Of a stretch of 64,000 nucleotides of DNA, positions 1 through 64,000 are shown piece after piece. The position numbers and the translations under genes are program-made. This DNA comes from Metallosphaera hakonensis JCM 8857 = DSM 7519. GTDB taxonomy: Archaea > Thermoproteota > Thermoprotei_A > Sulfolobales > Sulfolobaceae. The notes beneath the pieces are model-generated. The model was not told the DNA's origin, ran no database searches, and was given only the letters and a program-made list of their open reading frames with translations. How positions within the stretch are numbered: the first letter of the stretch is position 1; each line of letters opens with the position of its first letter. The stretch spans positions 1,798,001-1,862,000 of the forward strand of contig NZ_CP029287.2 of NCBI RefSeq assembly GCF_003201675.2. Reading direction: 5' to 3'.

Positions 1-2
1 AC

Positions 3-365
3 CAAGTAAAATATTTACAAGAGCAAGTAAAGGACTACGACCAGGTAATAACGGATGTAGGTTCCGGGTTAAACATGAGGAGGAGGGGATTCCTCAAGTT
101 GTTGAGGATGATACTGAACAACGAGGTGTCGAAAGTAGTTATTGCATACTCAGACAGACTAGTTAGATTCGGTTTCGAGATAATAGAGGAGGTCTGCAAA
201 GCACACAACTGTGAGATAGTCGTGTTGAACAAGGAGGACGAAACACCAGAACAGGAGTTAATCGAGGACTTAATTTCCATACTGGTATCATTCAGAGGGA
301 AGCACGGTATGAGGAGTCATAAGTACGAGAAGGTGAAGAAGTGTGTCGAAGAGCTTAAGGCTTGA
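3..365 (+). CDS. tnpA: IS607-family serine recombinase, C-terminal part
   Basis: The frame is open from the left edge of the window, so the start lies outside. The visible protein reads VITDVGSGLNMRRRGF and then VVIAYSDRLVRFGFEIIEEV, the second half of the catalytic domain of small serine resolvases of IS607 elements; the catalytic serine would lie to the left. The end overlaps the tnpB start by about 23 nt, the usual tnpA-tnpB arrangement of IS607. Its job would be excision and integration of the element, acting on DNA as a tetramer (family knowledge). The visible part has no frameshift, but its partner tnpB is broken. Confidence 0.85.
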   Translation, partial: QVKYLQEQVKDYDQVITDVGSGLNMRRRGFLKLLRMILNNEVSKVVIAYSDRLVRFGFEIIEEVCKAHNCEIVVLNKEDETPEQELIEDLISILVSFRGKHGMRSHKYEKVKKCVEELKA

Positions 366-1637
366 ATCATTCCAACCAGAAGAAGAATACATTTACCTAA
401 CGTACTCCTTGAAGAACGATAAGAAGGAGGAAAGCAGAGTATTACTAGAGAACTACAAAGTCCTACTACAGAAAGCATTAGACTGGTTGTGGGAGAGGAC
501 TAAGGTCGAGAGAAAAGAAGTGAAGAAGGGCAAGAAAGTATTTACGAAGATCAAAATAACATTACCTAAGAAGAAGGAAGTGTACAAAACGTTAAGAGAC
601 GAGTTGGAGAGGATTGACGTTTTGGCTTCAAATTACGTTGATAAGGCAATAAACGACACTTACTCAATATTGAGGAGTTGGAAGAGAAGAGCTGAGAAGG
701 GGCAAGCATCGTTAAGGAAACCTAGGTTGAAGAGAGTTTATGTTAGGATAAAGTCAACACTTAGGAAGGTTGTGGATGAAGACGTTAGGATTACAATAAG
801 ACCTTACGAGTATATTACCTTCTCTTGGTCTCGTACTTGGTTTTCACGAAAAGTTAAGGGGCTAGAATTGGGCGAGCCCATAATTAAGGAGGATAAGGTG
901 TATTTACCATTTCGTTATAAGTTACCTTGGTTTAATCCCATAGATTTCCTAGCAATTGATAGCAACCTTTACACACTAGACGCTTATGATGGAGATAAGT
1001 TCGTTACATTTTCCTTGAAGGAGTTGTACAGCATAAAGTATGGTATGGAGTTGAAGAGGAGTAAAATACACGTCTTGCTTCAAAACACGGTAGGAAGGGG
1101 AAAGTATTGATGGAGAAGTATTCCCACCGTGAAGAGAACCGCGTGCTGGATTATATTCACAAGTTTGTGAATAAGTTGCTGGAGATGTATCCCACTACGA
1201 TGTTTGCTGTTGAGAAGTTGAATAAGCAAGGGATGTTTAAAGACGCTAATTATTCTCTATCTAAGAAAATCTCTAAGACTGTATGGAGATCAATTCATCG
1301 TTTGCTTAAATACAAGGCTCCTCTTTACGGTTCCTTTGTTAAGGAGGTTAATCCGCACCTCACATCTAAGTCCTGCCCCAGATGTGGATGGGTTTCCCGA
1401 AAGGTTGGTAGGACTTTTATGTGTGAGAAGTGCGGGTTAACCTTGGACAGACAACTGAATGCGTCACTTAATATCTACCTCAGGATGTGCGGGTTTCCCC
1501 ACATCCGTGAAATACCAAGGGTGTGGGTTGGGGTTATCTCGCTAAAGGGGCGGAGGGGTATGAGTGGGGCTATGCCCCGTAACTCTGGTGAAGCCCAAGG
1601 GCTGAGGATTGATATTAAATATTATGAAATCCTATGA
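343..1637 (+). pseudogene. tnpB: TnpB (RNA-guided nuclease of IS607), one frameshift
   Basis: Starts at a GTG inside the end of tnpA. The first frame (343-1110) holds the N-terminal domain and the first RuvC aspartate (FLAIDSNLYTLDAYD). The second frame continues at about 1080 (ASKHGRKGKVLMEKYSHREE) with the RuvC glutamate (FAVEKLNK), a CxxC...CxxC zinc ribbon (SCPRCGW...MCEKCG) and the last RuvC aspartate (TLDRQLNASLNIY). Reading through needs one extra base near 1078, so a single-base loss has separated RuvC-I from RuvC-II/III. All catalytic residues survive, which suggests recent inactivation. As it stands neither half could be an active nuclease. Confidence 0.85.
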
Positions 1638-1806
1638 AGCCCAAACCCCATCAAGTATGAGCACGGGTCCGTACTACGCAAGCTCTAATTCGACAAGTCG
1701 CCACCACGCTCCTCCCCGGGATGCCTGGTGAGGAAACCCTATTAAACGAAACGATCGCTGAGATCGGGGGCCCTTAGCGCTCCCTTAGATCTCTCTCCGT
1801 ATGTGT

Positions 1807-2202
1807 TTATACTAAATACGCCTTAACCCCTTCCTTTAACGCGACCTCGTACTGCCCTTTATCCGACGTTATTAACTCCAGTTTACTGGACTTCGCCAAG
1901 GCTATAAACAACGCATCGTAAATCGTTATCTTATTCCTATTCGCCACCCTAAAAGCCTCTACGAGGTAATCGTCCTGGTTCGCCATTGAAATGGCCTCAC
2001 CCTTGATCAAATCTGAAAGAATTTTAATCGCTAGGTCCTCCTTCATCTCGCCTTTGTTAACTTTCTTCCAAAAGGCGTTAGCTATTTCCTTGATCGATAA
2101 GTCCAGAGTTAACACTCCTTCTGTTATAACTTCTGCTACTCTTTCCCATCCTTTCTCTTTAGAGAAAAACTTGACCAGAGAGGAAGAATCAATGACTCTC
2201 AC
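1807..2202 (-). CDS. vapC: VapC-type PIN-domain toxin
   Basis: 131-residue PIN protein with the expected acidic residues: D5 (MRVIDSSSLVKFF), E39 (LSIKEIANAFW), D96 (TIYDALFIALA) and D114 (LITSDKGQYE). PIN toxins are magnesium-dependent ribonucleases that cut structured RNA and are held inactive by the partner antitoxin (family knowledge). The start overlaps the end of the antitoxin gene by 14 nt, so the two are translationally linked. Length and motif spacing are normal for VapC. Confidence 0.9.
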   Translation of the reverse strand: MRVIDSSSLVKFFSKEKGWERVAEVITEGVLTLDLSIKEIANAFWKKVNKGEMKEDLAIKILSDLIKGEAISMANQDDYLVEAFRVANRNKITIYDALFIALAKSSKLELITSDKGQYEVALKEGVKAYLV

Positions 2203-2413
2203 GATCCTCCCTCACCGAACTCACCGAAAATCCTTCATCACTCGGCTTAACCTCGTTAAGCTCCTCTATCCATTTCTTAACGTACTCCTTTGCCTTAACT
2301 TTAAGGTAAAGTTCCTCCAGTAACTTCCTGACCTCGGCGTCTATGTCTATCCCTTGCCTCTCTAACTCCTCCTTTATCTCCCTTTTTATCCTCACGCTAA
2401 TTACCGTAGACAT
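2189..2413 (-). CDS. vapB: VapB-type antitoxin
   Basis: 74 residues. The N-terminus (STVISVRIKREIKEELE) reads as a ribbon-helix-helix DNA-binding strand-helix, followed by helices (LLEELYLKVKAKEYVKKWIE) that would wrap the toxin. It lies directly upstream of the PIN toxin with a 14-nt overlap. The gene probably has a leaderless mRNA: a TATA-like box sits about 28 bp upstream and an imperfect palindrome lies between it and the start codon, fitting autorepression by the VapBC complex. Confidence 0.85.
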   Translation of the reverse strand: MSTVISVRIKREIKEELERQGIDIDAEVRKLLEELYLKVKAKEYVKKWIEELNEVKPSDEGFSVSSVREDRESH

Positions 2414-2417
2414 GTAT

Positions 2418-2445
2418 GTCTACGTAACGTAAACACAAATAAAGG
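2418..2445 (-). promoter_or_regulatory. vapB promoter with imperfect palindromic operator
   Basis: On the minus strand CCTTTATTT (2437-2445) is a TATA-like box about 28 bp before the vapB ATG at 2413. Between them is a 17-bp near-palindrome (2418-2434), symmetric except for three position pairs, centred on ACGTTACGT. Placement between the TATA box and the start is that of an archaeal repressor site. Confidence 0.5.
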
Positions 2446-2959
2446 TTTCCATTGGAATTCCTGATCTACCTTCTTATACTTCCCTGAGTTTTGAAGGGCG
2501 AGAGCGTACTGAGGGGCGAAAAACCGATGAAGAAGCGAACACGAAGGGAGCGAGTCTAGTCTAGGGCGTAGAATCCTGCGTCAAGTACGATAGTGTCAAT
2601 TTAACGATTTTCTCCGTTCCGAGAGCATCCTACTTCGGTCAGCTCACTGCGGTGTTCTCATACAGTCGTATCGTCATTTAATCTACCCAGGGACTTCTCT
2701 TGATCCCTTATGAAGGTTTTGATCTCCTACGTTAATAGTTCCATTAAGTTTCAGTGAGGTCTCTCCTTCGTCTCCCACGTTTGCAAGAACTTTATGGAAA
2801 TACTAACGTGAGCAACCCACGCAAAAGGGTGGATGTAGAACCTGGCCTGGGCTAAGCCTTAGTCGCTCGATCGGAGCGTCGGCACGATACGTTCCTGGAG
2901 ATCCGTTGCGAACTCGCGCGACTGAATGACCTCCTGAACTTGCTTAGGAAAAAAGCTAT
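2446..2959. other. Non-coding stretch with one palindromic repeat copy
   Basis: No convincing gene on either strand. The only recognisable item is a copy of a dispersed inverted-repeat element at about 2738-2813. The rest, including the GC-rich part around 2820-2940, gave no match to other parts of the window. Confidence 0.5.
2738..2813. repeat. Palindromic repeat element (GTTAGTATTTCCATAAAGTT family), copy 1
   Basis: Its reverse complement begins CGTTAGTATTTCCATAAAGT and ends AACTTAATGGAACTATTAA, i.e. imperfect terminal inverted repeats around a short centre containing GGGAGACGAAGGAGAGAC. The stretch 43910-43985 matches it closely along the whole length, including the centre, so it is a real dispersed element and not a chance hairpin. 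Confidence 0.7.
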
Positions 2960-4027
2960 TCATTTCCTAAAGTAATTAAAGGCCCTCTCGATCACAGGGT
3001 CCGTCAACTCGTAGTTTCCTCTACCGGTCTTCATGACGTATCCCCTACCCTCCAGTGATCTCAAGTATCTCATGAGTTCTGCATCATATATCGTCCTCTT
3101 CTTCTTCCCTTCCAGGTACCTCTTTATTTCACCCCACCTCCTGTACCCCTTCGCTATCGCCTCTAGTACTATAATGTACTCCTTGGAGAAGTGGGCCAAC
3201 TCCTCAACGGTGGTCCTTATGGCGAGCTCTAAAATATCATCCACGAATGATTCCCTGACCTCCCTAGCCTTCAAACATCTGTGCCCGAACTCGGTCAACC
3301 ATCCGACTATCCCGTCAAGCTTCTCCACCGCGTATTCTAGGATCTCGTCTGGAGGGTTCATCCCAGCTTGTTGGAAACCCTTCCTTAGGAAATCTAGGGA
3401 CTTCACTGAATCAAATTTATTCACCCTCACCTCCTCAAGGTGCCTACCGTAGAGGGGAGAGGATGGATCCTCGACCTTTAGAAAATCATACAGTAATCCT
3501 ATTTCTGAACCCGTTAGAATGAAAGTTATGTTCTTACAGTAGTCATAACAGTGGGCCAGGATGGAGAGCATCTCGTGACCCAACTTGCCCCTCAGGTTTT
3601 GGGCCTCGTCGAACGCTATAATTACCTTCCCCTCCTCGTTTATTTTGTCCAATATCTGAGTTATTGAGGCCCTCTCCTTGGGGTCCCAGGACAAGGATAC
3701 GTTAACGCCGAAGATCGAGATCCCCCTAAAGTGCTGTAAGATGGATCTTACTGATTCCTTCCTATTTAGCTGTGAAAGCACGTCTGAAAACGTTGTGTAA
3801 AGCGCCCTATAGGAGGAGAGTGGGAACCTAGAGTCTACTAAAGCGTGAGGCAGTCCAACGCTATTTAGGAAGACCTTTAGGATGGAGGTCTTACCTATCC
3901 TTCTGATACCGGTCAGGAGAACTATCGGCTCGGACACCGCTGATCTCAACGAGTTCAGCTCCTCCTCCCTGTCGTAAAGGTCCTCCCTGGTTTCCTTGGG
4001 CCTCCCGTCGAAGAAAATTACTAACAC
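2960..4027 (-). CDS. Archaeal P-loop ATPase (AAA_2-like, PF01637 type) with winged-helix C-terminus
   Basis: 355 residues. The N-terminal block KETREDLYDREEELNSL precedes Walker A GIRRIGKTS (residues 40-48); Walker B is VIIAFDEAQN (D140, E141); a sensor-like strand ITFILTGSEIG follows. The last 90 residues (EYIIVLEAIAKGYRRWGEIK...YVMKTGRGNYELTDP) look like a winged helix. This is the archaea-specific ATPase family often found near mobile DNA; no precise role is known. The GTG at 4027 is chosen because an in-frame stop lies a few codons upstream and a TATA-like box lies about 31 bp before it, implying a leaderless mRNA. Confidence 0.85.
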   Translation of the reverse strand: MLVIFFDGRPKETREDLYDREEELNSLRSAVSEPIVLLTGIRRIGKTSILKVFLNSVGLPHALVDSRFPLSSYRALYTTFSDVLSQLNRKESVRSILQHFRGISIFGVNVSLSWDPKERASITQILDKINEEGKVIIAFDEAQNLRGKLGHEMLSILAHCYDYCKNITFILTGSEIGLLYDFLKVEDPSSPLYGRHLEEVRVNKFDSVKSLDFLRKGFQQAGMNPPDEILEYAVEKLDGIVGWLTEFGHRCLKAREVRESFVDDILELAIRTTVEELAHFSKEYIIVLEAIAKGYRRWGEIKRYLEGKKKRTIYDAELMRYLRSLEGRGYVMKTGRGNYELTDPVIERAFNYFRK

Positions 4028-4063
4028 CCTGTTAGTATACTAACACCCTGTTAGTTTTAAGGT
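4020..4063 (-). promoter_or_regulatory. Tandem palindromic operator and promoter of the AAA ATPase gene
   Basis: The 17-bp sequence ACTAACACCCTGTTAGT occurs twice, at 4020-4036 and 4039-4055, exact in both copies and itself an inverted repeat (ACTAAC...GTTAGT). The two copies are joined so that GTTAGTATACTAAC forms a third, perfect palindrome at the junction. The GTG start (4025-4027) lies inside one copy and a TATA-like TTAAAA (about 4055-4061) borders the other. This placement implies a repressor, perhaps the ATPase's own winged-helix domain; that part is inference. Confidence 0.7.
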
Positions 4064-4226
4064 TTTGTGAGTTTGGATCTCCCTCTGGTCAGGATTTACG
4101 TCGGCAGAATGGGCTCGCCCTAGTGATTCCTGAAGATCATAGCAAATCCTTCCGTGTGATCGTTGTGCTGAAAGGGTATGAGTTAGTTGGATTCTCGAGG
4201 AACCCTGGCTTCGTTAAAGTAAGTGA

Positions 4227-4501
4227 TCAAGGGTTTAACTTACCCTCTCGTGCGGCGATCATCACCCTAGACAGTGAGGCATGCCGTACAGGTTGTCCTT
4301 GTTGAGCGGGCTTCCCTCCCTTGCCTAGAATATATCCTGATATTACGGTCACTCCCCCTTTCTCAGCCTTCCTTTTGATCCTCCAAGGTATCGAATTGCA
4401 CACCAGGTAGAGCTTGACCGGCTTATTCGAGACAGATTCGAACAATTTCTTCCTTATTATCAGTTGCTCTATTGAATCGTCGTCACTTAACACCAGAGAC
4501 A
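4227..4501 (-). pseudogene. Unrecognised gene fragment cut by an IS end
   Basis: The minus-strand reading contains a protein-like stretch (NKPVKLYLVCNSIPWRIKRK, then KGGVTVISGYILGKGG) with alternating strand and helix character, but the frame runs straight into an IS terminal repeat at 4502, so the beginning is missing. I cannot name the family. The last third looks like ordinary out-of-frame sequence. It is best read as a remnant of a gene truncated by IS insertion. Confidence 0.3.
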
Positions 4502-4830
4502 GGCGGCTCAGGAGTCCATTGCGATTTCAATTTATTTCTATAGAATTAGATAGTAGAAATTGATTCTACATTTTCGGTAACACTAATAGGGGACGAGCAT
4601 GAGGTAATATCATGGAACTGTCAACTGTGAACCAGGTAACCCTCTACGGGGTCCGGATTAGGGAGCTCGTGGAAGGACCTGGGAAGATATCCCTCACGCT
4701 CGTCCCCAAGATATTACCCGATGACGCGTTATTAAACAAACCGGCCCAGGAGATCGAGAGGATGGCGAGGGAGGATGAGAGGGTTAGTCCTAACCAGAGG
4801 GGTAAGGAGATCAAGAGGAAGGGTTACTCG
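4502..4830 (+). mobile_element. ISC1217-like element, 5' fragment with transposase N-terminus
   Basis: Begins with the terminal repeat GGCGGCTCAGGAGTCCATTG shared with the full copies at 33286-34534 and 39845-41093, keeps the same leader, and encodes the first ~70 residues of the same transposase from ATG 4612 (MELSTVNQVTLYG..., LTLVPKILPDDALLNKP). Two codons are already missing compared with the intact copies (REDERVSPNQRGK). It stops at about 4830, where an IS1-like terminal sequence begins, so that element inserted into it. Confidence 0.85.
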
Positions 4831-5305
4831 AGAGAGTGTCCCGAACGCAAATAATTGAATAAATCTATGTACAAGTTCGTGGAGAATTATTCAAAAGAAA
4901 AGGTAAATTAGTGAGAAATTTTGAATTTTCTTTTGACGTTAAAGTTCGCGTAATACTTATAGGGAACCGGGACGTTGTAATACCGATCGATATGAAACCG
5001 TGGATACAATACTACAACGGTCCGGTTCCCTACGAATACTTGTCATCGTGGCATAAAACTCTTGTGAAGATGAACTACATGCTGGTCACGTCGGAGGTGT
5101 TGTCGCGTCTAGATGACTTCGTGTTGAGGGCGTTGATAGTCATGGTCGTGTGGAGGTGTTCCTACAGGAACGTGCGGAGCTTCTACATGACTGACGTGGT
5201 GGTAAGGTGGTTCCTAGGGGAGTGCAAGTCCAGTTGAGATCCACAGGAGAAGGGATTTAGGGAGGTGTTCAAGGAGACCTTCAAGGAACATGTAGAGGAG
5301 TTGGA

Positions 5306-6613
5306 GGGGCTACCGGGTATAGATGTGTAAGAAAATATATAAACAATAGCTTAAAAGTCTTCATCAAAGTTCACCTGGAACCTGGAGGCGTGGAGTTGTT
5401 TGAGGTGATAGGAGTGATGCCTTATCACCGACATGGGCCTCGACTTCCAACGGGAGTTGCTCTCCTCGATGGAGACGTATAGGTAGACCTGCAGGGAGCG
5501 AAGGGAGGGGAAGTAACCTCCGAGCTCCTCCTCGAACCTAAGGTCGAGTTGAAGCTCTCCGACGTGTTGTTGGTGTATAGGTAGTGCCTGACTTCCCTGG
5601 GGAAGTTGAGGAAGGCGCAGTACCTATCAGCAGCGTCTAGAAGCCTCTTGGCGCGAGCTGGAGAGAAGGGTTCAACGAGTTGACTGAGCGAGGAGATTGC
5701 CTTCTTCCCCTCCTCTACGTTCCTCGAGGACTTGAGGTCCCTAACTCTCATGAGCTCGTCCTTCTCTTTATCAGGAAGAACCCTCATGAGGTTCCTGATC
5801 AAGTGGGTTATGCAGAGCTGATGTTGAGAGGAGGGGAAGAGAGTGGACACGACGCGATCTAGACCCGAGAAGTCGTCACTTACGATTACGTCTACTCTGC
5901 TGACTCCCCTGCTCACTAGACCTCCCAAGAAGGACTTCCAACCGTCCAGGTCCTCCCTATCCCTGACCTCGTAGTCCAGGACGGACTTGTTTCCCTCCAA
6001 GTCAACTCCTATGATGTAGACTGCCCTATCCACAATGGACTCGTTGATCCTGACCTTAACGAACTTCACGTCCACGTAGAGAGGAGGTCGTGAGGCAGTT
6101 CGCGGTTCTTGAACTCCCGAGCTTGTTGGATATCCTCTCAACGCGGTCCATCACCACTTCACTGTACGGTACACCCTTTGCGAGAACAGCCTTTACCTGA
6201 CCTGGAGTCATCCCAGAAAGGACAAGTCCCAGGAGGAACTCCTCGTAGCCCTGGTCCATCCTCTCGTACTTCTCCGGTAGGATCTTCGGCCTGAATCCAC
6301 CCTTCCTGGTCCTCGGAACCCTGAGCCTCAACACCCCGTTTCCAGTGCCCAGATACCTGAAGTACGTCCCGTTCTTCTCGTCGTCCTCAACTTCAAGATA
6401 CGCTTCCCTCTCCTCCATCATGGCCTCCTGTAGTATCATCTCCTCGATCTCCCTTAGGCTGACTCCTTCGTTGACTGCCTTCCTTATGGTCTCCCTCACT
6501 TCCTCCCTTACCTTCATGGTATTACCCTCCCTTATATTACCCCTTCCGGGGTTATTTTTACTTTTCGTCATTATTTTTCACCTTTGGCTACCACAACTAT
6601 AACTGGTAGCCCC
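5306..6613 (-). mobile_element. IS256-like element, copy 1 (1,308 bp)
   Basis: Terminal inverted repeats are GGGGCTACCGGGTATAGATG at 5306 and, read from the other end, GGGGCTACCAGTTATAGTTG at 6613. It sits inside the IS1-like transposase gene. No matching 8-9 bp target duplication is visible (left flank gagttgga, right flank agcccaat), so either the flanks have diverged or the element has recombined. Copy 2 lies at 29954-31268. Confidence 0.85.
5351..6517 (-). pseudogene. IS256-family transposase, copy 1, multiply frameshifted
   Basis: Start taken at ATG 6517 (MKVREEVRETIRKAVNEG), after a GGGAGG ribosome-binding sequence, as in copy 2. The DDE residues can be read in two frames: YIIGVDLEGNK, VIVSDDFSGLD and NNTSESFNST. 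Compared with copy 2 it has additional small deletions (near 5548, 6115 and 6138) and small insertions (near 5767 and 5805), plus the frameshift shared by both copies just before PPLYVDVKFVKV. It cannot make a complete transposase. Confidence 0.85.
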
Positions 6614-7077
6614 AGCCCAATTGAATTCAAGGCGAAGTTCGCGGTTCTAGACGAGAGCTGGACTTACGTCCACGTGAGGCTAGGTCCCAGACGACAGAAC
6701 CTCTGGATCTGGAACGCTTTGGTCGACGGAGTCCCCTTCTTCGTCACCGGTGACAGGGACTACAACACCTTCCGCTTCCTCTGTTCTCTTCCCAAGAGCG
6801 AGGTCCACTACACCGACGCCTACTCAATCTATCAAGTCCTAGATCACCACGTGGTGGGCAAGAAGTACACCCATACCGCGGAAAGCTACAACTCATTCTG
6901 TAGGTCGCACTTAGCTAGGCTAGCTAGGGACACGAAGTCAACAGGAGTAGGGCCATGGTGGACTACAGCCTGGCCCTGCTGAACGTCATGAACCCGCAAG
7001 TTTTCTCAGACGAGGAGACTTCCTTGAACCTAGCCTATTTGGGGGGAGTACAGTATATTAGAGATCATCTAATATAA

Positions 7078-7606
7078 TTTTACAAATACGTATCGAATAA
7101 GATGACTGCATGAGAACAGGGTGGCTTTTTGATTCCATCCGCGTCAGGATAAATTCTTTGTATCGACCTGACTGACCTCTTAGCCCCAGATCCTCGAAAG
7201 CGTCAGATTAAAAAATTTTGAAATGTTACATATACGTGAGAACACCTGAACTACCTTGTTCCATGCCTGGACAAATTTGCTTTGTGGACTGTTTGCAGAT
7301 TTTAATCGAGATCAATGCTGAACTTGCTTTTAAATTAGCGTTTGATCTTAAATTAAGGAATAAGCTGAGATTACCGCGTGGATCCTTTCAACTCACGTGA
7401 TAATTAGGGAGAGGGCCGCTTAGGCTTGTAGTGCTTGTTATATCAGACGCTCTGGACCACCCGACTTTACTAAAAACGTTTGTGAGGAGTGCGTTACGGA
7501 TGAAAGATGTTCAAGATCCGTTAAATAGAAGTCACTCTTGACGCTATTTTGCTTTCACTTGATTAGGCAGAAAAGTTAATTATCTACCACGGTTTGCATA
7601 CCTTTT
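7078..7606. other. Intergenic region with two short dispersed repeats
   Basis: No supported gene. Near 7095-7122 is the motif CGAATAAGATGACTGCATGA, found also near 21784, 35784 and 39685. At about 7268-7370 is a copy of a dispersed sequence that reads EINAELAFKLAFDLKLRN in one frame and recurs near 15211 and 22731. The promoter of the downstream peptide transporter occupies the last 40 bp (TATA-like AAAAGTTAATTAT at 7571-7583). Confidence 0.5.
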
Positions 7607-9283
7607 ATGATAAAACATAAGATTAGGAAAGGAATAGGAAGGACGGCAATAGCAGCCATCGTGATAGTAATCATAGTCGTGGCTGTCGTGGCCGCCATAG
7701 CTTTGACCATGAACCACGGCAAGAGCCCTACTCCCTCCACTACCAATTCCACCGTCACCACTCCATCAAACACGACCGTTATCCCCTCCACCTCCAACGC
7801 AACCTTGACCACAGGGTTCTTCGAGGACGTGACTTCCCTGAGCCCGGTGAACTGGTTCACCATATCGGACTTGGACGTCCTACAGCTAATATTCAACACA
7901 TTGGTTGAGGTGAACGCGTCCGGTCTCCCGGCACCGGGCATAGCCCAAAGTTGGACAATCACCAACGGAGGTCAGACCTACACCTTCTATCTCTATCATA
8001 ACGTTACGTGGCAGGACGGGACTCCGCTCACGGCCCAGGACGTGGCGTTCACCTTCAACTACTGGAAGAAATACCACTTCCCCTACTATGCCACGCTGGC
8101 CGCGCTCATAGAGAACGTGACCGTGATCAATAACTACACGGTCCAAGTTACCTTAGTCCACCCGGACGCGGGATTTCTCCTGGACTTGGCAGATCTGGGT
8201 ATGATAATACCCCAGCATATATGGCAGAACATAACCAACCCGTTTAATCAAACCAGCCTGGTGGGAGACGGGCCGTTCATATTCGTCTCGAGGACCCCAG
8301 GCGTTGACATAATCCTGAAGGCTAACCCCCACTACTTCATGGGAGAGCCCCACTTCAAGTACCTCGTTATAAAGATATTCAGCTCCGTGGACTCGGCACT
8401 CGCAGCCTTGGAGGCGGGGAGCGTTAATATGTTGGAGCTACCCGAGGGGACGAGCCTCTCTGCCTTCTCCTCTTATCCTTCCATACACATAGTCACGACC
8501 CCTAGCACCATGATATATTACATTACCATGAACACCCAGAAGTTCCCGTTCAACAACACCTTGGTTAGGCAAGCCATGGCGTACGCGGTGAACAAGACCG
8601 CCATCCTAGACCTAGCCTTCCTAGGGCAGGGGTCCGTGGCCAACTCTGTGATCTCCCCATCCCTATCCTACTGGTACTATCCCGGAGTGCCCAACTACAC
8701 GTACAGTCCCGCGAAGGCGGTGCAACTCCTCGAGGAGGCCGGGTTCTCCAACTCTTCTGGGAAATGGGTCAACTCCCAGGGACAAGTACTTACCTTCAAT
8801 CTCCTCATACCCAATCAAGCCCCGTGGATAGAGATGGCAACAATCATCCAACAGGAGCTTGGACAGATCGGCATCACGGTAAACGTCCAGTCAGTGGACC
8901 CCACCACTTGGGAGAACATAGTGATAGGCACTCACGACTACCAGATGTCCCTTGGGTCCTGGAGGCTGTACTTCGACCCCATGTTGTTCTTGGAACCTTC
9001 CTTCGATTCCAATGAGAGCGGGCCCAACGGACTAAACTTCGCCGTGTTTCATAACTCCACTGTGGACAGCATGATACTGGACGTCATATACTCCCCGTCT
9101 CTCTCCACGGAGAGGACGTACGTGAACACCATACAGTACGATGTAGTTCAGCAGGCTCCCTGGATTATGCTGGTCTACGGACAGGACATATGGGCCGTTC
9201 AAGGCTACACCCATTGGCAGGGAGTCCCCAGGTACGGTCTGTGGTACTACACCAACTTCCTTAGCATAACGCCCTCCAGTTGA
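7607..9283 (+). CDS. ABC transporter substrate-binding protein, dipeptide/oligopeptide type
   Basis: 558 residues. A basic N-terminus (MIKHKIRKGIGR) is followed by a hydrophobic segment at residues 12-34, then a Ser/Thr-rich linker (about 40-68), and a family-5 solute-binding domain (FEDVTSLSPVNWF, then AQSWTITNGGQTYTFYLYH and VTWQDGTPLTAQDVAFTFNYW). This is the usual design of Sulfolobales binding proteins: membrane-anchored, external, with a flexible glycosylated linker. Several N-x-S/T sequons are present. It is the first gene of a five-gene operon with two permeases and two ATPases 7 nt downstream, so it delivers the substrate, most likely peptides. The ATG at 7607 follows a TATA-like box at about -27 (leaderless). 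Confidence 0.9.
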   Translation: MIKHKIRKGIGRTAIAAIVIVIIVVAVVAAIALTMNHGKSPTPSTTNSTVTTPSNTTVIPSTSNATLTTGFFEDVTSLSPVNWFTISDLDVLQLIFNTLVEVNASGLPAPGIAQSWTITNGGQTYTFYLYHNVTWQDGTPLTAQDVAFTFNYWKKYHFPYYATLAALIENVTVINNYTVQVTLVHPDAGFLLDLADLGMIIPQHIWQNITNPFNQTSLVGDGPFIFVSRTPGVDIILKANPHYFMGEPHFKYLVIKIFSSVDSALAALEAGSVNMLELPEGTSLSAFSSYPSIHIVTTPSTMIYYITMNTQKFPFNNTLVRQAMAYAVNKTAILDLAFLGQGSVANSVISPSLSYWYYPGVPNYTYSPAKAVQLLEEAGFSNSSGKWVNSQGQVLTFNLLIPNQAPWIEMATIIQQELGQIGITVNVQSVDPTTWENIVIGTHDYQMSLGSWRLYFDPMLFLEPSFDSNESGPNGLNFAVFHNSTVDSMILDVIYSPSLSTERTYVNTIQYDVVQQAPWIMLVYGQDIWAVQGYTHWQGVPRYGLWYYTNFLSITPSS

Positions 9284-9289
9284 CCCGAG

Positions 9290-10264
9290 ATGGCCTGGTC
9301 CAGGTATATAGCCCAAAGGCTCACCTTTTTTGCCTACTCCTTCGTGTTTCTCCTTATCTTAAACTTCCTGATTCCCAGGCTTATGCCGGGGAACCCGGTG
9401 TCAAGGTTCGTGAATCCGCTAATGACTCCGCAGGCTCAACATCAAATCCTGGAACAGTTCGGACTCACGAAGCCCCTCTACGTTCAGTTCATCCTTTACC
9501 TTGAGGGCGTCTTCACTGGGAATTTCGGGGTCTCGTTCCTGTATTACCCAACTCCTGTGTCCACGTTGATAGCTGAGAGACTCCCGTGGACCCTCTTCCT
9601 CACGGGAACTGCCACGGTGCTCTCGGCGCTTCTCGGGATGTTCCTGGGACTGATCGGGGCCTGGAAGAGGGGGAAGTCCGATTCCGCCATGGTGTTCTCG
9701 TCCTTGGCCCTGAGGTCCGTTCCCACCTTCTGGCTTGGCCTGGTGTTGCTCATAGGTTTTGGGGTGTCTTTGAAGATCTTCCCAACTAGCGGTTACTTCT
9801 CCACCTCTCTCCTGACCTCGGGGGGAGGATTGGGAGCCTTCCTGTCTTCCCTACTCTACCACTCTTTCCTTCCCATAGTGACGCTAATGGCCTACCTCGT
9901 GGGAGGTAACTTGCTCATAATGAGGGCGTCAACCCTGGGTACCCTGAGGGAGGACTACGTTATGATGCTTAAGGCCTTCGGCTACGATGATAGGAAGATC
10001 CTGTTCGGACACGTTATGAGGAACGCCTCCCTACCCATGGTGACCAACGTAGGTATTCAGATGGGCTATATAGTGAGCGGGGCGGTGTTGGTGGAGACCG
10101 TGTTCTCCTACCCAGGTATGGGACTCCTGGTGTATCAGGCGGTGCTTGCCAGGGACTATCCTACCCTTCAGGGGGCATTTTTCGTCCTGACCGTGACGAC
10201 CCTCATAGCCCTGTTACTTGTGGACCTCCTGTACTCGGTCCTAGACCCAAGAGTGAGGAGGTGA
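9290..10264 (+). CDS. dppB: Peptide ABC transporter permease, DppB/OppB type
   Basis: 324 residues with about six membrane helices (first at ITFFAYSFVFLLILNFLIP-like residues 9-30). The family block at the N-terminus (RLMPGNPVSRFVNP) and the cytoplasmic EAA loop (DYVMMLKAFGYDDRKILFGH, then VMRNASLP) that contacts the ATPases are both present. Length is normal. It forms the membrane channel together with the next gene; the two overlap by 4 nt, and the binding-protein gene ends 6 nt before its start. Confidence 0.92.
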   Translation: MAWSRYIAQRLTFFAYSFVFLLILNFLIPRLMPGNPVSRFVNPLMTPQAQHQILEQFGLTKPLYVQFILYLEGVFTGNFGVSFLYYPTPVSTLIAERLPWTLFLTGTATVLSALLGMFLGLIGAWKRGKSDSAMVFSSLALRSVPTFWLGLVLLIGFGVSLKIFPTSGYFSTSLLTSGGGLGAFLSSLLYHSFLPIVTLMAYLVGGNLLIMRASTLGTLREDYVMMLKAFGYDDRKILFGHVMRNASLPMVTNVGIQMGYIVSGAVLVETVFSYPGMGLLVYQAVLARDYPTLQGAFFVLTVTTLIALLLVDLLYSVLDPRVRR

Positions 10265-11115
10265 GCCTGATGGAGTCCAGATCGGGTCACTTGATCAGGA
10301 GGATCCTGGTGGATCCCAAGGGGATGGTGGGAGCGGGAGTTATCCTCGCGTTCTCGCTCCTCCCTTTCCTGAGACCGCTCATCACCAAGTATTCCCCTGA
10401 GGCCGTGGGGGTAGGAGCACCGAACCAGCCTCCCTCCTCTCTCCATCCCCTGGGAACCACGAGCCTCGGACAGGACGTCCTCAGTCAGTTCCTCACCGGA
10501 GGACTGGTACCTGTGGAGGTTGGGGTACTCACCGGGATCTTCACCTCGCTCCTGGTGATCCTTGTGGGTATACCTGCAGGTTACTACGTCAGGATAGGGG
10601 GGAGACTCCTGAACTTGGTGACAGATATCTTCCTCATACTTCCGGCTCTGCCCCTAATAATACTCCTGGGGGTATACCTCGGACCCAGCCTACTGAACCA
10701 GGTCCTGGTACTCACCCTGATCTCCTGGCCGTTCCCCGCTAGGGTGGTGGCGTCTCAGGTAGTGAGCCTTAGGGAGAGGGAGTTCATAAAGGTCGCAAAG
10801 GCTCTGGGAGCGTCAGACGTTAGGATCATGTTCGGGGAGGTGCTCCCGAACGTGGTGAACCTGATCATATCCAACAGCATTCTGGTCATAATATTCGCCA
10901 TACTCTTCCAGACGGCGATCTCGTTCCTGGGGCTAGGGATTCCGACTCAGCCCGGATGGGGGAACATGCTCTATTACGCCGAACAGTCGGGGGCAATTGC
11001 CAGTGGGGAATGGTGGTGGGTCGTACCCCCGGGGTTGGGAATATTGGCGGTGGCATTTGCTTTCTCGCTCCTATTCCTGAGGCTCGAAGAGGTACTGGGA
11101 CTGGAGGTGAGGTAA
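10261..11115 (+). CDS. dppC: Peptide ABC transporter permease, DppC/OppC type
   Basis: 284 residues. It has the short cytoplasmic N-terminus typical of DppC (RRILVDPKGMVGAGVILAF), then the motif SLHPLGTTSLGQDVLSQFLTG (family: HxLGTDxxGRDxxSR), and the EAA loop EFIKVAKALGASDVRIMFGE. It forms a heterodimeric channel with DppB. The stop codon and the start of the next ATPase share one base (taATG at 11113-11117), so the operon is tightly coupled. Confidence 0.92.
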   Translation: MSLMESRSGHLIRRILVDPKGMVGAGVILAFSLLPFLRPLITKYSPEAVGVGAPNQPPSSLHPLGTTSLGQDVLSQFLTGGLVPVEVGVLTGIFTSLLVILVGIPAGYYVRIGGRLLNLVTDIFLILPALPLIILLGVYLGPSLLNQVLVLTLISWPFPARVVASQVVSLREREFIKVAKALGASDVRIMFGEVLPNVVNLIISNSILVIIFAILFQTAISFLGLGIPTQPGWGNMLYYAEQSGAIASGEWWWVVPPGLGILAVAFAFSLLFLRLEEVLGLEVR

Positions 11116-12062
11116 TGGCGCTACTGGAAGTGGAGAACCTCTCCGTTTCCTACCTGACTGACGGAAGCTACGTTGACGCGGTGAGGGACGTGTCGTTCAC
11201 CGTGGAGAAGGGTGACTCCCTGGCCATAGTTGGGGAGTCAGGCTCGGGGAAGACCACGCTGGCCATGACCCTAATGGGTCTCCTTCCTGTGACTGCCAGG
11301 GTAACCTCAGGGAGAGTGACCTTCGATGGAACCGATCTCCTCAAGCTGAAGGAGGAGGAGCTCCGCAGGGTCAGGTGGAGGAAAATGGGCATGGTCTTTC
11401 AGGCATCTCAGAACGCCCTCGATCCGGTGAGGAAGGTGGGACAGCAATTAGTGGAGCTTTACAGATACCACACCAAGTCCACAAAAGAAGAGGCACGGGG
11501 TGAGGTCCTGAGAGCTCTGGAGTCAGTTAACCTGGACAGATCCGTGGCCAATCTTTACCCGCACGAGTTGTCAGGTGGGATGAAGCAGAGGGTCGTGATC
11601 GCTGCGGCCATATTACTTGACCCGAAGCTCCTCATAGCTGACGAGCCCACTACCGCCCTCGACGTAGTGACTCAGGCCGAGATCCTCCTCTTGCTCAAGA
11701 GGGTGGTTAGAGAGAGGGAGTTGACCCTCATCTTCATAACCCACGACCTCAACCTCGTGTCTGTGCTCTGCAAGAGGATCATGGTGATGTATGGAGGGAC
11801 TGACATGGAGCAGGGAACCCTGGAGGACGTGGTCGCGTCCCCTTCTCATCCCTACACCGCTCATCTCCTGGGTACATTAGAGGGATTGGAAGAGGGGAAG
11901 CTCGTCCTTGGAACTCACAGGGAGGTAATCAAGGGAGGGTGTCCCTTCTACTCCAGGTGTCCGGAGGCCGTAGACTATTGCAGGGTTCGATTCCCCGACA
12001 GGAGGGAGATCGGTCCTAGGTCTGTGAGGTGTCTCCTGAGAGGTGGTGAGACACGGAGTTAG
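11115..12062 (+). CDS. dppD: Peptide ABC transporter ATPase, DppD/OppD type
   Basis: 315 residues from ATG 11115 (MALLEVENLSVSYLTDGSY); a longer reading upstream only overlaps dppC. Walker A is GESGSGKTT (residues 40-48), signature LSGGMKQR, Walker [13 protein letters not shown], and the switch histidine FITHDLNLV. The C-terminal oligopeptide-transporter extension has the cysteine pattern [14 protein letters not shown]...VRC. It powers transport in the cytoplasm as a dimer with the next ATPase. Confidence 0.92.
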   Translation: MALLEVENLSVSYLTDGSYVDAVRDVSFTVEKGDSLAIVGESGSGKTTLAMTLMGLLPVTARVTSGRVTFDGTDLLKLKEEELRRVRWRKMGMVFQASQNALDPVRKVGQQLVELYRYHTKSTKEEARGEVLRALESVNLDRSVANLYPHELSGGMKQRVVIAAAILLDPKLLIADEPTTALDVVTQAEILLLLKRVVRERELTLIFITHDLNLVSVLCKRIMVMYGGTDMEQGTLEDVVASPSHPYTAHLLGTLEGLEEGKLVLGTHREVIKGGCPFYSRCPEAVDYCRVRFPDRREIGPRSVRCLLRGGETRS

Positions 12063-12964
12063 AGGTCAGATCTCTCTGGAAGACGTTCAAGGGGAGGGAA
12101 AGGGACGTAACCGCGCTCAGGGACGTTAATCTGACTCTGGGTTCAGGTCAGAGGTTAGCCGTGATCGGGGAGTCCGGCTCGGGGAAGACCACGTTGGCCA
12201 AAATACTGGTGGGACTGGAGAGGCCAGACAAGGGGGAGGTCCTCCTTGACGGGTCCGTGATACTCTCCCCTAAGAGGGAAATGCAGGTGGAGGAGAGGAG
12301 AAACTTCTCCATTGTGTTCCAGGATCCCTACGGGACCCTAAACCCAGCCAAGAGGGTCTTCGACATAGTGGGCTTCCCCCTAAGTGTGAGGGGTGTGAGG
12401 GGAGGGGAGCTCAGGGATGCAGTGTACGAGGTCCTGAGGGACGTGAGGCTCACTCCTCCGGAGCTCTTCTCCTCCAAGTTCCCACATCAGTTGTCAGGGG
12501 GTCAGAGACAGAGGGTGGCCATAGCTAGGGCCGTAGTCTACAGGCCGAAGTTCCTAATAGCTGACGAGCCAACTACCATGATAGATGCCTCCCTGAAGGC
12601 GGAGGTCCTGAAGTTATTGTTGGACGTTACCTCAAAATATGGGATGGGACTGATAACGATAACCCACGACTTTAGCATTGTACCAGTTATATCGGAGAAG
12701 GTTATCGTCATGTACAGGGGGAGGATTGTGGAGGAAGGCCCTACTACCTCCGTACTGAGGAAGCCCAAACACCCCTACACTCAGGCCCTCATGTCCGCTA
12801 TACCTAGGTTGAGGGGGGAGCTCTCACTCAAGGTTAGGGAGTGGGGGGAGGAGGGAGCTTGTCCCTTCTACTCCAGGTGTCCCCTGAGGGTAGACGAGTG
12901 TAAGATAAAGGAACCACCGCTTAGGGAGGTTCAGGAGGGCAAGGTCAGTTGCTTCTTGGCCTGA
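12053..12964 (+). CDS. dppF: Peptide ABC transporter ATPase, DppF/OppF type, apparent ACG start
   Basis: The frame contains a complete Dpp[21 protein letters not shown], Walker [10 protein letters not shown], signature LSGGQRQR, Walker [13 protein letters not shown], switch histidine TITHDFS, and the C-terminal cysteine extension [14 protein letters not shown]. The coding frame opens after a TGA at 12047, but no ATG, GTG or TTG occurs before GTG 12161, which lies just two codons before Walker A and would delete the first beta-strands. ACG at 12053 (T-E-L-E-V) sits where a Met is expected and 6-7 nt after GAGGTGG. So either ACG is used, or the ATG was lost and the gene is impaired. 10-nt overlap with dppD. 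Confidence 0.75.
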
Positions 12965-13565
12965 CTGCGTTGAGCAGGAACTCTAGGCTCAACGTTATAC
13001 CCCTCTTCATGGTTTCGAGGCTCATGGATGGAACCTGTCTCCCCAGCTTAGCCGCGAGTTCCTCATGACAAGGTACGTGTATGAAGCCCCCGAAACTCCC
13101 CAATCTCTTGGCTTCCCTCACTATGATGTACATCGCCATGTTACAGAGGTAGCTCCCGGCGGACAGGCTGAGCTCTGCAGGGATTCCCTTGGAGTTGAGA
13201 TAGTCCACGAGATCCTCTACGGGAAGGTTATTAAATATCCCATCTGGTCCCGCAGGGTCGATTCTCTCCCCCTTCCCCTTGGTTCCTGAGTTGTCGGGCT
13301 CCTTGGAGTACTTGTAGTTCAATGCCACCTTCTCTGGGGTGAGCTTAGCTCTCCCTGGGGCAAGTCCGATCCCGAGGGTGAGGATTGGCTTCAATTCCGT
13401 GATGTGGGAAGATATGATTTTCTCAACCTTGTCGTACTCCACTGGGAGCACAACGCCTCTGACTCTCTCCCCACCCACGCTGAAGCCATCAAGGGACCTC
13501 ACTATGAGCTCTGCCGGGTTCTCCCTATACTCCTGAAATGGTTCGAAACCGAAGAGAAGTATCAT
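12945..13565 (-). CDS. pcp: Pyrrolidone-carboxylate peptidase (pyroglutamyl peptidase I)
   Basis: 206 residues, normal for peptidase family C15. The N-terminus [18 protein letters not shown] is the family signature (GFxPFxxxxxNPA), and the catalytic residues are visible: E78 (TPEKVALNY), C141 ([12 protein letters not shown]) and H163 ([11 protein letters not shown]). It removes N-terminal pyroglutamate from peptides in the cytosol. The 3' end overlaps the end of dppF by 20 bp, tail to tail, and the GGT gene lies 15 bp upstream on the same strand, so the two peptidases are probably co-transcribed and serve peptides brought in by the adjacent transporter. Confidence 0.92.
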
Positions 13566-13580
13566 GACCCCTATACCAAG

Positions 13581-15152
13581 CTATCCAATAAAAACGTTGC
13601 TCATCCCTTCTCTCCTAACCTCGGCGCCCGCCATAGGGGTTTTACCTCTCAGCTGGACTCCGTTCACTGCGCCCGTAGGGGTCCTATCGATCGGCGTGTG
13701 TCTGCCGATGATGTGCCCCATGTTCTCCAGTTCTCTCACCGTGGATTCGGGGAGCTTCTCCACCTCCACCACCGTACCCGGCGGGTAAGGGATCGAGTTG
13801 TCCCTGTACCTGAGGACGTATCTGGGTGAGGAGATCGCTTGGTTTACGTCCATCCCGAACATGAGTACCTTCAGTAGGGTCTGAGTAACGGTCTGGGGTA
13901 TGGTCCAACCTCCCGCAGCCCCTAGGGTGACTACGTCGTCTCCCATCAATGCGGCGGAAGGAGCCAACGGATACCTGGGCCTCTGTCCAGGTTCCAGTCT
14001 CTCCTTATCTTTAGGGTCGAGGGAGAAGTAACACACGCCGTCGTTGAGGGAGAAGCCCAGTTCCTCCAAAAGTCCGTTCCTATCGAAACCGTACATCTGA
14101 GTGAGGGTCATGGAAATCCAGTTCCCCTCCCCATCTAACACGGAGAGACTGGTAGTGTGAAGACCGTAGGTCGACTTGCTCACTTTGGGATAGAACTTGG
14201 CCTTCCAGGACACGGAGGAGGCCAACTCCTCAGCGTGATCCTCACTGAGAAGGAGATCCACTGGCACTCTTATGTAGTCCTTTCCAGTGTTGTACGCGTC
14301 CTCGTCCCTAAAGACCAACTTGCCGGCCTCTAGAAAGGCGTGGGCGAAGGATGGGGAATCCCAAGTTCCTGGTGGGTTTAGCTTCCTGATGACGTTGAGC
14401 CACTCGAGCACGGAAACTCCTCCTGTGCCCTGAGGGAGAGAGTAGACTTCATGTCCCATAAGCTCCACGTTGATTGGGTCCAACCACTTCACGGAAAATG
14501 ACTTCAGATCCTCCTCATCCATCACCCCTCCTTGAGACTTGACCGACTCCGCTAACTTCTGAGCCAAAGTACCTGCGTACATGCTAGTCCATCCCTCTTC
14601 CGCCAGGAGCCTCAGCGTACGTTCCAGTTCAGGTTGCCTTAACACCTCACCCGGCATCGGAAACCTCCCCGATTCATAGAATGTCCTGTAGTTGGTCTGA
14701 TGTTTCGCGGCCCTATCCTTTATTCCCTCATAGAACTTCCATATCCTCTGGGTCACAACGTGCGCGTGGGCTGCCTCCACTGCCGGTTCCATAACTTTTT
14801 CCCAGCTCAGCCTCCCCAACTTGGAGATCTCTCCCCATCCTGCCACTGATCCAGGGACCAAGTAGGAGAGGGGGCCTTCGGCAGAGGGCTTGTAGTCCTC
14901 CCATGGGTCCTCCATGGTCAGCTCCTCTAGTTTAAGTCTCCTGGGTGCAGTTCCTATGAAGTTTAGACCACGGATTTTCCCTTGATGGGAAAGGAGAGCC
15001 ACGCCGAATCCACCAAGTCCAGACATGTAGGGATCGACGACGCTTAGAACTGCAGCCGCTGCAACCGCAGCGTCAAACGCGTTTCCTCCTCCTCTCAGCA
15101 TCTTCACTGCAGCCTCGGTGGCAAGCTCATGATCCGTAGCTACAGCATACAT
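13581..15152 (-). CDS. ggt: Gamma-glutamyltranspeptidase family protein
   Basis: 523 residues, the single-precursor Ntn-hydrolase that cuts itself into two subunits. The N-terminal block ATDHELATEAAVKMLRGGGN and the catalytic Thr at about residue 333 (GLHTTSLSVLDGEGN), which becomes the first residue of the small subunit, are present, as is the oxyanion Gly-Gly (LGAAGGWTIPQTVTQTLL). No signal peptide is visible, unlike secreted bacterial GGTs, so it probably acts inside the cell on gamma-glutamyl peptides. It is first in a two-gene unit with pcp. Related archaeal enzymes include cephalosporin-acylase-like hydrolases, so the substrate is open. Confidence 0.9.
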   Translation of the reverse strand: MYAVATDHELATEAAVKMLRGGGNAFDAAVAAAAVLSVVDPYMSGLGGFGVALLSHQGKIRGLNFIGTAPRRLKLEELTMEDPWEDYKPSAEGPLSYLVPGSVAGWGEISKLGRLSWEKVMEPAVEAAHAHVVTQRIWKFYEGIKDRAAKHQTNYRTFYESGRFPMPGEVLRQPELERTLRLLAEEGWTSMYAGTLAQKLAESVKSQGGVMDEEDLKSFSVKWLDPINVELMGHEVYSLPQGTGGVSVLEWLNVIRKLNPPGTWDSPSFAHAFLEAGKLVFRDEDAYNTGKDYIRVPVDLLLSEDHAEELASSVSWKAKFYPKVSKSTYGLHTTSLSVLDGEGNWISMTLTQMYGFDRNGLLEELGFSLNDGVCYFSLDPKDKERLEPGQRPRYPLAPSAALMGDDVVTLGAAGGWTIPQTVTQTLLKVLMFGMDVNQAISSPRYVLRYRDNSIPYPPGTVVEVEKLPESTVRELENMGHIIGRHTPIDRTPTGAVNGVQLRGKTPMAGAEVRREGMSNVFIG

Positions 15153-15494
15153 TTCCTCAACAACTCCTTGTGCTCATCTCACGATAGCTAATTATAAGCG
15201 TTGTGAGTTGATCCGTGTTGTGGACTATCAGATTTTACAAGGGTGAAGCCAAACTTACTTTTAAATTGGCGCTTAATCCTGTTAAGAGGAATGCGATGAG
15301 CTTAATACATAAGAAAACTGAGCCAGCAACTCGGGTTTCCTGTATAGGTGCGTGGTTGCCTTAAGTACGGTCTTCTGTTCTATCCGAACACGCTTCATAG
15401 GGTTAACCTCCAAAGGAGGCCCTCACGGTGAGGATTCCAGCTTCTCAGCTCCACTTGATAAAGGCAGAGGGTGTTAAATTCTACTTGGGTGATT

Positions 15495-15572
15495 CTACTG
15501 TTTCTGATAAGTTCTTAGCTAGCTACAAGAGGTGCTTAGGATAAATATCTGGAAATACTAACATCTACTTCG
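15495..15572. repeat. Palindromic repeat element, copy 2
   Basis: Runs from TGTTTCTGATAAGTTCTTAG to GGATAAATATCTGGAAATAC taac. The two ends are imperfect inverted repeats and match the ends of the element at 55498-55582 (TTTCTGATAAGTTCTTGGC when reversed). Confidence 0.6.
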
Positions 15573-15713
15573 CAAATTCAGTTTATTTAGAGAGATAGAA
15601 TGACTTTAATTGGAGATCTTGCATCGAGTAGGGAGGGATTCAGGGCTTATAGTTTCCTTTATTTGACCTGCCTTAACCATGATTACAATTCGCAGTTGAC
15701 ACCCGAATCACCA
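15569..15713. mobile_element. ISC1217-related MITE (about 160 bp family), copy 1
   Basis: Left end TTCGCAAATTCAGTTTATTT, right end ATTACAATTCGCAGTTGACA then cccgaatcacc. It matches the elements at 22395-22559 and 41271-41432 through most of their length (shared inner blocks AGAATGACTTTAATTG and GGGATTCAGGGCTTAT). The outer sequence corresponds to the ISC1217-like terminal repeat. The left end abuts the palindromic element and lacks its outermost bases. Confidence 0.65.
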
Positions 15714-15938
15714 CTTGGTCTGGAGGAGATGGATAGCCCCTCCGTAGTTAAAACTAAATAAATATACCAGAGCAGAGCTTTTCACGATAGTTATGGACGG
15801 GGTAAGCATCACCGAGACGCCTTGGTCAAAGCTAGGGTCCATGTGATACGCCTCTCTGCCCCATTAGTGGTCCCGTGCGGAACCCCAACGCTAAGAACCT
15901 ATCTTCGGGATCGGTGCGACCCTCAGGTGTGGAGTTCA

Positions 15939-16008
15939 GTGCCACCGGGTGTAGTTGTGTATTTCACCTGAAAAAGACGTTACCTACACATCTATATAAG
16001 GAAGCCTC
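15939..16008. mobile_element. 70-bp IS256-related MITE, copy 1
   Basis: Sequence gtgccaccgggt GTAGTTGTGTATTTCACCTG ... CTACACATCTATATAAGGAA gcctc. The core matches the well-delimited copy at 50790-50859 and the ends match the IS256-like terminal repeats (GGGGCTACCGGGTATAG). The left end carries a C in place of T in GGCTACC. Confidence 0.7.
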
Positions 16009-16112
16009 GAATTTAATGGGAAAACCCTAGCCTTAACACGTCTCAAAAATTTTTAGGCCCACGACCCGGAACTGTCTCCTAAAATCTGATCAAGGAACGG
16101 GTGAGGGAAAGT

Positions 16113-16134
16113 TATATACACGTACGTGTATATA
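16113..16134 (+). promoter_or_regulatory. Perfect 22-bp palindrome over the promoter of the next gene
   Basis: TATATACACGTACGTGTATA ta is a perfect inverted repeat. It contains the TATA box itself, and its left edge lies 27 bp before the ATG at 16140, so the mRNA is probably leaderless and the palindrome overlaps the preinitiation complex. This is the layout of an autoregulated archaeal gene. Confidence 0.65.
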
Positions 16135-16139
16135 CGCTT

Positions 16140-16637
16140 ATGGAGGAAGGACTACACAAAAACGTTAGACTAGACGTGGTTTTAGCAATTTTAAAGGAGG
16201 CTGACCCAAACCTGCATCTGGACGTTAAGAACAACTTCGATGACAGACTGAGGTTGCAGAAATACGTCTACCTCATCCAAAGGCTAGGCCTAAGTCTGGG
16301 GTACCGCTTTAACGAATATTTGAGGGGCCCCTACTCACCGGATCTAGCGATGGACTACTACGCTTTCGAAGACGCCGTGAAGGAGTTGAGGACTGAACAT
16401 AAATTGAGCGAGGAGGAGAGGAGGATTGCGGATAAGTTGAAAGGTGTTATGAAGCTGTCTCCCAACGAGCTGGAGGCCCTCGGTTTCATGCTAATGAAGG
16501 GCTGGCTATGTGATGAAGACGTGTTAGTGAACGTCAGGTTCAACAAGTCGCACCTGACTGTGGAGGAAGTAAGGAGAGCAATGGAAGAGGGTAGGAGAAT
16601 CTTCAGGCAGTGGTGTTACACCAATTTTACTCATTAA
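16140..16637 (+). CDS. Small DUF4065/YwgA-like protein, possible antitoxin-type regulator
   Basis: 165 residues from ATG 16140 (MEEGLHKNVRLDVV). A longer reading from 16101 would translate the promoter palindrome and is rejected. The block LRLQKYVYLIQRLGLSLGYR followed by FNEYLRGPYSPDLAMDYY resembles the start of DUF4065 (Panacea) and YwgA-like proteins (KLQKLxYLxx...F..xYGPYxxxL). Some Panacea proteins are antitoxins (family knowledge), but no toxin gene is adjacent here. I am moderately sure of the family and unsure of the role. Confidence 0.6.
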   Translation: MEEGLHKNVRLDVVLAILKEADPNLHLDVKNNFDDRLRLQKYVYLIQRLGLSLGYRFNEYLRGPYSPDLAMDYYAFEDAVKELRTEHKLSEEERRIADKLKGVMKLSPNELEALGFMLMKGWLCDEDVLVNVRFNKSHLTVEEVRRAMEEGRRIFRQWCYTNFTH

Positions 16638-16639
16638 GA

Positions 16640-17960
16640 GGAAATTTCTTAAACACGGGTATATCTCACATGAAGTTGGGGAAATACGTTTAATTTCCTT
16701 GTGATGGACGAGAAAGATTGAATTACGCGCGAAGAAGGAGAGAGGAGACGTGTTTTCCCGCGTGCTGTAATACTAAATGTTTAGTATTATCAAGCGGGGT
16801 AGAGTTGAGGGAGAAAAGATTTAAGCGAGGGACCCCAGAGCCCCACTATGGAAAGCATCTTAAGCGGAGTACAAGTTCCCGTGTACTCCCAAGAGAGGTT
16901 GGAGTCCCTCGCTCAAGTTATGGCATTGGAGCAGTTTAAACTTATCTCCCCTGAACCCGAGAAGCTGGTCCAGGCAGCTCCTTCCCTACTTCAGGGGAAC
17001 AGGGGGAAGGACTACGTGTACCTCACGAGGTTGGGAGAGGGGTTGGGCTCGCTTGTGGGCAAGACCTTCACGTTCTGGGACCAGTGCGGGAAGGTGGGTA
17101 AGGGGAAGTTCGGGACCGTGCTTGCAGTCGACGAGAGCGGGCTCACGGTGGGGGAGAAGGGGGAGTTGGAGGCCTTGAGGGATGGAGTTGGACTCATCCC
17201 GTGGAGGAGGAAGGGAGTGAAGGCCAGGAGCGTGGATCTGGTCCACCCAGTGAGGTGTTCCCTCATGCTCCAGTTCGCCGACCTGAGAGGAGAGAGCCCT
17301 TCCCTCTTCCTCCTCCACTCGGTGCAAGAGGTCGTGAAGCACGTGGAGGTAGATTACGTGCTCGCAGACGCGGGTTTCCTCAACTTCCAGGTACTGAGGG
17401 AGATGCCCGTGAAGGTCGTGGTGAGGGGGAAGTCCGGGTTGAAGGGCTTCCGACAGCTCTCCTCCCTTCGTCTCCAGGAGAGCGTAAGGAAGGTGGAAGA
17501 CAGGACTTACGTTGCGTACAGGGAGCTGGAGCTCGACGGCCTCTACTACTACGACGTGGTCTACGTGAAGGACAAGGAGAGGCCCAGGCACTTCACCTTC
17601 GTCACCAACTTCAAGGGTGACCCCTACACCATAGCTGAACTCTACAGGCTAAGGTAGATCGAGGAGGGCTTCAAGGTAAGGAAGGCCAGGATAGAGCTGG
17701 TGAGGAAGCTCAGGAACAAGGTTCTCCTCTTCCTCTACTACACGATCCTGGACAACGCGTGGAACCTGTTCAACCGTGTCGTCTTCGGCTACGCCACGCC
17801 GGGCAAGAAGTTCATCTCCTTCGACTCCTTCATCAACCTCCTCTAAAAACCGGGGCGTGCAGGGTGGGCTATGCACGTCCTCCCAACCACGTGAGAAAAA
17901 TTCAGAATCCACTGATCTTGATCGAATATACTGGCTAAATATGTCCAAAAATACTTAAAC
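16640..17960 (+). mobile_element. ISC1359-like (ISH3-type) element, inactive
   Basis: Both the ~150-bp leader (16640-16790) and the ~110-bp tail after the transposase stop (17846-17960) recur in the remnant at 51650-52010 in inverted orientation, which sets the approximate limits; the span of about 1.3-1.36 kb fits ISC1359. Exact terminal repeats were not resolved. Confidence 0.65.
16848..17846 (+). pseudogene. ISH3/ISC1359-like DDE transposase with one nonsense codon
   Basis: One frame runs from ATG 16848 (MESILSGVQVPVYSQERLES) to TAA 17846, interrupted by a single TAG at 17655-17657 (ELYRLR*IEEGFKVRKARIE). The stop falls where a tryptophan is common before the catalytic glutamate (IEEGFK), so a TGG-to-TAG change is likely. 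Acidic blocks LAVDESGL and VLADAGFLN are intact. The frame after the stop (VLLFLYYTILDNAWNLFNRV) is well preserved, so inactivation looks recent. Family assignment is from memory of ISC1359 proteins. Confidence 0.75.
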
Positions 17961-18039
17961 ATGTTATGTTTCATTATGTTTAATCAATATTTACTCTATA
18001 TCAATCAATGATTAAAAGTACAAACTATATATCATCTAG

Positions 18040-18354
18040 ATGAACTTAATTGGTGAAACACAACTGAAGGTTATAAATGAGTTTAGAGTACTCATAACTA
18101 TTATGAGTGAAGATAGTTTGTTAGATACAGTTAAAGTAGCAATATTCTCGTTCATTAGTGCTTCAATAGTAGGGATATTAAGGAAGTATATACTCCTATC
18201 AGCAATAGCTTTAATGCCTCCACAATCTGCATACAATATTGAAGGAATAATTGCACTCGTTATGATAGCTCTTGGGATTACCGGTTTTGCCTCATTAGTA
18301 ATTTGTATTAAATATATTATCTCTTTCTTTGAAAATACTTTGTGGATTGATTGA
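18040..18354 (+). CDS. Small membrane protein, unknown
   Basis: 104 residues with two clear hydrophobic stretches (VAIFSFISASIVGILRKYIL and IIALVMIALGITGFASLVIC). The region is much more AT-rich than its surroundings, suggesting recent arrival. A TATA-like sequence (aaactatatatc, 18020-18031) lies just before the ATG; the internal Met at 18103 (MSEDSLLDTV) is an alternative start. I do not recognise a family. Confidence 0.5.
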   Translation: MNLIGETQLKVINEFRVLITIMSEDSLLDTVKVAIFSFISASIVGILRKYILLSAIALMPPQSAYNIEGIIALVMIALGITGFASLVICIKYIISFFENTLWID

Positions 18355-18550
18355 ATTTTTCTCGAAGATAATATGGGACGGCGAAGCTTTTCCCCTTAAA
18401 AGGTGCCCACGATATTGTCCATTACTTCTCCTCTGCGTTCCCCTCACAGCACAAGATCGATTATTCTAATCTCACTCATGGAAACAAATTGAACTCCAAT
18501 GAGACCTCGAATCGCTCAAGATTGTCAATTGTAGAATAAAGATGCCCTGG

Positions 18551-19501
18551 CTAAAACTTTGATCCCCGTCTGGACTTTCCCCTGAGTTCATCGAGCTGTT
18601 TCAGGAGTTGCGTCCTATCTTCTTCCGTGACGTTTTCCAATAGCAGTATCACGGAACCTATCACTGTCTGATAGCTTTCGTACACGGTCAGGTCGGGGAA
18701 CTTCCTCCTCACCAGCCTCGATTTGAACACTCCCCCGGTTCCCGCCACCCTATCCACTTCTCTCTTAATTCTCTTTAACATGGAGTCCAGGTACTCGATC
18801 ACCTCGTTCATGATGAGGATAGAGGCCGGATCCCCTCTTTCCGCCAGCCCGTCTACAATCCTGGCGAAGGACGCTATGGCCCTCTTGTTGGGTCTCCTTG
18901 TGAACCTCTCGATCACCTCCCTCAAGGGTTTACCGAAGAAGCTCTCCACCTCCTCCGGTAACCTGCTCTCCACAAGCCCGTCCACGGCCCTAGTCGCCAT
19001 TGTGAGGGCCTTCCTCCCGATGTATGAAGCAGATCCCTCATCTCCGAAGAACCAGCCCCATCCCGCAAGTCTCCTCATCTGCCCACTCTTCTGGATGTAG
19101 GCCACGTTCCCGGTGCCCGCCACAAGGGTTCCCCCATCCATGTCGATGTGGGCGAGCTTGCAGGCAGCAACTCCGTCGTTCACCACAATCGCGTTCCTGA
19201 AGATTCCCTTTACCATCCTTTCCCCGATCTCGGTGAAGCGGGGAGAGTCCCCTATTCCCGCCAGGGCAAAGGACGCCCTATCTATGTCTGAGAGGTCCAA
19301 TTGTGCCATCCTCAACGCCTGTCTCACCGCTCTCTCTATGGCGTTCTCGGCCCTCTTCCCTACCTCCACGAAATTCGAGGAACCGGATGACCCGAAACCC
19401 AAGAGCTCGAGGCCCTGGAACACCACCGCTGTGGTCTTGGTTCCCCCACCCTCAACTGCCAGACCCTTCCACAAGTCAGTGTCATCGTTCTTGATGAACA
19501 T
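18551..19501 (-). CDS. BadF/BadG-family sugar kinase (N-acetylglucosamine kinase/hexokinase-like)
   Basis: 316 residues from ATG 19501 (MFIKNDDTDLWKGLAVEGGG); a TATA-like CTTAACA lies about 30 bp upstream. The phosphate-1 loop is LAVEGGGTKTTAVVF, the adenosine/phosphate-2 region includes GGTLVAGTGNVAYI, and GWGWFFGDEGSASYIGRKAL is the hallmark block of eukaryotic-like GlcNAc kinases and archaeal BadF-type hexokinases. It would phosphorylate a hexose or amino-hexose with ATP in the cytosol. Its position next to the isomerase and nucleotidyltransferase genes fits sugar activation. The exact sugar cannot be told. A longer start at 19540 is possible. Confidence 0.82.
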   Translation of the reverse strand: MFIKNDDTDLWKGLAVEGGGTKTTAVVFQGLELLGFGSSGSSNFVEVGKRAENAIERAVRQALRMAQLDLSDIDRASFALAGIGDSPRFTEIGERMVKGIFRNAIVVNDGVAACKLAHIDMDGGTLVAGTGNVAYIQKSGQMRRLAGWGWFFGDEGSASYIGRKALTMATRAVDGLVESRLPEEVESFFGKPLREVIERFTRRPNKRAIASFARIVDGLAERGDPASILIMNEVIEYLDSMLKRIKREVDRVAGTGGVFKSRLVRRKFPDLTVYESYQTVIGSVILLLENVTEEDRTQLLKQLDELRGKSRRGSKF

Positions 19502-20127
19502 GGAGGTTATATTCTTGTTGTTAATTGATGTTAAGTCCAATCCAGACGTAGGTGATGAACGCGGGTGACGGTCTTGGGACTCAACACTTGAGCTTCAGTC
19601 TAGTTTTTCCAGAATATATACTCAGTCATTGCGTAAAGTGCAATGTAGCGTCCAAAGCCACTCGATAAGTCAGAAAAGGCTACTTTCCCTTTAAAGTCTC
19701 AGGAAGTATAAGATCTTCACCATCTGTACTCTTGCCGTGAACGTTCAATTGAAGATTAACAGATGAAGGACGACATTCTTTGTGAGTTTCTACAGGCAAG
19801 ATTAGGATGTATACATTTCGAGGGAGGATCAAGGGGAGACAGGAGGTAAATTGGGGCTACTGACTATAGTCGTGTATTTCATCTGAAAATGACGTTATCT
19901 ACACATCTATATAAGGAAGCCTTGAACTTTCTCCCTCTCGAGAACCTCCCTTAAGTGAGGACAGGGTTTTCCACAACTTGGTGAAGTCTTCTCCTGTGGA
20001 CATAAGAAACGTGACTTCAGTGGAGTACGCAACTGTCAGTACATCCGCAACCTACATCAACAACCCGCTATGCGAAATACATGACTGTACCCGGTATCAC
20101 TAGGAAACCCATGGTGTGAAGATAGCA
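19502..20127. other. Intergenic region with one MITE
   Basis: No supported gene. A 70-bp IS256-related MITE lies at 19853-19923. The stretch 19930-20110 contains short readable frames but none with a convincing start or composition. Confidence 0.5.
19853..19923. mobile_element. 70-bp IS256-related MITE, copy 2
   Basis: Left end GGGGCTACTGACTATAGTCG, right end ACACATCTATATAAGGAAGC ctt; core CATCTGAAAATGACGTTATC. It matches the copies at 15939 and 50790. Confidence 0.75.
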
Positions 20128-20955
20128 TCAAGCACGAGATTCCATGAAGCCCATCCTCCTCCTTCCCTCAGGGATATTGGTGAGACGTGCCGGATCCTCC
20201 CCCACCTCCTTCGCGAGCGCTACTGACAGGAAACCCGCAACCTGGATCAGGAAGGAGACGTCCTTCATTCCCTCAACCCTGATAACCTTAGCGTTGATTA
20301 GGGAAGCGGTGATGTCGTCAACCTGAGTCGAGGAAAACACCACGGGAGCAAGCGATCCTCCCCTTACGTAACCCTCCACCTCATTGTGGTTCACTTCCGG
20401 AATTTCCCCGAAGAAGGCGGGAGACTTGGCGTTTTCGTTGATCTCCTGTTTAAACCTCTTGGCGACTCCTAAATATCTCGAGGCGTAGAACACGGGGATC
20501 CTCCCCCTCACGTAATTGAGGAGGTCTGCGGAGACGGCCCTAGCCCTATCCGAATCAACTCCCTGAACCACGTCTGAGACCAGATCGGGCCTCAGCATCT
20601 TCACCAGGGGAAGGAACAGACGGGGGAAAGCATACCTGGGCTGAGCTCCGCCCTTTATCTTGATCTTCTCCACGTTGAGTTCAGCAAGTTTACCCCCTGA
20701 GGTTATCACGATAACCCTCTTCCCCAGGGAGAGGGCTTCCCTCACCTTCACCAGAGTCTCCACCGTGTCCCCGCTGTAACTCAACGCAATTAGGGTGTTG
20801 GAGTGCTTCACGTCACTGAAATCGAAGAACGCCCTCATGACCTCACAAGCTACTCCGCTTCCGCCCATTCCGAAACAGGAGACCTCTCCGTCCACTTGGG
20901 GTACTTCAACGTCTTCCCTATACATTTCACTCCAGGTTTCATACAAGTTTGTCAA
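20128..20955 (-). CDS. Bifunctional phosphoglucose/phosphomannose isomerase
   Basis: 275 residues; archaeal PGI/PMI proteins are about 300. Two SIS folds: first [17 protein letters not shown] and [18 protein letters not shown] (sugar-phosphate Ser/Thr loop), second [20 protein letters not shown], with the family block [19 protein letters not shown] carrying the catalytic Glu/His. The hinge [16 protein letters not shown] is typical. It interconverts fructose-6-P with glucose-6-P and mannose-6-P. TTG start at 20955 overlaps the end of the nucleotidyltransferase gene by 17 nt, so the two are co-translated and supply activated hexoses. Confidence 0.9.
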
Positions 20956-21601
20956 CCTCCTGTGAGGCCTCCTCCATGTCCTTCACGCTGTCAATTGACC
21001 TCCAGTAGGCGTCACGGAACTTGACCGCCGTGAGGACGCCTTTCTCCGCCAGTGTGGGAAAGGTAAACTTCTCCAGGTCTCCCCTATCTGGTAAATGTTC
21101 AAATACCTCGGGGGAGAGCCTGTAAACTCCGGCGTTAATCCAGTGATCGAAGAGAATGGGTTTCTCCAGGAACCTCGTCACCTTCTCTCCTTCAACCTCC
21201 ACGATACCGTAGGGGCTCTTCATGGGGACTAACGCTATGCTCATGGTTCTCAGCTTCGTGACGTCCAAGTTCGTTAAGATATCTCCGTTAACCACAAGAA
21301 AATCCTCTTGGATGAAGTGCCTTATCCTCTTCAGTGCCCCTCCCGTCCCGAGGGGTTCGTTCTCCACACCGTAGATGAAGTTAGCCTCAAGCCTCTCAGC
21401 GTTACTTGAGGTCCAATCGATCAATGTCTCCTTCTTATATCCGGTCAGTATCACGAACTCCCTGATCCCGAACTTCTTGAGCCATAGGATCTGCCACTCC
21501 ATGATCGGTTTGCCGCCTATCTCCAGGAGTGGTTTAGGTCTATCGTCCGTGAAAGGTCTAAGTCTCTTACCGAAACCGCCCGCGAGAATTACGGCCTTCA
21601 T
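20939..21601 (-). CDS. Sugar-phosphate nucleotidyltransferase (mannose/glucose-1-P type)
   Basis: 220 residues from ATG 21601 ([20 protein letters not shown]); six codons upstream (MNYFLI) are less likely. The nucleotide-binding signature [18 protein letters not shown], the substrate block [11 protein letters not shown] and the metal aspartate [13 protein letters not shown] are all present. It lacks the C-terminal beta-helix, so it resembles short mannose-1-phosphate guanylyltransferases. First gene of a pair with PGI/PMI, which argues for GDP-mannose or NDP-glucose production for glycans. Confidence 0.88.
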
Positions 21602-21859
21602 TATCAAGAAATAATTCAAAGGGGTATTAAGGTTATTCGATTGGGCTCCTTTCTGTACTGGATGGAGGATCTAAAATTATCTTCTTAAAAATGATCATAT
21701 TATTAATAAACGCTTCTTTACCTTAAAGGGAAAATTTTCGAGATTGAATAAATCGCCAGGAAACAAAAGGAGGGAGTGTCCTCGTGCAATCATCTTATTC
21801 GATATTTATCTGAAATATTATATCAGATTTACTCTATGCACTACAATCCCTAAAATAGG

Positions 21860-22223
21860 GGGCGGCTCAGGTGTCAATTGCGATTTCAATTTATTTCTAT
21901 AGAATTAGATAATAGAAATTGATTCTACATCTTTGGTAACACTAATAGGGGACGAGCATGAGGTAATATTATAGAAGTGGTAACGATCGACGAGAAAGCC
22001 CTCTACGACATTCAACTAGATGAGGCCGTGGAAGAACTTGTATAGAACCTCACGCTCGTCCCCGTAATTCACTACAACATATTAACCTATTTTCTCATTA
22101 TAATAATATTACAAGTCTCTTCATTCTTCCTATTCCAACAGAAATATATCCAATAATTTCTTTATTGAATAAGTCTCATTCTAAGCTAAATATTACTATT
22201 CCCAAAGAACCCCTAAATCGCCC
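21860..22223. mobile_element. Internally deleted ISC1217-like element (364 bp)
   Basis: The left 100 bp match the leader of the full elements (GGGCGGCTCAGGTGTCAATT ... AACACTAATAGGGGACGAGC), and a degraded part of the transposase start follows to CACGCTCGTCCCCGTA. The right 150 bp match their 3' end (ATAATAATATTACAAG ... CCCCTAAATCGCCC). The middle ~900 bp of the gene are gone. Both termini are kept, so it could still be moved in trans. Confidence 0.75.
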
Positions 22224-22394
22224 TATATCACGCCCTCTGGATCTAGGACGATTAGGATCTCTAAGTTCAGACAAGAAGCCTCAATTTGGTGGGAACCTTA
22301 AACTAATGTCACATCTAATACTGATATCTTCATCATAGATAAAATCCAGGGCTTCACTTTTCAGACGATATTTTCCATTACCAAGACCATGTCA

Positions 22395-22559
22395 GGCTAT
22401 TCATGAATCCATTGCGAATTCAGTTTATTTAAAGTCATAGAGTGAATTTAATTGAAGATTCTCATATTAACTAAGTAGGGAAGCACGTTCTAAAAACTTC
22501 CTTTATCCAATCTATTCCTGTCATAATTACAATTCGCAATTAATTCCTGAATCGCCCCC
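22395..22559. mobile_element. ISC1217-related MITE, copy 2
   Basis: Left end ATGAATCCATTGCGAATTCA, right end TTACAATTCGCAATTAATTC ctgaatcgcccc. Terminal sequence matches the ISC1217-like inverted repeat; the inside is unrelated to the transposase gene but shared with 15569-15713 and 41271-41432. Confidence 0.7.
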
Positions 22560-22979
22560 ATATCCATAATGCAGTCACTATGATCCAGATTCGGGAATCG
22601 ACTTTATCTCCAGCAGACTTAGGGCTAGGGAATACCTGACCGTGTTCAGGCTCCTGTTCACCATATTCGTAGCCATATTGAAAGTGGCTAGCTTATCCCG
22701 AGAGAAGGGTAGAGAAACTACTAGTTAGTACTTTGTGGACTATTTCAGATTTTGTTGAGATCAACGCTAAACTAGCTTTGAAATTAATGTTTAATTTTGA
22801 ATTCGTAAGTAACGTCATGTCAACGCTATGTTGAGATATGATGGGACTTTTCCCGATTTTTCTTCTGCCCTGAAAAAGTTATGAACTACCTCACGGAGAG
22901 GACCCATATGAACCACCCGTGAAGATAAAGCCCGTTATACATAGAAAGAGCCTTGAGAGACTAAGACATTATGGGAACT

Positions 22980-23930
22980 CTAAACCCTCCACGGCTCGTC
23001 ATCAAGGAAGAACTTATCGTTAGTAAGGGGCTCCCACCACCACCTGTTCTCTAAATACCACTCCACGGTTTTCCTCAGCCCCTCCCTTATTGGGGTAACA
23101 GTATATCTTAATTTACTGGTCATGCAGTACCTCCTATCGTGTCCGGGCCTATCGTTGACGAACTTCACCCTAACGTCTTTACCCATGACCTCCCCCACCA
23201 TCTTTATCACGTCTACTACACTGTATCTCTGCCCTCCGGGTATGTTGTGAACCTCTCCCCTCATCTCGCCCCTTTCCACCAAGTCCAAGATCACCTTGGC
23301 GGTGTCCTCAACGTAAATCCAGTCCCTCTCAGTCTTACCGTCACCGTAAATTGGGACGTGTGTATCGAGTAACGTTCTAATAATGACCTTGGGGATCAGC
23401 TTCTCTGGAAATTGCCTCGGCCCGTAATTGTTGGAAGGCCTCACGATTACACTCTTGATACCGTAAGTCCTAACGTAGGCCTTAACGAATAGGTCAGCGG
23501 AGGCCTTCGAGGCGCTGTAAGGAGAGGAGGGCCTTAAGGGAGAGTTCTCATCTCCGCATTCCTCCCCGTAGACCTCGTCGGTGGAGATGTGAACGTAGCT
23601 GAAGTCGAACTTCCTCGCGGCCTCCAATAGATTCACGCTCCCCAAGACGTTGGTGGTCACGAACTCTTGAGGTTTGTAAATGGACCTGTCCACGTGGGTT
23701 TCCGCGGCGAAGTTGACCACGACGTCGGGCGAGAACTCCTTGATCAACCCGTGGATATCCTCACTCCTTACGTCGGCCCTGACGAAATCGTGGTCTGTCC
23801 CAACCAAGTTCTCCCTTCTCCCTGCGTAGGTTAAGAGGTCCGCTACGAGGGGCTTCATCCCCCTCCTGTTGGCCTCCCTAACGAAGGCTGAGCCTATGAA
23901 ACCTGCCCCTCCCACTATCATTACCTTCAT
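22980..23930 (-). CDS. rfbB: dTDP-glucose 4,6-dehydratase
   Basis: 316 residues. NAD-binding motif GGAGFIGS at the N-terminus, catalytic STDEVYGEE and YSASKASAD (Tyr-x3-Lys), and substrate blocks FAAETHVDRSI and SNNYGPRQFPEKLIP. It converts dTDP-glucose to dTDP-4-keto-6-deoxyglucose, step two of dTDP-L-rhamnose synthesis. ATG at 23930 overlaps the end of rfbA by 4 nt (ATGA), so it is the last gene of the minus-strand operon rfbD-rfbA-rfbB. Confidence 0.95.
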   Translation of the reverse strand: MKVMIVGGAGFIGSAFVREANRRGMKPLVADLLTYAGRRENLVGTDHDFVRADVRSEDIHGLIKEFSPDVVVNFAAETHVDRSIYKPQEFVTTNVLGSVNLLEAARKFDFSYVHISTDEVYGEECGDENSPLRPSSPYSASKASADLFVKAYVRTYGIKSVIVRPSNNYGPRQFPEKLIPKVIIRTLLDTHVPIYGDGKTERDWIYVEDTAKVILDLVERGEMRGEVHNIPGGQRYSVVDVIKMVGEVMGKDVRVKFVNDRPGHDRRYCMTSKLRYTVTPIREGLRKTVEWYLENRWWWEPLTNDKFFLDDEPWRV

Positions 23931-24961
23931 AGTATCACCAACGAGTGCTCACCTATAACCAGTCTTTGCCACCTTCCTCCCTTCTCCACCACGGAGTTGT
24001 TACCGATGAGGGAATCCATCAAGGAGACTCCCTTAATCCTAACGTTATCTAGGAGTACACTGTGTTCAACCTCGCTGTCAGTAATTTCACACGACTCACC
24101 CACTGAGGTGAAGGGGCCTATGTAGGAGTTCACGACCTTCGTGTTCCTCCCCAAGAGGACGGGCCCCCTAACCACGGAGTTCCTCACCACTACCCCCTCC
24201 TCAACCACGACCCTACCGTCCACGGTGGAGCCCTCGATGACTCCGTTTATCCTCCTCTCAGCGTGCTTGTCCAACAAGAAGGAGTTGGCCTCCAGGATGT
24301 CCCTGGGTGTTCCAGTGTCCTTCCACCAGCCCTGAACCACCTCGTAGTCTACTTCCTTACCCTTCTCTATGAGACCTTGAATCGCGTCTGTAATCTCCAG
24401 CTCCCCCCTCCAACTGGGTTTCAGCCCCTCTATCACGTCGAAGACCTCCCTGGTGAAGCCGTAAACTCCGACTAAGGCTAAATCGGAGATGGGTTCCTTG
24501 GGCTTCTCCACCAACCTGGACACTTTCCCGTCCCTTATCACGGCCACACCGAAACGGTTGGGGTTCTCAACCTTGGCTAAGAGGATGGAACAGGATCCCT
24601 TAAAGCTCACGAACTTCCCCAAATCGTAAGGAACGAGGTTGTCGCCCAGATACACGAGGAAGCGATCCGAGACCACGTCCTTAACCTTATACACTGCGTC
24701 TGCCAAACCCCTGGCCTTTCCTTGGTAGACGTAGGTCACGTTGACTCCGAACCTGCTCCCGTCGCCGTAGTAGTCCACAACTCTGGTGGGAGTGTTGTCC
24801 CCTAAGACCATGATGACGTCCCTGATACCCGCGTCCCTGATCTGTTCCAGAATCCACTGGGAAACGGGCTTTCCCGCCACCTTTATCAACTGTTTGGGGC
24901 CGGTGTGAGTTAAAGGCCTCAGCCTAGTTCCCTGCCCCCCGTGTAGGATCACTGCCTCCAT
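23927..24961 (-). CDS. rfbA: Glucose-1-phosphate thymidylyltransferase, long archaeal form
   Basis: 344 residues. Signature LHGGQGTRLRPLTHTGPKQL, metal aspartate FLVYLGDNLVPYD, and the block GVYGFTREVFDVIEGLKPSW with GELEITDAIQGLI. After residue ~235 comes a left-handed beta-helix (IEGSTVDGRVVVEEGVVV, VRGPVLLGRNTKVVNSY), the tail found in long archaeal/RmlA-like enzymes. It makes dTDP-glucose, step one of the pathway. Its start shares one base with the rfbD stop. Confidence 0.94.
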   Translation of the reverse strand: MEAVILHGGQGTRLRPLTHTGPKQLIKVAGKPVSQWILEQIRDAGIRDVIMVLGDNTPTRVVDYYGDGSRFGVNVTYVYQGKARGLADAVYKVKDVVSDRFLVYLGDNLVPYDLGKFVSFKGSCSILLAKVENPNRFGVAVIRDGKVSRLVEKPKEPISDLALVGVYGFTREVFDVIEGLKPSWRGELEITDAIQGLIEKGKEVDYEVVQGWWKDTGTPRDILEANSFLLDKHAERRINGVIEGSTVDGRVVVEEGVVVRNSVVRGPVLLGRNTKVVNSYIGPFTSVGESCEITDSEVEHSVLLDNVRIKGVSLMDSLIGNNSVVEKGGRWQRLVIGEHSLVIL

Positions 24962-25785
24962 CAGATCACCATCCCCTCAATGTCGAGCGCCTGAAAGTCC
25001 ACCGAGAGGAGTTTCCTGGCCCTTGAGGAGTCGAGGGAGGAGTCCAAAGGCCTTTTAGCTATCCACCCCTTAATTTCGTTCACTTCCCTGACCTCCCCCG
25101 GTAAATGAAACTCCTCCTTGATCTTCATGGCGAGTTCGTAACGGGAGACCCTCTCTCCCGCAACGTGCAAGACTCCGGTCTTTCTCAGGTCCACCAACTC
25201 CTCTATGGCTTGAGCTAAACGCCTCGCTGAAATTGGGGAGTAGAAACCATTGAAGGCCAAGAGCGTCTTCCCTTCCTTCAAAGTCTTATAAACGTAAACG
25301 GGGAAACCCTTATGCCTGAAGACTCCTGAGGTTCTCACGACCAAACTGTCGTCGTAGGACATGGCGTAGGTCTCCCCCAAGAGCTTTGAGAGTCCGTAGT
25401 AATTGACGGGGTTGGGAGTGTCTTCCTCCCTGTAATTTCCCCTTTCCCCGGCAAAGACGTAATCGGTGCTCACATGGATCAGGTAGGCGTCAACTACTCT
25501 CCCTACCCTAACCATATGCCTGACCGTCTCCGCGTTTACCTTGTGAGCCCTCTCCTTCTCCACTTCGCATCTGTCTACGTCAGTCAACGCGGCCGAGTTT
25601 ATTACCACGTCAGGCCTTTTCCTTATCAGGAAATCTTCCAAGCGCGGGAAGTCGGTGAGGTCAAGCCTGTAACCGTCCGATATCTCGCTGGAATTGTAAA
25701 CCTTGATTACGTCGTGTTTCCTGGAGAGAAGTTTGGAAAGCTCTACCCCCAGTTGTCCGGAAGCTCCGGTGATAAGTACCCGCAT
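24961..25785 (-). CDS. rfbD: dTDP-4-dehydrorhamnose reductase
   Basis: 274 residues from ATG 25785 (MRVLITGASGQLGVELSKLL); the longer reading to 25869 is rejected because MRVLITG is the family start and a TATA-like CTAAAAGCTTT lies about 30 bp upstream. Rossmann motif TGASGQLG, AALTDVDRCE, catalytic STDYVF and YYGLSKLLGE (Tyr-x3-Lys). It performs the last step, reduction to dTDP-L-rhamnose. First gene of the operon. Confidence 0.94.
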   Translation of the reverse strand: MRVLITGASGQLGVELSKLLSRKHDVIKVYNSSEISDGYRLDLTDFPRLEDFLIRKRPDVVINSAALTDVDRCEVEKERAHKVNAETVRHMVRVGRVVDAYLIHVSTDYVFAGERGNYREEDTPNPVNYYGLSKLLGETYAMSYDDSLVVRTSGVFRHKGFPVYVYKTLKEGKTLLAFNGFYSPISARRLAQAIEELVDLRKTGVLHVAGERVSRYELAMKIKEEFHLPGEVREVNEIKGWIAKRPLDSSLDSSRARKLLSVDFQALDIEGMVI

Positions 25786-26239
25786 GGGATATAACTCCCT
25801 ATGAAAGTCAAAAGCTTTTAGATTATGTTCGCGTTGATTCACGATCCGATCTGCCAATGGGGAGGTCATCTCATCTACACATGGCGATAGTAGTTGTGTA
25901 TCGTAGCCTTGGCAGGAGCACCGGTGTTACCAGGAGTTCCAAATAGCATTGCATCATAGGGATTCTCGGTTCCACCTCCTGAACATTTATTTTATGTCAC
26001 GAAACTATTCTTGATACTAGCAGTTGATCTACTTTAACATCGCTTAAACGTTTTCATCAGACCTGATGCACCTTGGTACAAAACCTATGGTATTTACTAA
26101 ACACCTCTGATCTCTAGCAAGAACTGACCAGAAACACTAGCGTTGATAAACTTCAAGCTCACGACGTATCCTCCGAAAATCGGCCTCAGGGCAGGGATCG
26201 ATCCCTTCACAGTGTAGATCCTGACGGGGTGCCCGTGAA
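25786..26239. other. Intergenic region between divergent rfb genes
   Basis: No gene recognised. The rfbD promoter lies at about 25805-25815. The remainder up to the leuS-like fragment has no repeat that I could match. Confidence 0.4.
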
Positions 26240-26345
26240 GTGAAAGCCCATGGGGGGAGTACGTTATAGCCCTTCATCCTCATATACCTTGCGTAGACGT
26301 CGCCCGTGACGTATGTCCTTCTGGAGAAGATCCTGACCGTGAATC
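26240..26345 (-). pseudogene. Leucyl-tRNA synthetase fragment
   Basis: Minus strand reads FSRRTYVTGDVYARYMRMKG then YNVLPPWAF. This matches the class-I HIGH-region neighbourhood of leucyl-tRNA synthetase (GHARTYxxxDVxARYxRMxGYNVLxPxGFHxTGTP). Only about 35 residues remain before the frame is lost, with no start and no synthetase body, so it is a relic of a leuS copy, perhaps of the second LeuRS paralogue that Sulfolobales carry. Confidence 0.45.
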
Positions 26346-26373
26346 TTGCTCCAGCCCTCCCATACCCGCATTG

Positions 26374-26443
26374 GGGGCTACTGGGTACAGTTGTCTATCT
26401 CATCTGAAAATGGCCTCCTTGCACATCTATATGACGAAGCCTC
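26374..26443. mobile_element. 70-bp IS256-related MITE, copy 3, just upstream of rfbC
   Basis: Left end GGGGCTACTGGGTACAGTTG, right end CACATCTATATGACGAAGCC tc. It ends 38 bp before the rfbC start and just upstream of the rfbC TATA box (about 26455-26462). Confidence 0.75.
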
Positions 26444-26481
26444 CACTGAAATCCTTTTTATACTCTCCAGGATTCTATCAC

Positions 26482-27012
26482 ATGCCCTTCGAGTTTGAAG
26501 AACTGGGAATGGGTGTAGTCCTCATCAAGCCAAGGGTGTTCTCTGACGTCAGGGGATTCTTCCTCGAGCTATTCAAATCAAAGGACTTCTCTCAGGTGGG
26601 GATTCCCACTCCGATCCAGGTCAACATGTCCTTCTCGTTGAGGGGTGTGATTAGGGGTTTACACTATCAATTAACGCCTAAGGAACAGGGAAAGATAGTG
26701 TTAGTTCCCAAGGGGAGGATCCTGGATGTTGCGGTGGACGTTAGGAAGTCCTCGTCAACCTTCGGCAAACACATGGGTGTTGAACTTGATGAGGAAAACC
26801 ACCACATGTTGTGGATCCCTCCTGGCTTCGCCCACGGCTTTCAAGCTTTAGAGGATTCAGTCGTAGTATATTTCGTAACACACAACGAATACTTTCCCCA
26901 ATATGAGAGGTGTGTAAACTACACCTACGTTGATTGGCCCATAGGGGAGGCCGTGATTAGCGACAAAGACCGACAATGTCGGCCTTTAGAAAAGGCTGAA
27001 GTTTTCCCTTGA
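26482..27012 (+). CDS. rfbC: dTDP-4-dehydrorhamnose 3,5-epimerase
   Basis: 176 residues from ATG 26482 (MPFEFEELGMGVVLIKPRVF); a longer frame from 26371 runs through a MITE and is rejected. A TATA-like TTTTTATA about 25 bp upstream suggests a leaderless mRNA. Cupin blocks SDVRGFFLELF, SLRGVIRGLHYQ (catalytic His) and MLWIPPGFAHGFQ are intact. It inverts C3 and C5 of the 4-keto sugar. It is divergent from rfbDAB, completing the dTDP-rhamnose pathway. Confidence 0.94.
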   Translation: MPFEFEELGMGVVLIKPRVFSDVRGFFLELFKSKDFSQVGIPTPIQVNMSFSLRGVIRGLHYQLTPKEQGKIVLVPKGRILDVAVDVRKSSSTFGKHMGVELDEENHHMLWIPPGFAHGFQALEDSVVVYFVTHNEYFPQYERCVNYTYVDWPIGEAVISDKDRQCRPLEKAEVFP

Positions 27013-27027
27013 ATTGGCTTAGCCACA

Positions 27028-27092
27028 CCGGTTTCTGATAGTTCTCGGCTTAAGGCCCGAAGTTTAGCAAATATCTATTGAAACTGCTAACT
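27028..27092. repeat. Palindromic repeat element, copy 3
   Basis: CCGGTTTCTGATAGTTCTCG ... AATATCTATTGAAACTGCTA ac. Ends are imperfect inverted repeats of the same family as 15495-15572. Confidence 0.5.
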
Positions 27093-27332
27093 TTCAAGGG
27101 AACAAGTAGGATGACCGGGCTAGGTCATGGCGAAAACTCGACTACGGATCTGCTCCCTTTGAGATTCATGAAGTTAAACGGGTCAGCATAAGATCCTTTA
27201 CCTCACGAGTTAACGGCGATAAAGACTAAAGACAGGATGTGCGTCTTCTGACTGCTATCTGCATCCTCAAGTTAACGACTATAGGGACTAAAGGGAGACT
27301 CCTTATTTCTCCTTACGCGGTATGAGAGACTT

Positions 27333-27390
27333 TCCATCATAGATGTGTAAATAACGTCATTCTCAGATGAGATACATAGCCATATCCCTT
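27333..27390. mobile_element. 70-bp IS256-related MITE, degenerate copy, reversed
   Basis: Reads ATCATAGATGTGTAAATAAC gtcattctcagatgagatac, the reverse complement of the MITE core; outer GGCTACC ends are eroded. Confidence 0.5.
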
Positions 27391-27617
27391 GACTCCATTG
27401 TCCAATGAACTGTCCCGTTAAATCTTGACTACTATCTTAAAAAATTTCTAAGCTATTTCCAGTTGACCTCAGCTTCTGAAAATAAGAACTTTCGTGGCAA
27501 CGAGAAGTCATAATACTATACGAAACGAGGTTCAATGCCTCAAAGAAGCCCATAAACTCCTAATGCGTATCTGAGACGTCCCTGTATAGACGCGATGAAA
27601 AGTGATTTTCAGGCTAG

Positions 27618-27705
27618 TTACACTAGTATCTCCAGAAAATATTCACCTTGAACGGTTATATAGTCCATAGCTAAGAACTTCTCAGAAATATTAATGCTAA
27701 TGCAT
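27618..27705. repeat. Palindromic repeat element, copy 4 (degenerate)
   Basis: ACACTAGTATCTCCAGAAAA ... CTAAGAACTTCTCAGAAATA ttaatgc, with the family's outer halves but a diverged centre. Confidence 0.45.
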
Positions 27706-27808
27706 TGATAGTCCTCACCAATAATACCCTTAATATCTTCGGTTGACTCTCTCTCCTTTTCCCCCTGTTAAGACCGTATTAAGTAAACTGATTCAATATC
27801 ATGTATTA

Positions 27809-28162
27809 ATGATATCCCTCACAGAAGTAAGGGCCTCTAAGTTCATAACTTGTTTCAAGAATAGGATACCCTCATGGGATGACCAAACTGTTCACTCCAT
27901 CGCCTTCATCCTGACCTCAATAAGCGAAGACGACATATCCGCGTTTAAATATACTGAGAAAGGGGTAATATTGGATCACTCGGTTGATAAATACGAGAGT
28001 GATATTTGCATAAACTACGTAGAGAAAATCAAGAGCGTTCCGGCCAACGTTATAGTGGAGGCAAGCAAGAAGCTTTGGAGATATTACGGGGGAGAGAGCG
28101 TAGAGTTCAATCAGGAGGAGAGGAACCTACTCAAGGTTCTAGGTGTTCCTAAATTCCAGTGA
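27809..28162 (+). CDS. Small protein of unknown function
   Basis: 117 residues from ATG 27809 (MISLTEVRASKFITCFKNRI); this start is chosen because a TATA-like box lies about 30 bp upstream and the longer frame has no better signal. The sequence is mixed helical/strand with no membrane segment, and composition is normal for a real gene. The 3' end overlaps the end of the HD-domain gene by 24 bp, tail to tail. I do not recognise a family. Confidence 0.6.
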   Translation: MISLTEVRASKFITCFKNRIPSWDDQTVHSIAFILTSISEDDISAFKYTEKGVILDHSVDKYESDICINYVEKIKSVPANVIVEASKKLWRYYGGESVEFNQEERNLLKVLGVPKFQ

Positions 28163-29397
28163 GATCCCATCAAAGAGTTTCTTCACTTTTTCTTCCGTCT
28201 GCTTGTCGCGAACTCCTATACAAACCTTGATCCTCTTCGAGGGCACATTGAACTCATTAATGTCCTCTAAATTAATGTAAACTCCCTTCCTTTCCAGGAC
28301 GATGTTGCTCGGTTTCATCTCAATCTCATTTACCCCTATTACGGCCTTTCCGTTGAGATTAGCGAGTTCATTATACACCTCATCTGCCCTCTTACCGTTA
28401 TCCATATCCAGATAGGACTTAAACGTTGTTGCCTCGTCGCCCGTTAACATGGCCCTCCCGTATCTATTTCTCTCGTATATTGCCTTGTAGAAGTGTTCGT
28501 ACTCAGTATTGCCCCCTTTGTGAAGTTCCTTTAGCTTCCACAATATGAGGTCCTCAGTGAAGTAGATGACCTCGTCGGTATCATAAATTAAGGAGGTAGG
28601 TATCAAGGAGTCAGCAATCATTTTAGCAATAAGGAAGGCCATGATCCTGTTGTATATCTCCACGACACAGTGGTTGTAAATACTATGATACATGTGAAAT
28701 CTTGCCAGGAAGTAGTGCTCGAGATCGTCAAGGGACTTATACTTATAGAGATAGGCGAAATTGCCGTTTCTCTCGTGTATCTCAAAATCCCAAAGCCTGT
28801 CAATGGGTAGGTAACCGTACTTTGCCCCTGAGTAATAGGAATCCCTTTGAAGATAGTCTAGTCTGTCTATGTCGAGATCCTTGGAGTTAAGGATAAGTTG
28901 GGCTATGCGTTGTAGGTTCTCCTGCTTATTTTGACCGGCGTCACTTGGACCCATGTATACGATCTTCATGAGATTTGCCAATTCCGCCTTACCCATTTTC
29001 TTCAGTATCTCGATTCCAATGTACTCGTGTAACTTAGCCCTAAGTTTCTGACTACCTGAGAACTTCTTTAAAATCTCGTTATACTTGTCTTTATCAAGGT
29101 ACTTCAAGATATCCATGGAGAACTCAAACGTGTGAGAGAAGGGAAGATGCCCAATATCATGATAAAGAGCCAGTTCCCCTAAAAGTTTCACTTGGTCTTC
29201 CGTGAGATAGGACTCGGCGACCTTGTCTCTGATTCTTTCAAAAAGATAATAAGTCCCAAGACTATGTTCAAACCTGGAGTGTCTCATGGCAGGAAAAACC
29301 AAGTAAGCCATCCCGTTCTGAGTAATATATCGCAACCTCTGAAAATATGGAGAAGATATTAGGTCCTCGTCAATTTTGATGATCCCATATATGGGAT
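28139..29397 (-). pseudogene. HD-domain phosphohydrolase (dNTPase/SAMHD1-like), 5' end cut by an IS
   Basis: The frame has the classic metal ligands: FEHSLG and LYHDIGHLPFSHTFE, and resembles archaeal dGTPase/SAMHD1-like HD proteins that hydrolyse nucleotides or nucleotide signals. The conserved N-terminus is visible upstream of any start codon: PIYGIIKIDEDLISSPYFQR then LRYITQNGMAYLVFPAMRHS. It runs to 29397, where an ISC1217-like terminal repeat begins. A stop lies inside the IS end in this frame, so the native start is gone. The first usable codon (TTG 29335) would drop the first 20 or so conserved residues. The body is otherwise intact. Confidence 0.75.
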
Positions 29398-29953
29398 GGG
29401 CGGCTCAGGAGTCCATTGCGATTTCAATTTATTTCTATAGAATTAGATAGTAGAAATTGATTCTACATTTTCGGTAACACTAATAGGGGACGAGCATGAG
29501 GTAATATCATGGAACTGTCAACTGTGAACGAGGTAACCCTCTACGTCCGGGTTAGGGAGCTCGTAGAGGGACCTGGGAAGATATCCCTCACGCTCGTCCC
29601 CAAGATATTACCCGATGACGCCTTATTAAACAAACCGGTCCAGGAGATCGAGAGGATGGCGAGGGAGGAAGCTGAGAGGATTAGTCCCAACTACCAAAGG
29701 GGTAAGGATGTGAAGAGGAAGGGTTACGCGAGCTACAGGTTCCTCAAGGGGTTCAAGATCGTGATGGAGGAGAGGGAGACGAAGTACGAGTTGGAGTGGA
29801 TATCGGTGAAGCTGTCAGTGCTTTACGGTGAAGGGAGGGTGAGGACCCAGGTCGAGGAGACTCTGTTAAGGGAGGAGAGGAAGGTCTTCGCGTCCCTAAT
29901 GTTGGTCTACTCGGTGAAGGGAGGTAAGTTGAACGCCAAGCTCTGGATGCCTG
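29398..29953 (+). mobile_element. ISC1217-like element, 5' fragment
   Basis: Starts with GGGCGGCTCAGGAGTCCATT at 29398, has the same leader as the full copies and encodes the first ~148 residues of the transposase (ATG 29509, ending ...GGKLNAKLWMP). It is cut at about 29951 by the IS256-like copy 2; the rest is not found beyond that element. Confidence 0.88.
29509..29951 (+). pseudogene. ISC1217-like transposase, N-terminal ~148 residues
   Basis: Identical in layout to the start of the complete protein at 39956 (MELSTVNEVTLYVRVRELVE, then EAERISPNYQRGKDVKRKGY). The catalytic D, D and E blocks are all missing. The frame then runs into the terminal repeat of the inserted IS256-like element. 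Confidence 0.85.
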
Positions 29954-31268
29954 GGGGCTACCGGGTATAGATGTGTAAGAAAATATATAAGCACTAGCTT
30001 AAAAGTCTTCATCAAAGCTCACCTGGAACCTGGAGGCGTGGAGCTGTTTCAGGTGATAGGAGTGATGCCTTATCACCGACATGGGCCTCGACTTCCAACG
30101 GGAGTTGCTCTCCTCGATCGAGACGTAGAGGTAGACCTGCAGGGAGCGAAGGGAGGGGAAGTAACCTCCGAGCTCCTCCTCGAACCTGGCTAAGGTCGAG
30201 TTGAAGCTCTCCGACGTGTTGTTGGTGTATAGGTAGTGCCTGACTTCCCTGGGGAAGTTGAGGAAGGCGCAGTACCTATCAGCAGCGTCTAGAAGCCTCT
30301 TGGCGCGAGCTGGAGAGAAGGGTTCAACGAGTTGACTGAGGGACGAGATTGCCTTCTTTCCCTCCTCAACGTTCCTCGAGGACTTGAGGTCCCTAACCCT
30401 AGCCATCAGCTCGTCCTTCTCCTTGTCAGGAAGAACCCTCATGAGGTTCCTGATCAAGTGAATGCAGAGCTGGTGTTCTGAGGAGGGAAAGAGAGTGGAC
30501 ACGACGCGATCTAGACCCGAGAAGTCGTCGCTTACGATTACGTCTACTCTGCTGACTCCCCTGCTCACTAGACCTCCCAAGAAGGACTTCCAACCGTCCA
30601 GGTCCTCCCTATCCCTGACCTCGTAGTCCAGCACGGACTTGTTTCCCTCCAAGTCAACTCCTATGATGTAGACTGCCCTATCCACAATGGACTCGTTGAT
30701 CCTGACCTTAACGAACTTCACGTCCACGTAGAGAGGAGGTCGTGAGGTAGTTCGCGGTTCTTGAACTCCCTGAGCTTGTTGGATATCCTCTCCGCGACGC
30801 GGTCCATCACCACTTCACTGTACGGTATACCCTTTGCGAGAACAGCCTTAACCTGACCTGGAGTCATGCCCGACAGGACAAGTCCCAGGAGGAACTCCTC
30901 GTAGCCCTGGTCCATCCTCTCGTACTTCTCGGGGAGGATCTTCGGCCTGAATCCACCCTTCCTGGTCCTCGGAACCCTGAGCCTCAACACCCCGTTTCCA
31001 GTGCCCAGATACCTGAAGTACGTCCCGTTCTTCTCGTCGTCCTCAACTTCAAGATACGCTTCCCTCTCCTCCATCATGGCCTCCTGTAGTATCATCTCCT
31101 CGATCTCCCTTAGGCTGACTCCTTCGTTGACTGCCTTCCTTATGGTCTCCCTCACTTCCTCCCTTACCTTCATGGTATTACCCTCCCTTATATTACCCCT
31201 TCCGGGGTTATTTTTACTTTTCACCATTATTTTCACCTTTGGCTACCACAACTATAACTGGTAGCCCC
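29954..31268 (-). mobile_element. IS256-like element, copy 2 (1,315 bp)
   Basis: Terminal repeats GGGGCTACCGGGTATAGATG (29954) and, reversed, GGGGCTACCAGTTATAGTTG (31268). The left flank is an ISC1217-like gene and the right flank is an IS1-like gene, neither continuing on the other side, and no target duplication is visible. The flanks were therefore joined by recombination or deletion after insertion. Confidence 0.87.
29999..31173 (-). pseudogene. IS256-family transposase, copy 2, one frameshift
   Basis: Start at ATG 31173 (MKVREEVRETIRKAVNEGVS) after GGGAGG. The first frame ends at about 30718 (ELPHDLLSTWT*), while the second frame carries LYVDVKFVKVRINESIVD and the DDE residues (YIIGVDLEGNK, VIVSDDFSGLD, NNTSESFNSTLARF). 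One extra base near 30735 would join them. The same frameshift is in copy 1. Otherwise the gene is intact to its end (QVSFDEDF). Confidence 0.85.
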
Positions 31269-31617
31269 ACTTCTCCTCAAGCTTGAAGGAGATCTCCAAC
31301 AACTTCTTCCTCGCCCCGTACAACCTGCCCACGAAGTCGTGCAACGTGCTCTTACCCACCTTCTTCCCCACGAACCATGCCACGACCACGTTCACGTTGA
31401 CCATCTTCACCGCTTCCCTATAGGAACAGGAGTAGAGCACCATGACGATTAACAACTTCAGGTAAACCAGCTCGCCCTCTCCCAGAAACCTCTCCAAATC
31501 CATGGCGTCCAGCACGGGCTTGATCTCCGTTAACCATTTTTCCCTCCACGGCATATCTTCCCTTGGGGGAAGAGGGTAGTACATCAAGTCTGGAACCCTT
31601 CTTAAGGTTCGTGTCAT
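31252..31617 (-). pseudogene. IS1-like transposase, N-terminal fragment (element B)
   Basis: MTRTLRRVPDLMYYPLPPRE ... GELVYLKLLIVMVLYSCSYR, VGKSTLHDFVGRLYGARKKL ending at LEEKW, where the IS256-like element begins. It aligns with the N-terminal part of IS1-like element A (VLRALIVMVVWRCSYRNV). The catalytic half is absent. The outer end at about 31718-31735 (reverse GACTGTCCGGAATGTAAAAA) is the IS1-like terminal repeat. Confidence 0.75.
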
Positions 31618-31735
31618 GGTACTACCCTCTCCTCCTCTGACTTAAGTGTTACTTCAATTTAATCCAGGTCAACGCTAGGAACCGACTTATTCTCGTCAAT
31701 AAAAATTCAATTTTTTACATTCCGGACAGTCTCAC
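31269..31735 (-). mobile_element. IS1-like element B, 5' fragment
   Basis: Leader plus truncated transposase start; the same leader (GACTGTCCGGAATGTAAAAA, ...GAGGAGAGGGTAGTACCATG) recurs at 36358-36627. Confidence 0.75.
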
Positions 31736-32176
31736 GTAATCTCTTTGAGATAATTTTTAAAAGTTTTTAAGGTAACCTATTTTCGTAGGATTTTCATAAA
31801 AAGCTACTCTATTTTCTTGTTTTTATTCCGTTAATAAAAGAGTTTTAGGTGGTGAACAACTAACTCAAGTGGGCATGGAGAACGGAGACACGAGTAACGC
31901 GTAGGATTTCCTTAAGCAAGACCTGTTTAGATATACAGAATTATTTGAGAGCAGGGAATAAAACTGAAAGAAACGTGTAAATACTCTAAATCGGTAAACC
32001 TTCATGTAATACGCCTTTTTTCTGGAAATTGACAATAAACATACGATGTCTAGAAGGAGAGTGAGTTCATGAGTTTATACAAGATACTGTGAAATCATAT
32101 TATAAGCGAAGAGTCTATGAGAGTTGACCTGAGCGTCCTCCACACTAAATATACGCATTAGATTTTCAGGTCATGT
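31736..32176. other. AT-rich intergenic region
   Basis: About 440 bp with no recognisable gene or repeat. Confidence 0.5.
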
Positions 32177-32205
32177 GTTTAACTTAACATAACGTAAAGT
32201 TAAAC
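32177..32205 (+). promoter_or_regulatory. Inverted-repeat operator before the AbrB-PIN pair
   Basis: GTTTAACTT (32177-32185) and AAGTTAAAC (32197-32205) form a 9-bp inverted repeat. The left arm lies about 31 bp before the ATG at 32212, where the TATA box of a leaderless gene would be, so a repressor bound here would block transcription. AbrB-type antitoxins commonly bind such sites in their own promoters. Confidence 0.5.
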
Positions 32206-32211
32206 TTTAAT

Positions 32212-32466
32212 ATGAAGACATTGCAAGATTTATTGATGTATAAGCTCAAGGTTCACAAAAAGGGAATCATAGTGATCCCCAAGGAGATCAGGCATAGACT
32301 CAATATTAAGGAAGGGGATGAGGTAAGCGTAATAGTTGATGATGATGGAATTTACATTTTCCCCAATGAAAATATCGAAAAGTATTTCGGAAGCGATAAG
32401 GATGCGATTGAAGCACTTAAAATACTTGAGGAGGAGAGGAGAAAAGAACGTGAAAATCGTACTTGA
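32212..32466 (+). CDS. vapB: AbrB/SpoVT-type antitoxin
   Basis: 84 residues. The swapped-hairpin AbrB fold is plain: YKLKVHKKGIIVIPKEIRHR then LNIKEGDEVSVIVDDDGIYI. The C-terminal tail (KDAIEALKILEEERRKERE) would bind and block the toxin. The ATG at 32212 is taken as start (leaderless); the internal Met in LLMYKLKV (about 32236) is an alternative. It overlaps the PIN gene by 17 nt. Confidence 0.88.
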   Translation: MKTLQDLLMYKLKVHKKGIIVIPKEIRHRLNIKEGDEVSVIVDDDGIYIFPNENIEKYFGSDKDAIEALKILEEERRKERENRT

Positions 32467-32821
32467 CGCCTCTGCCTTAATACTTTACTTTTATGGTAAC
32501 GAGAAGGTGAAAGAAGTTATTTCGAAGTCAAAGGAGGTTTACGTTAACCCCGTAAACTTAACTGAATTTTTATATTCATACACTAGGGTTAAGGGGTGGA
32601 AGGAAGCATTATTTAAGTATACCTTAGTGAGGAATTCCTTTAAGGTTTTAGATATCACAGATGACATTATTAGGATTTCAGCCAAATTAAAAGTGAAATA
32701 CAACCTCTCACTCGGAGATTCCTTTCTGGTAGCATCGGCCATTAACGTTAACGGTACTGCTGTCACCAGTGATCATGAATTAGGAAATATTAAGGAAGCA
32801 AAGGTAATTCTTATAAAGTGA
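32450..32821 (+). CDS. vapC: PIN-domain toxin (VapC-like)
   Basis: 123 residues from GTG 32450 (MKIVLDASALILYFYGNEKV); the longer frame from 32336 only overlaps the antitoxin. Acidic residues D6, E39 (VNLTEFLYS), D90 (LSLGDSFLVASA) and D108 (AVTSDHELGN) are all present. Expected to be an RNase held in check by the AbrB partner. Confidence 0.9.
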   Translation: MKIVLDASALILYFYGNEKVKEVISKSKEVYVNPVNLTEFLYSYTRVKGWKEALFKYTLVRNSFKVLDITDDIIRISAKLKVKYNLSLGDSFLVASAINVNGTAVTSDHELGNIKEAKVILIK

Positions 32822-33285
32822 AAAACAGAAATGCTATATACAGCTGACCGTGACAGAAGAAATCAATGACCCGTAGTTTTTAGACCGTTAATGCGATGAA
32901 GTAGTGTATCTTGCATAGAGAATATGTCGTTTACAGAAAAGGGGGTTAAGGGGGCGAAAAGCCTCGCCCCTTCCAGGGGCAGGGATGGATAGCCCCCTTA
33001 TATTTAAACACTTCTTTGTGAAATATCTTTTAGTGGTAATGACGCTCCTCCCCAGCTCGATCGAGGGCTTAATGGGACTGTGGGAGGAGCAATTAGTATC
33101 TCCCCTCTCTCTTAAGGGACTAGACGTAATTTGGATGAAAGTCCCCTCTTTTCAAGTGGGGGGCTCTCTGGCTACCCCGACTGCCCACCAAATGAGAGAT
33201 GTAATCCCGAATCAATGGTGGGAACGATGAACCACTCTGGAAGGGAACCCTCGCCCTTCCATGGCGGGGAGGAGTCAGGAATCCC
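32822..33285. other. Region with probable IS200/IS605-type 3' remnant
   Basis: No intact gene. The stretch 33080-33285 ends with a hairpin-prone segment (CCCTCGCCCTTCCATGGCGG ggagg) of the kind found at the 3' end of IS200/IS605 elements near the TnpB guide RNA, but no tnpB frame survives. The block GGGATGGATAGCCCC (32984-32998) recurs near 15730 and 44225 in slightly changed form. Confidence 0.35.
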
Positions 33286-34534
33286 GGGCGGCTCAGGAGT
33301 CCATTGCGAATTGTATTTTCTAGCTCTGAATTAGGCTTATCCAATGTACAAATTATTGGGTATATTTCGGATAAAGTGAGAGGAATGAAGAAGACTGTAA
33401 TATTATTACAGTGATGAGAAAATAAGTGAATAGGTTGTAGTAGAGCGCTATGGCCCGCGCGAGCTGTAGTATCCTCCAGGGAGAGTGAAACAACCCGAAC
33501 CTCCTCCTCTCCAGGAGGGAGTTGAAGGACTCGACCAGGTTGTTGGACTTAAGCCACTTCCAGAGCTTCTTGTCGGCGATGAGGTAGCTTAGAAGGGTCG
33601 GGTTGGTCTCGGGCTTGATCTTGCCGAGCTCGGCTGACGAGGTGATCGCGTCTAAAGCCTCCCTTTCCTCCTTGGTCGCGCGACGCTTGAGGTGGACCAG
33701 GCAGCCCTGCCTCCCCACGTGAAGTTCAAGGGAGATCGCCCTGTCCAAGGCCTTGATCCCGTCAGCCACGACCAGGACGAAGCTGGTCTTCTTCCAGACC
33801 CTGACCAGGAGACTCCAATAGATGGCGTCCTCAGCCTCGCTTATGATGACCTCGAGGACCGCCCTCTTTCCCTCCCGTGTCACGCCCATAGCCACGAGGA
33901 GGACCGCCTTTCGTCCCTTGAGCTTCACGTACTTCCCGTCAACTATAACGTACTTGAAGTCGTTGCCCGTTTCAATCTCGGGCATCCAGAGCTTGGCGTT
34001 CAACTTACCTCCCTTCACCGAGTAGACCAACATTAGGGACGCGAAGACCTTCCTCTCCTCCCTTAACAGAGTCTCCTCGACCTGGGTCCTCACCCTCCCT
34101 TCACCGTAAAGCACTGGCAGCTTCACCGATATCCACTCCAACTCGTACCTCACCTCCCTCCCCACCATCACGATCCCAAACCCCTTCAGGAACCTGTAGC
34201 TCGCGTAACCCTTCCTCTTGACCTCCTTACCTCTCTGGTAGTTGGGACTAATCCTCTCAGCTTCCTCCAAGGCCATCCTCTCGATCTCCTGGACCGGTTT
34301 GTTTAATAAGGCGTCATCGGGTAATATCTTGGGGACGAGCGTGAGGGATATCTTCCCAGGTCCCTCTACGAGCTCCCTAACCCGGACGTAGAGGGTTACC
34401 TCGTTCACAGTTGACAGTTCCATGATATTACCTCATGCTCGTCCCCTATTAGTGTTACCGAAAATGTAGAATCAATTTCTACTATCTAATTCTATAGAAA
34501 TAAATTGAAATCGCAATGGACTCCTGAGCCGCCC
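33286..34534 (-). mobile_element. ISC1217-like element, full length (1,249 bp)
   Basis: Same length and terminal repeats (GGGCGGCTCAGGAGTCCATT) as the intact copy at 39845-41093. The 9-bp flanks (aggaatccc and ctaacgcct) do not match, so the original duplication is lost or the flanks have recombined. It borders the AT-rich glycosyltransferase gene. Confidence 0.9.
33353..34423 (-). CDS. ISC1217-like (Mutator/IS256-type) transposase
   Basis: 356 residues, uninterrupted. Acidic blocks of the RNase H-like fold: YVIVDGKYVKLKGRKAVLL, FVLVVADGIKALDRAISLEL and NNLVESFNSLLERRR, the last with the ESFNS motif seen in Mutator-type and IS256 transposases. It should cut and paste the 1,249-bp element and any derivative with the same ends. 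Assignment to the ISC1217 group is from memory. Truncated or deleted relatives lie at 4502, 21860, 29398, 35835 and 38719. Confidence 0.85.
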   Translation of the reverse strand: MELSTVNEVTLYVRVRELVEGPGKISLTLVPKILPDDALLNKPVQEIERMALEEAERISPNYQRGKEVKRKGYASYRFLKGFGIVMVGREVRYELEWISVKLPVLYGEGRVRTQVEETLLREERKVFASLMLVYSVKGGKLNAKLWMPEIETGNDFKYVIVDGKYVKLKGRKAVLLVAMGVTREGKRAVLEVIISEAEDAIYWSLLVRVWKKTSFVLVVADGIKALDRAISLELHVGRQGCLVHLKRRATKEEREALDAITSSAELGKIKPETNPTLLSYLIADKKLWKWLKSNNLVESFNSLLERRRFGLFHSPWRILQLARAIALYYNLFTYFLITVIILQSSSFLSLYPKYTQ

Positions 34535-34595
34535 CTAACGCCTTCGACTAACGCTAAATTTTTTAATGTATATTTAGCTAACATAAGTTGAGAGA

Positions 34596-35702
34596 ATGAC
34601 AATTTATATAGCTGCACCTAGTAATGTATATACAGGAGGGCCGACTGCTTTGTTTCAACTCTGTAAGATATTACAAAATGACTATAATGTTGACACGTAT
34701 ATAGCATTTTACAACATTATAGAAGAGGATCCTGTTCATCCTAATTATAAGAGCTATGGCTGTAAATGGATTACCTTAGATCGGGTGGAAGACATATCCT
34801 CAAATTATATCATAATTCCAGAATCAATACCTTTCTACTTGTTAAATAGGTTTCATAGAATTCACAAGATTCTTTATTTTCTTAGTGTCGATAATTATGT
34901 TAGGAATTTATATCAATTGACTAATAAATGGAAAATAATACCAAGTTTATTATCATTTTTGATAAAATATTACAAAATGGATATGATTCATCTGAAACCT
35001 TTTGTAAATGATAATATAAAGATGTATTATAACGAATTTATAGCAAGTAAGGTAAAATCTATCATACGTAATAAAGAAATAGAAATGCTAAACGATATTT
35101 CGTTATATTTAGCTCAATCTAAATATGCGGCAGAGTTTTTAAAGTATCAAGGTATTGAACAAGATAAAATCCTTATAATTCGTGAACCTCTAGAGGACGA
35201 ATTCATAAAAAAAGCCAAAAAAGTTGACCTAAGCAAGAAGGAAAATATGATTATTTGGAACTCACGAAAAGCCTATCCTATAGCAGCTAAGCTAGTAAAA
35301 ATAACTAAAGAGAAATATAAAGTATACGTAGCTAAAAATATTGGTAAAGAAGGAATGATAGAGCTCTTATCTAAAACCAAGATATATTTAGATATAGGTA
35401 TACACCCAGGGAGAGATCGACCACCGCGCGAGGCAGTAGCTTTGTGGAATATTCCGTTTGTTAATAACCATGGTGGTCTTTTTTACGATGAAGATTTTTC
35501 GATACCGTCTAAGCTTAAACTTAGCTGTGAAAGCTTATGTAACAACATAAGCGTAAATGAGCTTTACGAGAGAATCGTAGATCTGATGAATAATTATGAT
35601 ATTATAATAAGAGAAACTGATACAATTAGACAATACATTGTAGATGAACCGAATATATTCAGAAGAGATATAGAAGTTTTTCTAAATAAAATATCTTTAT
35701 AA
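34596..35702 (+). CDS. Glycosyltransferase-like protein, AT-rich, divergent GT4 type
   Basis: 368 residues. The N-terminus IYIAAPSNVYTGGPTALFQL has the glycine loop seen in GT-B glycosyltransferases (GG.t..l). The C-terminal half has IIWNSRKAYPIAAKLVKI and KIYLDIGIHPGRDRPPREAV followed by ALWNIPFVNNHGG, resembling the donor-sugar E-x7-E region of family GT4 in weakened form. No membrane segment. Composition is far more AT-rich than most of the window, and it is boxed in by IS elements on both sides, so it was probably acquired. Substrate unknown; likely cell-surface glycan. Confidence 0.65.
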   Translation: MTIYIAAPSNVYTGGPTALFQLCKILQNDYNVDTYIAFYNIIEEDPVHPNYKSYGCKWITLDRVEDISSNYIIIPESIPFYLLNRFHRIHKILYFLSVDNYVRNLYQLTNKWKIIPSLLSFLIKYYKMDMIHLKPFVNDNIKMYYNEFIASKVKSIIRNKEIEMLNDISLYLAQSKYAAEFLKYQGIEQDKILIIREPLEDEFIKKAKKVDLSKKENMIIWNSRKAYPIAAKLVKITKEKYKVYVAKNIGKEGMIELLSKTKIYLDIGIHPGRDRPPREAVALWNIPFVNNHGGLFYDEDFSIPSKLKLSCESLCNNISVNELYERIVDLMNNYDIIIRETDTIRQYIVDEPNIFRRDIEVFLNKISL

Positions 35703-35834
35703 AAGAGATAACTTGGTAATGTCATGTTTAATACTCCGCGAGTCAGGTAATTCAAGACATTTGGATGGGGCGTGTTCCCGTATAGTCATCTTATTCGATA
35801 ATTAATAGTAAAAATCTTAGTATAATGCAGAAAT

Positions 35835-36357
35835 AGGGGCGATTCAGGGGTCGGACGATTAAGCGATCCATTGTGACTTCAATTTATTTCTATAGAATTA
35901 GATAGTAGAAATTGATTCTACATTTTGAGCGGCTCAGGAGTCCATTGCAAATTGTAATATTATACTATGAATTAGGCTTATTCAATGTAGAAATTATTGG
36001 GTATATTTCTGAGATATTGAGAGAAATGAAGGTAACTGTAATATTATTATAATGATGAGAAAATAGGTGAAAAGGTTGTAGTAAAGGGCTATGGCCCGCA
36101 CGATCTTGAGTATCCTCCAGGGAGAGTGAAACGTGCAGAACCTCCGCCTCTCCAGGAGGGAGTTGAAGGACTCGACCAAGTTGTTGGACTTGAACTTCCA
36201 GAGCTTCTTGCTCGCAGCAAGGTAGCTCAGGAGCGTTGGGTAGGACTCGGGCTTAATCTTTCCGATCTCGGCGGACGAGGTGATCGCGTACAGGGCCTCC
36301 CTTTCCTCCTTGGTCGTACGCTTGAGGTGGACCAGGCAGTCCTGCCTTCCCACGTGA
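35835..36357 (-). mobile_element. Two fused ISC1217-like remnants
   Basis: 35835-35926 is a 5' end (GGGGCGATTCAGGGGTCGGA, with leader ...TAGAATTAGATAGTAGAAAT). At 35927 a second end begins (GAGCGGCTCAGGAGTCCATT), and the minus strand then carries the C-terminal ~119 residues of the transposase (HLKRTTKEEREALYAITSSA ... SNNLVESFNSLLERRR, end at 35994). It is cut at about 36357 by an IS1-like end. Confidence 0.8.
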
Positions 36358-36627
36358 GACTGTCCGGAATGTAAAAAATTGAATTTTTATTGGCGAGAAT
36401 AAGTTGGTTCTTAGCGTTGACCTGGATTAAATTGAAGTAACACTTAAGTCAGAGGAGGAGAGGGTAGTACCATGACACGAACCTTAAGAAGGGTTCCGGA
36501 CTTGACGTACTACCCTCTTCCCCCAAGGGATGCCGTGGAGGGAAAAATGGTTAACGGAGATCAAGCCCGTGCTGGACGCCATGGATTTGGAGAGGTTTCT
36601 GGGAGAGGGCGCGCTGGTTTACCTTAG
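36358..36627 (+). mobile_element. IS1-like element C, 5' fragment
   Basis: GACTGTCCGGAATGTAAAAA leader, start codon at 36471 and the reading MTRTLRRVPDLTYYPLPPR, then frameshifted. It matches element B for ~270 bp and stops in GTTTACCTT where IS630-like DNA starts. Confidence 0.75.
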
Positions 36628-36640
36628 TATTTCCGGAAAG

Positions 36641-37440
36641 TTATGAACGCTCAATTTTATCAAGTCCCAAGTATTTTACTGCATTAAGGTTGAACTTGTA
36701 GTTATTTTCCGCGAAGAACTTCAGGATGCAGTCCCTCAGCTCGTCAAGCGAGCTGAAGAGCCTGTTGGACAGGTAAGCCTTGAGCTGCTTGAAGACGGCT
36801 TCCGCCAAGTTGAGCTCAGGGGAGTACTTGGGGATGTACTCCAGGTGTATCCCCTTCTTGGAGGAGACCTCCCGGACTCCCTGGGTCTTGTGGGGAGACG
36901 CGTTGTCCATGAAGAGGTAACTCCTACCCTTCCCAACCCTCCTCTTGAAGTAGCGCAGGAAGTACTTCACGGACTCGGAGTTGGGCCTGTCAGCAACTGT
37001 GAACACGACCTCCCCTGTCCACGCATTAACAGCGAGGAGGACGTAGGTCGAGGAGAAGCCCGTGTTGACCCTGAGGACTGGTTTACTCCCTCGTATCGCC
37101 AGGATCCTCTTCACCAGTGTGCTGATTACGGCCCTGCACTCGTCGAAGAAGTACACCGCTTCGTCTGCCAACTCCTTCACTTTTTTTAAAATCGTCCCAC
37201 TTCTCCCTTTCAGCCTTCACGTTGGTGGGCCTGGGCGTCACCAGCTCGTACCCGAGCTCGTGGACCAGCTCGTACAGCCTGGACTTCCTGTACTCCACTC
37301 CCCTCTTCAGGAGTACAACCTTGAGCGCCTTGACCGTCCAGAAGTCCTGCTCGATCCCGTAGTTCCTGGGCCCGTCCTCCAGGACCCTCTTCACATCCTC
37401 CTTCCCGGCCTTCCTGGGCGAGAGTACCCGAGAAAAATGT
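36641..37440 (-). pseudogene. IS630-family transposase, frameshifted and truncated
   Basis: The C-terminal frame (36641-37180) has the DDE blocks VYFFDECRAVIS, SYLFMDNASPHKTQ and YSPELNLAEAVFKQLKAYLS. The N-terminal frame (37083-37440) has RKAGKEDVKRVLEDGPRNYG and ELGYELVTPRPTNVKAEREK. They meet at a run of seven A (TTTTAAAAAAAGTG, about 37187): with six A the frames join (DDFKKVKELADEAV). So either a single-A insertion killed it or +1 slippage occurs. The N-terminus is lost at the border with the next IS (about 37440). Confidence 0.75.
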
Positions 37441-38718
37441 GTACAATGACTTATAAACCTTCATCTCACTCGCCTCCATTGAACTGCACCTCGAAGATCT
37501 GCCTGAGCCTATAGCTGTGTGACTTCACTGCAGAGTTCACGTGCTTCTCCCAGTGCTCCTCCAGGTTCGACGCTATGACGAAGAGAGTAGTGTCCAGCGA
37601 CTCCTGCGAGGAGAAGTAGCTCAAGGACCTCTCGTTCCTGGCGACGTAGGAGAAGAACGACTCACAACTGTTGTTGGTGTAGATTGAGGTCCTAACTTCC
37701 CTGGGGTAGTTCAGGAAGGCCACGTAGTTCTCAGCTCTCTCCGCTATGTACTTGCCGTAACTTGCTCTCCTCTTGGAGACGAACTCGGAGATCTCCCCCA
37801 CGACCTTCCTACCACATTCCGCGTCCCTGCAGGTCTTGAGATCCTTCATGTGCTCCTTGATGGAGCTCGCGTCCTCCTTGGGTAGGTTCCTATACAGGTC
37901 CCTCTCAAAGTGCACTAGGCAGAGCTGATGCCTTGAGGAGGGGAAGTACTTGGAGATCAGCTCGTGGAGTCCCCTGAAGTCGTCCGTGACGAAGAGGGAA
38001 ACGCGGGAGAGGCCTCTCTCCACGAGGTTCTGCAAAACCTCGTTCCATCCCTTGAGGTCCTCTGCTCCCTCCCTCACGGTCAGGTTGAGCACGGTCTTCC
38101 TTCCCTCGAAGTCCACCCCCAGCACCAAGTAGACCGAGTACGTAACTATCTTTCCCGCTTCGTTTCTGACCTTCGCGTGATACACGTCCATGAACGCGGC
38201 GAAGGTCTCCTCCCCTATCTCCCTGGTCCTATAGTCCTTCATGAACTGCGCCATCCTAGATGCTATCTGGTCCACTGCGGTCCCCGTCACTCCAGCCTCC
38301 CTTAGCACTTCCCTCACTTCCTCCTTGGAGTATCCCTTCGCCAGGAGCTTGATCACGAGCTCGTCGTATTCCCCTGACCTCCTCCACGCGTCTGGGAGTA
38401 TCGACGACCTGAACTGGCCCTTCCCGTCCCTTGGAACTTGCAGGTTCAAGCTCATGCCCAACACGTTGAACTGTCGTAATAGCCGTTGCCGTAGTTCCTC
38501 TCTCCGCTCTCCCTCTGCGACTTGACTGATCCCTCTCCTTCATGACCTCCTGGATCGCGTCCTCCACCAACTTCTTCAGTCCTTTACTCCACTCTCCTGG
38601 AACTCGCTGAGCATGCTCTCAACCGACCCGTCCATGGTATCATCCTCTCCTTTTCTCCCTTTAATATTACTCTTCATTTTTTACCAACTTTTCAACCATT
38701 TTTGTACACCATGTTTTG
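37430..38718 (-). mobile_element. Second, distinct IS256-type element
   Basis: Candidate ends are AAAAATGTGTACAATGAC (about 37434) and, reversed, AAAACATGGTGTACAAAAAT (about 38716); they share GTGTACAA and are only roughly matched, so the limits are approximate. It carries an IS256-type transposase unlike the copies at 5306 and 29954. Confidence 0.6.
37466..38637 (-). pseudogene. IS256-family transposase, degraded N-terminus
   Basis: The frame 37466-38464 is intact and holds the D, D and E of the family: YLVLGVDFEGRK, SLFVTDDFRGLH and NNSCESFFSYVARN, plus SRHQLCLVHFERDL. The N-terminal ~60 residues (from ATG 38637, MDGSVESMLSEFQES) lie in different frames with a stop at about 38580, so the start of the protein is broken. 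About 332 residues would remain from the internal Met. Confidence 0.8.
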
Positions 38719-39110
38719 GGCCACCCCCCGCGGAGCGCGACCAAGGAGGAGAGGGAGGCCTTGGACGCCGTCGTCTCCTCCGCGGAGAGTGGAAAGATCA
38801 AGCCAGAGACTTGCCCAACGCTCCTGAGCTACCTCTCCGCAAGAAGCTTTGGAAGTTCAAGTCCAACAACCTGGTCGAGTCCTTCAACTCCCTCCTGGAG
38901 AGGAGGCGCGTTCCACTCACCCTGGAGGACCAGATCGCGCGGGCCATAGCCGACTACTACAACCTATCGACCTGTTGTCTCATTCTTGTAATAATATTAC
39001 GTGATCTTCATTCTTCTCACTTAAACAGAATTATACCCAATAATTCCTAAATTGAATAAGTCTAATTCATGGCTAGATATTACAATTCGCAATGAACCCG
39101 TGAATCACCC
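38719..39110 (+). mobile_element. ISC1217-like element, 3' fragment
   Basis: Encodes a frameshifted C-terminus of the transposase (ATKEEREALDAVVSSAESGK, SNNLVESFNSLLERRR in the other frame) and ends with the element's right terminal repeat (ACAATTCGCAATGAACCCGT gaatcaccc). The left side is cut by the IS256-type element. Confidence 0.8.
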
Positions 39111-39135
39111 AAGTTTTTCCAGATGCGAGATCCTC

Positions 39136-39612
39136 TTAATTTGCACTATTCAGTATTTTCTTAGCTTCGTTCAACATTTCCTTAACCCTATTTATATAAG
39201 AAGTTATATCTGCAGTTGTTAGCTTTGCCTCATGAAAGCCCCATATATGAAGGAAATACGCATTACTCCAGCCATCCAATACCCAATTACCTAATTTGTT
39301 TGCTAAGACATTGGAAGCTTTGCCCAGTAAGTAAGTATACCATCTGCCCTCTTTTAGCGCTTGCTGATATTCCGTCAAATTAAACTTCTCTGCAAGGGCT
39401 TTAACAACTTCTTCAGCTACCTTATAAGCTTTTTCTGAGGCTTGGATTGCATCACCCTTCTTCAGATACTCTAAGGCTTCAGTCATGTACTTCTCTGCAA
39501 GTTCCATCCTTAACTTCATGCTTTCTTGAGGGTCTTCCTTTGATAATGCTAAGATTATTAAATCTTCTACATCAATACCCTTCTCCTCAGCCTTTTTTAT
39601 TAACTCTTCCAT
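39136..39612 (-). CDS. PaREP1-family protein
   Basis: 158 residues, almost entirely helical. The core YMTEALEYLKKGDAIQASEK, AYKVAEEVVKALAEKFNL matches the PaREP1/PaREP8 family common in Crenarchaeota, along with a C-terminal block HIWGFHEAKLTTADITSYIN. Function is unknown; HEPN-like folds have been proposed for relatives, which would tie it to nucleotidyltransferase partners, but none is adjacent. A TATA-like CTTATAATT about 28 bp upstream suggests a leaderless mRNA. AT-rich relative to the IS genes around it. Confidence 0.8.
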   Translation of the reverse strand: MEELIKKAEEKGIDVEDLIILALSKEDPQESMKLRMELAEKYMTEALEYLKKGDAIQASEKAYKVAEEVVKALAEKFNLTEYQQALKEGRWYTYLLGKASNVLANKLGNWVLDGWSNAYFLHIWGFHEAKLTTADITSYINRVKEMLNEAKKILNSAN

Positions 39613-39835
39613 AGGTTAAAATTTAGTGTTTATAATTATAAGCTGTAGATCAAAATCTTGGTCTAATAATTTCATGTTTAGCCCTCAAATAAGATGACTG
39701 GATGAGAACAGTGTTAATTTATTCTTTAATTTTCAAATATTATGAGATAAAGACGGAAAAAGTATTTAACTAGATTACTTAAAAACTCTCTTGTTCATAT
39801 AATTTTTGTGTTAATTGTTCTTATAGATGAAAACG

Positions 39836-39844
39836 GTAAGGGGA
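39836..39844. repeat. 9-bp target-site duplication (GTAAGGGGA), left
   Basis: GTAAGGGGA at 39836-39844 is repeated exactly at 41094-41102, flanking the IS. It proves a simple insertion and a 9-bp staggered cut. Confidence 0.9.
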
Positions 39845-41093
39845 GGGCGGCTCAGGAGTCCATTGCGATTTCAATTTATTTCTATAGAATTAGATAGTAG
39901 AAATTGATTCTACATTTTCGGTAACACTAATAGGGGACGAGCATGAGGTAATATCATGGAACTATCAACTGTGAACGAGGTAACCCTCTACGGGGTCCGG
40001 ATTATGGAGCTCGTAGAGGGACCTGGGAAGATATCCCTCACGCTCGTCCCCAAGATATTATCCGATGACGCCTTATTAAACAAACCGGCCCAGGAGATCG
40101 AGAGGATGGCGAGGGAGGAAGCTGAGAGGATTAGTCCCAACTACCAGAGAGGTAAGGATGTAAAGAGGAAGGGTTACGCGAGCTACAGGTTCCTGAAGGG
40201 GTTCAAGATCGTGATGGACGAGAGGGAGACGAAGTACGAGTTGGAGTGGATATCGGTGAAGTTGCCCGTGCTTTACGGTAAAGGGAGGGTGAGGACCCAG
40301 GTCGAGGAGACTCTGTTAAGGGAGGAGAGGAAGGTCTTCGCGTCCCTAATGTTGGTCTACTCAGTGAAGGGAGGTAAGTTGAACGCCAAGCTCTGGATGC
40401 CCGAGATTGAAACGGGCAACGACTTCAAGTACGTTATAGTTGACGGGAAGTACGTGAAGCTCAAGGGACGAAAGGCGGTCCTCCTCGTGGCTATGGGCGT
40501 GACACGGGAGGGAAAGAGGGCGGTCCTCGAGCTCATCATAAGCGAGGCTGAGGACACCATCTATTGGAGTCTCCTGGTCAGGGTCTGGAAGAAGACCAGC
40601 TTCGTCCTGGTGGTAGCTGACGGGATCAAGGCCTTGGACAGGGCGATCTCCCTTGAACTTCACGTGGGGAGGCAGGGCTGCCTGGTCCACCTCAAGCGTC
40701 GCGCGACCAAGGAGGAAAGGGAGGCTTTAGACGCGATCACCTCGTCAGCCGAGCTCGGCAAGATCAAGCCCGAGACCAACCCGACCCTTCTAAGCTACCT
40801 CATCGCCGACAAGAAGCTCTGGAAGTGGCTTAAGTCCAACAACCTGGTCGAGTCCTTCAACTCCCTCCTGGAGAGGAGGTTCGGGTTGTTTCACTCTCCC
40901 TGGAGGATACTACAGCTCGCGCGGGCCATAGCGCTCTACTACAACCTATTCACCTGTTTTCTCATCACTGTAATAATATTACAGTCTTCTTCATTCCTCT
41001 CACTTTATCCGAAATATACCCAATAATTTGTACATTGGATAAGCCTAATTCAGAGCTAGAAAATACAATTCGCAATGGACTCCTGAGCCGCCC
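39845..41093 (+). mobile_element. Intact ISC1217-like insertion sequence (1,249 bp)
   Basis: Inverted ends GGGCGGCTCAGGAGTCCATT, a single full-length transposase gene and a perfect 9-bp direct duplication of GTAAGGGGA on both sides. This is the only element in the window with all marks of a recent, possibly active insertion. Confidence 0.93.
39956..41026 (+). CDS. ISC1217-like transposase, complete
   Basis: 356 residues, nearly identical to the copy at 33353-34423 but with small differences (VTLYGVRIMELVEG for VTLYVRVRELVEG; LLERRFGLF for LLERRRFGLF). The DDE blocks VIVDGKYVKL, VVADGIKALDR and NNLVESFNSLL are intact. Start MELSTVNEVT at 39956 follows a leader with AACACTAATAGGGGACGAGC, a segment whose reverse complement CTCGTCCCC recurs inside the gene start. 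Likely source of transposition for the shorter derivatives. Confidence 0.9.
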   Translation: MELSTVNEVTLYGVRIMELVEGPGKISLTLVPKILSDDALLNKPAQEIERMAREEAERISPNYQRGKDVKRKGYASYRFLKGFKIVMDERETKYELEWISVKLPVLYGKGRVRTQVEETLLREERKVFASLMLVYSVKGGKLNAKLWMPEIETGNDFKYVIVDGKYVKLKGRKAVLLVAMGVTREGKRAVLELIISEAEDTIYWSLLVRVWKKTSFVLVVADGIKALDRAISLELHVGRQGCLVHLKRRATKEEREALDAITSSAELGKIKPETNPTLLSYLIADKKLWKWLKSNNLVESFNSLLERRFGLFHSPWRILQLARAIALYYNLFTCFLITVIILQSSSFLSLYPKYTQ

Positions 41094-41102
41094 GTAAGGG
41101 GA
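41094..41102. repeat. 9-bp target-site duplication, right
   Basis: Exact copy of GTAAGGGGA from 39836-39844. Confidence 0.9.
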
Positions 41103-41270
41103 CATTCAAGGAACTTAACAAAAACAACGAACAAGCCTTATCCATTTATTATTACTTCTATTATAACTACTGACAGAGAGCTTGATAATATAAGGAATAA
41201 TATCAGCAAACTAAAGGCTAATTACGGATTACCTACCAATATGGAAATTCATGCAAGTGATCTTTTCCAT

Positions 41271-41432
41271 GGACGATTCAGGTTTCAATTGCGAATTGTA
41301 ATTATGGCTAAGTTAGCTCAAATAATGGGAATTGTAAAGCGTGAATCCCTGCCTTAAATGTGATGAGTGTTCAATTAAATTCATTCTGCCTCTTTAAATA
41401 AACTGAATTCGCAATGGAGACGTGAATTGCCC
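41271..41432. mobile_element. ISC1217-related MITE, copy 3 (162 bp)
   Basis: GGACGATTCAGGTTTCAATT gcgaattg at the left and CGAATTGCAATGGAGACGTG-like right end (CTGAATTCGCAATGGAGACG tgaattgccc). Reverse complement matches 15569-15713 and 22395-22559 across the interior; the ends match the ISC1217-like terminal repeat. Confidence 0.75.
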
Positions 41433-41463
41433 AGACGGGGTGAGTTCACCATGTACAGAAAGC

Positions 41464-41856
41464 TCACTTCAAGATCTCTACTCCAATCAGGTCTCTAACC
41501 CTCTCAAAGTCCCTATCTCTGGTTATCACCACGGCGTGCGATCTCAACGCTGCCACTGTGATAAGAGCGTCTGTAATGTCTATACTTCTTTCCCTTGACA
41601 AGTCCATCGCCTCTAAGTAATCACGGTAGGAATGTACAAGGAGAACGTGTTTACTTATTAGCTCCATCGTGTACCTGAAGAACTTCAGGTAGCCTAAAGC
41701 CCTCTCCTCCTTCGACGCGTTCATGTTCTCCACATACTTTTCGTAGGTGAACTCAGCGAACTCCTGAAGGACACTCTCCGTCAGCATAAACTCCTTTAAA
41801 GACAGGAAGCGCTTGCTTATCAAGACGTTTGTATCTACAACCTTCTCTGCCTTGAT
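41464..41856 (-). CDS. PIN-domain toxin without a canonical start codon
   Basis: The protein frame is VVDTNVLISKRFLSLKEFML ... VLQEFAEF, DITDALITVAALRSH, ITRDRDFERV, giving the PIN residues D, E, D and D. The canonical opening VVDTNVL lies upstream of the first TTG (41823), so that start would remove the catalytic Asp. The frame is open only from a TAG at 41860-41862; the codons are GAG ATC AAG GCA GAG AAG GTT GTA GAT, with no ATG, GTG or TTG. ATC at 41856 (I-K-A-E-K-V-V-D) is where the Met should be. It overlaps the antitoxin gene end. Either a non-canonical start is used, or the toxin was silenced by one base change. Confidence 0.7.
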   Translation of the reverse strand: MKAEKVVDTNVLISKRFLSLKEFMLTESVLQEFAEFTYEKYVENMNASKEERALGYLKFFRYTMELISKHVLLVHSYRDYLEAMDLSRERSIDITDALITVAALRSHAVVITRDRDFERVRDLIGVEILK

Positions 41857-42086
41857 CTCCTAACCACCTCTTTTACTTCCTCGGGTGAAGGCTCCCCAAG
41901 CAACTTGAGTAGTTCCTCTATCTCGTTCTTTAGAAATTCTTCCTTCCTTTTCTCTATCTCCTTTGCTTTATCTTCGTCTTCTGTAACGAACAGAGATCCG
42001 AAAGCCCTTATCACGTAAAGCTTCTTACCGCTGAATTCCTCCCCCAAGTATATCCTTCCTTTTCGATCCGCTTTTCGGGTTTCCAT
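41835..42086 (-). CDS. Putative antitoxin partner of the PIN toxin
   Basis: 83 residues. The N-terminal METRKADRKGRIYLGEEFSG, KKLYVIRAFGSLFVTED reads like a small beta-hairpin AbrB-like DNA-binding fold, followed by a charged helix (KEIEKRKEEFLKNEIEELLK) and a basic tail (VVRRSRQRRL). Its stop overlaps the PIN frame by about 22 nt. The pairing is inferred from position. Confidence 0.75.
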   Translation of the reverse strand: METRKADRKGRIYLGEEFSGKKLYVIRAFGSLFVTEDEDKAKEIEKRKEEFLKNEIEELLKLLGEPSPEEVKEVVRRSRQRRL

Positions 42087-42654
42087 GAAAGTATGATCTG
42101 CATATCACCTATTAAGCTTTCCCACTTCTTAATCCCACTTACGTGAGCACAACGACCGAAATCCCTCCTTTTAGGGACGAGAGACCGTCGACAATACTCA
42201 GCTCTAACACCTCGCCTTAGATAAGGCTTGTGGTCTAAGGTTTCGTCCGCTGTCACCACGACGAGCCGACTATCCTAGGGCCTGAGAAACACCTACTCTG
42301 ACGAAATAAAGACATAAGAGAATTACTTAAATTAAAGACCGCTGAAATTAAAGTTATTCTCCCTTAAGCCCCTAGTCCTTCGTAACTGTGGTTTAGACCC
42401 AGTAGTAGAGAGGAGCAGTAAGGCCACGATAAGTAAGGGCATTATCCAAGAGGGGAGGATAGGTCGTTAAAGAGGTCAGGGAGGACAGGATACAACCATC
42501 CTTCCTGGCCAGAGTGGTGATACATGACCTCCTGTGGTCCAAGGCGTTAGGTTAAAGAACCTTATGAAAACAGTAATATTAGGAACTGCTGAGACCAATT
42601 TGTCCTGTAGCCAGTGAAGGAGAAAAATTAAAACTTCTATTCTAGAACTTTCCT
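42087..42654. other. Intergenic region, no supported gene
   Basis: A short protein-like stretch (EVREDRIQPSFLARVVIHDL at about 42470-42530, plus strand) may be a relic of an unknown gene, but its frame closes on both sides. The GTG start of the next gene at 42655 has a TATA-like AAATTAAAACT about 25-30 bp upstream. Confidence 0.35.
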
Positions 42655-43677
42655 GTGGATCTTCTCTTCGTGAATCACAGGGACATTAAACACCCTCAGG
42701 CCGGAGGGGCTGAGCAGGTACTACTTGAGATAGGAAAGAGGTTAGCTAGACACTTCAACGTCACTTGGTTGAGTGAGGAGGTTCCAGGCCTACCCAGGGA
42801 AGAGCTCATGAACCAAATCCTGATTAAGAGGAGAGGGAACAGGGAAACACTTCATCTCTACTCCCTTATGGAGGCAAGGAAGCACGACATTGTCCTAGAT
42901 AGCGTAGCCCATGCCGTCCCTTTCTTCTCGCACAAGGTGAATAGGAGGACTGTAGCTCTGGTTCATCACGTTCATCAGGACGTCCTCGATCAGGAGACCA
43001 AACTTTCGTGGGTACTGAAGTGGATGGAGAGAAGAGTGGTAGGGTATGAAAGGGTCATAGCAGTCTCTGAGACCACCAAGAGGGAGTTGATCAAGTTGGG
43101 CTTTAAGGGGAAAGTTACTGTGATATATAACGGGGTTGATCACTCCAAGTTTCTTCCAGGAAAGAAGAACGAGGACCCTCTCGTCCTCTGGATAGGGAGG
43201 TTAAAGAGGTATAAGAACCCCCTTGATGTAGTAGAGATCTCCAAGGGCTCGGCCTTTAGGTTCTTGATTGCAGGAGGAGGGGAGCTAGAGGAAGAGGTCA
43301 AGAGAGCCAGTGGAGGAAATCTCACCTACCTAGGGAGAGTGAGCGAAGGAGAGAAGATCTCCCTTTATCAAAGAGCTTGGGTCCTCCTCTCAACCTCGTC
43401 AGTAGAGGGATTCGGGATGACAGTGATAGAGGCCAACGCTTGTGCCACGCCTGCAGTGGTATATGACCGAGGTTCCCTTTCAGAGATAGTAAGGAACGGG
43501 GTTAACGGTTACGTAGTCGGATATAAGGACATACAGGGAATGAGAGAGGCAATAGAGAAGACCGTGGAGAACATTGATGCCATGACAAAGGGAAGTTACG
43601 AGGAATCCCTGAAGTATGACTGGGACAAGACAGCGGAAAGATACAGGACCTATCTAGAGGAGATGAGTGGGAAGTGA
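42655..43677 (+). CDS. Family 4 glycosyltransferase
   Basis: 340 residues from GTG 42655 (MDLLFVNHRDIKHPQAGGAE). GT-B fold: N-terminal acceptor domain with HPQAGGAEQVLLEIGKRL, linker VIAVSETTKRELIKLGF and VIYNGVDHSKF, and the donor domain with LVLWIGRLKRYKNPLDVV and the E-x7-E motif VEGFGMTVIEANACATP. No membrane segment. It should transfer a sugar from an NDP-sugar onto a lipid-linked or protein glycan in the cytoplasm. Lies just before a pair of large membrane proteins, supporting a role in surface glycans. Confidence 0.9.
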   Translation: MDLLFVNHRDIKHPQAGGAEQVLLEIGKRLARHFNVTWLSEEVPGLPREELMNQILIKRRGNRETLHLYSLMEARKHDIVLDSVAHAVPFFSHKVNRRTVALVHHVHQDVLDQETKLSWVLKWMERRVVGYERVIAVSETTKRELIKLGFKGKVTVIYNGVDHSKFLPGKKNEDPLVLWIGRLKRYKNPLDVVEISKGSAFRFLIAGGGELEEEVKRASGGNLTYLGRVSEGEKISLYQRAWVLLSTSSVEGFGMTVIEANACATPAVVYDRGSLSEIVRNGVNGYVVGYKDIQGMREAIEKTVENIDAMTKGSYEESLKYDWDKTAERYRTYLEEMSGK

Positions 43678-43682
43678 CTTCT

Positions 43683-43751
43683 GAGTTCCCGTGTATAGAT
43701 GTGTAAGGAAAGTCGTTTTCAGGTGAAATATACAACTATGTCAGGTGACCC
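43683..43751. mobile_element. 70-bp IS256-related MITE, copy 4, reversed
   Basis: GAGTTCCCGTGTATAGATGT ... AGGTGAAATATACAACTATG tcaggtgaccc; the same core as the other copies on the opposite strand, ends diverged (GTTCCC and GTGACC for GCTACC). Confidence 0.65.
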
Positions 43752-43883
43752 ACTTCTCAGTCCTTACATATTAAGACCGGTGTAACTGAAAGTTTGGCTG
43801 AGAGAGATTGGGCCCTCTCAAGCAAGAATTAAAACGCTTCTTCCTATGTATTCAATGGAGAAGAGGGAAACTCCATTGGACTC

Positions 43884-44035
43884 ACTAATGTATCTGATAA
43901 GTTATTCACTAGTATTTCCATAAAGTTCCTGCAGACATGGGAGCGAGAGACGAAGGATAGACTTCACTGAAACTTACCGGAACTACTAACGTGAAGCTAG
44001 GGATGCTTAGTGTAAGTACTTATTGGAACCACTAA
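43884..44035. repeat. Palindromic repeat element cluster
   Basis: First unit TATCTGATAAGTTATTCACT; second unit CTAGTATTTCCATAAAGTTC ... AAACTTACCGGAACTACTAA cgtg, which matches 2738-2813 reversed over its whole length; third unit GTGTAAGTACTTATTGGAAC cactaacg. The units share half-sites, as though elements inserted into one another. Confidence 0.65.
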
Positions 44036-44226
44036 CGATGAACACTTCGTGGGACTCCTTCCTGCGCTCATCGTTACACGAAGGTTAAATCTCTCTGCGC
44101 TCTCCTGTTGAGAAAAGCGGGCCTGAATTGGGATACGTACTCTCAGTTAGCTAGTTCTGAGCCAAGAACTGAGCGATTAGTTTACCTCAATGAAGGTGAG
44201 GGAGTGTAAGACCCGTCCCATGAGAG

Positions 44227-44517
44227 ATGGACACCCCCTCGTGGTTAAGATTAAATATAGCAAAATGGAGACGTGTATCAATGACAGTCACTGACGGAGT
44301 AAGCGTCACCGAGACGTCTAGGTTAAAGCTAGGGTCAATGAGTTACCTCTCCTCCTCACCAAACGATCCCGCTTGGGACATCGTCTACACCAAGCTCTGC
44401 TCTCACTCTGGTTCAATTCAACCCTTGCTTCTCATGGAGCTCCACTTCCTGCCCGTACCTGAACACTACGAAAACGGTGGAGCTGTGAAACAGGAACCCA
44501 CGTCCGTTGAGGTGTAG
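44227..44517 (+). pseudogene. Fragment of unknown repeated gene, also at about 15730-15860
   Basis: The reading MTVTDGVSVTETSRLKLGSM SYLSSS at 44281 onward is partly repeated near 15793 (GACGGGGTAAGCATCACCGA and CTAGGGTCCATGTGA), together with the upstream block ATGG(A)xACCCCCTCGT. Both are short and lead nowhere, so they look like 5' remnants of the same mobile gene. I do not recognise the family. Confidence 0.35.
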
Positions 44518-44522
44518 CTTAC

Positions 44523-46460
44523 TTGATGAAGCCCTTCACCCACTTGGGTCCATTGAGGTTTCTGTATAGGTATGTGGACCTTGTTGTGATATTTGCCGTG
44601 ATCCTACTGATTTTTCATGAAATTCTGATGGGATATGTGGGATATTTGGATTTTTCAACGTTACCTTCCTTTGTACCCGTATACCCCGTCCTCTCTCTAT
44701 CAGGGGTTTCGTTATCACCGGGCGTTTTCTCGGTTAACCTTAATCCCGGTCTTACCCTGATCCTGTCGATCCTGACTGCTGTGGGGAGTTACGGATCGAA
44801 CGTGTTTTACTTCCTCTACCTTTTGTTCTTTGCCTTTGGCATAAGGGCTTTGGCGTCGTCTTTCACTAGGGATAAGACGTTGATCGTTACCGCCACGCTT
44901 GTGGGCGTACTGAACCCAGGAACGCTCACTGTGATCATTGACTCTCCGACCACTCTATACGTTGCCCCGATCTCCTGGTTTCTTGCCTACTACTATAGAT
45001 ACAGGATACAGGGAGAGGGAAAACTAATCTACTCTATCCTCCCCCTCACCGTTCTAGGTTTGTACGGACCCCCCATTCCCTCCCTTATCCTGTCACTGTT
45101 GGCAGTTGAGATTTGGAGATTCCATGTGAAGGGATTGAGGATCTCTGACTTCGTCTCACCTCTCCTCGTTTTAGGGGCGTTCTCCTTGATACATGCGAAC
45201 GCTGTTTACTTAGTCCTAACAGGGGGAGCAGAGTACAAGACCCTCGCCCATACTGCAACGTTCACACTGACAAGAAGTCCAAGTTTCAACTTGGTTCAGA
45301 TCCTCGGTACGCTGATTGGGATCTCTGTGACGCAACTTCATAACTACTTCTCGAGCGTGGAAATAGCTTCACTGACACTCGTCACATTAACGGGATTTGG
45401 TGCTCTTTACCTGGCTCTGAAGAAGAAGGTATACTTCCCCATGATCTTTGGACTCCTTCTCTTCGCAGTGAGCAGCTATCAACAGAACTATCTGGGCGTT
45501 TTCAGTCTAATACACGACACTGTTTTCGGGGGAATTGATCCCTATGAGTATAACCCCATGGTTGGATTTCTTCTGGCCATGGTGATAGCTAACCTGTCCA
45601 AAGACCTCATAAGTAGGACCCTTACAGTCGTGGCTCTTGTGGCCGTGATAGTTACGGGATCTTTCGCCTTTTCCCTTTTCGCCTCCATATGGCATCCGGT
45701 GTCCCTGCCCAGTTACGTGGTTCGGGCGTACGATTCCCTCTATAATGGTTCTCAGGGCGAGACTGTGTTCATCTTCCCCCCAAGTCTCAAGTTGTATTTG
45801 CCAGTGTATAAGCCCTTAGGGAATTACCCATTCAGCCCACCACCCCAGGTCTTTTGGTATAGTAAGGGTTCAATTGTTGTAGACAACGTCCCAACCGATC
45901 CAGAAAATCCCTACACTGCCTTCTACGTTGAGACCGACCTCTACAATACGACCGAGATGGTTCAACTGGCCCAAGAGCTTGGGATAGTCAAGCTCTTGAT
46001 TGAGAGCCCTCTCACCTTTTTGGGCCCATCTATCTATTATTCCACTCCTGGCAACTACTCGGAGAGCATAATCCTTGCGCTCTCAGGTTACATCTTTTAC
46101 GTTCCTAAACCACAGAACCTATCAAACGTTTCAGTCACTTACGAGGGCGGAGGTTTAACAGTGCTGAAACTTAACGTGAAACCGGACTACAGAGTATCAC
46201 CGCTGTGGTATGGCCTAGAGATTACCCCCCTAAGAAACGTTTCTGCCTTAATCACACCGGTTGGATACGGAACTTCTCCAATCTCCCCGTATCCGCAGGT
46301 GGACTACCACGGACAGGTCGAGGTTTTCCCCTACGGATCTAAACCCTTTGTGATTTCATCGTGGTACGTGGTGTTCAACTGGGTTAGCAACTTGGTGGTC
46401 ATCCTTTTCTGGGCCTCACCTTTCCTTGCAAAACTGCTATCACGAAGGAGAGCAAAGTAA
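44523..46460 (+). CDS. Large multi-span membrane protein with external domain, GT-C-like layout
   Basis: 645 residues. Residues 1-400 hold about ten to twelve hydrophobic helices (YVDLVVIFAVILLIFHEILM, LTLILSILTAVGSYGSNVFY, ISWFLAYYYRYRIQ, TLTVVALVAVIVTGSFAFSL). Residues 400-610 form a soluble, strand-rich external domain with sequons (YNTTEM, NYSES, NVSVTYEG, RNVSAL), and a final helix (NWVSNLVVILFWASPFLAKL) ends in SRRRAK. The layout resembles GT-C enzymes such as oligosaccharyltransferases or YfhO-type proteins, but I see no WWDYG-like motif. The gene overlaps the end of the opposite gene by 62 bp, and that gene has the same layout. A role in surface glycan assembly is inference. Confidence 0.7.
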   Translation: MMKPFTHLGPLRFLYRYVDLVVIFAVILLIFHEILMGYVGYLDFSTLPSFVPVYPVLSLSGVSLSPGVFSVNLNPGLTLILSILTAVGSYGSNVFYFLYLLFFAFGIRALASSFTRDKTLIVTATLVGVLNPGTLTVIIDSPTTLYVAPISWFLAYYYRYRIQGEGKLIYSILPLTVLGLYGPPIPSLILSLLAVEIWRFHVKGLRISDFVSPLLVLGAFSLIHANAVYLVLTGGAEYKTLAHTATFTLTRSPSFNLVQILGTLIGISVTQLHNYFSSVEIASLTLVTLTGFGALYLALKKKVYFPMIFGLLLFAVSSYQQNYLGVFSLIHDTVFGGIDPYEYNPMVGFLLAMVIANLSKDLISRTLTVVALVAVIVTGSFAFSLFASIWHPVSLPSYVVRAYDSLYNGSQGETVFIFPPSLKLYLPVYKPLGNYPFSPPPQVFWYSKGSIVVDNVPTDPENPYTAFYVETDLYNTTEMVQLAQELGIVKLLIESPLTFLGPSIYYSTPGNYSESIILALSGYIFYVPKPQNLSNVSVTYEGGGLTVLKLNVKPDYRVSPLWYGLEITPLRNVSALITPVGYGTSPISPYPQVDYHGQVEVFPYGSKPFVISSWYVVFNWVSNLVVILFWASPFLAKLLSRRRAK

Positions 46461-49017
46461 CGTATGTGCCAATGACGAGATACGCCTCTCCTGGGAAAGT
46501 GAACTGAACTACGTTTACTCCAGCCGGGAAGGTATAGTTTCCTGAGAGCTCGGGTTTACCGTTAACCTTCACTATACTGTTCATGGTTATGAGGTAGAGG
46601 CTGACGTTAACGTTTGACTTAATTACCTCTGTTACGCCGCCCAGGGTCTGCCTAGTTATGGTAGACAGAGAAACACTGTAGGGTTTCCCGAGTATTACCA
46701 AAGTTTTCCCGTTCTCTTTCAGTGCCAAGTAGGTTACGTTGACCTTGCCAACACCAGTTAGGGTTAGGTTGTTTAGAACAACGAAGCTTCCGTTTACTAC
46801 TTCCCTACCGTTCACATAGATCTTCGTCAGGGGCCCCAATATCAGGGTTCCGTTAACGGGTTTGGTGGGGTAAAAGGTTACGTTGTAGGGTTGAGTGGAA
46901 TTCCACGAGACGTAATCTCTCGTAATATTGATGGGAACGAACTTGTTTAGACTGACGTTGAGAGAGACTTGGTTCCTTATTGGAAGTTCTAGACCGAATT
47001 CCCTTGCGTCTTTCCAGGGGAGGGTAGTGTTGATGAAGAAAGGATAGAATCGATTGCCCACTTTCTCGCCCTCCAGGAATGTGAAATTACCTACCCTCGC
47101 AAAGGCCAGCGAGAGTGAGAACTTACCTGGAAGGTTCACAGGTTCTGCGGTTCCAAGCAGTCTAGTCTCCCTGCCGAAAAGGTAAACCGGATAATGTCCC
47201 CCTAACCATACCTCCACGAAGGTGGAGTTAGAGCCCAGTATCACCGCGGGATAAGGAAGGTAGGACGTCCAGTTACCTGAAAAGTTAACTACGAAACTCT
47301 CATTTGGGGCTTTCCACAGAATACGCTGTTCGCTTGATATGGAGGTAATAAGGGAGCCGTTCACTAGTAGGTCTGAGGTCTTATTATATTCGCTGAAATT
47401 GAAGGGAATGGGTATCGTCTCGGGAACCCAGGAACCGTTTACCTGTATCACGTTATTTGGGGGAAGAGGATAAACAGAGACCGGGAAGCCCGTGTAATTC
47501 ACGTTCTTCATCACCTTACCGTGAGATATGACGTACTGGATGAAGTTTAAGGGAAGCTGTGTAAAGTTAATGGGTGCACTTGACAGGAGCGGGTAACTAT
47601 CGTTCCACCAAACTAGGGTAGCGTTCTCTATCTCTCCATCTATTTTCGTGATGTTGGAGGGAACCTGAGCCACGGAATAATGGGAAAATTGAAGGAAGGA
47701 ACCGAGCAGTAATATGGAGACGATCACGGCGCTGGCTACTTTCCTGATGTCTGTGTCCTTGAATAGGAGAAGCGTGGAGAGAATCGCAATGGGATAGAAC
47801 GCGTATGAGAGGGGAAGGCCCGAAAGCATGTAGATCAGGCTAAGGAGGGGCACTATAACTTTCCCTCTCTCGAACTTAGCAAGGAGAACCAGAACCGGGA
47901 TAAGGAGGGCAAAAGAGGAGGTTATCTCCACTGACTCAGTTGGGAAACCGAAGATCAGGTAGGGAAGCAACCAGAACGCGTTTGCTCCCACCATTCCTAG
48001 AATTAACCAAGGGAAGTTCTTCTCTCTGACGGAGAGAAGTCCCGCGGAGATGAGAAAGAAAGGAAAGGACGAGCCTATCATGGAGGAGACCATAATCGCG
48101 GGGTACTTGATCTCGTTCCTTACCTTTAAGGTAAGGAGGAGACCGGTCACGGGGAGAACGGAGTAACCTAGAAGAAGATATGGGTAAGGGAAGGGAGAGA
48201 GGAGCTGGTAAACGAGTGCAGGCAACCAAGGCTTTGGGATACCCAATCTCTTGAAGAGGAAGTAACTGGCTTCCCCAGAGAGGAGAGCCAAGAGGGCGAT
48301 ATAGAGCCTCACGGAAAGGAGATGCGAGAGGGGCCAAGTTCCCAAAATTGTGTTAACCTGAGGAAAGTAACCCGAGACTAACCAGAGGGAGAAGGGGTTA
48401 GAGGAAAAGTAAAAGGAATGCGGGTTCCACCAGTAATACTCTAGGGGGGTTGGAAAGAGGAGGGAACCGAGGGCGTAGGGAACGAACAAGAGTGGAGCTC
48501 TCAGCCTCACCCTCCTGTTCTCCAGAATGACTCCTATAACTCCAAAGAGGAGAGAGTAATATGCGACGGAGGAGAGTTGATCTGACAGCGCTTGATTGAA
48601 GAAGACTGCAGCGGAGATCAGAAAGACAAAGAACGTACCGAAGAATCCCCTCACCTCAACCTTGAGGTAAACCAGAGTTGGAACTAGGACGAGAAATGGG
48701 ACAATGAGGTATGTTGTGTAATCCAGGAAAACTAGACTGAACCCCATGGTTAGAAGAAATGAGGTTACCTTCCTTTCTAGGTAATAGGGTGCTATAGAAA
48801 TGAGGCCAGACACAACTAGGAGGAGATAGGATCCAGAGGTCACCGAGAATGGAAGAAGAGATATGGGGAGCGTGAGCGACAGGTCTGGATAAGTCAAGGA
48901 ATAGACACCAGCTATTACGATGAGGAGGCCAATCTTTTCAAGGAGGCCCATATCTAGAAATGAGACATATCCAGCGATAGCATCAAGAATTATTGCAGTG
49001 ATGTATGATCTCTCCAT
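46399..49017 (-). CDS. Large multi-span membrane protein with sequon-rich external domain
   Basis: 872 residues. About 12 helices occupy residues 1-450 (IGLLIVIAGVYSLTYPDLSL, FFGTFFVFLISAAVFFNQAL, LILGMVGANAFWLLPYLIFG). Residues ~455-840 are external and carry some twenty N-x-S/T sequons (ENATLVWWNDSY, NVNYTGF, NFSGNWTSY, NVSLNKF, NGTLILG). A C-terminal helix (YLVIGTYVTLLSFVIAVLQG) ends in KVRPRKG. Same plan as the convergent gene, with which it shares 62 bp at the 3' end. Likely a glycan-related integral enzyme or surface scaffold; not recognised. Confidence 0.7.
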   Translation of the reverse strand: MERSYITAIILDAIAGYVSFLDMGLLEKIGLLIVIAGVYSLTYPDLSLTLPISLLPFSVTSGSYLLLVVSGLISIAPYYLERKVTSFLLTMGFSLVFLDYTTYLIVPFLVLVPTLVYLKVEVRGFFGTFFVFLISAAVFFNQALSDQLSSVAYYSLLFGVIGVILENRRVRLRAPLLFVPYALGSLLFPTPLEYYWWNPHSFYFSSNPFSLWLVSGYFPQVNTILGTWPLSHLLSVRLYIALLALLSGEASYFLFKRLGIPKPWLPALVYQLLSPFPYPYLLLGYSVLPVTGLLLTLKVRNEIKYPAIMVSSMIGSSFPFFLISAGLLSVREKNFPWLILGMVGANAFWLLPYLIFGFPTESVEITSSFALLIPVLVLLAKFERGKVIVPLLSLIYMLSGLPLSYAFYPIAILSTLLLFKDTDIRKVASAVIVSILLLGSFLQFSHYSVAQVPSNITKIDGEIENATLVWWNDSYPLLSSAPINFTQLPLNFIQYVISHGKVMKNVNYTGFPVSVYPLPPNNVIQVNGSWVPETIPIPFNFSEYNKTSDLLVNGSLITSISSEQRILWKAPNESFVVNFSGNWTSYLPYPAVILGSNSTFVEVWLGGHYPVYLFGRETRLLGTAEPVNLPGKFSLSLAFARVGNFTFLEGEKVGNRFYPFFINTTLPWKDAREFGLELPIRNQVSLNVSLNKFVPINITRDYVSWNSTQPYNVTFYPTKPVNGTLILGPLTKIYVNGREVVNGSFVVLNNLTLTGVGKVNVTYLALKENGKTLVILGKPYSVSLSTITRQTLGGVTEVIKSNVNVSLYLITMNSIVKVNGKPELSGNYTFPAGVNVVQFTFPGEAYLVIGTYVTLLSFVIAVLQGKVRPRKG

Positions 49018-49105
49018 GGGGGAAGAAAAGAATCATCTGAATTTATAGTTGTTCGTATGGACTCATCTAGCGAGGAATAATAGGCCATAAAATCACCAAG
49101 AATTC

Positions 49106-49174
49106 GGGACTACCAGGTATGGTTGTGTTTTTACCTGAAAATAATGTTTTCCACACATCTATACAAGGGACCGG
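49106..49174. mobile_element. 70-bp IS256-related MITE, copy 5
   Basis: GGGACTACCAGGTATGGTTG ... CCACACATCTATACAAGGGA ccgg. Lies between the divergent membrane-protein and glycosyltransferase genes. Confidence 0.7.
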
Positions 49175-49251
49175 AATATTTATGTTGACTAGATGATCTA
49201 GAGGTTCTTTTAGATTAAGCTTTAAGTTAGACCAATTTGTATTTTCGTCCT

Positions 49252-50292
49252 ATGAAAGCTACGCTAGTGATTCACAGAGTTGCTAAAAGTGTAAGCGGCG
49301 AGGGATACGTGGTTAGGGTTACAGCCGAGCTCTTTAAAGAGAAGAGAGTGGAGACCACTATTTCTACCTTCTCTCCGCCTCTTGAAGACTTGGGTTTCCC
49401 ATACATTTCCGTAATTCCCTTTAAGTTAAGGAGATTCGACAAATATCAAAGGGTTTTCACTTATTTCTCCGCTAAGAGGACTAACCCAGATTTCTTTTTC
49501 AACGTCACTGCGCTTCCTCTCCCCCTATCTAACATCGCCAAGCATATTGTTTATGGGGTAGCGCCTGAGTTCTCGTCCGTTCCGTCTAAATATAGCACTT
49601 CGGCGATATGGAAAGCCTACCTTTTTCCCCTACGAGGATTATTGAACAAGTTCAAAGAAGAAGCCAAGAGAGCTATCTTCCTAGCGAACTCCAAGTACTC
49701 CTCAGAGGCAGTAAAGGAAATATATGGAGTTGAGCCTTCAGTTGTTTATCCTCCGGTGGATATAAGGGATTTCTTAAGAGCCTATCATGAGATAGGAGAT
49801 CCCTTCTTCGTTACAATTGGAAGGTTTGAACCAGGGAAAAGGCTTGACTTAGCCGTTCAACTTTCAGCTATGACAGGAATTAAAGGAATCATCGTGGGTT
49901 CCATGGAACATGAAGGTTACATGAGGAAGCTTGTTAAAATGAGTAAGAGATTAAATGCCAACGTTGAGTTTTTACCGAATTTAAAAAGAGATTCTTTGAT
50001 TCAAATAATGTCTAGGGCTTCCGTATACTTTCATCCCACTCCTGGAGAACACTTCGGTATTCCAATAGTGGAGGCCATGGCTTCGGGCCTTGTGCCAATA
50101 GTCCCAAAGGAAAGCGGGGGGTATGAGATAGTCCCAGAATTCAGTTATAGTAACCTCGATGAAGCCTCAGAAATGCTGAAGAACAACATGAACGCGGATG
50201 GATCGGTAAGAAGAGAATTAAAAGAGAGATCTCTTAAGTTTGATAAGGAAATATTTAAGGAGAAAATATGGAATATTATTTCTTCTATTTAA
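49252..50292 (+). CDS. Family 4 glycosyltransferase
   Basis: 346 residues from ATG 49252 (MKATLVIHRVAKSVSGEGYV); five codons upstream are rejected because a TATA-like TTTAAGTTA lies about 27 bp before this ATG. Donor domain: FFVTIGRFEPGKRLDLAVQL and the E-x7-E block PGEHFGIPIVEAMASGLVP, with YFHPTPGEHFG. The N-terminal domain includes RAIFLANSKYSSEAVKEIYG and VVYPPVD. The motif set is that of mannosyl/glucosyl transferases of GT4. Expected to act on a dolichol-linked or other surface glycan. Confidence 0.88.
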   Translation: MKATLVIHRVAKSVSGEGYVVRVTAELFKEKRVETTISTFSPPLEDLGFPYISVIPFKLRRFDKYQRVFTYFSAKRTNPDFFFNVTALPLPLSNIAKHIVYGVAPEFSSVPSKYSTSAIWKAYLFPLRGLLNKFKEEAKRAIFLANSKYSSEAVKEIYGVEPSVVYPPVDIRDFLRAYHEIGDPFFVTIGRFEPGKRLDLAVQLSAMTGIKGIIVGSMEHEGYMRKLVKMSKRLNANVEFLPNLKRDSLIQIMSRASVYFHPTPGEHFGIPIVEAMASGLVPIVPKESGGYEIVPEFSYSNLDEASEMLKNNMNADGSVRRELKERSLKFDKEIFKEKIWNIISSI

Positions 50293-50779
50293 TATAATAC
50301 TTCGTATCAAACTTGAATGGGTTGTACTAGTCCCTATTACAAGTTTCATTTGTATTAAGGAGATGTTTAAAATGAGGTTATTCTACATTCCTAGGGATTG
50401 TATTGATAATGGGTGAAAATGAGGTTATATCGTGAAGGTGAACATAAAGAATCTTAGGTTTAACCCCACGATTAGATGAGAACAGCCTATTATACTTCGT
50501 CAGACTTTAAAGGGCAAGGCAATCTCATTCAGTATTGACGTCCAGGGTTCGCCGCACCTCCTCACGCTGTACACGAGGTCATTCGCTCTCCTGGATATGG
50601 AGCGCAGGAACCTCTTCGCGTCCCACGTTAAGGTCTCGATGTCTGTGTAGATCTTCGAGTAGAGCTTTTTCTTGAGGATCGCCCAAGGTCCCTCAGCTGG
50701 GCTTTTGTCTGGGGAGTAGGGAGGTAGGTAAACGATCTCCACGCCCTTCTCCTCAAGGAACTCCCTCACTCGATTACCG

Positions 50780-50789
50780 TGAATTCTGG
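50780..50789. repeat. 10-bp target duplication of the MITE (TGAATTCTGG), left
   Basis: TGAATTCTGG occurs exactly at 50780-50789 and 50860-50869, on both sides of the 70-bp insertion. Confidence 0.85.
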
Positions 50790-50859
50790 GGGCTACCGGG
50801 TACAGTTGTGTATTTTACCTGAAAATGACGTTTCTTACACATCTATACATGGTAGCCTC
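50790..50859. mobile_element. 70-bp IS256-related MITE, reference copy
   Basis: Limits are proven by the interrupted transposase. The left end is GGGCTACCGGGTACAGTTGT, the right end reversed is GAGGCTACCATGTATAGATG. These match the two ends of the IS256-like elements at 5306-6613 and 29954-31268 (GGGGCTACCGGGTATAGATG and GGGGCTACCAGTTATAGTTG). It has no coding capacity. Confidence 0.9.
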
Positions 50860-50869
50860 TGAATTCTGG
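50860..50869. repeat. 10-bp target duplication of the MITE, right
   Basis: Exact copy of TGAATTCTGG at 50780-50789. Confidence 0.85.
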
Positions 50870-51649
50870 CGTTGTCCATCACTATCACGAACTTCTCGTC
50901 CTTTATGACCTTGCTCAAGTAGAGTATGATGTCTTCGGAGTTCAGTGAGGGCTTCTTGTACATGGAGTAGGTGAAGGCCATCCCTTCCTTACCAATGGTT
51001 ATCCCTCCAGCGACCGCGAACCTCTTGGGGTTGACCTTCACTCCTCCAATCCTCATCCAACCCTTGCCCTTGTTTACTGGGGACACGTAAGACTCGTCGA
51101 AGACGTGGACCTTATACCCTTCACCTATTTTTTTTAAAAGCTTCTCCCCTTGTTCCTCGACCCATCGCTCCACGGTCCCCTCATCCCTCACGTAGGTCCT
51201 CTTTCCCTTCTTGTACTTGAAACCCAACTTATTGAGGACCGGTCCCAAACTCCTGGGGTTGTACTTCACCCCGAACTCCCTCTCAATCACGTAAGCTACG
51301 AGCTTCAAGGTCCAGAAGTCGTAGTTCAACCCCGAATCCCTTGGGCTCTTCTCCAAGATCCGGACTAACTTCTCCTGGTCCTGATCCTTAATCTTCGTGG
51401 ATCCCTTCCTCGGTTTCGCGCTCAAATCCTCCCTCCTCAACCACTTGTACACCGTGAAGACCGACACGTCGTACTTCCTCGCCACCTGCTCTTTGCTCAT
51501 CCCGTTACTCACGTCTTTCACCGCGTTAATCCTCCTCTCCTCCTCCTGCTCCTTGTTAAGCCTTACTCCGTGCATTCTGGACTTGGGCATAATACACTAG
51601 TATTACTCATGAAATATAAATCTTGCCCTTCAAGGTCTGACGAAGTATA

Positions 51650-52010
51650 ACATATTTAACTGTTTTTGGACATATTTAACTAGAAGATCTAAGAATAGAC
51701 AAGAGATTCTGAATTTTTCCTCACATTGGGAGGGCATGCATAGCCCACCCTTCACGCCTCATCTTTAGAGGAGCTGGACGAAGGAGTCGAAGGTGATGAA
51801 CTTATTCCTCCCCTCCAAGAACTTCCTCATTGATAATACTATACAGAGAATACTATACAGTTAGTATTATAGCGCGTGAGAAACTTGTCTCCTCTCGTCT
51901 TCTTCGCGTGCAATTCAATCTTTCTCGTCCATCACAAGGAAATTAAACATATTTCCCCAACTTACGGAGAGATATACCCGTGTTTAAGAAATTTCCTCTT
52001 TATGAGTAAA
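51650..52010 (-). mobile_element. ISC1359-like remnant with deleted middle
   Basis: 51650-51830 matches (reversed) the transposase C-terminus and tail of the element at 16640-17960 (NKFITFDSFVQLL*, then GGTGGGCTATGCATGCCCTC). 51870-52010 matches its leader (GAAGAAGACGAGAGGAGAC..., AAATTTCTTAAACACGGGTA). The ~800 bp between are missing and replaced by AATACTATACAG repeats. One end abuts the IS630 element. Confidence 0.7.
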
Positions 52011-52092
52011 ACTGATGTAACATCACTGCAGAGCATCTCTCAAGTACAATTACATGAATAATCCTAAATAGCTACCTTCTCTAGACTATGAC

Positions 52093-53139
52093 ATGAATGA
52101 TTTTCCTGAAGTGTCAGTTATTATTACCGTGTATGACAGAGATAAATATATATATTCTGCTATAAACAGTGTATTAAATCAAACTTTAGACCCCAGCAAG
52201 TACGAGATATTAGTTGTTGGGAAATTAGAGAATAAAGAGATTTTAGATTTTTTGAGGAGGGAAAGAATAATGTTCATCGAAAACAAAGAGAGGGCGATTG
52301 GTCCTAAAATCGTTGATGCTTTAAAAATGGCCAAAGGTAGAATAATATCATTTCTTGAGGACGATGACCTATTTCATCCAGATAAACTAGAAACGGTCAT
52401 AGAGAACTTTTCACATGATAAAAAGATAGGGTTTATGTCTCATCCTTTACATATTATTGATAACGAAAATAATCATAACACCCTATCTAACACTGGTTAT
52501 CAAAGTATATATATAGACAAGAATAAGCCTGATAAGAAAGAAAGATTTCTTAAAGCGTGGAAACAGGGATCAAAAGCTAGATATACGGCATCTACAGTAA
52601 GCATTCTCAAGGACATTCTTGTGGAAAACATAGGTTATCTACAACATGTGAATTTCTCCCCTGATTCATTTTATATATTCGTTTCTTTTAAATCTAAATA
52701 TAACATGATTTATAGTGACAGGAATCTAGGAGATTTTAGGATGTCAATGCACTCCCTTAGTAAAAATTTAGAAGAATTAGGTAATTTCATAAAGCATAAA
52801 AAACTATATTCATTTTATTTTTGTCTTGATTATCTCAATTATAAGCAGATGCTTCAGGAAACCGAATTAAAGCAATTTATAACTGGCGCATCGTTATTTC
52901 ATAAAATATATTATAACATATATAATAGCAATAGAGACAATAGATGTTCGCTCTCAATGAATGAAATGTTTAAATGGATGATGGGAATTCCCGATTATTC
53001 TTTAAAGCACTGGTATGATAGATTCTACCCGTTTATCTCTAGAATGCCTTGGTTTATACGTCTCCAATTTATCAAGAAGAGTTTCGAGCGACATAGGAAA
53101 GGCTACTTGTCGTTATTAGAGGAAAGATCCATTTCTTAG
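52093..53139 (+). CDS. Family 2 glycosyltransferase, AT-rich
   Basis: 348 residues. GT-A fold start EVSVIITVYDRDKYIYSAIN then SVLNQTLDPSKYEILVV, with the metal-binding acidic cluster ISFLEDDDLFHPDKLE. The C-terminal part is helical (IKHKKLYSFYFCLDYLNYKQ) with no membrane span. It is markedly AT-rich and preceded by IS debris, like the gene at 34596, suggesting acquisition. Likely adds a sugar to a surface glycan; donor unknown. Confidence 0.85.
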   Translation: MNDFPEVSVIITVYDRDKYIYSAINSVLNQTLDPSKYEILVVGKLENKEILDFLRRERIMFIENKERAIGPKIVDALKMAKGRIISFLEDDDLFHPDKLETVIENFSHDKKIGFMSHPLHIIDNENNHNTLSNTGYQSIYIDKNKPDKKERFLKAWKQGSKARYTASTVSILKDILVENIGYLQHVNFSPDSFYIFVSFKSKYNMIYSDRNLGDFRMSMHSLSKNLEELGNFIKHKKLYSFYFCLDYLNYKQMLQETELKQFITGASLFHKIYYNIYNSNRDNRCSLSMNEMFKWMMGIPDYSLKHWYDRFYPFISRMPWFIRLQFIKKSFERHRKGYLSLLEERSIS

Positions 53140-53844
53140 GCGCCTAGGATAAATACTTGTTAATTTTTAAGTAATATGAAAAGAATAAATTATTTTATTT
53201 TAGTAAGCTAATAATACAATAAGAAGCTTATTAAGGTATATTATAATGGAAAACTTGATGTATTTGCAGAAAATCTTAGGGTTTCCTATATCTTCCCGTG
53301 TGTATCCAGAGTTAGAACGCCATAGAGTTTATAGAATGATCATGTCATCCTTGACCTTTACGTCGCCAAAGAAGTGGACCATTCGTCTTTTCATGGTCAA
53401 TTTAGCCATGTCCATTTACACCTTGATCGTAGAAGTAAAGGGGGATAATAAGGAGGATACTTCCGTCTATTCCTTATCACTGTGCTGCTATATGAAAAGT
53501 GAGCTTTACAAATGAAAAATCATAAACATTGAAAACCACTTTTCAATTCATATAGTTTATTTTAAAGAGGGTAATTTTGAGGTCTACCGACAACTGCTGA
53601 AGATTAAAAACTTCCATGGTACTACCAGATACCTATTATTCCCGTAGGGAAAATCATACAATTGTTTCCACAAAAATTTTACCTAGCATGATCCTTTTAC
53701 TCGAAGGTTTAATTGAAATATTGGACTTAGATTTACTGTAGTAATTACATAAAACCTCTTCTTGGCATTACTTTTACCTAATTTCAACTACATGATCCCT
53801 CTCACATTAAACTCTACAAATTAGAATATTAGAATATTTATAAT
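53140..53844. other. AT-rich intergenic region
   Basis: About 700 bp. A plus-strand frame at 53246-53515 lacks family resemblance and has two methionine-rich starts without promoter; I do not call it. GGATAAATACTTGTTA at about 53149 is a half-unit of the palindromic repeat. Confidence 0.4.
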
Positions 53845-55086
53845 TTATCTCAAAGACTTTAATACAAGATTTATTTCTTGTTCCGCAACCTCGGCCCATG
53901 AATTATGATGGGAAATAAACTCCGCGACTTTTCCCTCGTTTATAGGACTTTCCTTAGACTGAATAACTTTACGAACCTCTCTGGCCATTCTCTCGTGGTC
54001 AAATTCCTTAACTAGGATGACGCCTGGAATATCAGAGTAGACATATCTTATACCAGGAATGTCGTATGCTACCACTGGAGTATTCACCGCCAGCGATTCC
54101 AATATTACCAATGAGTTAGTATCGTCGTGTGACGGATAAATCATTACCTTAGCTTCAGACATTACCTTGTATCTATCTTCTCCTAGAATAAACCCTAGAT
54201 ATTCTATCCTGTCTCTAACGCCGTATCTCTCCGCTAAGCGATAAAACTTTTCACTATATTTTTCTTTTAACCTACCCATTATTTTAACTTTCATGTCCAC
54301 ATCAGCGAGGTATTTCATTACCTTTACTAAATCAAGGATCCCCTTACCAGGTTCAAGCCTGGCAGTCGCGAAAAGGGCGAAATTGCCTTTCTGGACTACA
54401 CGATAGTTTACAATGGAGGGATCCACGGCGAAGCCTGGATCAACTACCACAAGGTTCGTAGGTATTGCACTCATTACGCCCTCCACTGCTACCTTATTTA
54501 CTCCAGCCACGAACTTAGGCGGATATCTTCTCATGATATCAACTGCTTTTCTCCAGAACCTAGAGATGAGGAGGCTCTTTGGCAAAGACGTCAGGAAGCT
54601 CTCCTGACCTATCTTAGCCTTATACCTCGAATACGAGAGTGGGCCCATATGAAGAGGCCCCACATACCCATTGATTAGGATGCCATATTTTTTCCCAGAA
54701 CTTTGGGCCATAAACACAACATCTGGCGAGATGAAGTTAGGCGAAAAGAGAAAGTCCATTTCTGGCAGATCCGTATAACTCTGGGCTAAACGTCTAAACA
54801 GTCTGAAATCTAGGAAGTTGACGAGGCGATCTTTCTTAGATATCTTCCACTCAAGGATAGAATAAAACGATGAAACTACGCTTATTCCTTCCTTCTCTAA
54901 GTCTTTTACCCTCTGAATTAGAAGGCGTTGATCTTGCTCATCCTGAATCTGCAAGTATGTATCTAGAGTCGGGAAAAGATAGAGTTCGAAGGCATTTCTA
55001 GCGTTTCTGATGAACTCCTTAACATGTCTTTCAGCGCCTCCTTCATTTAGATTAGTCAAAGAATGGGTTACTATACCTAGTTTCAT
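53845..55086 (-). CDS. Family 4 glycosyltransferase
   Basis: 413 residues starting MKLGIVTHSLTNLNEGGAER, with the glycine loop of the acceptor domain. Donor domain: FALFATARLEPGKGILDLVK, VKIMGRLKEKYSEKFYRLAE, and MIYPSHDDTNSLVILESLAVNTP, where the first Glu of the usual E-x7-E is replaced (HDDTNSLVILE). It is probably an active GT4 enzyme with an altered donor site. Part of the glycan gene set. Confidence 0.87.
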   Translation of the reverse strand: MKLGIVTHSLTNLNEGGAERHVKEFIRNARNAFELYLFPTLDTYLQIQDEQDQRLLIQRVKDLEKEGISVVSSFYSILEWKISKKDRLVNFLDFRLFRRLAQSYTDLPEMDFLFSPNFISPDVVFMAQSSGKKYGILINGYVGPLHMGPLSYSRYKAKIGQESFLTSLPKSLLISRFWRKAVDIMRRYPPKFVAGVNKVAVEGVMSAIPTNLVVVDPGFAVDPSIVNYRVVQKGNFALFATARLEPGKGILDLVKVMKYLADVDMKVKIMGRLKEKYSEKFYRLAERYGVRDRIEYLGFILGEDRYKVMSEAKVMIYPSHDDTNSLVILESLAVNTPVVAYDIPGIRYVYSDIPGVILVKEFDHERMAREVRKVIQSKESPINEGKVAEFISHHNSWAEVAEQEINLVLKSLR

Positions 55087-55289
55087 GAGGTAGGAGTGGA
55101 AAACTCGATATTAAGTGAGATGGAACTATTTCCACACCGTCTTAGTCATTTATACCAATGGGTGAACAATCCCCACCCTCAGTACGGAGCTTCTTGCTCC
55201 CTAGCTCCGTATTACCAGGATAGAGGGCGGAAGTCTAGCACGAGGCTACTTCTCAGCCAGTACTCTTTAGGATATTCAGGGAAGCATTG

Positions 55290-55425
55290 TAGTCACTAGT
55301 AATTCCATAAAATTCTTAACCATTTGGATAGGGTAAAATACGAGATGATAAGACAAAAACTTGCTGGAAATACTAACGATCTGCAGTCCAACTACAGATA
55401 GTATAGTGGAACACTAGCGTTTCCG
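55290..55425. repeat. Palindromic repeat elements (compound)
   Basis: CACTAGTAATTCCATAAAAT ... ACTTGCTGGAAATACTAACG, then a further half-unit GGAACACTAGCGTTTCCGAG aatttctta. Half-sites belong to the same family as 2738 and 43910. Confidence 0.55.
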
Positions 55426-55497
55426 AGAATTTCTTACTCATCATCATTCATTAATAAGTAACTTGTAAATTGAGATAAAAGAATTAATCAATTAAAA

Positions 55498-55582
55498 TAA
55501 ATTACGCTAGTGATTCCAATAAGTATTTATCCTAAAAGTCCCTAATCCTACGCCAAGAACTTATCAGAAACGCTAGCGTCTA
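55498..55582. repeat. Palindromic repeat element, best-preserved copy
   Basis: Left ACGCTAGTGATTCCAATAAG ta, right reversed ACGCTAGCGTTTCTGATAAG tt: about 20 bp of inverted repeat around a 35-bp centre (TATCCTAAAAGTCCCTAATC ctacgcc). Confidence 0.7.
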
Positions 55583-55682
55583 TTTCTATACTCCTCATGA
55601 GATCCTTATGTTCGTGAAAATTAAATAAGTCTGTAAAGCAGATGATAGGCTCAAATTACCTTATTCTTTACAGTTTGAGGAT

Positions 55683-55692
55683 GTATATAGTG
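55683..55692 (+). promoter_or_regulatory. TATA box of the giant two-P-loop gene
   Basis: GTATATAGTG lies about 24 bp before ATG 55710, so transcription should begin at or within a base or two of the start codon (leaderless). Confidence 0.5.
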
Positions 55693-55709
55693 TAGAAATC
55701 TTTAAGTCA

Positions 55710-58700
55710 ATGCAATTCATTGATAAAATAAGTATGATTCTCTTTGATATATCAGCTGCGTATAGAGACAATTCTACGGAAATAATTGGCCCTCCCAGAT
55801 CAGGGAAGTCCACCTTCCTAACTTATTGTGATAAATTCCCCTCGTGTAGGCAGGCTTTTCCGGAGTGCCTTAGTAAAAATTGCAGTGATAAGGAAAAGTC
55901 TCTCCAGGCCACACAGGAAGAAAGTTTACTTAAACAGGGAGAAGAAAGTTTACTTAAAAGACTCATTAATTCTTTTAATTTTATAAAACGGCGACCCTTC
56001 GAGGACAAGCCGAATTTTTATCTAGATGAAGTTCAAGGGGCACTGGTAGTCGATCAACTCCTGGATTGCCTCAATGGAGAATGCGGCGCCCTAACGACTA
56101 CGGATGGAAAGAAAGTAACAGGAGACCTACTAATAGGTTCCCTCGAGAACATCTATAAAGACGAGACGGGGCTAGATTTACCCAACCTTTACCAACTACG
56201 TGACCTCGACAAAGAGAGAGTAAAGGAGGACGTACTTCTCTACTCTACAGTTAACTGGCACGGGATAAAGTACGTAAATCCTAGACTGATCCTATTGAGC
56301 TTAGCTCACGCGACTCATGACGCCAATTACAGAGACAAACTGAGGGAACATATGCTTTTCTCGAAAAAGTTCCTCTCAGCTCTAGGCTTAGGGGCCATCT
56401 TCACGGAATCGCTCTTCACCTCTGGAGAGGAGATCGGACTAGACTCAACGTACAGGATTTCCAAGGATATAGTTCCCTCCGTTCTCACCTTCCTTGGGGG
56501 AAAGTTATTACATCTTGGCGGAGTAATTTCCACCATAGTTAGTGGGGGATCAACAATAGCGTTTCTACTCCCTGTGGTACTACTCCTATCGTTCTTTGAG
56601 AGGAGAAAAGAAAAGGAGGAATTTACAGAAAATCTTATAGAATTAATTGAGAGATGGAAAAAATTACCGAAAGAAATGAGAGAGGTCATAGGAATAGGTA
56701 TAGACGATAAGCTGGGACTTCCCCCTGGAACAGCTAAGGGCATCCTGGATGGGCTGTCTGGAGAAAAACCAGAAAAACTCAAGGAGGAGCTAAATCAAGT
56801 TACTCAGCAAATATCCCAGGAAATTGAGGCCTTGCGTAATGAGATAAAGACGGTATTTGAGGTTCTTCAGAGCTTACAGCAGAGTTTCGCCTCTCCCCTT
56901 AACCCCGAGTCCCTAGCGGAATACTATGGAGTAAGCCCTGAGAAGATATTTGACATTAAGTATGAGGTGAACTCATTAAGAGGAGAACGATACACAACCA
57001 ACGCCAAGGAGATTTCGGAAGACATTATGAAATATTTAAACGGAGAGGGAGGACTCAAGTACAATTTCATGATAATAAGCGGAGATCCGGGCGTAGGTAA
57101 ATCGTGGCTAGGATACGAGGTGGCCAAGGAGTTAATTGGGAAGGCGCAGGTGTTCCAAGTTAACTCTACCAAACTAGATCCTGGGGTATTCTCACTTTTA
57201 ACAAGTTTACGTAATGTCAACACAAACACACCGTTGATTTTCCTTATTGATGACAAGTACCTGGGCCCAGAGCAGGGGAAGATCAGCCTGGACAGACTTA
57301 CCGATCTGATCCTCTCCTTCAAGGAAACTCACATAAAGGCCTTCCTGCTAATAACCATGAGGAGGAATCGCCTACAACTGATCAAGGAAGAACTGAGGGA
57401 TCTTGACCTAAAGGATGCGATAATGGATATATCCCCGACTCAAGAGTCCTTAAAGGAGTTAGTGAGGGCCAGATTGAAGAGATTACAAGACAAAATTGGA
57501 GTCCAACTGGAGGACAAATTGATCAGGATGGGGAAGACCCCGCTACTTATTGGCCTCCTCATGGACTTGCTAGAGACGTGTGGAGACGCGGAATGCGTTG
57601 AGGAAAAGGTAAACTCCTTCTCGGAGGGCGTGGGAGACGTAAAGAGAACTATGGCTAACATGTTATTAAGCGAGTTCCATTATTGCTCCACCTACAGTGA
57701 AGATTGCGTAAGTAATGAAAACAAATTTGACGTACTCAAGTTCGTTCTACTTAAGGTAGCTAGTGAGGGGATCCCGGGAATTACTTTGTTGAAAATCTAC
57801 AATGAATATGCGGGGCTCTGGAAAATCGATCAACAACCTTTGACAATAGGTTCGGTCACTGACCTTCTAAGATTCCGAGGCTCGGCCAAAGATAAGATCA
57901 ATGGGGTGATCAATCACATTGGATTTTTCAGGATAGATGAATCTCTATTTGTTGAACCTTTTCATGAAGTGATGAGGGACACTATCGACATGATTTTGCA
58001 GGAAATAGAGAAGAGGAACAAGGAACTTTACAAGGACCTGAGAGAGGAAATCGAGGAGATCAGAAGAAAGTCCATAGAAAACTCGATTGAAACTATAGAG
58101 GAGACTCTGAAGAAAAGGATCCTCGCGAGGAATTACGATATCGTTTTCTCGACCTTGAGATACCTGTTTAGAATGAGAAGATACATGGATCAGAGCATTG
58201 AGAAGGTTCGGCAAATCCTGAAGGAGAAAGTTGATGGGAGAAGCCTTCTTCAAACCTTACTTGATGTAGCCAAGGAGCCCCTGGATTACATTACCCTAGG
58301 TAGTTTCGGCGACGAGTGTCCGGACAACTCACCGGAGATCTACGCTGAGGCAATGCTAACTAGGGAGATTGGGAGCAGGGAGGCAATCAAGTGCGCCATA
58401 ATGTTACTCAAGAGCGAGGGTCCCAGAAGGTTCTTGGGTGCAACCACCTTAAGGCGATTATCCTTCAAGGATCCCAGCTCGCTTCTGGAATTCCTACCTG
58501 ATATCGAGAAATCGATATCCCAGGATGACGCAAGTTGGTGGGTACTGGACGCATTGAAGAACCTAGGAGGAGATTACCATCTCTCGAACGAGGCCAAAAA
58601 GAAGTTGCTAGACATGCTCTCCCTCAGTCCTGCGGATCAAGGAAAAGTGAAAGATGAAGCTAACTTCTCCTTAGATATCAAGATGAAGATCGTGGAGTTG

Positions 58701-60668
58701 CTGTCTTTGCACGAGGACAGCGAGATAGATGAATACTTCTTGAGACAATTTAAAGAAGGGAATAGAGTCCTGGCAGCTAGATATTTTCGCTCAACCAAGA
58801 AAATCAAGGACGAGATGGACGTGATCAACGGTATAATTTCCATGTTCCAGGACCCCGAATCAAGGGATGAAGCCTTAGGATTACTCCTGAAGATCGTGGA
58901 GTTAGATACGGATATGGTGAGGGAGAACCTGGAGAGATTGGTGAAAGTTCTAAACGTAGGAGATGAATACGTGCTCTCAGCAGGAATGTCTTACCCGTTG
59001 ATGAGGTTCATCAGGGCCTTAGTAGAGAGCAAGTTTCCCTCTACGCTCTTTGAGCAATGGCTTGAATCCAAGGAAAAGGAGAAGGTTCTCGTGGGAAGTA
59101 AGTTCCTCTTTGATATGGCAGAGTTGAGACCCAACAAGGACCTGCTGGAACTCATGCTCAAGTTCTCAGGCAGGGAATTTGATGACCATTACGTGAAGTC
59201 AAACATCTTCAGTTCCTTGGTGGTTCTAGCGACCTCATTGTCACTCAGCGAGAAAGAGAGGAAGGAGATCGTAGACGTCCTGAGGGGAAAATTGGAGTAT
59301 ACAACCTACTTCCTTCCTAGACTAGCACAAAGGAATCCAGGGTTCGCAAAGGAATTGAGAGAGGATGTGAGGAAAATGATAGGCCAGGAGAGTTTCAGGG
59401 AAAGAGTATTGGACTTCTTCGCCTACCTTAAGGACGAACAAATACTCAACGAATTGAAAGATCCAGAGCCTCGGGCGTATTTTCTTTCTAGACTATTGCT
59501 AACTTATCCTGAAGTGGGGATGAAGTACAGTGACGTTGCTTGTGACCTATTGGAGAACGAAAGGGGCGAAGGTTACGCAATGGAATACATGATTGAGTTA
59601 GCTAAGCTTAATCCAATGTTGGCTATGAAGTATTATCCAAGGGTCCTAAACAGGAAAGATCACGAGGAGTTCTTTAAAATTTTGGGAATAGGCCTAGCTA
59701 AACGGGAACAGGAGTCTGAGATGTTAGTGAGGGGAATTGAGAAGTCTACCACAGCACTATCTTATTTTTTAATCGGCTTAGCTCGTGGGGATCCTGATTT
59801 GGCATGGAAGTTCAGGGAGATAGCGGTGAAGGTTGCAAACGACGAAACGGGTCACGAGCCAAGTGATGTCCTGCGATATTTCTTCTTTATTGGCCTCGCT
59901 TTACCCGAGAAGATAGAAGAAATTAGATCGTGGAGACATGGAAATGTAGCGAGGAGACTAGCGTATGCTAGTTTCCTAGAGGGTGCGGTGTTTAGCGATC
60001 CCCACAGAGTTTTACTTGAGGAATTTAACTTGGAAGATGAAAAGGGAGTAAAGGAGATCCTGCAAAGGGTTTTGGCTATACTCGCCTCAATCTATCCAGG
60101 TTACAAATTTGAATCGTCAATGGCTTACTCTTCCTCTACAATGAAAGTTACTGGGAAGGCCTACGGCTTTGCACTTTTAAACTCCTCTTCTCCTACCTCC
60201 AATGTGACCGTAGTAACTGACGCTAGGGGCCCCCATCTAATCGTAATTACTGACGCAAGTGTGGATCTGGGCGCAGCAGGGATGTTTAGGGTACCACCAG
60301 GGAGCAAAATCTACTACATCGAAGGATCGACCTTCACTATCCCACTTAACTTGGTTACGGATTGTCTAATCGTTATCTCGGAGAATAGACTAAATTTCAG
60401 TGTCATTATAGATAAGACTCCCTCAAAGGTTAAGGAGAGGATCTTGGGCCCTTGTAGTCTAACCCTAGAACAGAAAATCGAGTGGGGAAACAAAGACGAA
60501 GCTAAACAAGGAGAAGCTAGACTAACTGGGATTACATGCACTTCCTTTGATCATGCCCTTGAAGATGACAACTTCTGGACACTTACGAGAGCATGTACCT
60601 GCGATGGTATTATAAAGTGTATGAACTGCGTTGCTAACCACGAATATGTAAGAATCTCGGGAATTTAA
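55710..60668 (+). CDS. Giant two-P-loop protein (1,652 residues), STAND-like, unknown
   Basis: Domains in order: Walker A-like GPPRSGKST (27-35) followed by four Cys in 19 residues (C40, C46, C53, C58); a hydrophobic hairpin at about 260-297 (VISTIVSGGSTIAFLLPVVL); a coiled coil at about 355-400 (LNQVTQQISQEIEALRNEIK); a second P-loop GDPGVGKS (458-465) with Walker B FLIDDKYLG (D514, D515) and a sensor-like strand LLITMRRNR; a long helical region (~600-1480) with HEAT-like pairs; a strand-rich segment (~1490-1600); and a C-terminal CxCx5CxxC (ACTCDGIIKCMNC). The second NTPase followed by helical repeats resembles STAND signalling ATPases. It is a single unbroken frame next to the S-layer genes. 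No family recognised. Confidence 0.8.
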   Translation: MQFIDKISMILFDISAAYRDNSTEIIGPPRSGKSTFLTYCDKFPSCRQAFPECLSKNCSDKEKSLQATQEESLLKQGEESLLKRLINSFNFIKRRPFEDKPNFYLDEVQGALVVDQLLDCLNGECGALTTTDGKKVTGDLLIGSLENIYKDETGLDLPNLYQLRDLDKERVKEDVLLYSTVNWHGIKYVNPRLILLSLAHATHDANYRDKLREHMLFSKKFLSALGLGAIFTESLFTSGEEIGLDSTYRISKDIVPSVLTFLGGKLLHLGGVISTIVSGGSTIAFLLPVVLLLSFFERRKEKEEFTENLIELIERWKKLPKEMREVIGIGIDDKLGLPPGTAKGILDGLSGEKPEKLKEELNQVTQQISQEIEALRNEIKTVFEVLQSLQQSFASPLNPESLAEYYGVSPEKIFDIKYEVNSLRGERYTTNAKEISEDIMKYLNGEGGLKYNFMIISGDPGVGKSWLGYEVAKELIGKAQVFQVNSTKLDPGVFSLLTSLRNVNTNTPLIFLIDDKYLGPEQGKISLDRLTDLILSFKETHIKAFLLITMRRNRLQLIKEELRDLDLKDAIMDISPTQESLKELVRARLKRLQDKIGVQLEDKLIRMGKTPLLIGLLMDLLETCGDAECVEEKVNSFSEGVGDVKRTMANMLLSEFHYCSTYSEDCVSNENKFDVLKFVLLKVASEGIPGITLLKIYNEYAGLWKIDQQPLTIGSVTDLLRFRGSAKDKINGVINHIGFFRIDESLFVEPFHEVMRDTIDMILQEIEKRNKELYKDLREEIEEIRRKSIENSIETIEETLKKRILARNYDIVFSTLRYLFRMRRYMDQSIEKVRQILKEKVDGRSLLQTLLDVAKEPLDYITLGSFGDECPDNSPEIYAEAMLTREIGSREAIKCAIMLLKSEGPRRFLGATTLRRLSFKDPSSLLEFLPDIEKSISQDDASWWVLDALKNLGGDYHLSNEAKKKLLDMLSLSPADQGKVKDEANFSLDIKMKIVELLSLHEDSEIDEYFLRQFKEGNRVLAARYFRSTKKIKDEMDVINGIISMFQDPESRDEALGLLLKIVELDTDMVRENLERLVKVLNVGDEYVLSAGMSYPLMRFIRALVESKFPSTLFEQWLESKEKEKVLVGSKFLFDMAELRPNKDLLELMLKFSGREFDDHYVKSNIFSSLVVLATSLSLSEKERKEIVDVLRGKLEYTTYFLPRLAQRNPGFAKELREDVRKMIGQESFRERVLDFFAYLKDEQILNELKDPEPRAYFLSRLLLTYPEVGMKYSDVACDLLENERGEGYAMEYMIELAKLNPMLAMKYYPRVLNRKDHEEFFKILGIGLAKREQESEMLVRGIEKSTTALSYFLIGLARGDPDLAWKFREIAVKVANDETGHEPSDVLRYFFFIGLALPEKIEEIRSWRHGNVARRLAYASFLEGAVFSDPHRVLLEEFNLEDEKGVKEILQRVLAILASIYPGYKFESSMAYSSSTMKVTGKAYGFALLNSSSPTSNVTVVTDARGPHLIVITDASVDLGAAGMFRVPPGSKIYYIEGSTFTIPLNLVTDCLIVISENRLNFSVIIDKTPSKVKERILGPCSLTLEQKIEWGNKDEAKQGEARLTGITCTSFDHALEDDNFWTLTRACTCDGIIKCMNCVANHEYVRISGI

Positions 60669-61066
60669 TACATAATAGGTTAATATTGGTAAACTTAATC
60701 TAATCAAGTTTTAGATTGAAAGCTCTTCATCGTAATGACGGAACTATCTAATAACGGTAGGGTGATTCAAGGGTTCATTAAGGTTTCATTTGTTTTACTA
60801 GACAAGATTGGAATAGTTGATCCTATAATTCGAGGGTAAAGAGTGGGAAGAAGTGAGAAGTAATATCATGGATGTCTTAGTGATATGACAGTGTCCAGAA
60901 TGCAAATATTTCGACAAAAATATTGATATAATAACAAGGATCGTTCTATCCTTTTTTAATTTAGTTAAGATCTACCTAATCTTTAATACTAAAATCTTCA
61001 ATACTAAAGTTCATCTTTTTAAAACAATACCAATCTCCTTAAACGATAAAATACTCTATACAAGAC
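60669..61066. other. AT-rich intergenic region between convergent genes
   Basis: No gene or known repeat. A T-run (CCTTTTTTAA, about 60948-60957) could end the giant gene's transcript. Confidence 0.4.
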
Positions 61067-61086
61067 AGATTTTTTTAAAAAAAAGG
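61067..61086 (-). terminator. U-rich terminator after slaB
   Basis: On the minus strand eight T follow the slaB stop almost directly (AACCTTTTTTTTAAAAAAAT). Runs of T are the normal archaeal termination signal, and a strong one is expected after highly expressed S-layer genes. Confidence 0.6.
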
Positions 61087-62340
61087 TTAGCTTATCTTTC
61101 TAAAGACCAGGATTAGAACAACGATAGAGATTATAATAGCTATTATGCTCACAGCTAGTGCTATGTCAACTGTCCCGGAAAGACCAGACAGGGCATTAAC
61201 TCTATTGTTTAGGGTTGTATACTCGGAGTTAAGTGTAGATATGCTACCAGATAGAGATGTTACTGTGCTATTTAGAGTGGACAATGTATGAGATAGGGAA
61301 GAGACTGTACTACTCAGGGAAGAGACTGTACTCGTTAGGCTCGATACCTCAGTGCTTAATGACGAGATTTGAGTCTCCAGTGATGTGATAGTGGCGTTCA
61401 GTTTCTCGATAATGGCTTGCTCGTTAACGTTAACCGTTAAGGGTAGAGTCACACTGGTTGACATTCCTGAATAGCTCGCAGTAACCGTGATATCGGTCTC
61501 ATATTGAACGTTGGGGACAGTTATGTTAATCACGTAGTATCCGTTCATGTAGGTAGCAGTATACGTAGTTCCATTGTAGACTGCAGTGACGTTTGCAGTA
61601 CTTACTGGGGCACCAGCAAACGTTACTTGGTTCATTAGGGTGAGGGTAGACCCTCCCACCACAGTTATAGCAGTTCCTGGAGACAGGTTGGTCAGCTCTA
61701 CGTTCGGAGAAATTGCCTTCGCTACAGTTAAGACCAACTCCTGGATCTGAACTGTCAGCTTGAAGGTGTAACTCTGAGGTGCTACCACAGTTATGTTTTC
61801 GCTAGTTGGCGCATAGGGAGCCGGAGGAACCACTTTCAAGGTATAGGTACCGCTTGGCAAATTCAGGACTACTTCACCCGACGCGTTAGTTACTCCCGAA
61901 ACACTACTTGCTGATACTGCAGCCCCTTGCACTGGCACACCCTGCGGATTAATAACTTGAACAAGGACAGTTGCCGTAAGTGGCTCGAACTGAAACGTTG
62001 TCGAGTTGGTGAATCCTGACTGGGTTCCCACATTCACAGTGTAAGTTCCGTAAGGCAAAGTGGAGGTAGCCTGAGACGGGAACGTGAAAGCCTTTAGACT
62101 GTACTGACCCTGAGCGTTACTTTCGGTCGTGTTACTGTAAATTGCCTTACCTAATGGATTGTAGATGGTTACCCCCACGAGGGTGTTAGGTGAGGTTGTT
62201 CCCTCAATGAACACTGTCTCTCCTGGATGATATACCGGAGCTGTTGTAACTGTTATTGGAGGAGCTCCACCCTGAACCATTAAAGGAATTGTTAGGAGCA
62301 CCAAAAGGACGAGAGGAATGAAATTATACTTCATTTCCAA
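61087..62340 (-). CDS. slaB: S-layer stalk protein SlaB
   Basis: 417 residues. Signal peptide MEMKYNFIPLVLLVLLTIPL MVQGG; two to three beta-sandwich domains (PITVTTAPVYHPGETVFIEG; VLVQVINPQGVPVQGAAVSA; a third to ~300); a Ser/Thr/Leu heptad coiled coil at about 310-385 (LNATITSLETQISSLSTEVS ...); and a C-terminal membrane helix (IALAVSIIAIIISIVVLILV). This is the plan of Sulfolobales SlaB, whose trimeric coiled coil lifts the SlaA lattice off the membrane. Several sequons are present (NTTE, NSTT, NITV). It follows slaA by 32 nt in the same operon. Confidence 0.92.
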   Translation of the reverse strand: MEMKYNFIPLVLLVLLTIPLMVQGGAPPITVTTAPVYHPGETVFIEGTTSPNTLVGVTIYNPLGKAIYSNTTESNAQGQYSLKAFTFPSQATSTLPYGTYTVNVGTQSGFTNSTTFQFEPLTATVLVQVINPQGVPVQGAAVSASSVSGVTNASGEVVLNLPSGTYTLKVVPPAPYAPTSENITVVAPQSYTFKLTVQIQELVLTVAKAISPNVELTNLSPGTAITVVGGSTLTLMNQVTFAGAPVSTANVTAVYNGTTYTATYMNGYYVINITVPNVQYETDITVTASYSGMSTSVTLPLTVNVNEQAIIEKLNATITSLETQISSLSTEVSSLTSTVSSLSSTVSSLSHTLSTLNSTVTSLSGSISTLNSEYTTLNNRVNALSGLSGTVDIALAVSIIAIIISIVVLILVFRKIS

Positions 62341-62372
62341 CCACCATATAAGTATTCAAAATAAAAAAGAGA

Positions 62373-64000
62373 TTAACTTGCACTTACCGTCACGGTTAGA
62401 CCCTGGTTATATGGAATTGACAGGATGTTGTTCTGGAACGGTATGAAGACTATCGTGTAGTTACCTGGAGCTGTTGGAGTGAACAATGTGCCTACCTGGA
62501 CGCTCTGCCCAGGTGCTAGTGAGACCTGAGCTATGACCTCTGGTTGCACTGGAGTTCCGTTCATTAACACCTCTAGGGCACCGTAGACAGTTTCGTTAAC
62601 GTTACCGTTATCTGTCAAGTTGAATAGAAGGTCGTAGGACTTCCCTACCTGCATACTGGTCACTGGGGATCCATTGAAGAGCAGAGTGAACTTAGTGACC
62701 TGTGCACTGACCTTGATCACTCCCACGTAGAAGAAGGAGTTAGCCTTCATGGTCAATTGCTGAAGTAGTCCACTGGGGTTGAAGTAGTGACCCTCTACTA
62801 AGTTCATTGATACTAGAACCTTGTTAACTAGCCCGCTACTGGCCGATATCTCTCCGCGTACACCAGGACTATAGACAGAGGGCTCTACTACCTTCAGCAG
62901 ACCTGTATAGTATGGAGTTGGGACAGCAACGCCGCTCACTATCGAGGTCATCTGAGTTAAAGTAAGAGTCGTGGTCTCTCCGTTAGCCGTGTTAACGATA
63001 GTAACATTGAAAGTTGTACCGTCACCAGGTACGTTGGGGTTGCTTACTGCATCGGGTGCGTACACGGTGATATTAACTAGCTCGCCAGCGGTAGTATTGG
63101 GGAAAGGTATAGCTCCCGATGCCGATTGGGTTATGTTATTACCATTGAAGTACACGGATATTATTGGAGGGACTAGCCCGTTTATCTGCAAGGTAGTGAC
63201 CTGGCTAGACACGCTGGGAACAGCATATGCGGAGACTATACTCACCGTACCCGTGGTAACGTTCGGCACGGTGATTACATGGATTGAATATACGTTGTGA
63301 GTTACCGTCACTAAATCGGTCAGGTTGACGTTTAGATGACCTGAAGCATATGCGCCGGGTGTTCCGTTCCACAGAGTCATGGGGAGCTTGATAATCCAGA
63401 TCGTGTTGTTATAGTAGAATGAGGTAGCACTTAACAGTGCCTGGCTCGACGTTAGTAATTGTTGAGACTGCTGGGCTGTGATTGTAGAGAGCTGATTCTC
63501 CAGCAAAGTAAAGTAGGAAGTTGATGAAATCGAAGAGTAGTTGCCTGGGGCAGGATGCGAGAGCAAATCGAACAAGGAAGAGTTCAGTTCTAGGATTAAG
63601 TTAGCGAAGGGAGACGCTGGATTGGGGTTCAGGATCTTCACGGACACTTGCTCGCTGCTTATCGATATAGTCGATTGCTGATAGTATGCAGCTATTCCTG
63701 AGGACGTACTTGTTGGACCTATGGTGGCATTAGCATTTACAAGTACAATGGAGCTGGGAGCAACTGTGAATCCAGAATCTACTTTCAATGACGTCAAGTT
63801 GCCTATGGAAGTCACGCTAGAGTTACCTAACACCATGGTTCCTCCGAAGATTGGAGATCCAGCTGACACCTCCTTCAAGGTTACTGGATAAGTTAAGACG
63901 TTAACTGTGGTTCCTCCATTCCACTCCGCGTACTGAGCATATGCAAGGAACGAGCCGGAATATTTCACGTTGTGGCCTTCAACTAAACCTGGGCTGTTGA
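62373..64000 (-). CDS. slaA: S-layer lattice protein SlaA, C-terminal part
   Basis: The frame is open to the right edge (…NSPGLVEGHNVKYSGSFLAY), so about 541 residues of a protein of roughly 1,200-1,400 are visible. It is Ser/Thr/Asn/Val-rich, beta-strand rich, with many sequons (GNSS, NLTS, NATI, NVTTG, NITQ, NETV) and a conserved-looking end (NNILSIPYNQGLTVTVSAS). Lack of a C-terminal membrane helix and its place directly before slaB identify it as SlaA, the outer lattice protein. The promoter lies outside the window. Confidence 0.9.
   Translation of the reverse strand, partial: NSPGLVEGHNVKYSGSFLAYAQYAEWNGGTTVNVLTYPVTLKEVSAGSPIFGGTMVLGNSSVTSIGNLTSLKVDSGFTVAPSSIVLVNANATIGPTSTSSGIAAYYQQSTISISSEQVSVKILNPNPASPFANLILELNSSLFDLLSHPAPGNYSSISSTSYFTLLENQLSTITAQQSQQLLTSSQALLSATSFYYNNTIWIIKLPMTLWNGTPGAYASGHLNVNLTDLVTVTHNVYSIHVITVPNVTTGTVSIVSAYAVPSVSSQVTTLQINGLVPPIISVYFNGNNITQSASGAIPFPNTTAGELVNITVYAPDAVSNPNVPGDGTTFNVTIVNTANGETTTLTLTQMTSIVSGVAVPTPYYTGLLKVVEPSVYSPGVRGEISASSGLVNKVLVSMNLVEGHYFNPSGLLQQLTMKANSFFYVGVIKVSAQVTKFTLLFNGSPVTSMQVGKSYDLLFNLTDNGNVNETVYGALEVLMNGTPVQPEVIAQVSLAPGQSVQVGTLFTPTAPGNYTIVFIPFQNNILSIPYNQGLTVTVSAS

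Follow-up and report, generated by a model that had tools for sequence, protein, structure and literature searches.

In the window (the whole 64,000-nucleotide stretch of Metallosphaera hakonensis DNA that was analyzed), a single gene encodes a protein of 1,652 residues (Table 1). As claimed in the preliminary description, the frame is open without interruption. It has the codon pattern of a selected protein. The one close relative is a copy of residues 806–1646 in a congener (G004; G and L numbers are our designations for genomes and loci), which is 55–56% identical. This copy is broken, in that it lacks the first ~805 residues, adjoins a transposase gene at the junction, and contains one frame break. 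Since the two genes differ at 32, 22, and 59% of the first, second, and third codon positions, respectively, the protein was under purifying selection in the past, and the comparison indicates that the ORF is real and more than a chance frame. By inspection of the sequence, the spacing of an upstream TATATA element fits a leaderless archaeal promoter at the ATG. Searches of the locus for Rfam RNAs and tRNAs yielded no match.

Table 1. Features of the gene, its product, and its flanks. Positions are those of the window.
Feature	Positions	Strand	Residues	Basis or remark
Dispersed short repeat flanking the gene	55293..55389			best other copies in the genome 90-93% identical
Second dispersed short repeat, upstream of the gene	55504..55579			>20 copies
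TATATA	55684..55689	+		first base 26 bp 5' of ATG; sequence inspection only
Predicted tandem-NTPase STAND protein, whole gene	55710..60668	+	1,652 aa	frame, Pfam, family, codon comparison
N-terminal P-loop domain, NTPase1	55710..56474	+	1-255	Pfam AAA_14, weak
Walker A 1, GPPRSGKS	55788..55811	+	27-34	sequence, family alignment
Conserved hydrophobic segment (predicted membrane)	56481..56600	+	258-297	Kyte-Doolittle
Coiled-coil linker	56757..56894	+	~350-395	charged heptad-like; helix in single-sequence model
nSTAND3-type NTPase	56997..57569	+	~430-620	Pfam match 450-579
Walker A 2, GDPGVGKS	57081..57104	+	458-465	inside PF20720 match
Walker B 2, FLIDD	57240..57254	+	511-515	inside PF20720 match
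Sensor-1-like TMR	57354..57362	+	549-551	family alignment
GKTP, GxP-like motif	57531..57542	+	608-611	family alignment
HEAT/ARM-like alpha-solenoid, presumed sensor	58197..60119	+	~830-1470	AlphaFold2, Foldseek
Beta-rich C-terminal region (predicted, low confidence)	60192..60539	+	~1495-1610	model
CTCDGIIKCMNC, possible metal site	60594..60629	+	1629-1640	kept in congener copy
Dispersed short repeat, downstream of the gene	60886..60948			23 further copies in the genome

Insertion site

The gene is followed on the other strand by a SlaB homologue (PDB 8qox_B, E 1.4e-30) and preceded by a glycosyltransferase gene. Synteny with relatives, proposed as a check in the preliminary description, was informative. 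The gap between slaB and the glycosyltransferase gene is 145 bp in G003, 384 bp in G004, and 6.0 kb in the window, where the interval contains only the 1,652-residue protein gene, in the opposite orientation. Since slaB and the glycosyltransferase gene are adjacent in the two congeners, the gene is an accessory insertion, absent from this site in both of them, and does not belong to the S-layer unit. slaB is present in all six genomes of the genus; the only other recognizable orthologue of the inserted gene in the genus is the broken G004 copy, which is at another site. The flanks are too diverged between species for exact boundaries of the insertion or a target-site duplication to be recognized.

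The immediate neighbors are S-layer, glycosyltransferase, and transposase genes, with no recognized defense gene among them. The short repeats on both sides each occur some 5 to 24 times in the genome and are possibly MITE-like. A transposase-like gene in two frames (89 and 251 aa; positions 50500–51590, minus strand) is likely a decayed IS630-type element.

Domain architecture

From the N-terminus, a first Walker A motif and a hydrophobic segment precede a coiled coil, which is followed by an nSTAND3 NTPase and then by a HEAT/ARM-like solenoid; a CxCx5CxxC motif is located near the C-terminus. The preliminary description had named most of these (the N-terminal Walker A motif, the coiled coil between the P-loops, the second NTPase module with GDPGVGKS and FLIDD, several hundred residues of helical repeats, and the C-terminal cysteine motif), and all of those named were recovered. 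It had also pointed to an N-terminal cysteine cluster. C40, C47, C53, and C59 are present; however, they are not conserved in the family, and we rejected the cluster as a metal site and gave it no weight. The C-terminal cysteine motif, in contrast, is conserved in the G004 copy.

The nSTAND3 assignment is based on a match to PF20720 (residues 450–579; E 5.6e-8; score 33.1 bits, cut-off 27.2). Several relatives also score above this cut-off. The segment contains a P-loop Walker A motif and a Walker B motif of the hhhhD[D/E] type, as expected in STAND proteins. TMR and GKTP are located at the expected STAND places; they may correspond to the "TxR" sensor-1 position and the GxP-like motif of STAND NTPases, respectively, and most relatives do not conserve them. 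At the position of the N-terminal P-loop, AAA_22 matched above the Pfam cut-off in two relatives. Residues 258–297 form the strongest hydrophobic stretch between both P-loops (19-residue Kyte-Doolittle peak 2.09); this stretch may be the membrane hairpin named in the preliminary description or a single membrane helix.

The superstructure-forming repeats of STAND proteins have a counterpart in the alpha-solenoid, which was predicted over residues ~870–1470 by single-sequence AlphaFold2 at modest confidence (pLDDT 50–76 in the better parts). The best Foldseek matches to this model were HEAT/ARM proteins, such as transportin, CAND1, and importin-beta; since TM-scores were low, only the class of fold was taken from them. 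A HEAT Pfam match was above the cut-off in the relative from G011. The prediction for residues 1–650 was poor (pLDDT 38.7), and the NTPase module is assigned from the sequence. A profile search of solved structures returned generic P-loop matches only. By its Pfam match and sequence features, the protein is classified as a putative STAND NTPase of the nSTAND3 type.

Distribution and variants of the family

We sampled ~31 Sulfolobaceae genomes with a profile built on residues 1 to ~600 and then searched the phylum. At least 23 proteins share the layout of a first P-loop, a hydrophobic segment, a short helical segment, a coiled coil, a second P-loop, and helical repeats. They occur patchily, in a minority of the Sulfolobaceae genomes sampled and in other Thermoproteota. 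Among Sulfolobaceae, intact members were found in G011, G015, G017, and G030, members with a degenerate first P-loop (class B, see below) in G003 and G028, and fragments in G004 and G019. In the phylum search, two more families yielded strong relatives (G285, G314, G237, and G374; G334, G344, G364, and G457), with up to three copies per genome. Many order-level genomes also gave weak first-look matches (E 1e-4 to 1e-3), which were mostly bare P-loops or helices and were excluded. The family alignments detected no relatives in the genome-contig and viral-contig collections scanned, and no family match was found in plasmid and phage records; near relatives may be missing from these collections.

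The hydrophobic segment scored 1.7–2.8 in 17 of the 23 proteins and was weaker or mixed (1.4–1.9) in the other six, which come from two related genera. In four class B proteins, the first P-loop is degenerate (PPGSSRG and similar) and the layout is otherwise kept. Genes of class A (active first P-loop) and class B are 2–8 kb apart at L046 (G015) and L111 (G285). The presence of such neighbors in two distant archaea suggests a paired system. One G015 protein (G015a) is 66% identical to proteins of G344 and G285, which belong to other families of the phylum, and this identity points to horizontal transfer. Swapped ends, patchiness, and transfer together are typical of conflict genes.

Two further observations concern partial or damaged forms. 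At L090 (901–2412, plus strand), a 503-residue protein consists of an N-terminal region followed by the P-loop–hydrophobic–helical module without the STAND part; it adjoins a Cys-rich 213-residue protein. G004 contains a second family member (L049, 6736–9312, minus strand, and upstream) with a frameshift after the Walker A motif GPPRGGKD.

Two relatives, one in G011 (E 3e-18) and one in G457 (E 1e-12), have a SIR2_2 domain (PF13289) at the N-terminus; they belong to different families within the phylum. Both domains retain TTNxD and HG, and that of G011 matches the ThsA NADase. These relatives also retain the first P-loop and the hydrophobic segment. In a tree of the STAND region, the two SIR2 bearers are apart: G457 groups with G334 (95/92) and G011 with the 1,652-residue protein (95/88), a grouping that may be false because both are long branches. 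The 1,652-residue protein has no SIR2 domain, no SIR2 remnant was found upstream of it, and no SIR2_2 gene was found in its genome.

Defense genes near relatives

PADLOC identified known defense genes beside many relatives. The G011 locus has Cmr4 and Cas3 neighbors, the G019 fragment has Cmr1/Cmr4, and the G004 fragment, the nearest orthologue, adjoins a type I-D cas cluster (Cas1/Cas4/Cas6/Cas10d). A Cas4-like neighbor was detected at G030a, SiAgo with Aga1 and Aga2 at G030c, and an AbiL/OLD-like pair near the G003 member. Outside Sulfolobaceae, TmtA, a methyltransferase, and a pAgo-like protein are neighbors in G314. BrxL and a type IIG restriction enzyme are directly upstream on the same strand in G237, which also has a BrxH/HmaA-type helicase and a methyltransferase, and G374 has a methyltransferase. 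For some relatives, the genes nearby include ParA-like or HerA-like ones. A short-Argonaute gene is located beside the STAND gene at three loci in two lineages: L045 (SiAgo/Aga1/Aga2), L114 (pAgo-like), and L119, where the pAgo-like neighbor was assigned by similarity.

Since these neighbors had first been chosen by eye, we performed a control with one family locus and one random 18-kb stretch from each of the same ten genomes; one random stretch that overlapped a family locus was swapped by hand. At E <= 1e-20, the 65 neighbors of the ten family loci matched 86 PADLOC models, including Cas3, Cas8a, CsaX, Csx1, Cas6a, pAgo, Aga1, Aga2, BrxL, RM, and HmaA/B. In contrast, the 131 control proteins matched six generic models (mad3, GlgB, AriA, NsnB, diadenylate cyclase, and PDC-M72A). 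Family loci are enriched for known defense genes over size-matched random stretches; the sample is small (10) and the contrast is large.

Discussion

The nSTAND3 match, the insertion at a site empty in congeners, the patchy distribution, the two SIR2 fusions, and the enrichment of defense genes relative to the control all argue for the STAND-like defense ATPase raised in the preliminary description. Conservation of a housekeeping kind, named there as evidence to the contrary, was looked for and the opposite was found. A general signaling role, also raised there, has no supporting evidence. We consider STAND-type sensing by the 1,652-residue protein to be very likely and a role in defense or conflict to be likely. 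We favor, with moderate confidence, a single-protein, membrane-tethered STAND-type antiviral sensor and effector. Since its family is patchy, has swapped ends, and is repeatedly found next to CRISPR and other antiviral genes, the protein would most likely act as an alarm that shuts down a virus-infected cell.

We propose the following mechanism. The C-terminal HEAT-like solenoid and the Cys-containing end would bind a viral or plasmid protein. By analogy with STAND/Avs biology, binding would lift the autoinhibition of the nSTAND3 NTPase, leading to ATP loading and oligomerization. The coiled coil may then relay this change toward the N-terminus, where the P-loop domain and the membrane segment adjoin. 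In the least certain step, NTP-dependent clustering of membrane segments would perturb the cytoplasmic membrane and abort infection.

Membrane perturbation is favored as the output because the N-terminus consists of a P-loop and a membrane segment and no SIR2_2 gene was found in the genome; we put it forward with some hesitation, as slightly below an even chance. In a protein without SIR2, the likeliest effector would be the N-terminal NTPase/membrane module. The membrane or ATPase effector suggested in the preliminary description appears more plausible now because the P-loop–hydrophobic module is conserved and the 503-residue protein has it in the absence of a STAND part. The main doubt is that the SIR2-bearing relatives keep this module. 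Since the first P-loop is retained alongside SIR2, it may have a regulatory role and not be the effector, and together with the membrane segment may serve as an anchor or gate instead.

An alternative built on this doubt retains the STAND defense sensor and assigns it an output other than the membrane, through a separate effector or none; the present copy would have lost SIR2 and now act as a decoy, titrator, or partner. The grouping with SIR2-bearing G011 is consistent with this alternative, as is the class B layout, which is kept despite a degenerate first P-loop. However, that grouping joins two long branches and may be false, no SIR2 remnant was found upstream and no SIR2_2 gene in the genome, and most members persist in many genomes without SIR2. 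We regard this alternative as rather unlikely. It is improbable that the gene serves mobile elements, in plasmid or virus maintenance or inter-element exclusion, rather than host defense. The cross-family transfer, the dispersed repeats flanking the gene, and the ParA-like or HerA-like genes near some relatives point in that direction, whereas plasmid records, phage records, and viral contigs, from which near relatives may be missing, yielded no match, and many relatives adjoin chromosomal-type CRISPR or RM systems. An envelope function, as an NTPase for S-layer assembly or protein glycosylation, would fit the membrane segment and the position between slaB and the glycosyltransferase gene, but is very improbable given the empty site in G003 and G004, the opposite strand, relatives at unrelated sites beside defense genes, and the occurrence of only one other recognizable orthologue, broken and at another site, among the six genomes of the genus, all of which have slaB.

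Our preferred reading, a membrane-tethered STAND sensor and effector, invites comparison with known systems. The closest well-characterized case is Avs5, which consists of SIR2 (PF13289), nSTAND3, and repeats; once activated, its SIR2 domain hydrolyses NAD+ and thereby protects against jumbo phages (PMC12931631). The 1,652-residue protein similarly combines nSTAND3 (PF20720) with a putative variable N-terminal effector and C-terminal alpha-helical repeats, and two family relatives carry the same SIR2_2 domain. In contrast to Avs5, it lacks SIR2, and in all family members a module of P-loop, hydrophobic segment, and coiled coil precedes the STAND NTPase. PADLOC AVAST models did not match it at E <= 1 or six relatives at E <= 0.01. 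Since SIR2 and AVAST models are absent, it is not a member of Avs5 as judged from sequence, although an Avs5-like mode of action is proposed.

The nSTAND/MNS conflict proteins, as presented in the portions of Kaur et al. covered here (2020, PMC7159879; 2021, PMC8195603), also have a STAND NTPase, swappable N-termini, and superstructure-forming repeats. These portions describe two-gene pairs for nSTAND2, which the class A and class B genes at two family loci resemble, and do not describe the tandem-P-loop membrane layout. We did not find this layout in PADLOC or in the open-licence papers covered here.

In the same hosts, SiAgo/Aga1/Aga2 of Sulfolobus is a short-Argonaute system that acts by way of a membrane effector, and one family member is located beside it. 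Unlike the 1,652-residue protein, it is an RNA/DNA-guided multi-protein system, and no shared domain was found. KAP P-loop NTPases have membrane segments and are linked to phage exclusion. The 1,652-residue protein likewise joins a P-loop NTPase to a predicted membrane segment; however, KAP membrane segments are inside the NTPase, before Walker B, and the KAP Pfam model did not match at E <= 1. A LeoBC or dynamin-like defense protein was rejected since the match (E 7e-4) covers the hydrophobic/coiled-coil stretch only. The PADLOC matches to AbiO, Nhi, LeoBC, and mad8 were rejected as indicators of family because PADLOC defense systems resemble the protein only over short P-loop or coiled-coil stretches.

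Known defense systems were reported in a 2026 survey (7,747 archaeal genomes) to be sparse in Archaea and, save for RM, CRISPR-Cas, and argonautes, lower in Thermoproteota (PMC12988326). A patchy giant STAND family that PADLOC misses, with several copies in some Sulfolobaceae and other Thermoproteota and with CRISPR, Argonaute, BREX-like, and RM genes as neighbors, would partly close this gap. It would also bear on the origin of membrane-acting STAND receptors. More speculatively, these proteins may be "resistosome-like" membrane-embedded archaeal receptors in which the N-terminal NTPase–membrane module kills and SIR2 is occasionally added; we offer this as a tentative idea.

A cousin of ~1,030 residues with tandem P-loops occurs in at least five Sulfolobaceae genomes (L098–L102). 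It has no obvious hydrophobic segment, and its first P-loop is an nSTAND3 match above the cut-off.
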